The notes under the pieces are model-generated. The model was not told the origin of the DNA. It was given only the letters and a program-made list of their open reading frames with translations, and made no database searches. Of a stretch of 28,644 bases of DNA, positions 1 to 28,644 are shown piece after piece. Origin of the DNA: a virus; the IMG/VR virus record IMGVR_UViG_3300017987_000283, positions 1 to 28,644 of that record; one strand, written 5' to 3'. A program made the position numbers and the translations under genes. Positions within the stretch are counted from its first letter, which is position 1. Every line of letters starts with the position of its first letter.

Positions 1-1
1 C

Positions 2-29
2 AAAAAGCCGCCCATTTCTGAGCGGCTTT
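2..29 (-). terminator. Intrinsic terminator at the end of the late operon
   Basis: Read on the minus strand, a 7-bp G+C-rich stem (positions 7-13 with 20-26, one G-U pair, 6-nt loop) is followed by five U residues. It lies about 30 bp past the stop of the last structural gene. Its sequence is nearly the same as the terminator at 6684-6712. Confidence 0.85.
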
Positions 30-57
30 CTATTCACATGGACAGGCTCGGTTAGAC

Positions 58-456
58 TTATGCGCCTACTTTGATCTGAGTGTCGATGGTGGGCGTCAGC
101 TTGTCGCCGGACTCCATCACAACGTCAGCGTTGAAGCACATCAAAGCAAACAGCACGTCATCGTCATCATTGCAAACGCCAGCACCTTTCACAGTCGCTG
201 ACTCTCCTGCCGTGAACTCATGAGTTGCCCGAATGGTGTCATCCGTTACCGTGGTTGTCTCGTTGCTGATGGTGGCGTCTGCAAGCGTCAACCCTGATTC
301 GTCGCATTTGGTGATACCCGCATATGTCTGCGTCGCATCAGCGGTGCAACTGGTTTTTATCAGCACCATACTTTTGAATGCTGATGCGGCCCCGCCAGCA
401 CAAAGTTTGCTGATCTCGGTGTATCCTTCGGTCGTGGGTGATTGAGTTTGAGCCAT
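58..456 (-). CDS. Probable virion structural protein, 132 aa
   Basis: I do not recognise the family. The protein is small, Thr/Ala/Asp-rich and probably mostly beta-strand, with a short acidic run (DDDD) near residue 98 and no membrane segment. It is the last gene of the structural operon, just before a terminator, and starts at an ATG with a strong GGGAGG ribosome site 8-9 nt upstream. Composition resembles small head or tail decoration proteins of phages. A virion role is inferred from position and composition only. Confidence 0.6.
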   Translation of the reverse strand: MAQTQSPTTEGYTEISKLCAGGAASAFKSMVLIKTSCTADATQTYAGITKCDESGLTLADATISNETTTVTDDTIRATHEFTAGESATVKGAGVCNDDDDVLFALMCFNADVVMESGDKLTPTIDTQIKVGA

Positions 457-471
457 GTCCTTACCTCCCTG

Positions 472-798
472 TTATTTGGTACGTACCTGAATTCGTAACC
501 AGATACTTTTGAAAATCAATCCCGCAATAGTGGTCGGGATGTTTTCCCCTGTTCGGTGCTTGTCAACAGTAGGATCGTCTCTGAATTTCTCGCAGAGATT
601 CACCCTTGACCGGTTGTAGTTGATCGTCAACAGATATTTAATTTGCTCTGTGATATACCAGTGGATGCAGAAGGCGTTCCAGCACGTGAGCGGCCCAGGC
701 TGCTCGATACTTGCCAGTCTGCATACCAGTGTTCCATCCGCTTTCGTGTGGGGACATTCCCACTTGATTGACATTCCCCCGCTTACTTTGGCTATCAT
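472..798 (-). CDS. Hypothetical late protein, 108 aa
   Basis: The family is not recognised. The ATG overlaps the stop of the upstream tail/fibre gene in a TAATG junction and has a GGAGGAG ribosome site, so translational coupling is likely and the gene is probably real. The N-terminal half carries Cys and His residues (WECPH near residue 13, then several more Cys), which could bind metal. The C-terminal part is basic and mildly hydrophobic. Lying between the fibre gene and the last structural gene, it may be a tail-associated or assembly protein, but nothing in the sequence proves this. Confidence 0.55.
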   Translation of the reverse strand: MIAKVSGGMSIKWECPHTKADGTLVCRLASIEQPGPLTCWNAFCIHWYITEQIKYLLTINYNRSRVNLCEKFRDDPTVDKHRTGENIPTTIAGLIFKSIWLRIQVRTK

Positions 799-3137
799 TA
801 CTCCTCCGTACTTTCGATTGTTCTTTCATCCGTGTTTGAATCCAGAGTTCTCGTAGCAGTGTTTGAATCCAAAGTGCGAACGTTCCATTTCGTGAACCAT
901 TTCGAAACTATTGTCAGTACGCCATTAATGAATACGACCGCTGATGTTACCGTAGCTGTCACCGATAATCCGATAGAGGTTGAAGCGGAACGGGCAGCGA
1001 TGAATAACCGGCTTCCTGTCGGAGTGAGGCCGACCGCCACAGAAGCAGAGCGGAGAATTTCAGTTACCCGCGAGGCCGTCACGGAAAGACCTACAGCCGT
1101 TGTTGCGGAACGTCCCAAATCAGCCATTCGTGACGCGCTCACCGATAAACCAATAGCAACGGCGGAAGCTATCGCAATCCCTTTCGAGGCCGTGACACTC
1201 AAGCCGACAGCGGTAGCAGCAGAACGGGCAATCTCGGTTGCCCTGCCAGCGGTAACACTGGCACCTATAGCAGCACTCGCAGACCTCGCAATGTCTGTTG
1301 CTCTTGATGCCGAAACTGAGAGGCCAATGGAAACAGCCGCCGATAAAGCTCTGGCAATCGAACCTGTAATACTCAAGCCGACAGCGGTAGCAGCTGTTCT
1401 TGCTATAGTGGTTGCTCTCGATGCGGTTACAGATAGCCCAATGGCGTTAGATGCCGAACGGGCTATCTCAGTTACCCTTGATGCACTGACAGATAAGCCA
1501 ATAGATTGAGCAGCAGAGCGGGCAATCTCGGTTGCCCTGCCAGCGGTTATGGATAACCCGACAGCCACAGCCGCCGAGCGAACCCGGTTGAATACTTTGC
1601 TGGCAGCTACACTAAGGCCAACCGCTACACTGGCGGACCTTTCGGCAATGAATTCCCGGCCAGCCGAAACCGCTTCCCCGATGGCGACATTTGCCAATCT
1701 CTCAATATCTGTTGATCGGCTGCCCGACACGGAAAGCCCTATTGCTACACTGGCCGACTCGGTGTAGTTTCCACCCGTCGAATACGTCACAGCCAGCGCA
1801 GGCTTATTACTGCCGTAATCAGCACAGTAAAACTGAAATCCCATAGCTTTACTCGCTACCCAAGTAGGCTTATCGCTTGGATCACACTTCAACCTAGAAC
1901 CGAACTTTGAAGCCCCTGCGTCGTCAATCGCTGCTATCCCTGTTTCGTTGAGTGTGAACACATTGTCGCCACTCGAATTCCACGACCCCTCTGCGATTTC
2001 GTTGGCTAGGCTAGTAGTTCCAAGCGAATCATAATCACCTGCAACTAGTGAACCATCACTTGCAGGGGCAGATGACACGATTATGATCGTGGGAGTGCCT
2101 AACGTGGTATAGCTGTTAGTACCGCGCAGCGTAATAGTTGAGCCGGATATGGATAGCCCGGACGGTAAATCCGAAGTGTCGAAGACTAGAATCGGCCTGT
2201 ATACAGATGAAAACTGGTCTGAGGTATTGCTTGTGCTGACATATGAATAGGCATAGTCTTCGGTATCTCGCGCAGTTCCCGTAGCTGCCCCAACAGCATT
2301 GCTCCATATGTCATTCCCAGACCAGAACAAGTAACCGTCAACGCTGGTATTCCCGCCGCCTGATCCCGTATCCGGGTAAAAAGTGCTCGAATCTCCAATT
2401 GCTACAGGTATTTGCAGCATGGCTGCTATCGCTGCAAGCTGTTCGTACTGTTTAGCGGTAACAATCTCTCGGTCTGGGGAAACCGCAAACCTGCCCAGTT
2501 TGAGAAACCAATCACCTGTCTGGTTGTAGTCAAAACGGAAATCTTTGCCCGGATTCTCAATGATTACCCATCTATTAATCAATTTCCCTTCGATGATGCG
2601 GGAGTACCGCCTGCACCATTCATAGTCCCAAACCAGCACGTTAGCTTTGTAATTGGGGTTCGCAGGGTCATCTATCCACTCAGGGGTGATCGATTTCGGT
2701 TTCCACAGCTTCTCGTCAAGGAATAACTCAGGCTGGAACTGGACTTTCTGTCCTGCTTTCCGCCCGTCCGGCTGGTCGCACAAAACCTCGATTTCACACT
2801 GAGTTCCCTTTACAGTCGCCCGGAAAAGGTTGTGCTGTGAGACATAAGCCCCTGTCAGCGAGTCGTAAGTCCAGCCCGGATCGAGGGAATAACTATCACT
2901 GTCGCACATCGCTAACCCTTGAGACACGAGGATGTGATGGGTCTTGTTGATGATCCCATCAGTGAACTTGTAGCCTTTGGAGTACGGAGAGCCGCCATGC
3001 TGCCTAGCGTTGTATTCCTTGCAGAATTCAACCCGTTCGATAGGGACGCCCAACTGATCCATCATGCGAATGACAACAGGATCAGTGCATTCCTTGTTGA
3101 CGATGGGTTCGGTTAAAAGTCGTTGCGGTGTAATCAT
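798..3137 (-). CDS. Tail or fibre-like structural protein with 20-residue tandem repeats, 779 aa
   Basis: The first ~265 residues look like a globular, Trp/Tyr-rich phage structural domain. Residues ~265-465 are Ser/Thr/Gly-rich and beta-like. Residues ~465-725 contain about 14 imperfect copies of a 20-residue unit with consensus VAVGLSVSASRATEIARSA, a few shortened to 18. The C-terminus ends with a short hydrophobic stretch and two RTLDSNT motifs. SVAIG-type repeats recall the head repeats of trimeric adhesins, so a trimeric fibre is an inference. The ATG at 3137 has no recognisable ribosome site and starts only 8-10 nt after a terminator U-tract. Long plus-strand open frames across the repeats (such as 832-1509) are antisense shadows of the Ala/Ser codons. 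Confidence 0.75.
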   Translation of the reverse strand: MITPQRLLTEPIVNKECTDPVVIRMMDQLGVPIERVEFCKEYNARQHGGSPYSKGYKFTDGIINKTHHILVSQGLAMCDSDSYSLDPGWTYDSLTGAYVSQHNLFRATVKGTQCEIEVLCDQPDGRKAGQKVQFQPELFLDEKLWKPKSITPEWIDDPANPNYKANVLVWDYEWCRRYSRIIEGKLINRWVIIENPGKDFRFDYNQTGDWFLKLGRFAVSPDREIVTAKQYEQLAAIAAMLQIPVAIGDSSTFYPDTGSGGGNTSVDGYLFWSGNDIWSNAVGAATGTARDTEDYAYSYVSTSNTSDQFSSVYRPILVFDTSDLPSGLSISGSTITLRGTNSYTTLGTPTIIIVSSAPASDGSLVAGDYDSLGTTSLANEIAEGSWNSSGDNVFTLNETGIAAIDDAGASKFGSRLKCDPSDKPTWVASKAMGFQFYCADYGSNKPALAVTYSTGGNYTESASVAIGLSVSGSRSTDIERLANVAIGEAVSAGREFIAERSASVAVGLSVAASKVFNRVRSAAVAVGLSITAGRATEIARSAAQSIGLSVSASRVTEIARSASNAIGLSVTASRATTIARTAATAVGLSITGSIARALSAAVSIGLSVSASRATDIARSASAAIGASVTAGRATEIARSAATAVGLSVTASKGIAIASAVAIGLSVSASRMADLGRSATTAVGLSVTASRVTEILRSASVAVGLTPTGSRLFIAARSASTSIGLSVTATVTSAVVFINGVLTIVSKWFTKWNVRTLDSNTATRTLDSNTDERTIESTEE
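943..1765 (-). repeat. About 14 tandem ~60-bp coding repeats in the tail/fibre gene
   Basis: Each ~60-bp unit encodes 20 residues with a conserved IGLS...AS R...IARSA pattern. Some copies are nearly identical in DNA: about 38 bp around 1216-1253 recurs at about 1508-1545 with one or two changes. That points to recent duplication or recombination between units. Boundaries are approximate. Confidence 0.85.
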
Positions 3138-3146
3138 CGTTCAAAT

Positions 3147-3173
3147 AAAAAAGGGGGCTTTGCGCTCCCCTTT
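3147..3173 (-). terminator. Intrinsic terminator upstream of the tail/fibre gene
   Basis: On the minus strand, AAGGGG pairs with CCCCTT (3151-3156 with 167-172 of the same kilobase) and is followed by a U-rich run. It lies between the stop at 3192 and the start at 3137, leaving almost no room for a new promoter or leader before the next gene. Confidence 0.75.
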
Positions 3174-3191
3174 GGTTTAGTTGGAAATTGG

Positions 3192-3545
3192 TTATGCCAG
3201 TGGCTTGACTCCCCTTATGTAGAAGTCAACCGCTGCCGTTGTTTGAGCGGCCCCCAACACAATTGTCACGAATTGGGCGCAGACGTTCTTGAACACATTC
3301 ATGCCGGCACCAGTCCTTGCAGTCGTGGTGTTCACGTAGTCTCCGGTAGCGTCGGCATCGAAGGTGTATGCCTGCACGGCAGTACCACCCGTTTCTCTCA
3401 TTGGTTTAACTGTAATAGTGGCACTGTCGATTGCCGGATTGTATACCTGCACATCCTCAAATTCGTATCCCAGGTCTGTTTCTGACGATGTGGTGCCATT
3501 CTTATCGATGGTTACTTTCTTCCACGGTCCAATAGAATTGCTCAT
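3192..3545 (-). CDS. Probable virion structural protein, 117 aa
   Basis: The family is not recognised. The protein is Thr/Ala/Val-rich with predicted alternating strands, no signal peptide and no membrane helix, and ends in a short basic segment (RGVKPLA). It starts at an ATG with GGGAGG about 6 nt upstream and follows the zinc/HeH protein by only 1-2 bp, so the two are probably co-translated. Position after the capsid genes suggests a head completion, decoration or head-tail joining role. This is inference from gene order and composition. Confidence 0.6.
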   Translation of the reverse strand: MSNSIGPWKKVTIDKNGTTSSETDLGYEFEDVQVYNPAIDSATITVKPMRETGGTAVQAYTFDADATGDYVNTTTARTGAGMNVFKNVCAQFVTIVLGAAQTTAAVDFYIRGVKPLA

Positions 3546-3546
3546 G

Positions 3547-3948
3547 TCACGCCTCCCTTATCGCCTTAATCAAAGCGTCTCTCTTCTGATTTGATTTGAT
3601 ACCGAGCTTTTGGGCGATCTGTTGCAATTTCGGGTACTCTTTGCCCTCTAAATCGGCATCTACTATAACGGGATCGAATGTTGCGGTTTCCTCAGTGTCG
3701 GCCACCTTTTCAGCTTCCGGTTCTGGTGGTACTTCGGGCTTAGGTTCGATCATGGGGTATCCTCGCCCGCAGATAGGGCAAAACCCGGTCACAATATCCC
3801 CGCCCTCAGTATCTTTGCCGAACTCAATAGCAGGAGTTACCACGCCTAGAAAGTCGTGCTTGCAGTTGTCGCACTCTGAAACCGGGTATTTCAACAGGGC
3901 TTTGTTTATGTCGCCCTTTGATCTTTTCTTTGGTGTTACGGTTTCCAT
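3547..3948 (-). CDS. Zinc-finger protein with C-terminal HeH/SAP-like domain, 133 aa
   Basis: Two CxxC pairs are visible: CDNC near residue 26 and CPIC near residue 57, which would form a zinc ribbon. A Pro/Glu-rich linker (residues ~68-85) follows. The last ~30 residues (YPKLQQIAQKLGIKSNQKRD, then ALIKAIREA) fit the helix-extended-loop-helix fold of SAP, LEM or Rho N-terminal-like domains, which bind nucleic acid or act as termini of phage head proteins. Genes of this sort are common next to capsid genes, often as head-tail connector accessory proteins. The ribosome site is AAGGGGG, 3-4 nt before the ATG. Confidence 0.65.
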   Translation of the reverse strand: METVTPKKRSKGDINKALLKYPVSECDNCKHDFLGVVTPAIEFGKDTEGGDIVTGFCPICGRGYPMIEPKPEVPPEPEAEKVADTEETATFDPVIVDADLEGKEYPKLQQIAQKLGIKSNQKRDALIKAIREA

Positions 3949-3963
3949 AAACCCCCTTAAGAT

Positions 3964-3989
3964 GAGCGGGGAGCCGAAGCCCCCCGCTC
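3964..3989. other. Strong hairpin between decoration gene and zinc/HeH gene
   Basis: GAGCGGGG pairs perfectly with CCCCGCTC, and an inner GC/GC stack is capped by CGAA. Neither strand has a U-tract, so it is not a classical terminator. It could protect mRNA ends, be a processing site, or lower downstream expression relative to capsid genes. Confidence 0.6.
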
Positions 3990-3996
3990 TCAGTTC

Positions 3997-4803
3997 TTAG
4001 AATCCCAATCGCAGGAAAACGATGGCCGTTTCCGTGTCGGCAACACCGGGTGTCATCATTTCACCGATGATGACTTCGGTGGTGACTGCGGCCATCGGAT
4101 CGGCCTTCGCTGCGGTCGTTCCGACCACAACCAGCGTCCCGAGGGCGCAGGCAGCGTGCATGACTACCGGAGCCGGGCCAGCGCACTGGCACCAGAAGTA
4201 GTAGGATGCGGTGACAGCGATCAACGGCACGCCGATCACCTTACCGGTGACAACGGCCGCAGTTGCGATAACCTTGTAGTACGGGCTACGAACAATCCCC
4301 GCCTCACTGGAAGTAGTCAACGCGATAGTCAGCGCGTCGTACAGGTTGAAGGTCGAGTCACCAGTAGTTACCAGGGCATCATTACTGATAATCTTCCTTA
4401 ACTGGCCTTCGCCTGCCTCGTCATTGACCACCATGTAGCCTTCCTTGAAGTCGTTGGCTACGTTGTTCGGCGCACCGTCAAGGTTGGCCGTTGAGGTCAG
4501 TTCGACAGCCGTAGCCGCGATGGCAGCAGCAGCACCGACAACAATGTCATCGTCCTGCTCTGCATGTACCGCAGCAGCCGACTGCACCGGAGCCGCGATA
4601 TTCAACGCAACCGAGCCATTCTTGCAATAGACCCACTTCCGGTCGCCATCGATGAGGATGGTTCCCAGGGGGAATAGCTGTGTAGCGGACTCAGCAAACG
4701 GGTCAGCCAGGTTGTTGTTCAACGAATAGTCACCATCATTGTTTCGGGGAAAGTGGATGATGTACCCGTTGTTGGATTCAACAGGGAAATTGTAGTTCGT
4801 CAT
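3997..4803 (-). CDS. Probable capsid decoration or head structural protein, 268 aa
   Basis: It follows the major capsid gene by about 20 bp and starts at an ATG with a strong AAGGAGGT site. The N-terminus is polar, with an NNDGDYSLNNN stretch. The middle and C-terminal parts are Ala/Val/Thr-rich with many short strands and a segment with nearby Cys residues (WCQCAGPAPV near residue 203). The ordering and the C-terminal Ala/Val-rich beta pattern resemble head-stabilisation proteins encoded directly after major capsid proteins. The exact family is not assigned. Confidence 0.6.
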   Translation of the reverse strand: MTNYNFPVESNNGYIIHFPRNNDGDYSLNNNLADPFAESATQLFPLGTILIDGDRKWVYCKNGSVALNIAAPVQSAAAVHAEQDDDIVVGAAAAIAATAVELTSTANLDGAPNNVANDFKEGYMVVNDEAGEGQLRKIISNDALVTTGDSTFNLYDALTIALTTSSEAGIVRSPYYKVIATAAVVTGKVIGVPLIAVTASYYFWCQCAGPAPVVMHAACALGTLVVVGTTAAKADPMAAVTTEVIIGEMMTPGVADTETAIVFLRLGF

Positions 4804-4825
4804 GTTCTCATACCTCCTTTTTCAC

Positions 4826-5884
4826 CTAGACGGTGATAGCCGCCTTCGTGAAGTCGAACATCCGGCAAATGGCGTACTTGCTGCCATTAATCAGGCAGGA
4901 ATTGACGCTGGTTCTCAGTGCCTTGGCGATCTTGCTTTCCAGCTTGTCGAAGTATTCAAGTTGAATCATCTTTTCTGTTCCATCGTTGTCGATGGTCCCT
5001 ACGGCCAGAGCAAGACCGGGATCGGCCTTGTCAATTCCGTTGGTCCGCAGCTTAACGCCGAACAAGGAATACATCGCCGTGCCAGAACTGTACTTGGCGC
5101 GTGCGTCGCTGCCAACGCCGGTGTTGGCCTGCTCTGCCACCAAGTAGTCAGAGGGGATCAGTGGGATGTTGTCCCACATCAGCAAACGAGTACCAAGCTG
5201 GTTGGTATTCCACTGCACATTACCCATCGTCCCGGCAGTACCCGTTGCCAATCCTGCAAGACCTTTTTCTTGGAAGGCCGCGCTCAGGTAGGTAGGCAAC
5301 CAGTACGGAACCAGCCAGAAATCAATGCCGTGGCGCATCTCATCGGCCATATTGCGCCAGTTCATCAGGCTCAGGGCAGTTTCGCCAGCATCTACGTCCC
5401 AATCTTCGCCAGCACTCACCGCAGCTAGAGCGTGCATTCCATCCATCTCAAGCGATGCGTCCGAACCATAGGTGATGTCGTCATAGAGAACCTTGTCACC
5501 CAGGGCTACCAACATATCATTGACCATCGACTGATACTGGATTTCCTCATAGTCGTTCATGGTCTTGTGGATGGATTTGTAGAACTTGTCCAGGGCCTCA
5601 TATTTGTAGCACTGTTTGAGGTACGCGGTCTGCTTATCGAAGGTCGCGCCCTCAGTCAGCACCGTGGTCGTACCTTTGCCACTGTTTTTCACGTCAGTAG
5701 ACGTGTCAGTGGTCTTGCGAAGCCAATCGATCTGTTCGCCTGTCCCATCACCGGTTACCGTAGCAATGGTGTCAATCGGGTTGCCCCGCTTCTGGTTGTC
5801 ATCTACATAGCCAGCGACGAGGGTAGGCTGAGTGGCCTTCATGGCCTCTACGAAATTCTCAAAATGTCCACCGGATAAAGCCAT
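4826..5884 (-). CDS. Major capsid protein, HK97-fold type, 352 aa
   Basis: The capsid role is inferred from length (352 aa), position directly after the scaffold gene, and a pattern typical of HK97-fold coats without a cleaved delta domain. That pattern is a helical N-terminus, a strand-rich E-loop-like region with many Thr residues (~40-80), a spine-helix region rich in acidic and aromatic residues (~95-130) and a long C-terminal A-domain. The ATG has AGGAGGT about 8 nt upstream, one of the strongest ribosome sites of the operon, as expected for the most abundant virion protein. No N-terminal prohead protease cleavage motif is obvious. Confidence 0.8.
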   Translation of the reverse strand: MALSGGHFENFVEAMKATQPTLVAGYVDDNQKRGNPIDTIATVTGDGTGEQIDWLRKTTDTSTDVKNSGKGTTTVLTEGATFDKQTAYLKQCYKYEALDKFYKSIHKTMNDYEEIQYQSMVNDMLVALGDKVLYDDITYGSDASLEMDGMHALAAVSAGEDWDVDAGETALSLMNWRNMADEMRHGIDFWLVPYWLPTYLSAAFQEKGLAGLATGTAGTMGNVQWNTNQLGTRLLMWDNIPLIPSDYLVAEQANTGVGSDARAKYSSGTAMYSLFGVKLRTNGIDKADPGLALAVGTIDNDGTEKMIQLEYFDKLESKIAKALRTSVNSCLINGSKYAICRMFDFTKAAITV

Positions 5885-5897
5885 TGGCTTTTACCTC

Positions 5898-6656
5898 CTA
5901 TTTTTTCTTGACCCCTTTTGCGGAGTCGATTTCATCCCGGAGAGTTCTCTGTTTGGGTTCCCCCGATTTCCCCGGAAGCGTTCGAGGTTGAGGCTTGGCG
6001 TCCGAAGTCGCCTTGTTTGGGTCGGGAGCCTTTATAGGCGTGCAAAACTCCACGAATTCAGCTATTTCCTCTTTCGTGGTAGCCTTCCCCTTTCGAGCCA
6101 ACTTCTCAAGCTGTGCCGGTTCGACCTTCTTATCAGTAGCGACCTCGTTGACCAACGTGGAAAACTCGGCATCCTTCGAGGTGGATTCGGCTTGTTTAAC
6201 AGCCGCTTCCCTCGTTCTCAAGTCGGCATCCCAATTAATCAACCGGTCCTCATACTCGTGAAGATCGTCCAGAACCTTCACAGCCTTTTCGTTTCCTGCC
6301 TCTTCCAGGCTCAAGCGGCGCACCTTGCGCAGTTCCTCTCTGGTTGTGTCCAGTTGGGATTGCGCCGAGTCTCTGTCACTTGCAGCGGTATTGAATTGCT
6401 TTGTCACCTCAGCAAGTTTCGAGTCCGCCGAGCTTTGCGCCTCTCTCGCGTCTTTGATGTGCGATTGAAGCTGTGCCTCCGTGTAGATCGGATCGTCCGA
6501 ACCCTGATCGCCTTCGCCATCAGAACCGGGCTTGATGGAATCCTCCGAACCCGCGTCACCTTGAGCGTTCAACGCATCGGTCGAACCGCCTTCGTTCTGC
6601 GCGTCCGCAGCACCCGCATCCGAGTCCTGCGCTTGGTTGTTCCCAGAGTCCAACAT
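5898..6656 (-). CDS. Capsid scaffolding protein, 252 aa
   Basis: The protein has an acidic, Gly/Ser/Asp-rich disordered N-terminus (residues ~1-60), a long Glu/Lys/Ala/Gln coiled coil (~60-180) and a basic C-terminal tail ending KGVKKK. This is the usual build of phage scaffolds, whose C-terminal positive patch binds the coat subunit. It lies immediately upstream of the major capsid gene with 13 bp between them. The ATG has AGGAGG 9 nt upstream. A terminator stands just before it, so its expression relative to the giant upstream gene is probably modulated. No protease domain is visible. Confidence 0.8.
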   Translation of the reverse strand: MLDSGNNQAQDSDAGAADAQNEGGSTDALNAQGDAGSEDSIKPGSDGEGDQGSDDPIYTEAQLQSHIKDAREAQSSADSKLAEVTKQFNTAASDRDSAQSQLDTTREELRKVRRLSLEEAGNEKAVKVLDDLHEYEDRLINWDADLRTREAAVKQAESTSKDAEFSTLVNEVATDKKVEPAQLEKLARKGKATTKEEIAEFVEFCTPIKAPDPNKATSDAKPQPRTLPGKSGEPKQRTLRDEIDSAKGVKKK

Positions 6657-6683
6657 GAGTGAAAACCTCCTAAATTTGGATAT

Positions 6684-6712
6684 AAAAAAAGACCGCCCAT
6701 CTCTGAGCGGCC
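6684..6712 (-). terminator. Intrinsic terminator between the giant gene and scaffold
   Basis: On the minus strand an 8-bp stem (691-698 with 705-712 of the 6-kb block, two G-U pairs, 6-nt loop) is followed by seven U residues. It is a near-copy of the terminator at the window start. Transcription of scaffold and capsid must read through it or start nearby. Confidence 0.85.
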
Positions 6713-6734
6713 TTAATTCCCGGTAATTGTGTGG

Positions 6735-9700
6735 TTACTTCAACGCTTCGTCAAACTCTTTGTCCTTTTCTACAAAGTAATCCCGGCCAGCTTGTGCGCT
6801 GGTTTTGATCTTCTCGGCCAACGTCTGCATATCAGGATCGGTGAACACTTCCGTATTGATGTCTTCCGGTCGCGTCTGCCATCTCGGGGGTTCGGGTTCT
6901 TTGTCTACCTTGAATACAATGTTCGGGTCGATCTTGTACTTCCCGCCGTACTGTTCGTACTTGTCCCAGTCGAACTCTGACCATCCCATAACAGTTTCCA
7001 TCTGGTCCTCAAAGTCTGCGCCAAAGTTGTTGATAGCATCGCCCCGTGCTATGTAACGGTTCTTCATGTCGTCGGAAGGATGAGAAGAGTAGATTTGAAC
7101 AACCCACTGCCAGAACTCACGGCTGGGAATTTTGTTGAAGTCGATCTTCTCCTGATTCATCTTGGCTTCATTGGTATAAACGTTATGGTAGAACGGGCCG
7201 TGTTCGTACAGCCATTGCTCGGTTGCGTAGAAGTTTATGTCTTCGTTTTTGTCCTTCGAAGTGTCCCGCTTGATGTCCTCTTCCATGTATTCGACATAGG
7301 AATTGATCTCTGCGTCTGAGGCACCGGCAGGCCAGTCTTTAACGTCCATGGAATAGACGGCTTTTCGGTATTCCGGGGAAGCATTGAGCAACGCCTTGTT
7401 CTTTGCCTGACTTGCATTAAGCCCGTTCCTCTCGTGGTCCTCAATATCAAGCATCACTTGTACATGAGGTTCGATCATGTTTTCCGGTAATCCCTTTTCG
7501 TAACCGTCAACCTTGTAATATGCCCCGTCAAAGCCCGGATTGTCTGCTACGATGTCGTCAAACAGTTTATCTTTCAAAGCGGTGCGCTTCTGTTCGTCAG
7601 TCATCACATTCCATTGGTCAGCCGTGACGGTCCAGGGACGGGATATGCCATCAAGTGACATATCGTTAATCTCAGCCTTCCCGGTTTCCCACGCTTCGAA
7701 CTCTTCCGGCCAATGCGCTTTGACTGAGTACGCTTCTTTCGAGACAGGTTTGAGGTTGAACCAATGCCCGGTCAGCACATTCTCTACCTCTTCATTGGTA
7801 GCCCGGAATGCTCTGCCATCTGGCGCATCATAGTAACCGGACAGGCTGATTTGATGCCGTGCGTCCTCGTACTCCTGCATGAGCGGTCCCCATTGCTGAC
7901 GGGTGATCCACTTATCGAGCGCAAGGTTCTGCGCTTCGGTAAGTTTCGCCCTCAGTTCGCTCTCAAGAGTGTTCAGTCCCGGCCCTTTGGGAGTGTCGTT
8001 CGGCCTGACTACACCAGTATCAGGATCGGTAGCCTGTTTGAAGATATCGAAATACTGGATAATCGCAGCATCGTAAGGGTCTTCGGGAAGTTCCCCGGTG
8101 TCCTCGAATAGTTGAAAGTCCTTATTCGCCTGCATCTTCCGGTCGTATATCTCAGCTTTCAGCTTCCACGTTTCAGACTTCAACCAGTCTGAATTTTCCT
8201 TTGGAGTTGGAATATCCCCATGCTGATCGGGATAGTTCTCTGGGTGAATAACTCTATCCTCATACTCTTTGATAAGGTTCTCACCCCTTTGGATTCTCTG
8301 CTCATCCAGTTCGTTGTATATCTGCCAGCCACGTTCGCCGTGGTAGCCGTCAGACTCCATAGCGTCTTGAAGGGCTTTCATTTCCTTTTCAAACTCAGGG
8401 TCATGTTTGGCCTCGTGCTGCTGGACCATATTCAAGTCATCCCAGTTCTCAGCATGTCTTATCTGTTCGCCGTTCTCGTCGTATACCCAAAGCTCGTGGG
8501 AGTCAATGTAGTTCTGCTTGACTTTTGCGTATCGTTCGGAGTAGGTCTCATACGATAGGACGCTGATGCCGAAGACTTCAGGAATAGCCATAAATGCGCC
8601 TTTACCGCCTTCCTGCCCGATAGCATCCATAAAACCTTGAACTACCATCGGGAACATGCGCTCTTTTACCTGCTCAAATGTCCCGAGGTCAGCCGGTTCA
8701 AACTCTTGACCGAGGTAGGTTTCGCCCAGTTTGATATCGGTAATCAGCCCGGCAGTGGGCGACAGTTTGGACCTGATAAACCTCGCTATTAATTCATCCC
8801 TATCAATCGGCCTCACTACACCGGATGATGTTACCGTCTGTCCGGTTGCCATTCTTGCAGTCAGCACAATGTATTGCTGAAATCCTGCAAACGGGTCATA
8901 GCGGGTATTGCCAACCCTGATTTTGCCAAAGTCAGAAGATCGGGGGTCAAGTTCAACATCCAACCCGGCCATTATCGCCAGCCCGATTACCGAACCAACG
9001 AACCCGCTGAATACTCCAAGCTCTCGGATCATAATACGGCGAACTGGTGAGTTGATAGGGATGTTTGGATTGAACAGGAGGAAAGGCGTTGCAAGTCTCC
9101 CTGTCTGCAACCGGATTGAAAAGAAAGTGGTATTGACCACCGGCGCAACATCGCCTAACTTGCCAATCGGCCCACGACCGCTTACACAGTTGATAAACTG
9201 CCCCATCGCCTTGTATTCGGCAGGCTCGACACTCTTCCCCTTTTCTTCTCTGGATTTTAGGTATTGGTAATAATTCTTTGCTACGTTGAAGCGCAATACA
9301 TTCAGGTATGTGACGTAAGCACGTTCTGAAAGTCTGACAAACGGAATCTTTGATGCCAGCTTAGATTGGAAGGCTTCCTCTTGAATCTTCCTGCTCTCGG
9401 ATATCTTGCCGATATCAGTAAGCTCAACCCCCATTTCTTTTGTGACAGCCTCGTAATAGGGGTCATCCTTAATCATCTCTGCAATTTCAATATAGTTATC
9501 CTCACGTGCGAACGCCTGTAACTGCTTGCCAAATGCATCAATAGCAACAAGCGGATGATTGAGTGATAGCACTAGTCCTTGACGCCCAGGAGCCGACAAG
9601 TCCCACGAAGCAAGGAAAGCACGTGGGAGGTTTGCTATATCCAAAAGGTTGAGCAACACTCGGCGCACAACCTCCCTGTTCAATGCGGCCCTGTCGGTAT

Positions 9701-12700
9701 CCCCGAACAGAATCGAGTGTTCTTTGTTTCTAAGCAGGTCGTGAAGCTCGAAGATGGTCGTATTCGATACTTCCTTGAGGGTCTTTTCGCGGTTGAAGAA
9801 CGCTCTGGCATCAGGTGAAACGTCAGCCGGGATCAAGTCGCTGCGTCGGTAGACCTGCACCTCTTCACCTTTGGCCGCACCCTCTTTCCCTGTAACCGGT
9901 TTGCCATCAGAGTCAAGAACCTCAACGGTTTGACCGTCGGTGATAACGTAAGGGTCGGCATTGTAAGTATCGAGGGTCTGGGCAAACTCCTGACCGAACA
10001 CATAGACAAGCCGGTCCCATGCAGAGCCACCTTCAGGGAATAACCTTGAACCCGTCCCTCTCTTTTGCGGGATCGGCTCACCACGCAGAGCATTTTCAAG
10101 TGCGGAGCGGGTAGCCGTCTTTTCCCACTCGTCGGATATCTTCTCGTCAATCTGCTTATAGAGGTCTTCGATAGCTTCCGGTGATTGCAGCTGCTCAGGA
10201 ACTACGATGTTACCTTTGTCGTACTTCCCGGCAAGCTCCTGATTCGCTATACGATCCGCTTCCTGCCTGTCAATTCCTTGGGCTATCAACTCGTCATAGA
10301 CTTGCTTCTTACGTGCGATTCTGGCCGCACGTTGCTTCTTCAGAGTTTCTTGTACAGCAGGCTGCGCTTCAGCACTGGACCTGAGAAGCTGGACTATGGG
10401 GGTTTCGGGAATAGCAACGCTGGTTTCCGTCTCAACCTCTGTCCTCGCTGGCTCGGTTGGCTTTTGTAAACCTTCCTGCGAAGGTTCGACAACCTTATCC
10501 TCTACTTTGTCAACCTTTCCGCTTTCCTGCACGTTCGGTTCAGCTTCAACCTGTCCGGGAGTTTGTCCGGGTTCTTGCCCCGGAGGGGCAACCGGCACCC
10601 CCCCGGGTGTCTCTGAAGTCGCAACTTCAGAGGGGATCGATTCGCGCTGTCCCTGTTCGATAATCGTAGCCAGCCCTTCGCCAATCTCATCAAGGAAAAT
10701 CTCACCCTCCAACGTCTGCGTTAAATCCTCAAATGCAGCCGATGAAGCCTCTACCATGTCATAGCCTTGCTCAACCCTGTCCATAAACAGGGCGTTGTAT
10801 TTCACCCGCAAGCGGTCCATCATCTCTTCGGATATGTTGATATTGACAGTATCGGACTTGCCTTCACCTATGAACGACATACTCGCGCCGGGCAGACCGA
10901 ACAGCAAACCCATTGATCCGCCAGCAGTCATCACCTCAAGCCCTTCCTGGCTGAATATGTCAAACTCTCTTCCTGACGCACTGGCAGAAAACACCTCCTG
11001 CCCGATTTCCTGACCACCTTCAGACCCAACAGACCACAAAACTTTAGACGCAAACACAGCGGTTTTCTGCAACAGCCCCGATCCTTTAACCGGAGCAAGC
11101 GTGCCGAGCCATTGTAGTGTTTCAGTCCCGCCAAGAAGTCCCGTATTCTGCCAGAAGACCTTACGTGCTGCACTAATCGCCGCGTTCAGGCTGCCAGTCT
11201 TGCCGTAAACCTCATTAAAAGACCAGCCTGCCTCTAGTGTTGCTTCTGATACAACTTGCGGGGCAGTCATTCCCAACGCTCCTAATACCCACTTGCCAGC
11301 CTTCGCCCCCCAAGAATATTTAGTCAAGGCAGCAGGGACAGCGGCGGTACTAGCTACGCCACCAGTTGCAATCCCCACCATAAGATTTGTCCATATTATC
11401 GGTATGTTCGGGGCAAGAGCTTCGTTAACGAACCAGTCAAGCGTTCCGAATTCAGAGGTTGTATGAGGATAATGCGCGGCAGTGTCCTCCTCTATGTTCA
11501 GGGCCATCTTAGCCAACGACTCTGACTTAGTAGCTGCTGCAAGCGAACCAACTGACCCACTCATTACATTGCCCCAACCACGCATCACTCCATTGCCCCA
11601 CGCTTTCAATGAACTTGGCCTGTGCTTCTTACGGATCGCCTCAGTCTTTAACGCCTGTTGTTTGGCATAAGAAAGGAACTCGTCATCGGTCAGCCCCAAG
11701 TCTTCCTTTGTTCCGGGGAGCAAAAGCATCTCGCCATTGAACGGGTTGTGATGAACGGATACAAAGCCTCTTTTAATCGCATTCTCAAGCCCTTGATCGA
11801 AAGTCTTGACCAAATCTTCAACCCTTTCATCTTCGCCGTGCTTGGCAATGTAGTTATCTGACGTATGTTCGGCAATCAAATCAAGCGTGTTTACCAGTTC
11901 CTCATAGATGATCGGCGCAGGCAGAGAAGCTATATTGCTCTCAACCTTGTTCGCCGCAGACTCAGCAACCCCTTGCGGAGCAGTGAAGATATCCATATTC
12001 CGCGTCTTGAAGTCACCGAACACATCATCAATAGCGATATCCTGATACCCCAACCGGCGCAGTAACCGTTCCTTTTCAGGGGTCCGGCCACCTTCAGCCA
12101 TCCAATTGTTGAACACATCCGGTCTTGTCTTGAGCGGTTCGAGAGCTTTTGCCATCTCCAGATCGGGGAAAGCACGCTTGAAGTCATACTCAAGCTGCAA
12201 TGTTTCGAGATACTGTTTTGCTTCCGGTGTCCCGCGTTGCTCGATATCCCAAGCCAGCCACTTCATGCGCTGGTCAAGCTCTTCGCTTGGTGACTCAAGG
12301 GACTGCAAAGCAAAGGCAGCATATTCGCTTAATCCCGGATACTGACCGAGGGGAGAATCTTTGTATGCCTCGATTGCTTTAGAGTACGTTTGAATAAACT
12401 GCTCTTGCCTCTTGTGCTCGTGATAAGTCTCAGGCGTGGTGTAAAGCGTCTTCCCTTGAATAGTCGAAAGCTCAGGCATCGCCGCTACAGCTTCGGACGG
12501 TATCCATTCACCATCAGGAGTAATGAAGACGTTATCATCAACCTCGTAAGGCGTCTGAGGGTTGTTGTCCATCACCGTCCAGCCGTCAGGTAATCGCAAG
12601 TCGAGCCGGTAGCCCGGGTTAATCTTGTTCATGCGCCCTTTGTCCGGGCGAACAATGAAGTCAGCCTCACCGAACACATCAGGCACATCGAACCAGTCTT

Positions 12701-12977
12701 GCAGTTCAGCACCTTTGAACGTGTAGCCCTCACCGATATCGGCTTGCTTGCTCAAGTACCCAAGGAACTTGTCAGCATTAAGCGTGGTGATCCCATCAGG
12801 GACAGGACGAGAAGCAGACGGGTTAAACTGAGACGTACGTAAGAAGTTCTCCCCAGCCTCAGCCCCTCGCTCTTTGGCGATATCCTGCGCCTGCCACTCA
12901 GGGAAGTCAGCTTTAGTGATGCGCCCAGGCCTTCGATATTCAGTCTTGATCTCTTCGTCAGTCCAAACTTTACCCAT
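6735..12977 (-). CDS. Giant polyvalent or ejection-type virion protein, about 2080 aa
   Basis: Residues ~1-430 are soluble and helical. A hydrophobic, Ala/Gly-rich region with several possible membrane segments lies at ~475-690. A disordered Pro/Glu/Gln linker lies at ~785-870. Residues ~1070-1420 carry a block resembling a domain of large polyvalent and internal virion proteins, with motifs DLSAPGRQG, NCVSGRGP and LDPRSSDFGKIRVG, and a hydrophobic stretch near 1330. I think this may be the LPD38 type. The last ~650 residues are charged and helical. Gene position between portal and scaffold fits a protein packaged in the head and injected with DNA. No protease or transglycosylase motif is evident. 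The ATG at 12977 and a TTG at 12989 are both possible starts, and neither has a strong ribosome site. Confidence 0.7.
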   Translation of the reverse strand: MGKVWTDEEIKTEYRRPGRITKADFPEWQAQDIAKERGAEAGENFLRTSQFNPSASRPVPDGITTLNADKFLGYLSKQADIGEGYTFKGAELQDWFDVPDVFGEADFIVRPDKGRMNKINPGYRLDLRLPDGWTVMDNNPQTPYEVDDNVFITPDGEWIPSEAVAAMPELSTIQGKTLYTTPETYHEHKRQEQFIQTYSKAIEAYKDSPLGQYPGLSEYAAFALQSLESPSEELDQRMKWLAWDIEQRGTPEAKQYLETLQLEYDFKRAFPDLEMAKALEPLKTRPDVFNNWMAEGGRTPEKERLLRRLGYQDIAIDDVFGDFKTRNMDIFTAPQGVAESAANKVESNIASLPAPIIYEELVNTLDLIAEHTSDNYIAKHGEDERVEDLVKTFDQGLENAIKRGFVSVHHNPFNGEMLLLPGTKEDLGLTDDEFLSYAKQQALKTEAIRKKHRPSSLKAWGNGVMRGWGNVMSGSVGSLAAATKSESLAKMALNIEEDTAAHYPHTTSEFGTLDWFVNEALAPNIPIIWTNLMVGIATGGVASTAAVPAALTKYSWGAKAGKWVLGALGMTAPQVVSEATLEAGWSFNEVYGKTGSLNAAISAARKVFWQNTGLLGGTETLQWLGTLAPVKGSGLLQKTAVFASKVLWSVGSEGGQEIGQEVFSASASGREFDIFSQEGLEVMTAGGSMGLLFGLPGASMSFIGEGKSDTVNINISEEMMDRLRVKYNALFMDRVEQGYDMVEASSAAFEDLTQTLEGEIFLDEIGEGLATIIEQGQRESIPSEVATSETPGGVPVAPPGQEPGQTPGQVEAEPNVQESGKVDKVEDKVVEPSQEGLQKPTEPARTEVETETSVAIPETPIVQLLRSSAEAQPAVQETLKKQRAARIARKKQVYDELIAQGIDRQEADRIANQELAGKYDKGNIVVPEQLQSPEAIEDLYKQIDEKISDEWEKTATRSALENALRGEPIPQKRGTGSRLFPEGGSAWDRLVYVFGQEFAQTLDTYNADPYVITDGQTVEVLDSDGKPVTGKEGAAKGEEVQVYRRSDLIPADVSPDARAFFNREKTLKEVSNTTIFELHDLLRNKEHSILFGDTDRAALNREVVRRVLLNLLDIANLPRAFLASWDLSAPGRQGLVLSLNHPLVAIDAFGKQLQAFAREDNYIEIAEMIKDDPYYEAVTKEMGVELTDIGKISESRKIQEEAFQSKLASKIPFVRLSERAYVTYLNVLRFNVAKNYYQYLKSREEKGKSVEPAEYKAMGQFINCVSGRGPIGKLGDVAPVVNTTFFSIRLQTGRLATPFLLFNPNIPINSPVRRIMIRELGVFSGFVGSVIGLAIMAGLDVELDPRSSDFGKIRVGNTRYDPFAGFQQYIVLTARMATGQTVTSSGVVRPIDRDELIARFIRSKLSPTAGLITDIKLGETYLGQEFEPADLGTFEQVKERMFPMVVQGFMDAIGQEGGKGAFMAIPEVFGISVLSYETYSERYAKVKQNYIDSHELWVYDENGEQIRHAENWDDLNMVQQHEAKHDPEFEKEMKALQDAMESDGYHGERGWQIYNELDEQRIQRGENLIKEYEDRVIHPENYPDQHGDIPTPKENSDWLKSETWKLKAEIYDRKMQANKDFQLFEDTGELPEDPYDAAIIQYFDIFKQATDPDTGVVRPNDTPKGPGLNTLESELRAKLTEAQNLALDKWITRQQWGPLMQEYEDARHQISLSGYYDAPDGRAFRATNEEVENVLTGHWFNLKPVSKEAYSVKAHWPEEFEAWETGKAEINDMSLDGISRPWTVTADQWNVMTDEQKRTALKDKLFDDIVADNPGFDGAYYKVDGYEKGLPENMIEPHVQVMLDIEDHERNGLNASQAKNKALLNASPEYRKAVYSMDVKDWPAGASDAEINSYVEYMEEDIKRDTSKDKNEDINFYATEQWLYEHGPFYHNVYTNEAKMNQEKIDFNKIPSREFWQWVVQIYSSHPSDDMKNRYIARGDAINNFGADFEDQMETVMGWSEFDWDKYEQYGGKYKIDPNIVFKVDKEPEPPRWQTRPEDINTEVFTDPDMQTLAEKIKTSAQAGRDYFVEKDKEFDEALK

Positions 12978-12994
12978 GTCAATTACCAAATTCT

Positions 12995-13171
12995 CTAGTT
13001 TGTGCGGATTCCAAGCCTCTCCTTTTCCTCTTCGGCTATCAGCCGTTCCCTCATCTTAGCCAGAACCACAAACGCTTCCTCAACAACTATGTCAACATCA
13101 TCACCTTGAGCAATAGCCATTAAGTTGCATTGTGAATCGGGTATGTACTTCTCGATTCTGACTGTAATCAT
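12995..13171 (-). CDS. Small acidic/helical hypothetical protein, 58 aa
   Basis: This short gene encodes a soluble, Glu-rich helical protein (MITVRIEKYIPDS... ending ERLGIRTN). The ATG has AGGTGA just upstream and starts a few bases after the stop of the membrane-protein gene before it. It ends 5-17 bp before the giant gene, so it fits the late operon without gaps. Function is unknown. The acidic C-terminal helix might be a structural adaptor, but this is only a guess. Confidence 0.6.
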   Translation of the reverse strand: MITVRIEKYIPDSQCNLMAIAQGDDVDIVVEEAFVVLAKMRERLIAEEEKERLGIRTN

Positions 13172-13174
13172 GGG

Positions 13175-13312
13175 TCACCTATAGAGGATGAATATCCTCT
13201 TGAGAAAATCCTTGACCCTCGTATGCCAAACCCACAGGAAAAACCACATAGTGAACAGTCCGGCAGCGAAGCAAAGAAAGTCTCTAGCGTCTAGGTGTGT
13301 CCATTCCGGCAT
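13175..13312 (-). CDS. Small membrane protein in the virion operon, 45 aa
   Basis: The reading frame starts MPEWTHLDARD, then has one strongly hydrophobic helix (residues ~11-30, FLCFAAGLFTMWFFLWVW) and a basic tail (TRVKDFLKRIFILYR). That is a single-pass protein with a positive C-terminus. The ATG has an AAGGGGGAAAAGG purine-rich ribosome site and overlaps the 3' end of the preceding gene in another frame. It could be a pinholin-like protein or a membrane component of the ejection machinery. No lysis enzyme lies beside it, so function stays open. Confidence 0.6.
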   Translation of the reverse strand: MPEWTHLDARDFLCFAAGLFTMWFFLWVWHTRVKDFLKRIFILYR

Positions 13313-13445
13313 CCTTTTCCCCCTTCATCATCTTTTCCAACAGCCCGGACTTCTGCGGCTGCTGTTGCTGCTGTGCCTGCTCGATAGCAGCATCAAGTTT
13401 TGCCTCCAGTCGTTCCTTGATTTCCTTCGATGTAAACTTGCTCAT
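13284..13445 (-). CDS. Small Gln-rich helical protein, 53 aa
   Basis: It starts 3 bp after the portal stop codon at an ATG with GGCGGG upstream. The sequence is MSKFTSKEIKERLEAKLD, then a Gln-run helix (QAQQQQQPQ) and a charged C-terminus ending DTPRR. It looks like a short coiled coil, possibly a portal- or scaffold-associated helper. It overlaps the next membrane-protein gene by 29 bp in a different frame, typical of phage operons. No family is assigned. Confidence 0.6.
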   Translation of the reverse strand: MSKFTSKEIKERLEAKLDAAIEQAQQQQQPQKSGLLEKMMKGEKDAGMDTPRR

Positions 13446-13447
13446 AT

Positions 13448-15229
13448 CTACCCGCCTAATATCGGTGTAGTCTGTCGCCTGACCTGTGGTGCCTGTGGCT
13501 TCCCTGCCTTTGGTCGAGGCAATTGAATCTCATTCGGTGTAATATCTCGCATGGTGGAATCGATCACACCGCCTAACTGCTGCTGCTCCTGATCTACCTG
13601 CATACCCTGATTAAGCATTTGATCCACCTGCATTTCAGCCTGTAAGAACAGCATCTTGGCAAGTATCGGATCGCCCTCATCAGCCTCAGCCATAGCCGCA
13701 AGATAAGCGTCAATAGCAGGATTTAGCTTTGCCTGTCGCTCAAGCCTCGCCCGCCTCAACACCTTTTCAGGCTCTTGAAACTCCATAATGTCTGAAAGGA
13801 TAGTCTTTTCATCCACTATCCCCAGTTTACTAGCAGCCTCAGCCAGTGCGTAGTTGCCGATAACTCTCTCAGGAATGGTGACAACGTACCGAATCTCAAG
13901 CGAGAACTCCCCTTTCAATTCCGACCCGGCGTACTTCCCACGCTTTCCAGCGGGACCAAGCGGCCCGGATATGTTGCCGTCGATCATCTGAGTGATGAAC
14001 ATGCGGGTGACTTTCTGCTTCCACGAACAAATTGACTTGGCAACCTGATTGACAATGCGCTCTCTCTTCTCACTGATGATCCGCATAGCCGAACCGGATG
14101 GGGGGTTAGCCGAGTTGAAGTCGCCGTAATCCAGGTTGGAGTAACCGGCCTGATCCTCATCACCACCAAGCAACCCGCCGATATACTGATCTGACTTGGT
14201 AGTGTCCTCGTAACGGTAAAGCTCTTCGACTTCCGAGTCACGAGGTATCGGTTTGATCTCTCGTTGTGCGGTACTGGACGGCCCAGATTCAGGCGTACCA
14301 TCGAAGGCTTTCTGCAAAGCTGCCAAATCTTCGGGCTTTGTCTTAATCGCCAGTGTCCTTTGCAATGAACTCATGGACTTGGTAAGCTGCACGGATGCCA
14401 ATCGGTTAAGCTCAGGATACAACTTCCGAAGAGGGCCATAGACCGACTCACCCATGTACTTGGTCGAACCGTCCTCATCGGTGAAGAACGAACCGAGAGA
14501 GGACAGCTGCACCGTTACCGGACAGTAGTCGTCGCCATTGTCCTTGTATCCGTGCTCTCTCTCAATCACCCGGTTATCATCAATGATGACCATGTGCTGC
14601 AACTCATCGAGGTATTCTACACAGTCTTTACCTTTGGTCTCTTTGCCGTAAGCAGCCTCGATCTTGGCTATCGTCTCCTCATCGATCCCGTAAGCGTTGA
14701 TGGCGTCGGCCTTGGTGCGCTTGCCCCAGGTAGCAGCCTTGGCAATGCCACCGTTACGACTCCACTCCCATGCAGACCATCGAGGGTCCCACATTTGCAC
14801 ATCGGGAATGATCTCGCCGTTATCATCGACATAGAAGAAGTTGCGGGAGATGATAGCCCCGGCGATCGGCATTGATTCATGAGCCGAATCAGTAGCAGAT
14901 AATTGGTAGACCTCAGCCGTCCATTCGTCGATAGCAGCCCAAGCGTCATTGACAAAATTCTCCACCTTACTGATAGCGGTGTCAGACAATTGATTACTCT
15001 CCACTACCGGCAGCATCTCAGCGTTGGTCAGGTCTCCTATGATGGCGTGAGCGTAGTTCCGGGGAGTGTTGCGAGTGACTGAATAGGCTTTGGCGAAGTC
15101 TCTGCTGTTGGCATCGGTGAGTTTGTAGTCCTCAAGCCAGTAGAGCTTGCGGTCCTCATCTATACGATCATGCCAGTCTTGAAGCTCTTTCTTTCGGCCA
15201 TCCAGCCAAGCAGTAATCTCATCAGCCAT
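13448..15229 (-). CDS. Portal protein, 593 aa
   Basis: The length and order (terS, terL, then this gene) identify the portal, the dodecameric ring at the capsid vertex through which DNA is packaged and ejected. The N-terminus is helical and Trp/Asp-rich. The middle has the mixed strand-helix 'stem and wing' pattern with WDPRWSAWEW near residue 145, and the C-terminal third is long helices with a Gln-rich coiled coil (~545-560), like the crown or barrel of podoviral portals. The ATG has GGAG 7 nt upstream. It sits about 10 bp after terL. Confidence 0.8.
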   Translation of the reverse strand: MADEITAWLDGRKKELQDWHDRIDEDRKLYWLEDYKLTDANSRDFAKAYSVTRNTPRNYAHAIIGDLTNAEMLPVVESNQLSDTAISKVENFVNDAWAAIDEWTAEVYQLSATDSAHESMPIAGAIISRNFFYVDDNGEIIPDVQMWDPRWSAWEWSRNGGIAKAATWGKRTKADAINAYGIDEETIAKIEAAYGKETKGKDCVEYLDELQHMVIIDDNRVIEREHGYKDNGDDYCPVTVQLSSLGSFFTDEDGSTKYMGESVYGPLRKLYPELNRLASVQLTKSMSSLQRTLAIKTKPEDLAALQKAFDGTPESGPSSTAQREIKPIPRDSEVEELYRYEDTTKSDQYIGGLLGGDEDQAGYSNLDYGDFNSANPPSGSAMRIISEKRERIVNQVAKSICSWKQKVTRMFITQMIDGNISGPLGPAGKRGKYAGSELKGEFSLEIRYVVTIPERVIGNYALAEAASKLGIVDEKTILSDIMEFQEPEKVLRRARLERQAKLNPAIDAYLAAMAEADEGDPILAKMLFLQAEMQVDQMLNQGMQVDQEQQQLGGVIDSTMRDITPNEIQLPRPKAGKPQAPQVRRQTTPILGG

Positions 15230-15239
15230 AAGCTAACTC

Positions 15240-16454
15240 CTATGCGGATATGTAGATCGGGCGGTAGTCTCTGGATGAAGGGTCAGCCGTCGCATACCCG
15301 AAACGCTCAGTCAATCCAAGCGACCCGTACCGTCCGGCGTCCATGCCGTCGTCATTAATCTTCAAAGGCTCTTCCAACACTCGTCCGGTCAACTTCTCTT
15401 TCTTGCGCTGGTATCCTCGGACCTCTCGAATCAGGTCCACGCTGTCCTCAGTGATGAACAGAGGGCTACGGCGAACCACGTCAAGCCCGGTCTGGACCTG
15501 TTTATTTGCAGGAATAATATTCCAGCCAGCACGCTTGATCTCTTCGATTTGGTCCGGCCTTGCAGAATCAGCGTAAACGTCGGCCTTTTCGATGTGCGAC
15601 ATGCGCTCGATAAGGTCAGCCGTGGTTAACCCGCGCTCATGCACCATCTGCTGCCAGTAAGTGCCGGTATCAGTGAACATCACCTTGACTAACGCCATCG
15701 GGTGAGCGAACCCGAAGTCAAGGCCATACGCCCATGCCCGGTACTTGGAGGGAAGTTCTCTGCACTTCTCCCAATGGGGCCAGATGAGGTTTTCCAGTTT
15801 GCCCAGGATGCCCAGGCCGTAGATGTTCCACCAATTCTCGTCGGTGTCCTTGAGTGATTCGATACGGTCAACCACCGACTGAGGCAAGACGTGTTTAGCG
15901 TCAAGGTAAGTGCTGTGGATATATGCGCTGTCCGAGCGATTGAGCAGGTCGTGTTCATGCGCCCAAAACTCTGCTACCGGGTTCCAGTCAAGGAAGGTGA
16001 ACAGTCGGGTCCGCATGTCCAACTCCATGTAACTGTCGTACTGGACGTTGTTGCATTCATTAATGAATAGAATGTCACGGCGACCGCCCCGGCCTTTGGA
16101 TGGTTCATCGATAGCAAAGAACTCTATCTGCGAGCCGTTGGGGAAGGTGTAAATGTGATCTGTGCGGTTATACGCTTTGGGATCGAAAACCTCTCCCGTG
16201 ATCTCCTTGAAATCACGGATACAACCGCGCTTGAGATGAGGGATTGATTCGGAAACGATAGAGATGATAAGCGGCTTGGTTGAGTTTTGAGCAATGAGGA
16301 TAGCGGCCTGTACTATTGAATAGGTCTTGCTGCTTGATGTTCCGCCCTCATTGAGAGCCATGCGCTTGCCATTAAGCCACGCAGACAGGTTGCGCTCGAA
16401 AACACTGGTACTGTTGATCTCTAAAGTTGGGGCTTCCGGTGTCGCTGTCGTCAT
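15240..16454 (-). CDS. terL: Terminase large subunit, 404 aa
   Basis: This is the packaging motor ATPase and nuclease that translocates DNA into the prohead and cuts it. The Walker A-like P-loop is GGTSSSKT (residues 37-44), the Walker B strand is DILFINE (127-133), and the coupling motif is FLDWNP (~154-159). The RNase H-like nuclease half has D246 (YGLDFGFAHP), D296 (YADSARPD) and the D369/D372 pair (NDDGMDAGRYG), the expected acidic metal ligands. The overall pattern matches Terminase_3 / PBSX XtmB-type enzymes. The start codon overlaps the terS stop (ATGA). Confidence 0.93.
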   Translation of the reverse strand: MTTATPEAPTLEINSTSVFERNLSAWLNGKRMALNEGGTSSSKTYSIVQAAILIAQNSTKPLIISIVSESIPHLKRGCIRDFKEITGEVFDPKAYNRTDHIYTFPNGSQIEFFAIDEPSKGRGGRRDILFINECNNVQYDSYMELDMRTRLFTFLDWNPVAEFWAHEHDLLNRSDSAYIHSTYLDAKHVLPQSVVDRIESLKDTDENWWNIYGLGILGKLENLIWPHWEKCRELPSKYRAWAYGLDFGFAHPMALVKVMFTDTGTYWQQMVHERGLTTADLIERMSHIEKADVYADSARPDQIEEIKRAGWNIIPANKQVQTGLDVVRRSPLFITEDSVDLIREVRGYQRKKEKLTGRVLEEPLKINDDGMDAGRYGSLGLTERFGYATADPSSRDYRPIYISA

Positions 16455-16966
16455 CCGGTGCGCTCTCCCTTCAATACTCGGCTTACCAGGTCTTGACCTT
16501 CAGGGGTTACGACGTTGATATTGACCACCGGAGCAGAAGGGATATCAACATTGTGGTCATGCTTATTCTTGTAACCAAAGCAGTTTGTTCCAATGAACTG
16601 CGCGAACTGAGCATTATACAAGCCCTTCAATCCGTTCTGTTTCCAGATATCCTCTTGCATTTCTTTCGCGCGCGTATATGCGTCCAGAAACTCTTTATGC
16701 GCCTTTGTCCAATCAAGAAGGGTCTGCTTGCTGATTCCATGCTTTCGACAGAAGTTCTCAATTGTTGGCAACTGATTAGCAACCTCAATTTCTTTCTCTT
16801 TCTCGTCGCCGTTCTTGTAATAGAAGCGTTCGACTTTGGTAATTACCGGGTCAACGCTAAAGTGATCGAGGAGCAGCTGAGGGAATCCATCATGGTATTT
16901 CGTCGGTCTGCCGCCCGGGTGCTTCTCAGTTTTCTTTGCGGTCTTTGGAGCCGCTTTCTTTGCCAT
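16451..16966 (-). CDS. terS: Terminase small subunit, 171 aa
   Basis: The DNA-recognition subunit of the packaging enzyme. It has a Lys-rich N-terminal tail with HPGGRPTKY, a helix-turn-helix (TIENFCRKHGISKQTLLDW, residues ~86-104) and a helical multimerisation segment (HKEFLDAYTRAKEMQEDIW) followed by GYKNK. These are typical of phage small terminases. I chose the ATG at 16966, which has GAGG 6 nt upstream. An in-frame start at 17026 would add 20 residues encoded by a terminator hairpin, which is unlikely. It overlaps terL by 4 bp. Confidence 0.88.
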   Translation of the reverse strand: MAKKAAPKTAKKTEKHPGGRPTKYHDGFPQLLLDHFSVDPVITKVERFYYKNGDEKEKEIEVANQLPTIENFCRKHGISKQTLLDWTKAHKEFLDAYTRAKEMQEDIWKQNGLKGLYNAQFAQFIGTNCFGYKNKHDHNVDIPSAPVVNINVVTPEGQDLVSRVLKGERTG

Positions 16967-16984
16967 CTCAAACCTCAATAAACG

Positions 16985-17009
16985 AAAAAAGCACTCAATT
17001 AAGAGTGCT
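16985..17009 (-). terminator. Intrinsic terminator 20 bp upstream of terS
   Basis: On the minus strand AGCACTC pairs with GAGTGCT around a 6-nt loop (perfect 7-bp stem) and is followed by six U residues. It ends about 18 bp before the terS start. Its 3' flank (15 bp at 16977-16991) is identical to that of the terminator at 17812-17836. Confidence 0.85.
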
Positions 17010-17032
17010 CTTGTCTGGTTGCTCAACCCTTT

Positions 17033-17161
17033 TTACTTCACGATTGCAAAAAACTCAGCAGCATCGCGTCGAGCTTCTTTAATCGCTCTTGCCTCACTGC
17101 GTTGCCGTGCTCTCTCCTGCTCGCTTGGCTTTCTGGGATTCTTTCGTTTACGCTTGCCCAT
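17033..17161 (-). CDS. Small basic protein, 42 aa
   Basis: The frame encodes MGKRKRKNPRKPSEQERARQ followed by a charged helix ending EFFAIVK. The N-terminus is strongly basic, suggesting nucleic-acid or terminase contact. The ATG has the leader ATTGAGGTTTGA, which is repeated almost exactly before terS (16968-16980). It ends 24 bp before a perfect terminator and sits directly downstream of the dyad iterons. No family is recognised. A small regulatory or packaging accessory role is possible. Confidence 0.6.
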   Translation of the reverse strand: MGKRKRKNPRKPSEQERARQRSEARAIKEARRDAAEFFAIVK

Positions 17162-17199
17162 TTCAAACCTCAATAGTTCACATTGTGAATTAAAAGTCA

Positions 17200-17327
17200 G
17201 GTTTCCCTAAGAAACTGTCACGGTTTCCCTAAGAAACTGTCAAGCATGTTATGTTAATCTTCACGGTTTCCAAAAGAAACTGTCGCACGAGTGAGGCTTT
17301 TTTTCTGACGGTTTCCCTAAGAAACTC
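17200..17327. repeat. Four dyad iterons (GTTTC-N5-GAAAC) upstream of the packaging genes
   Basis: The unit GGTTTCCCTAAGAAACTGTC occurs at 17200, 17222, 17265 (two base changes) and 17310 (3' end altered). Each is an inverted repeat GTTTC-N5-GAAAC. Spacings of 22, 43 and 45 bp are multiples of about two helical turns, so a protein would bind the same DNA face. The array lies between the stop of the winged-helix gene and the 42-aa gene. Confidence 0.85.
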
Positions 17328-17354
17328 TTTTATATAATCTACCATCCCATGTAC

Positions 17355-17669
17355 TTATTTTATTTGCGGGTCATGTGTTCCGGTAAGCTCATAAAGGCAG
17401 TAGTAACGGTAAAGCCCGCCGTGTTGAGTTTTCCGAATCCACCCTTTTTGTTCCAATCCTTTAAGCGCCTTCCACACCGTCTTATGCCCCAGGATTCCTT
17501 CGAGTTCCGAATACGTTAAGGGTATTTCACCGTTGTTTGATCCGTTGAAGTTTGCTTTTATGTAGATGTAAGCTATCTGCTCAGTGTGCGATAACTCTTT
17601 CCACGGTTCACCCCGCAGCATTCGTTTGTCCAGCATTACAAACGGCGGGCCTTTCTTCTTCCTTGGCAT
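17355..17669 (-). CDS. Winged-helix DNA-binding protein, 104 aa
   Basis: After a basic start (MPRKKKGPP) the pattern fits a winged helix. Helices lie near residues 22-38 (LSHTEQIAYIYIKANF) and 50-58, a recognition-type helix at ~61-75 (GHKTVWKALKGLEQKGW), and a beta wing at ~76-92 (IRKTQHGGLYRYY). Similar domains occur in phage replication or transcription regulators. It is the first gene after the late promoter and two terminators, and the iteron array starts 28 bp past its stop, so the iterons are natural candidate targets. The ribosome site is AAAGGGG 7 nt before the ATG. Function as late regulator or packaging-site binder is inferred. Confidence 0.65.
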   Translation of the reverse strand: MPRKKKGPPFVMLDKRMLRGEPWKELSHTEQIAYIYIKANFNGSNNGEIPLTYSELEGILGHKTVWKALKGLEQKGWIRKTQHGGLYRYYCLYELTGTHDPQIK

Positions 17670-17779
17670 CCTCTTTCCCCTTTGCGTTGAGAGCGGGTGG
17701 TCTCCGGGGAAAGGTAGAGATCATCTTTACACAAGGTTCCCGGCCTTGCGCCCGCTTCAAACGCTTCCGTGTTTCGCAT

Positions 17780-17802
17780 AAAAAAAGCCCCTCGAAAGGG
17801 GC
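17780..17802 (-). terminator. Inner leader terminator of the late operon
   Basis: GCCCCT pairs with AGGGGC around a CGAA/UUCG-type tetraloop and is followed on the minus strand by seven U residues. It lies about 110 bp upstream of the winged-helix gene and 55 bp downstream of the probable late transcription start. Confidence 0.87.
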
Positions 17803-17811
17803 CAATAAACG

Positions 17812-17836
17812 AAAAAAGGCATCCAAAGCGAATGCC
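17812..17836 (-). terminator. Outer leader terminator of the late operon
   Basis: On the minus strand GGCATTC pairs with GGATGCC (one G-U pair, 5-nt loop), followed by six U residues. It starts only about 20 nt after the expected start of the promoter at 17864-17893. The downstream 15 bp are identical to the flank of the terminator before terS. Confidence 0.8.
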
Positions 17837-17863
17837 TTGCACACCTATCTGATCTTGATTTTA

Positions 17864-17893
17864 TCTATACCACAATCGTAGCTAGCTTGTCAA
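17864..17893 (-). promoter_or_regulatory. Probable late promoter
   Basis: On the minus strand a perfect -35 box TTGACA (17893-17888) is followed by an 18-bp spacer and TATAGA (17869-17864). It points toward the late operon but is followed within 80 bp by two terminators, like lambda pR' and tR'. Confidence 0.65.
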
Positions 17894-17974
17894 GCGAGTG
17901 GGATTATAAACGTTTTTTGATCGTAAATCAGGGGTTAAGGTGGGATTTTTTACCAATTGTTTATTTTTACCCCC

Positions 17975-18003
17975 TTGACAGATGTATTTTTGTCTGTTAT
18001 TAT
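17975..18003 (+). promoter_or_regulatory. Sigma70-type promoter of the moron unit
   Basis: TTGACA (17975-17980), 17-bp spacer, TATTAT (17998-18003). ACAGA and TCTGT form an inverted repeat across the spacer, possibly an operator. The first start codon is 28 bp past the -10 box. Confidence 0.75.
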
Positions 18004-18030
18004 GTGAGTATCAAAGTTAGGAGGGAAACA

Positions 18031-18555
18031 ATGGACTATACCACACAGATATCGGGAGAAATTACCATCGGGGATATCATGGATTTAATCCACGGAAATC
18101 AAATAGAGCCGTGCGACGAGTTCACCTCAGCAGCAGGATCAGACTGTGGCAGGGTGGAAGTTTTCGAGATAGGGAGTAAGTACCTTATTAAGTATGGTGA
18201 TAATGGTGAAACTAACTACGAGATAATGGACGAGTACGGCCCAAACCTTGGTGAGTGGTTAGAGTATGATGATGTAGAGGGTATCTACAAGATTATACAA
18301 CAGGCCATGATCTACGGGATAGCTAACGTCGAAGCCGCATCCGAGCAGCATGATGATTGCGAGTATTACGTGTTGTATACATCCCATCTATACGGGCCAG
18401 TCGAGCATACAATCATCAGCCAAGATGATGATGGGGACGAAGCAGTATTTAGTACATTAAATGAAGCCCAAGAGTATGTTCGTACAGCCGATAGTGGGCC
18501 TATGTATTTGGGCCACAATGAGTATAGTCAGCAATACACAATTGTAGAGATTTAA
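18031..18555 (+). CDS. Acidic hypothetical protein, 174 aa, possible moron product
   Basis: The family is not recognised. The protein is strongly acidic, with many Asp/Glu/Tyr residues and a QDDDGDEA run near residue 131, and has no membrane segment. The C-terminal part (HLYGPVEHTIIS, then a helix LNEAQEYV) looks like a small alpha/beta domain found in phage hypothetical proteins. I use the ATG at 18031, which has AGGAGGG at proper spacing right after the promoter. An upstream in-frame start would lie before the promoter. Its acidity permits a DNA-mimic role, but that is speculative. Confidence 0.75.
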   Translation: MDYTTQISGEITIGDIMDLIHGNQIEPCDEFTSAAGSDCGRVEVFEIGSKYLIKYGDNGETNYEIMDEYGPNLGEWLEYDDVEGIYKIIQQAMIYGIANVEAASEQHDDCEYYVLYTSHLYGPVEHTIISQDDDGDEAVFSTLNEAQEYVRTADSGPMYLGHNEYSQQYTIVEI

Positions 18556-18577
18556 CTTATCCTTTAGGAGATTAATC

Positions 18578-18730
18578 ATGAAATGCCCACATTGCGGAGC
18601 GAAAGCTCATAAAGTCACCAAGCGACTGACTAAAGCAGGATTAATACAGGTCTATCGATGCACTAACCTGGACGTCGATGACAAACACCCCCGGCACTTT
18701 AGTGTTCCGGTTGAAAATAACCCGGATTAA
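18578..18730 (+). CDS. Small zinc-finger protein, 50 aa
   Basis: It starts MKCPHCGAKAHKVTKR with a CxxC knuckle, followed by YRCTN near residue 26 and His residues (KHPRH) near 36-40 that could complete a metal site. The layout recalls the Ogr/Delta and Com type small zinc regulators of phages, but the fourth Cys of those families is missing, so assignment is tentative. The ATG has TTTAGGAG at 8 nt. It lies in the promoter-terminator unit between two hypothetical genes. Confidence 0.6.
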   Translation: MKCPHCGAKAHKVTKRLTKAGLIQVYRCTNLDVDDKHPRHFSVPVENNPD

Positions 18731-18746
18731 CCAGGAAAAGGAAGGA

Positions 18747-19088
18747 ATGATGGAACATACACCTGGACCGTGGCACGTAACCAATGACCAATATAGTTCA
18801 GCTTTATTTGGGAATCACATAGGATTTACTATCAAATCATGGGATGGTCGCTTGCTAAGGGATGTCTGCAACATCACTTTAAACAATGCTGTTGGCATTC
18901 CTGAAGCAGAAAGGAAAGCCAACGCTCAGTTCATCGTCCGTGCCTGCAACTGCCATGATGAATTACTGGAGGCTTGCAGGTTGACGCTTGATATTCTCGA
19001 CAACATAACAACCGACAACTTCTCCAAAGGTGGTGACAAACCGGCCAGAGAAGCCCTAGAACAAGCTATCGCCAAAGCAAAGGCCTAA
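18747..19088 (+). CDS. HTPGPW-type phage protein, 113 aa
   Basis: The motif EHTPGPWHV at the N-terminus, then strand-rich sequence and the C-terminal helical pattern KANAQFIVRACNCHDELLEAC, are widespread in small phage proteins whose function is unknown. ATGs at 18747 and 18750 are both possible. An AAGGAAGG site precedes them. A longer in-frame version from 18678 would overlap the zinc-finger gene. It is the last gene of the unit, 20 bp before a strong terminator. Confidence 0.75.
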   Translation: MMEHTPGPWHVTNDQYSSALFGNHIGFTIKSWDGRLLRDVCNITLNNAVGIPEAERKANAQFIVRACNCHDELLEACRLTLDILDNITTDNFSKGGDKPAREALEQAIAKAKA

Positions 19089-19104
19089 CCCCTCGCATCC
19101 TACC

Positions 19105-19251
19105 TTACGGGGCATCCTTCGGGGTGCCCCTTTTAATTCCGCACAGCCCAACAAATAACAGCAGGCCGCCGATTGCTACTACATCCCACAAGGGATGACA
19201 GATGCCGAAGATTATGAGGATCGGGCCTATTAGGAGAAGGGGGGTGGTCAC
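19105..19251 (-). CDS. Small two-helix membrane protein, 48 aa
   Basis: The GTG start overlaps the stop of the upstream membrane gene (GTGA), implying translational coupling. Two hydrophobic helices are clear: residues ~4-17 (PLLLIGPILIIFGI) and ~23-38 (DVVAIGGLLLFVGL), followed by a basic tail. Its 3' end lies inside the opposite-strand terminator hairpin. It is the last gene of the repressor-integrase-membrane protein cluster. Function is unknown. A superinfection-exclusion or envelope role is possible from context only. Confidence 0.6.
   Translation of the reverse strand: MTTPLLLIGPILIIFGICHPLWDVVAIGGLLLFVGLCGIKRGTPKDAP
19109..19134 (+). terminator. UUCG-tetraloop intrinsic terminator of the moron unit
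   Basis: A 9-bp stem (19109-19117 with 19122-19130, one G-U pair) closed by C(UUCG)G is followed by UUUUAAUU. It ends the plus-strand unit that begins at the 17975 promoter. Confidence 0.92.
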
Positions 19252-19634
19252 ACTCGACTCGCTATAAAATGGGTGACATAGTATCCAAGACTGCCTATTG
19301 CTATGCTAATCACACTACCGATGATGAAATCAAAGGCATTCCCCCAAGGGTCCAGCGCCATGAATATTGATGTCGCAACACCGTACCCCATGAGTCCAAG
19401 CCAGGGTATGAGGCATTGCATCTCCAGACTCATAGTCCCCTCGCCAGTTATCCTGTTTGCAATGGCATAGGTGATCGTGAATCCCAAAGCTCCACCAGCT
19501 CCTAGTATAGCTATCGCCATCACCATTCCGCTTATGTCTCCCGATGAACCCGAAAGAGCAGCACCAATAATCCCTACACCAAGCAACAGAACTATAAAAA
19601 GCCACGGTATTGCACATTTCCATTCCAAGCTCAT
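19248..19634 (-). CDS. Internally duplicated four-helix membrane protein, 128 aa
   Basis: Two homologous halves each start MSLE-x-x-C-x-IPWL (residues 1 and ~67) and each contain two hydrophobic helices (~10-27, 37-60, 74-93, 103-124), so the gene probably arose by tandem duplication. The second MSLE is itself preceded by GAGGGGACT and might be an internal start. I use the ATG at 19634, which follows the leader GGGGGTAGAGGGG, identical to that of the upstream membrane gene. No holin, toxin or known exclusion family is recognised. Confidence 0.7.
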   Translation of the reverse strand: MSLEWKCAIPWLFIVLLLGVGIIGAALSGSSGDISGMVMAIAILGAGGALGFTITYAIANRITGEGTMSLEMQCLIPWLGLMGYGVATSIFMALDPWGNAFDFIIGSVISIAIGSLGYYVTHFIASRV

Positions 19635-19639
19635 CCCCT

Positions 19640-19975
19640 CTACCCCCACTGTTTAGCTTGCATTGTTCGTGATACCAGTTCAACATTTCGGTTTTCAAGT
19701 ACCAGTAATCCAAGCACCCCAAATGGTGCCAAGGCTAGCAACAACCATGCAAGATTACGCTCTTTCTTTTTGAGATGCCAAGTCCCCATAATAAGCACAG
19801 ATATGCAGTACCCTATCCACGCTATAAATCTCCCATTATCCACTGCCCACTGCCCAACAGTAAAAGCAAAAATGGCAAGTAACAGTATGGACACACAGAA
19901 GTTTAGCCCCATGACCCCCAGTATAAGCATAGTATTCAAATGAAGTTCTGCCCAATCCGGCATTATTCTTTTCAT
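19640..19975 (-). CDS. Three-helix membrane protein, 111 aa
   Basis: Hydrophobic segments lie at residues ~15-40 (MLILGVMGLNFCVSILLLAI), ~49-65 and ~75-92, with a KKKER cytoplasmic-type loop between the last two. The ATG follows the leader GGGGGTAGAGGGG. It starts about 50 bp after integrase on the same strand and is followed by two more membrane-protein genes, so the set is probably expressed with the lysogeny genes. Function is not recognised. Confidence 0.7.
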   Translation of the reverse strand: MKRIMPDWAELHLNTMLILGVMGLNFCVSILLLAIFAFTVGQWAVDNGRFIAWIGYCISVLIMGTWHLKKKERNLAWLLLALAPFGVLGLLVLENRNVELVSRTMQAKQWG

Positions 19976-20025
19976 CCCCTCTACCCCCTTGAATTGTGAT
20001 AATCTAACGATGCAGTTAGTTGATT

Positions 20026-20916
20026 TTACCGATTTGCGCCTAACAGGTCAAGTCGGTCAGCCGGGCTTAACTCCTGCATAGTCTTGTTAGTTAATTGATT
20101 CATCACTTTGCGCCCGTACACATTTTTGATCTGTGACATATCCGCATGACCCAGGATAAATTGTAGCTGCCAGCCTCGTTCCGGTCCACCAACGGTTAGA
20201 AATTCACATGAATAAGCGGAGCGAAACAGATGCACTTTACGTCTTCGAACCCCACTGGCGACGCACAGCTTTTGAACCATGCTATAAATCCCGCTTCGCG
20301 TCAGTTTGCACCCTCTCCGACTGACAAAGAAATACTCATTATCCGACCGGGCCTTTTCATACCTCTTTAGCGCATCATGGGTCCTGTCTCCCCATGATAA
20401 TCGTTTTCTCTTTCCATACTTCTCAGTCACCATAACCTGCCGATTTTCGAAGTCCATGTCCCCCGCTTTAATATTACACATTGCGGTTGTGCGAATTCCA
20501 GTATCATATAGGAACAGGACAATTGCTGTGTTTCGTATCGATAGTTCATCCTGATTCGGTTCCAAATAACAAAGCATCTTCGCCACCTCGGATGGCGTAA
20601 ATGGGTCCTCCTCACATGGTGTGGCTTTTGGCTTCTTGATATTCGCACACGGATTGGCCGATATATACCCTTGGGCATAAGCCCACGAAAACATTGAGGC
20701 TAAACAACGAACATCGCCTTCAATAGTGTTTGAAGACTTCCCTTGCTGCCTTCGATAATCCATGTAATCATAGATTATGTCCTCTCTAACGGGTCGGTTG
20801 CGAACACCGGTTGTAAGTAACCATTGCTTGAATATCTCAAGTTTTTGCGCGTGCCATTCTATTGTTCTTGCTTTGTCGCCCTTCGCTTTCAAATACTCAA
20901 GATACAATCCAAGCAT
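20026..20916 (-). CDS. int: Tyrosine recombinase (phage integrase), 296 aa
   Basis: It catalyses site-specific recombination between attP and the host tRNA-Lys attachment site. The core-binding domain covers residues ~1-100 (LYLEYLKAKGDKARTIEWH onward). The catalytic domain has all active-site residues in order: R142 (DTGIRTTAM), K169 (KYGKRKRL), H229 and R232 (HLFRSAYS), H257 (LGHADMS) and nucleophile Y267 (NVYGRKV). I prefer the ATG at 20916 because GGAG lies 7 nt upstream and the length suits XerC/D-like phage integrases. A TTG at 21033, overlapping the repressor stop, would add 39 residues but has no ribosome site. Confidence 0.92.
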   Translation of the reverse strand: MLGLYLEYLKAKGDKARTIEWHAQKLEIFKQWLLTTGVRNRPVREDIIYDYMDYRRQQGKSSNTIEGDVRCLASMFSWAYAQGYISANPCANIKKPKATPCEEDPFTPSEVAKMLCYLEPNQDELSIRNTAIVLFLYDTGIRTTAMCNIKAGDMDFENRQVMVTEKYGKRKRLSWGDRTHDALKRYEKARSDNEYFFVSRRGCKLTRSGIYSMVQKLCVASGVRRRKVHLFRSAYSCEFLTVGGPERGWQLQFILGHADMSQIKNVYGRKVMNQLTNKTMQELSPADRLDLLGANR

Positions 20917-21034
20917 TTCCGATCTCCATTGGTTTCTGCAAAACTGCGCCTGCACACGTTGCCGGATCACCTTCGCCCCCTTTGCAATAGATAAGAGTCC
21001 TATAGAATACAGGAAATCACAAAGGGGTGTCAAA

Positions 21035-21460
21035 CTATGAAAGTAAGTTGGCGAAGTTGAGGGCTAACGGAGCCGGACTTTTAATCCGGGTGTCGAGGGT
21101 TCGAGCCCCTCCCGACTCACCAGTTTTCCTCGATGAGCCGTTCTGTTTACCACTATTTTGAGCTACCGACCTTGGTCTAAAACCCGATATTGTTTCATCT
21201 AAAGATTCTTGCCCAAGGAAATACTCTATCCTCTGCTTCGTGACAGCCGATGACGCTTCAAGCATTGACCACGTGACCTCTTTAACATAACCCTTAGTCC
21301 ACGACCAAACAGTCTTACCAGTTAAACCACCTTCCTTATAACCCACTTCTCCAAATTTCTGTCCAGCCTCTTCATAACTAAGCCCGGCCACCATTAATGC
21401 CAGGTCAAGCTTCAAACCAAACCGGCGCGGCGTTAACTTTATACGGTTTTGAGTAACCAC
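21035..21460 (-). CDS. XRE-type repressor with attP inside its 3' end, 141 aa
   Basis: Residues ~17-83 fit a helix-turn-helix of the XRE/CI kind (LALMVAGLSYEEAGQKFG, then LTGKTVWSWTKG, then a helix ending IEYFLG). There is no peptidase domain, and residues ~84-112 are a polar linker. Residues ~113-129 (GESGGARTLDTRIKS) are the antisense translation of the tRNA-Lys fragment, and the last 12 (PLALNFANLLS) lie beyond it. The GTG start has a perfect AAAGGAGGTGAT ribosome site. The gene diverges from the early operon at paired operator-promoters, and integrase follows at once. A repressor role is inferred from fold and position. Confidence 0.75.
   Translation of the reverse strand: MVTQNRIKLTPRRFGLKLDLALMVAGLSYEEAGQKFGEVGYKEGGLTGKTVWSWTKGYVKEVTWSMLEASSAVTKQRIEYFLGQESLDETISGFRPRSVAQNSGKQNGSSRKTGESGGARTLDTRIKSPAPLALNFANLLS
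21073..21122 (+). other. attP: attP core: 3' half of a tRNA-Lys(TTT) gene
   Basis: From the anticodon stem onward the fragment is a perfect tRNA: stem CCGGA/TCCGG with loop CTTTTAA (anticodon TTT), a 5-nt variable loop, T-arm GAGGG-TTCGAGC-CCCTC, acceptor strand CCGACTC, discriminator A and encoded CCA. Upstream bases do not form a D-arm, so no functional tRNA is present. Lying about 150 bp from integrase, it is the expected phage copy of a tRNA attachment site. The identity core could extend a few bases further left. Confidence 0.85.
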
Positions 21461-21501
21461 TTTATCACCTCCTTTCGCCTCCGCGCTTTACTGTAGACAT
21501 G

Positions 21502-21530
21502 ATTTTACCATGTGGGTGCTGTGTTGTCAA
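21502..21530 (-). promoter_or_regulatory. Repressor promoter
   Basis: On the minus strand TTGACA (21530-21525), 17-bp spacer, TAAAAT (21507-21502), with the GTG start 42 bp downstream. Its -35 box lies inside the left arm of the operator inverted repeat. Confidence 0.8.
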
Positions 21531-21575
21531 CATTTGTAAGATTTTGGTGTTGACAAGGCCAAAATAGTATGGTAA
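21505..21575. repeat. Nested inverted repeats centred on 21540 (operator)
   Basis: TTGTCAACA (21524-21532) is mirrored by TGTTGACAA (21548-21556). TTACCAT (21505-21511) is mirrored by ATGGTAA (21569-21575). Both pairs share the same centre, 21540, and overlap respectively the -35 and -10 elements of both divergent promoters. Confidence 0.85.
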
Positions 21576-21578
21576 TAT
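21550..21578 (+). promoter_or_regulatory. Early (lytic) promoter
   Basis: TTGACA (21550-21555), 17-bp spacer, TAATAT (21573-21578), 40 bp before the first early start codon. It is arranged as the mirror image of the repressor promoter. Confidence 0.85.
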
Positions 21579-21618
21579 ATTGGCGTGGAAGAGGTAAAGA
21601 TTTTACGGAGCCTGTAAC

Positions 21619-21801
21619 ATGCCGAAGTCAGTTGAAGAGATAGTCAAGGCCAATTTCCCGGATGAATGCGAGACGTTAGGAGACGCGGCAAAGATGATCG
21701 CCAGGTCACTAGCTCGGACCAAGAGCATACCGAAATCTGCTGGAGAGTTGGGGCTTTCCCGGTCTGGACTGTGGAAGTATCTCAACTATCAAAAGGTATA
21801 G
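21619..21801 (+). CDS. Small helix-turn-helix protein, 60 aa (Cro-like position)
   Basis: This is the first early gene, divergent from the repressor. The C-terminal half (IPKSAGELGLSRSGLWKYLNYQKV, residues ~37-60, split here as IPKSAGELGLS and RSGLWKYLNYQ) has the pattern of a helix-turn-helix recognition unit. The N-terminal half is a short helical segment. GGAG lies 9 nt before the ATG. By position it could act as Cro, an early regulator or an excisionase. The sequence alone does not choose between these. Confidence 0.7.
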   Translation: MPKSVEEIVKANFPDECETLGDAAKMIARSLARTKSIPKSAGELGLSRSGLWKYLNYQKV

Positions 21802-21811
21802 GAGGGAACCC

Positions 21812-21970
21812 ATGACAACCACCACCAAACCAAAGACCTGCGTTCACCACTGGGTAATAGACCCGCCTAACGGTCGCTACTCCGAGGGCGTGTGTCAGAA
21901 GTGCGGGCAAGTCAGGGAGTTCGACAACTTCCCCGATACATCTCAATGGCCTGATAAGGATGGTGAATGA
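21812..21970 (+). CDS. Small zinc-binding protein, 52 aa
   Basis: The frame starts MTTTTKPKTCVHHWVIDPPN and has C10/H12/H13 and C28-x2-C31 (CQKCG), the spacing of a small zinc ribbon of the kind often seen as short phage proteins. GGAGGG lies 5 nt before the ATG, and the stop overlaps the next ATG, so expression is coupled. No specific function is recognised. Confidence 0.7.
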   Translation: MTTTTKPKTCVHHWVIDPPNGRYSEGVCQKCGQVREFDNFPDTSQWPDKDGE

Positions 21971-22185
21971 TGAAGATTATCCGATTCAAAAGCAAAGATG
22001 ATTACAACAAAGCTCTTGCATTTTTCAAGCGTGAAGCTGGCCTTACCGAAGCGGTAGGCCCAAGAGTAGGAGTGGTTTTCTCGCCCATCGTTCGGGTGAA
22101 ACTCACTGGCCGATACGTCCCACGCTTGGGATGCCTCGATTACTACGGAGAAGAGGTCAAGATTACCGGGAGCTATTTGAATTGA
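21967..22185 (+). CDS. Hypothetical early protein, 72 aa
   Basis: The protein is basic, with an N-terminal alpha/beta pattern (MKIIRFKSKDDYNKALAFFK) and a strand-rich Val/Gly C-terminal half. It overlaps the upstream zinc protein by 4 bp. ATGs at 21967 and 21970 are both possible. The family is not recognised. Confidence 0.6.
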   Translation: MMKIIRFKSKDDYNKALAFFKREAGLTEAVGPRVGVVFSPIVRVKLTGRYVPRLGCLDYYGEEVKITGSYLN

Positions 22186-22199
22186 AAGGAGGAAAGGTT

Positions 22200-22277
22200 T
22201 TGAGGGAAATCGAACTGAGGCTGATAGCAGCACTCGACAGGATAAACAGATTCTTAGCCGAGATTGAGGGGAAATAA
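22200..22277 (+). CDS. Possible 25-aa amphipathic helical peptide
   Basis: A TTG start right after a strong AAGGAGGAAAGG site opens a short frame, MREIELRLIAALDRINRFLA then EIEGK. The pattern of Leu/Ile with Glu/Arg is an amphipathic helix. The ribosome site supports translation, but the size and TTG start make this uncertain. Confidence 0.4.
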   Translation: MREIELRLIAALDRINRFLAEIEGK

Positions 22278-22317
22278 GGAAAGCCCCCTCACGCCGAAAC
22301 GAAAGGAGGACTAACCC

Positions 22318-22623
22318 ATGACAGTAACTATTATACCACAAGTGGAAGTAGAAATGCCAACTTGGGAAGAACTAGTCCACGGAGTGAACGAACGAAGGGC
22401 CTACTACTGGCAAAAGGTCATCGACGAAACCTGCGAGGCCGAATGTGGTGGACGATGCGCCTACCCTCATTGCGAGACGATTAAAGAGCGTTTCGAGGAA
22501 ATGATAGAGGACCACACCTGCCAGCATTGTGGTAGGCTCATAGGCCCAAATGATGACCGGTTTAACGTCCCCGGTGTTGGGATATTCTGCAATCGAGATC
22601 ATGCTGAAAATGGGGTGCTGTGA
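22318..22623 (+). CDS. Cys-rich zinc-binding early protein, 101 aa
   Basis: Two clusters can be seen: C-E-A-E-C-G-G-R-C with CAYPHC near residues 38-52, and a second CQHCG knuckle near 68 with a later FCNRDH near 89, as in LIM- or RING-like or HNH-like zinc folds. No catalytic HNH residues are evident. The ATG has AAAGGAGGA at 8 nt. The stop overlaps the next start (TGATG). A DNA- or protein-binding role is plausible but not shown. Confidence 0.65.
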   Translation: MTVTIIPQVEVEMPTWEELVHGVNERRAYYWQKVIDETCEAECGGRCAYPHCETIKERFEEMIEDHTCQHCGRLIGPNDDRFNVPGVGIFCNRDHAENGVL

Positions 22624-22748
22624 TGGACTTTGTATTTGGCATATTCCAAGACCTTTTGAAAAGAGAGCCGATCAATGAGACGCAGACCGACCAAGAGATT
22701 GAGGAAGAACAAATCGGGAGAGAACAAATAAGAGATAGGGGGCAATGA
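22623..22748 (+). CDS. Small Glu/Gln-rich protein, 41 aa
   Basis: MDFVFGIFQDLLKREPINET is followed by a highly charged helix rich in Glu, Gln and Arg. The N-terminal ~12 residues are hydrophobic and amphipathic. The start overlaps the upstream stop and the stop overlaps the next ATG (ATGATG), so it fits the operon exactly. Function unknown. Confidence 0.55.
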   Translation: MDFVFGIFQDLLKREPINETQTDQEIEEEQIGREQIRDRGQ

Positions 22749-23197
22749 TGGATGAAGAAGTAAAAGATGTGAACTTTGTAATCGATACCATATTCAGGAA
22801 CATCTACAAAGGCGACAGGGGGAACACGGTTTGGTACAAAATCTCCACCACCAATGGTGTGAGCTATGCGGTGTGGGAATCCGAGGACGTTAACCGGATA
22901 GACGTGGCGGGTGACCCCCAAGCCCCCCAAATCCTCAAAGGGGCAACCATATCCGGCAAATGTACCGTGGATGGCAAGGGCAGGAACAAGTTGGAAGGCG
23001 TCCAGGTACAGGCCACAGGCCACGACTTCGACGAGAGTGGGGGCATTAGGGAAACCCACCAAGACGGGCAGGCAAGGGGGAATGCAAGAACGAACCTGAC
23101 CAAGCTGGTTTGCGAGTCAACTGTAATGGACGAGGAAACTCGCCGAGATTTGACCCACCGCCTGATTGCAGCGTTTGAAGACATTGCAGGGATTTGA
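22745..23197 (+). CDS. Hypothetical early protein, possibly nucleic-acid binding, 150 aa
   Basis: It has no recognised motif. The first ~90 residues are strand-rich with Tyr/Trp (NTVWYKISTTNGVSYAVW) and a Gly/Lys segment (KCTVDGKGRNKLEGVQVQATG), which could form an OB-like fold. The remainder is polar and helical, ending in IAAFEDIAGI. Its place upstream of a NinB-like and an HNH gene suggests a recombination or replication role, inferred from context only. Confidence 0.6.
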   Translation: MMDEEVKDVNFVIDTIFRNIYKGDRGNTVWYKISTTNGVSYAVWESEDVNRIDVAGDPQAPQILKGATISGKCTVDGKGRNKLEGVQVQATGHDFDESGGIRETHQDGQARGNARTNLTKLVCESTVMDEETRRDLTHRLIAAFEDIAGI

Positions 23198-23204
23198 TTT
23201 TCAT

Positions 23205-23303
23205 GGGGGAGTGCAGGATATACAAAGGTTCCTAATATGCTGATGACAAGCCCAAGGGGCTTAGGCAGAAAGGTCTCCCGGCAAATCCCTGCCTCCCCCA
23301 CCA
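23205..23303 (+). ncRNA. Candidate structured RNA, unknown class
   Basis: The gap between two genes folds into a long closing helix: GGGGGAG with CTCCCCC, then GCAGG with CCTGC (one bulge) and AT with AT, 14 bp in total (23205-23219 with 23285-23299). It is followed by ACCA. Inside are CCTAA/TTAGG (23231-23235 with 23261-23265) and GCCC/GGGC around an AAG loop, or the alternative AAGCCC/GGGCTT. It is not a canonical tRNA, since no T-arm or anticodon arm fits. Confidence 0.45.
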
Positions 23304-23328
23304 AATAAGATTAGAGGATTGATCTTAA

Positions 23329-23487
23329 ATGAAGCTGGTTGCAAACTTAGTATTTGCCCCGATATGCGGAACCATCACTGGTTATTTATTTGGGAATGCG
23401 CCCATAGAATTTGGACTAGTGGCTACCGTGATTATACTGAGCGCATGGTCAATAATGGCGCATTGCTCACCGAGAAAGGATTCTTAG
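23329..23487 (+). CDS. Small two-helix membrane protein, 52 aa
   Basis: MKLVANLVFAPICGTITGYL starts a hydrophobic helix (residues ~3-21). A second follows at ~29-45 (FGLVATVIILSAWSIMA), then a basic end (HCSPRKDS). The stop abuts the next ATG. A longer frame in another register at 23319 is a shadow. The ribosome site is AGAGGA about 10 nt upstream. A holin-like or stress role is possible, but nothing confirms it. Confidence 0.6.
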   Translation: MKLVANLVFAPICGTITGYLFGNAPIEFGLVATVIILSAWSIMAHCSPRKDS

Positions 23488-23895
23488 ATGAAGTTCTACG
23501 GAGTAGTAGCCGAGCGAGAGAATAAAGAGCGGTTCGTCAGAATCCACAATATCAAGACACACAAGACGTTCCTGCTCACCTTTCAACTTGGCGACTCCGT
23601 AGAGGTTACAGTCCAGAAGCCCAAAAAGGACAGGACAAACAAACAGAATGCCTACTACTGGGGAGTGGTGCTGGATTACATAGCGGATTACACCGGGTTC
23701 GAGACATACGAAGTTCACGAGGAAATGAAGCGCATGTTTAATCCGAAGCCAAGCAAATTCAACCCGGAAGTGACGGTCGGTGGCACCACAACCAAGCTCA
23801 CCACGGATGAATTCAATGAATACATAGAGAAGATAATCCGTTGGGCAGCGATGACCCTTGGAGTAGTGATACCAGACCCGAATGAAATACCATGA
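23488..23895 (+). CDS. NinB-like recombination protein, 135 aa
   Basis: The segment KKDRTNKQNAYYWGVVLDYIADYTG (residues ~46-70, core motif KQNAYYWGVVL) resembles the conserved part of NinB/Orf family and related phage proteins. That family modulates recombination at single-strand or junction DNA in lambda-like phages. The sequence continues with a Thr-rich stretch (TVGGTTTKLTTDEF) and a C-terminal helix. The gene stands directly before an HNH gene with a 4-bp overlap, as in nin-type regions. Assignment is by motif and position, so moderate. Confidence 0.55.
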   Translation: MKFYGVVAERENKERFVRIHNIKTHKTFLLTFQLGDSVEVTVQKPKKDRTNKQNAYYWGVVLDYIADYTGFETYEVHEEMKRMFNPKPSKFNPEVTVGGTTTKLTTDEFNEYIEKIIRWAAMTLGVVIPDPNEIP

Positions 23896-24179
23896 AACGC
23901 ACACCACTGCGTAAAATCGGCAGGAAAGGGCGAAGGATCAAGAAAGAGATGGATGATATCAGGCCGATGCTTTTAGAGCGTTCTCGTGGCGTCTGTGAGC
24001 ACTGTGGAAAGATTCCAACCCATGTATACATACCGGACAGGACAGTATTAGAGATGCACCATAAAGATCATAACCGGAACAACACCACACCGGAGAACTG
24101 TATCATGCTGGCCCCGTATTGCCATGACATGTACGGATATATGCCAGCGGATTGGGAAGGATGGCCGGTGAACATTTAG
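23892..24179 (+). CDS. HNH endonuclease, 95 aa
   Basis: A basic N-terminus (MKRTPLRKIGRKGRRIKKEM) is followed by CEHCGK (C36/C39), then the catalytic MHHKDHNRNN with the HH/H-N-H pattern, then CIMLAPYCH, which completes the zinc-finger-like HNH core. Such phage proteins nick or cut DNA and often serve in recombination or packaging. The end (WPVNI) is short, so no other domain is present. It overlaps the NinB-like gene by 4 bp. Confidence 0.85.
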   Translation: MKRTPLRKIGRKGRRIKKEMDDIRPMLLERSRGVCEHCGKIPTHVYIPDRTVLEMHHKDHNRNNTTPENCIMLAPYCHDMYGYMPADWEGWPVNI

Positions 24180-24195
24180 TTCCTCCTTTCAATTT

Positions 24196-24223
24196 CCCGG
24201 CATTCCTACATAGGGGTGCCGGG
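24196..24223 (+). other. 12-bp hairpin in the gap after the HNH gene
   Basis: Positions 24196-24207 pair with 24212-24223 (two G-U pairs) around a 4-nt loop. No U-tract follows, so it is probably an mRNA-stability or processing element rather than a terminator. Confidence 0.6.
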
Positions 24224-24238
24224 AGAGAAGGGGGAGTA

Positions 24239-24262
24239 ATTTACTTTAAGCTGGCAAAGTAA
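24239..24262 (+). repeat. 24-bp direct repeat, copy 1 (second copy 24486-24509)
   Basis: The identical 24 bp recur at the 3' end of the next gene, where they encode IYFKLAK and the stop codon. Here they follow a hairpin and stand just before that gene's ribosome site. The core TTACTTT-N8-AAAGTAA is also an inverted repeat, here followed by TTTT. Confidence 0.85.
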
Positions 24263-24278
24263 TTTTAGGAGGAGGAGA

Positions 24279-24509
24279 ATGGTGCGTATCGATGGCAGAC
24301 TTCATAGACAAGCCAACTACCAGCAAATAGAAGTTGAAGAGACAAAAGAGCAAATCACCGGTCTTTACGGCGAGGATGAAGTCAGGGAAATGGCGCAACG
24401 ATACTGTTTATTCTGTCAATTCCGCAATGATTCGGGGGGATGTGTGCATAATCTATGCCCGATCACCACCGAAGGGAAGCCGTGCATTTACTTTAAGCTG
24501 GCAAAGTAA
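24279..24509 (+). CDS. Cys-rich hypothetical protein, 76 aa
   Basis: The C-terminal half has Cys residues at CLFCQFRNDSGGCVHNLCP and CIYFKLAK, the spacing of a small zinc-binding fold. The N-terminal half is a polar helix (VEETKEQITGLYGEDEVREM). The ATG has a very strong GGAGGAGGAG site. The last 24 bp are duplicated upstream of the gene. No function is recognised. Confidence 0.7.
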   Translation: MVRIDGRLHRQANYQQIEVEETKEQITGLYGEDEVREMAQRYCLFCQFRNDSGGCVHNLCPITTEGKPCIYFKLAK

Positions 24510-24527
24510 CACAAGGATGAAAGCCCA

Positions 24528-24632
24528 ATGAAGCGTATATACATCGGCATCTGTCCCAACACCAACCGGGTACTCATAGAAGAGGAGCCTGAGAGGTTGA
24601 GTTGGTGGCAGAGGATTAAGGGGTGGTTTTGA
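24528..24632 (+). CDS. Small hypothetical protein, 34 aa
   Basis: MKRIYIGICPNTNRVLIEEE is followed by a Trp/basic end (SWWQRIKGWF). The amphipathic, Trp-rich tail could touch a membrane. It overlaps the next gene by 1 bp (TGATG). AAGGA lies 10 nt before the ATG. The family is unknown. Confidence 0.5.
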   Translation: MKRIYIGICPNTNRVLIEEEPERLSWWQRIKGWF

Positions 24633-24961
24633 TGAGAGACGAGGTTAAAAAAGATAGATCACCTAAATACGACAACAACTCCCACCTTGAACAGGTAAAA
24701 GTGAGAACTGGAGGCCCCAAAGGGCGGCTTGAAACTTGGTTCAGGAAAGAGGGGTACGATTACCTCTTGAAAGATGAATTCTCTCAGGATATGGACATTG
24801 TGAGGGCTTCAGATGGAGTTCGGTGGTGGGACTTGGATAACCGCAAATATGTTGACAGGCCGCGTGACATATTTGAAACCGACGAGGTTGAGCGGGATTA
24901 CCAACTGAAAAAGAACTGGCGCAGAAGGCTGCCCATTAAGAGCGCAACGATAGTTTGTTAG
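24632..24961 (+). CDS. Hypothetical early protein, 109 aa
   Basis: A charged, mixed alpha/beta protein with SFSQDMDIVRASDGVRWWDL-like aromatic and acidic segments (QDMDIVRASDGVRWWD near residue 50) and a basic C-terminus. I prefer the ATG at 24632, with AAGGGG about 9 nt upstream, to the GTG at 24623. No family or active site is recognised. Confidence 0.55.
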   Translation: MRDEVKKDRSPKYDNNSHLEQVKVRTGGPKGRLETWFRKEGYDYLLKDEFSQDMDIVRASDGVRWWDLDNRKYVDRPRDIFETDEVERDYQLKKNWRRRLPIKSATIVC

Positions 24962-24981
24962 CAGGACAGGGAGAGGACTGA

Positions 24982-25617
24982 ATGAACGCAGCTTGGTGGT
25001 GGATAGACCGCTGGCGCAAATCGACGGCATACACTGATATGTCAGCCGAAGAGCAGGGGCTATACCGAAATCTATTGGATGAGATTTGGTTAAGGGAAGA
25101 TCACTGCATCCCTGATGACCCTAAAATTCTTGCCAAAGTTTCGGGTGATTTCGAGGCCTGGAACCGGTGCGGAAACAACGTCCTAAAGTGGCTCAAAAAG
25201 ACCCGGAAAGGGTGGACAAACGACACTGCTTTAGAGGTCATAAGCCAGTCAAACAATCGTGCAGAGAAGCAAAAACGTTACCGTGACAGGTTGCGTAACA
25301 AGGACGGTAACGGTGCCGGTAACACGGATGGTTCTCCGTCTCCGTCTCCGTCTCCGTCTCTTATCTCTGTCTCCGAAGAAAAGAAAATTTCTAAAAAGAA
25401 ATTCGGAGAATTTCTAAATGTCTTTTTAAGTGATGAGGAATATTCCAAGCTGATTGAGAGATTTGGCAAGGAAGGGGCAGGTGACAAAATCGAGACACTT
25501 TCCGGGTACATTGCCAGCAAGGGCAAGAAATACAAAAGCCACTATGCCACAATACTTAATTGGGCGAGGAAAGATGAAGCCCCTGCCTGTCAAGAGGAAG
25601 AAGACGTATGGCTATAG
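24982..25617 (+). CDS. DUF1376-type replication protein, 211 aa
   Basis: The first ~90 residues (WWWIDRWRKSTAYTDMSAEE, then GLYRNLLDEIW and CIPDDPKILA) match the DUF1376/YdaU domain of phage and prophage replication proteins. A linker with SPSPSPSPS, encoded by (TCTCCG)4, leads to a C-terminal helical domain ending YKSHYATILNWARKDE, a motif common in phage replication initiators and helicase loaders. The gene overlaps the DnaB-type helicase by 10 bp, so it probably loads the helicase or opens the origin. No separate loader gene is seen. Confidence 0.8.
   Translation: MNAAWWWIDRWRKSTAYTDMSAEEQGLYRNLLDEIWLREDHCIPDDPKILAKVSGDFEAWNRCGNNVLKWLKKTRKGWTNDTALEVISQSNNRAEKQKRYRDRLRNKDGNGAGNTDGSPSPSPSPSLISVSEEKKISKKKFGEFLNVFLSDEEYSKLIERFGKEGAGDKIETLSGYIASKGKKYKSHYATILNWARKDEAPACQEEEDVWL
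25333..25360 (+). repeat. Hexanucleotide repeat (TCTCCG)4 plus TCTC
   Basis: Four perfect TCTCCG units encode Ser-Pro repeats in the linker of the DUF1376 protein. Changes of unit number keep the frame, so only linker length would vary. Confidence 0.9.
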
Positions 25618-26924
25618 AAGCCCCGCATGATATCGAAGCAGAGGAAGCCGTGTTAGGCGCGGTCCTCTTTGACGGGTCGCTTTTCCAGAAGCTAGACCTT
25701 GACAGGGACGACTTTTATCGACCGCGTGACCGATACGTGTTTGATGCATTCTCGGAGCTTGCAAGGCGCGGCGAGGCCATTGACGAGATCACAGTGGGAA
25801 CGGAACTCAGGCGCAAGGAAAAGCTCGATGACATAGGTGGGGTTGAGTTCTTGAGCAAGCTGATTATGGACGCTCCGGTGTCTGTTTTAGTTGACCATTG
25901 GGCTGAGATTATCAAGAACACCTCTCGCCATCGCCAGTTAGCCGCAGCCGGTGACATGATTCGTGAATTAGGGATAAAAGTCTCCCCCGATTTCGGAGAC
26001 AACTACTCGAAAGCAATTGAGGTTTTATTGGCTCTCAAGTCTGAAAAACAGGAAGGGTTAGAGAGCGTTTACGATATCACCAACAGATACCAAGCTGAAT
26101 TTGAAAATTGGGTGGATGGGGGATTTCAACCAAGGGGTGTCTTGATTGGTTTCTCTGACATTGACAGGTCTTTGGGTGGCTTGAGGCCGGGAACCTTAAC
26201 CCTCTTAGCAGCCCGTCCCTCGATAGGGAAGACAGCTTTCATGTTGAGGTGCGCCGACAATTGTGCTCAGGAAGGGCTTGGTAGTGCGTTCTTCAGCCTT
26301 GAGATGTCAAAGGTGGAGTTGGTCGAGCGGCTGGTTTTCGCCAGGGCGAGGGTCGAGCCCCAGTCTTTGAGAGGGGAAGAGAAAACTAAAGTCAATACTG
26401 AGAAATTGAAGGATAAGTACAAAGATGTTATGGCTCTCCCAATGTGGATTGACGACACGGCCAGCTTAAAGGTGCGACAGGCTCAGTCAAGGTTGATCCG
26501 ACAGATAGCACGAGACGACATAGATATCATGTGGTTTGACCACCTTTCCTTAGCAGGAGACGAGGCAAAAAATGAAGTCCAGAGAATCGGAATCATCTCG
26601 AAGGGTCTTAAAGCGGTGGCGAAGATTTGCGACATCCCTGTAGTGGTAGCTTGCCAGCTTAACAGGGACATGAAGGGACGAGACAACAAACGCCCGATAC
26701 TCACAGACTTGAGAGATTCGGGGAACCTTGAGCAAGACGCTGATATCGTCTTAGGCCTTTACCGGGACGAATACTATAACCCAAACACGAAGGACAAAGA
26801 TGTGATGGAGATAGGATTTTTGAAGAACCGTGGCGGGAAAGCCAATCCTAATTTCAAAGTGAAGCAGGCCATTTACTACGAGGTAGCGACTGGCTTCATG
26901 GGCGATCTTAAAGGCGGTGAATGA
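25608..26924 (+). CDS. dnaB: Replicative DNA helicase, DnaB type, 438 aa
   Basis: This hexameric 5'-3' helicase unwinds the phage fork. The N-terminal domain is at residues ~1-105 (PHDIEAEEAVLGAVL). The RecA-like domain starts near 170. Walker A is ARPSIGKT (202-209), FFSLEM follows (228-233), Walker B is DIMWFDHL (305-312), then motif ACQLNRDMKGRDNKRP and the loop LRDSGNLEQDADIVLGLYRD (368-387). KNRGGK (406-411) holds the arginine finger. Length and order match bacterial DnaB. It overlaps the DUF1376 gene upstream and the next small gene downstream. Confidence 0.95.
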   Translation: MAIEAPHDIEAEEAVLGAVLFDGSLFQKLDLDRDDFYRPRDRYVFDAFSELARRGEAIDEITVGTELRRKEKLDDIGGVEFLSKLIMDAPVSVLVDHWAEIIKNTSRHRQLAAAGDMIRELGIKVSPDFGDNYSKAIEVLLALKSEKQEGLESVYDITNRYQAEFENWVDGGFQPRGVLIGFSDIDRSLGGLRPGTLTLLAARPSIGKTAFMLRCADNCAQEGLGSAFFSLEMSKVELVERLVFARARVEPQSLRGEEKTKVNTEKLKDKYKDVMALPMWIDDTASLKVRQAQSRLIRQIARDDIDIMWFDHLSLAGDEAKNEVQRIGIISKGLKAVAKICDIPVVVACQLNRDMKGRDNKRPILTDLRDSGNLEQDADIVLGLYRDEYYNPNTKDKDVMEIGFLKNRGGKANPNFKVKQAIYYEVATGFMGDLKGGE

Positions 26925-27103
26925 TGGACTTACACGGCAAAATAATGAACCTGCAACCGAACAAAAGGAAGCAGAACAAAGCCATTGACGAGGCTATGAA
27001 AACCAAGCGGACTTACCATGAGATTTTATGTCACGTCTATGCGTGCGGCCACAGAGACGCCCGGCATGATGCGGCTGAATTGGCGGTGAATGATGAAAGA
27101 TAA
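26921..27103 (+). CDS. Small basic hypothetical protein, 60 aa
   Basis: A basic, helical protein (MNLQPNKRKQNKAIDEAM) with Cys/His near the C-terminus (LCHVYACGHRDARHD), which might bind metal. The start overlaps the helicase stop (ATGA) and its end overlaps the next gene. ATG at 26921 or 26924. No family is recognised. Confidence 0.6.
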   Translation: MMDLHGKIMNLQPNKRKQNKAIDEAMKTKRTYHEILCHVYACGHRDARHDAAELAVNDER

Positions 27104-27503
27104 AATCCTGGCAATACTGGAACCCTACAAACACGAGACAGTCAGCGGGTCCGGTCAGAAGGGGTGTTATTACCGCATTGAAGACGTGGACAGGCTGGCA
27201 GATGACCTCTCCGACTTAGTGGTGGACAGGCTGGTAGATGAACTCTCTGACTTAGTGGACGAGGCCAAACTACAGGCCGAACCCACTTTGCCGGTATGCC
27301 CGGACTGCGGGAACTGCGATAAGTGGGAATGTTGCCTTAAAGCTCGTGTTGGAGTGGCAGAAGCTTCCCAAGGGTTCGTTGACGCAGCCGTAGCAGCCGA
27401 CCGCAAGCGGATCGGGGAATGGTTCCGTGAGAACCTGCTTTATCCAAGAGAGGCGCAAGACGCAATCGAAGCTCTCCTGCGAGGGGAAGGGGTGCCGGAA
27501 TGA
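27090..27503 (+). CDS. Hypothetical early protein with duplicated helix and zinc knuckle, 137 aa
   Basis: Residues ~33-56 contain two copies of the 12-residue unit VDRLADDLSDLV, a coiled-coil-like helix. A Cys cluster (CPDCGNCDKWECC, near residue 70) follows and may bind zinc. The C-terminus is helical. The domain order (helix pair, knuckle, helices) is of no known family to me. It overlaps both neighbours. Confidence 0.6.
   Translation: MMKDKILAILEPYKHETVSGSGQKGCYYRIEDVDRLADDLSDLVVDRLVDELSDLVDEAKLQAEPTLPVCPDCGNCDKWECCLKARVGVAEASQGFVDAAVAADRKRIGEWFRENLLYPREAQDAIEALLRGEGVPE
27186..27257 (+). repeat. 36-bp imperfect tandem repeat in coding sequence
   Basis: Units 27186-27221 and 27222-27257 differ at three positions and duplicate 12 codons in frame, doubling an acidic helix. 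Confidence 0.88.
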
Positions 27504-27778
27504 GTGAAGAGTACCAGAAAGCAAGGGAAGCGATGGCCAAGGCGATAAAACAAGATTGCAATCCCTACATAGAGGACGATGAATGCGAATACAAAGACTC
27601 GTGTAGTATGTGCCGGGATTTGCCAGACAGAATCCTCGCCCTTCCCATGATCGGCGTGATAGCGAGTGAGCAGCCGGAACGAGAGACTTATGATACCAGA
27701 GATGGATGGGGCTATACGTTTGGCACTGAGGACATACAAGAGTTGGGTTGGCGCAAGCTGGCTGATAAGGGGGAATGA
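27500..27778 (+). CDS. Hypothetical early protein, 92 aa
   Basis: It contains a Cys-containing segment (DCNPYIEDDECEYKDSCSMC) of the metal-binding or disulfide type, followed by a hydrophobic strand (ALPMIGVIA) and a polar end. It overlaps the preceding gene by 4 bp and the next by 4 bp. The family is not recognised. Confidence 0.6.
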   Translation: MSEEYQKAREAMAKAIKQDCNPYIEDDECEYKDSCSMCRDLPDRILALPMIGVIASEQPERETYDTRDGWGYTFGTEDIQELGWRKLADKGE

Positions 27779-27978
27779 TGCGCTGTAATGACTGCGACAA
27801 CCGGATCAGGCCAAGCTCGATAGTCGAAAAGGCAGGGCACTTGCTATCGGCTGACGATATCAGTTGGATAGCCGAGGCAAGAGAAATGTATTGCGCCGAA
27901 TGCTACAAAAACAAGCCACAACATGAATATGCGGACATCCAAAACTGGGGTGGCCCAACCGAACCAGGAGAAGCGTAA
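27775..27978 (+). CDS. Small zinc-ribbon protein, 67 aa
   Basis: CNDC (residues 4-7) and CAEC (~40-43) are the paired knuckles of a zinc ribbon, and the spacer contains a helical segment. Similar small proteins are common in phage early regions, but none has a defined role here. The start overlaps the previous stop (ATGATG). Confidence 0.65.
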   Translation: MMRCNDCDNRIRPSSIVEKAGHLLSADDISWIAEAREMYCAECYKNKPQHEYADIQNWGGPTEPGEA

Positions 27979-28166
27979 TGAGCTACGAAGACATAGAAAA
28001 CGAACTCTGGAAGATATCGCAGAGCAAAAAGAAAGGTGCCAAAGAGAAGTTCGGCAGGACGTTGATAGCTTTTGCCCTTGAATCAGCACGAATTGGGTTG
28101 GAAAAAGGGATTGCTCTTGGCAGGCAGGCACTCACCCCGGACGGCAGGCCGGAGCAGGAGGCGTGA
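27978..28166 (+). CDS. Small helical hypothetical protein, 62 aa
   Basis: Mostly amphipathic helices (SYEDIENELWKISQSKKKGA and LESARIGLEKGIALG) with no Cys and no membrane segment. The ATG overlaps the upstream stop (TAATG). Function is unknown. Confidence 0.55.
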   Translation: MSYEDIENELWKISQSKKKGAKEKFGRTLIAFALESARIGLEKGIALGRQALTPDGRPEQEA

Positions 28167-28570
28167 TGGCAGGATTATCACCAACACAGAGAACACTCAA
28201 GGCTCAAAAGGAACTCGGTAGACTTGTTGGAACTACAGAGCGATTTGTCCAAGCTGGCTCTTTCAGCTTTCGAAAAGACCTGTTCGGGATCATCGACGTG
28301 ATAGCCCTTGACCCTAAAGAGGGAATCATCGGCATACAAAGCTGTGGGCAGTCGTTTGCGGCACACAGGCGGGAAATGTTGGAGAGTGCCGAAGTCTACA
28401 AAGACACTGGCTTAACTAAGCCGGAAGCGTGCCTTGAATGGCTGAAAGCTGGAGGGAAACTTGAACTCTGGGGATGGCGCAAGGTCAAGGTGAAACGGGG
28501 GGGTAAGGCTGAGGTTTGGAGGCCAAGGGTCGAGGAGATTACTGCAAGATTGCTGGACGGCAGCGTTTAA
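28163..28570 (+). CDS. Putative PD-(D/E)XK nuclease-like protein, 135 aa
   Basis: The segment FRKDLFGIIDVIALDPKEG, then IIGIQSCG (residues ~37-65) has the D...I-Q-S spacing of the endonuclease-like fold seen in phage and plasmid Holliday-junction-resolvase-like proteins, where a Gln can replace the usual E-x-K. The C-terminal KLELWGWRKVKVKRGG (~100-116) is also typical of that group. Catalysis is unproven from sequence alone. It is the last complete gene of the window. Confidence 0.55.
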   Translation: MMAGLSPTQRTLKAQKELGRLVGTTERFVQAGSFSFRKDLFGIIDVIALDPKEGIIGIQSCGQSFAAHRREMLESAEVYKDTGLTKPEACLEWLKAGGKLELWGWRKVKVKRGGKAEVWRPRVEEITARLLDGSV

Positions 28571-28582
28571 CAGAGGCTTACG

Positions 28583-28644
28583 ATGGGGAAGGCGCGGTTT
28601 GCTTTAGATAACACACCAAGGTTTGTTAATAAAGTTTTTGAACC
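28583..28644 (+). CDS. Partial gene running off the window end
   Basis: An ATG 12 bp after the previous stop opens a frame MGKARFALDNTPRFVNKVFE that continues past the end. It is too short to identify, but the frame is open to the edge. Confidence 0.4.
   Translation, partial: MGKARFALDNTPRFVNKVFE

Follow-up and report, generated by a model that had tools for sequence, protein, structure and literature searches.

The window, by which is meant the whole stretch of 28,644 bases that was analysed, is a viral record (a 28.6-kb contig) from an uncultured virus of bacteria. The structural genes (terminase, capsid-like) lie on the minus strand and DnaB is encoded on the plus strand. The locus described here holds a putative repressor reading frame, a phage attachment core lodged in the 3′ part of that frame and a tyrosine integrase gene (Table 1). 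A twin contig, IMGVR_UViG_3300029267_000633, is 99.7% identical to positions 1-22778 of the window, reaches 3.1 kb past the left end of the window and is without any difference from it across 20000-21907. As the same region is identical in the twin, the placement of attP within a reading frame is not an assembly slip. In both contigs the attachment region is flanked by phage DNA on either side, so both are in the unintegrated form.

Table 1. Features of the attachment locus and its surroundings, with positions in the window.
Feature	Position	Strand	Description
Armless (XerC/D-like) tyrosine integrase	20026-20970	-	PF00589, PF13102, TIGR02225
RNA hairpin predicted to mask the integrase SD	20967-21060	-	In read-through transcripts, not in RNA from the integrase promoter
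Integrase promoter-like site, TTGACA-18-TATTCT	21004-21033	-	Between core and integrase, on the integrase side
Viral-only ORF tail, PLALNFANLLS and stop	21035-21072	-	Integration splits it from the gene; its DNA overlaps the integrase hairpin on the 5′ arm
Putative immunity repressor ORF	21035-21460	-	141 codons, GTG start; SD AAGGAGGTGAT just upstream
attP core, tRNA-Lys(UUU) 3′ half	21073-21122	+	50 nt, CCGGACTTTTAATCCGGGTGTCGAGGGTTCGAGCCCCTCCCGACTCACCA; from tRNA comparison
Putative repressor promoter, TTGACA-17-TAAAAT (11/12)	21502-21530	-	Promoter-like motif
Operator-like inverted pair, TTGTCAACA (21524-21532) and TGTTGACAA (21548-21556)	21524-21556		Overlaps both -35 boxes
Putative early lytic promoter, TTGACA-17-TAATAT	21550-21578	+	Promoter-like motif; leads to the 60-aa HTH gene
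Cro-like small HTH protein, 60 aa	21619-21801	+	Weak Fis-type HTH_8 match, E 0.0022, below cut-off

The core contains the whole anticodon arm, the T arm, the acceptor 3′ strand and the CCA of a tRNA-Lys(UUU), and there is no complete tRNA anywhere in the window. Over its first 46 nt, the core differs at a single position from a complete tRNA-Lys that ARAGORN calls on a MAG contig (L005, 6125-6200). A 50-nt tRNA half adjoining an integrase gene is not a chance occurrence and, going by the identity of the core, the host tRNA-Lys(UUU) gene would serve as attB. The core runs antisense to the repressor frame and occupies codons 113-130 of its 141. The earlier note had correctly placed a tRNA-Lys 3′ half within the frame, although what it described as the last third is the last fifth. 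As stop codons are absent from two of the core's three antisense frames, it is cheap and unremarkable for an ORF to stay open across it. Within the core, a 7-base anticodon loop (21078-21084) lies between CCGGA and TCCGG. The anticodon loop is a common crossover place of tRNA-targeting integrases. In G054, a prophage also located at tRNA-Lys, the identity of attR starts exactly at this loop, and crossover of the window phage within 21078-21084 is likely.

The reading frame that contains the core is preceded by a near-perfect Shine–Dalgarno (SD) sequence, and the codon score of its codons 2-80 resembles that of the phage's other genes. By eye the product is XRE-like, with approximately eight additional residues ahead of the presumed recognition helix. 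Its earlier designation as XRE-type was not confirmed by the searches. At E-value limits of 1 to 10, searches of Pfam, PHROGs, NCBIfam and PDB sequences yielded no match, and two AlphaFold models were poor (pLDDT 39.6 and 47). Profile alignment to XRE repressors was weak (residues 13-58, E 0.01 but a probability of 4%), and the Foldseek matches, with many XRE proteins among them, were non-significant. In the usual repressor/Cro layout, two back-to-back promoters share operator-like repeats, and one of them leads to an HTH gene. Here a strong SD precedes the ORF, and a promoter pair with common operator-like sites separates it from a small HTH gene on the other strand. It is therefore probably the repressor, an assignment rated as highly likely once the genomic context is included.

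The integrase gene directly follows the repressor frame, as had been claimed. Its product matches the Pfam family Phage_integrase (PF00589, 4.7e-22) and consists of an N-terminal SAM-like domain (PF13102) and the catalytic domain, without an arm-binding domain. The match to the XerD-like model TIGR02225 (1e-35, 123.5 bits) is far under the equivalog cut-off of 329.6, so the protein is not XerC/D itself. Translation probably starts at GTG 20970, with the SD AAAGGGGG at 20983-20976, and an alternative start is available at ATG 20916. The annotated N-terminus of a homologue falls at about the equivalent place and favours GTG 20970.

The repressor and integrase genes are adjacent on the same strand; the integrase also has a separate promoter-like site and a hairpin predicted to mask its SD. 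Across the entire window, counting both strands, only six promoter-like sites reach at least 10/12, and the site at 21033-21004 is one of them. As it lies between the core and the integrase gene, this promoter-like site travels with the integrase on integration. The proposal that integration leaves the integrase promoterless was rejected on account of this site. It had also been claimed that the integrase loses the repressor promoter on integration, but the integrase need not depend on that promoter, as its own promoter-like site stays with it when the core is split.

The predicted hairpin has a z of -3.29; no shuffle out of 200 was as good, and 9 of 1142 windows were equally extreme. The predicted unpaired probability of the SD is 0.00 in read-through RNA and approximately 0.8-1.0, for seven of its eight bases, in RNA from the integrase promoter. 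If the integrase starts at ATG 20916 instead, it uses a ribosome site other than the masked one. The viral-only tail DNA contains the hairpin's 5′ arm, and tail codons overlap that arm at 21045-21060. According to this RNA model, it may be base pairing in the RNA, and not a role as a degron, that maintains the sequence of the tail.

Past the core, the viral frame continues for 11 whole codons (PLALNFANLLS), codon 130 being shared with the core. When the frame is read through the core into the 5′ half of a host tRNA, it gives VLYQLSYRL and then runs onward. With the core in codons 113-130 and the frame read into the host tRNA, the view that integration swaps the last ~12 residues for host-encoded ones is upheld. 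Built with the L005 tRNA, the modelled lysogen form comes to 162 aa, compared with the 141 aa of the viral protein. Surrogate tRNAs with T at position 7 give a stop after VLYQLS in every case (22/22). The phage acceptor strand carries C66, by which G7 is required in the host tRNA. In the 13 surrogates that combine G7 with a standard D-loop, and that stand in for the true host, no stop falls within the tRNA, and the product exceeds 141 aa in 12. The truncation of the repressor put forward in the earlier note is not borne out by this modelling, in which the frame stays open in all 13 suitable surrogates. It is not to be expected, since the tRNA 5′ half demanded by the phage C66 has an open antisense frame. 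A stop could still arise if the D-loop of the true host tRNA were of unusual length.

Integration would proceed by recombination of the core with the host tRNA-Lys(UUU) gene, probably at the anticodon loop. This would restore the host tRNA beside the end of the repressor gene and shift the integrase, together with its own promoter, to the other end of the prophage. The DNA-binding part of the repressor would be unaltered in the viral and integrated states. The probably disordered tail would change from PLALNFANLLS to VLYQLSYRL and host-encoded residues, with no stop made by the junction. The integrase would be transcribed from its own promoter. In read-through RNA, originating from the repressor promoter in the virus and from host antisense RNA in the prophage, the integrase ribosome site would be folded away. 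It is most likely that either form of the repressor gives immunity and that integration is not what turns immunity on. The best explanation of the whole, judged moderately probable, is a rep-attP-int module in which the last 11 residues of the repressor are exchanged by integration, probably with no on/off switch of immunity.

This module invites comparison with the integration-dependent immunity of the mycobacteriophages BPs, Brujita and Charlie (clusters G, I, N, P). Shared with these phages are the order of repressor and integrase on one strand, an attP core that lies towards the 3′ end of the repressor frame and has a tRNA target, the armless tyrosine integrase and the divergent Cro-like gene. 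The repressors are all of 120-141 aa (Charlie 123, Brujita 128, the window ORF 141). In the known system, the repressor and integrase genes are cotranscribed, the attachment sites are without arm-type binding sites, a directionality factor is not evident and, in BPs, the junction creates a stop (PMC9262239). No recombination directionality factor was recognised among the scanned proteins of the window, which included a minority of the small ORFs.

The sequences of Charlie and Brujita were used as controls for the known switch. The Charlie repressor ends in DSAA and the Brujita repressor in EHAA, while the integrases end in LSAVS and LSAA, respectively. Unlike these phages, the window phage is without terminal ssrA-like tags: the LAA/AA type of ending is absent from both the repressor (...NFANLLS) and the integrase (...LLGANR). 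Further differences are that junction-made truncation is not expected and that the integrase gene is preceded by a promoter-like site of its own and by a ribosome site predicted to be masked. No integrase promoter-like site is found in the matching stretch of Charlie or Brujita by the sigma-70 consensus, which may score poorly on actinobacterial controls. In addition, the window core differs from the tRNA-Lys type of mycobacteria. The suggestion of a BPs/Brujita-type order therefore stands for the gene order and for attP in the frame. It fails for the ssrA-like tags; in addition, the modelled junction does not truncate the repressor, and the integrase need not depend on the repressor promoter alone. 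The available tests argue against a BPs-type switch, and the locus is best classed as a lysogeny module of rep-attP-int order that resembles integration-dependent immunity.

The alternatives differ in the role that they give to the tail. Under a true BPs/Brujita-type immunity, the 141-aa viral form would be destroyed via its tail, and the tail-swapped lysogen form would be stable and repress. The same gene order, attP position, tRNA site and armless integrase speak for this, as do the removal of a hydrophobic C-terminal tail on integration and a repressor size near those of the two control phages. Such a switch is nevertheless unlikely, since neither protein has the ssrA-like AA ending present in both control repressors, the modelled junction makes no stop and the integrase has its own promoter-like site, as opposed to the cotranscription of the known system (PMC9262239). 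As a counterpoint to the preferred reading, the architecture is very close to the known switch in its rep-attP-int order, attP within the frame, tRNA site, armless integrase and 141-aa repressor. The absent AA tag may leave room for another degron, e.g., the hydrophobic tail. Moreover, the repressor is assigned from position and weak similarity, and the integrase promoter and hairpin are predictions. An integration-dependent immunity by tail swap, with a non-mycobacterial tRNA core, would have LALNFANLLS as a non-AA degron that is replaced, without truncation, by the tRNA-encoded VLYQLSYRL, and an integrase insulated by its own promoter and hairpin. This version is regarded as distinctly unlikely.

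The tail could also matter as RNA. Ribosomes that end the long repressor frame would partly open the SD-masking hairpin through translational coupling; integration would break this link and leave the integrase silent to read-through. The overlap of the tail codons with the hairpin arm (21045-21060) and the predicted masking of the SD in read-through RNA are consistent with such coupling. When 21052-21022 is blocked, simulating a ribosome at the repressor stop, the SD is partly freed, but of its eight bases only the first three are then largely unpaired. The promoter-like site of the integrase bypasses the hairpin, the integrase start codon is putative and the hairpin comes from a single phage lineage, too few for covariation; this role of the tail is considered improbable. 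Finally, the ORF could be another regulator or an orphan gene whose overlap with attP is incidental, in keeping with the poor structure models and the lack of matches in Pfam, PHROGs, NCBIfam and PDB sequences. The strong SD, the divergent promoter pair with operator-like sites and the HTH gene opposite make this highly improbable, and the XRE profile alignment, though weak, falls in the right region.

In the earlier note, a tRNA-Lys site was taken to extend the switch to a different phage group; for systems of this kind, such a site has precedents, both in Gordonia phages and in several of the prophages compared here. In the Gordonia cluster CW phages (GMA5, GRU3, Jeanie, McGonagall), attP matches a tRNA-Lys gene and degradation tags are reported (PMC5559632). 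Likened to the window by architecture and not by genome comparison, these phages share its small genome size, the integration-dependent immunity architecture and a tRNA-Lys attP; they differ from it in the reported degradation tags and in having an actinobacterium as host.

Among 119 viral stretches that carry a comparable 3′ half of tRNA-Lys are seven prophage loci (L026/L035/L131, L041, L103, L135 and L058) in which, as in the window, an XRE-like repressor frame enters the core in antisense. Five repressor types are distinguished among them by eye. All seven records are cut at the tRNA, which is of the same GAGCTAC type. In contrast to the window, the host tRNA appears to give a stop at or just past the core (RIKSP and stop, or SSTN before TGA). 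Judged from their sequences, these seven are probably integration-dependent immunity systems at tRNA-Lys. Within the 119 stretches, none of the loci with an internal half-tRNA has an XRE-like repressor frame running into the core, and the arrangement is therefore not a generic by-product of tRNA-Lys use. No repressor frame through the core was seen in G054, the only one of eight tRNA-Lys prophages whose record is untrimmed at the far end.

No lysogen was found in the sequences searched. The integrase had no match in a scan of genome contigs, and the core-pattern search of genomes returned one MAG only. In 45 genomes of the phylum of this MAG, the core was matched only in the MAG itself. The repressor had no relative there, the hits being antisense-tRNA matches and weak noise, and a portal-like match was marginal. 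Since these searches came back empty, the L005 MAG serves as a tRNA surrogate and not as a demonstrated host. Scans of viral contigs with the repressor, integrase, terminase, portal-like and capsid-like proteins recovered the twin contig only, too narrow a sample to follow the evolution of the tail. A tblastn search of the repressor against phage and plasmid sequences gave nothing useful.

To judge by titles and abstracts, the surveyed papers that use the phrase "integration-dependent immunity" all deal with actinobacterial phages or review them. The window locus indicates that a repressor-like frame can contain attP without recognised switch parts. A tagless rep-attP-int arrangement with a non-mycobacterial tRNA core either resembles a precursor or cautions that a switch should not be deduced just from the order of the genes.

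Several further observations concern the remainder of the genome. Inside 20000-22778, the window differs from its twin almost exclusively at 22449-22745, with 3-nt indels among the differences. This segment falls in a small CxxC-type ORF (22318-22623) and the first part of the ORF after it, and the cluster, as read from the two sequences, is a local allele replacement. At 17196-17329, a 24-nt repeat occurs four times (GGTTTCCCTAAGAAACTGTC core, with GTTTC/GAAAC arms within) at spacings of 22, 43 and 45 nt. The repeats adjoin a replication-initiator-like ORF (17355-17669) and are possible origin iterons or operators. A plus-strand promoter-like site, TTGACA-17-TATTAT (17975-18003), is among the few TTGACA sites of the window. 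It sits within the listed ORF 17887-18555, upstream of the internal starts of that ORF, and could possibly serve an additional transcription unit. One ORF of 2084 aa (6735-12989) fills more than one-fifth of the window, in a phage of small genome, and is possibly an internal virion protein. The 779-aa protein encoded at 798-3137 carries tandem alanine/serine-rich repeats (VGLSVSASR units) that match each other, and is a probable tail or fibre protein.
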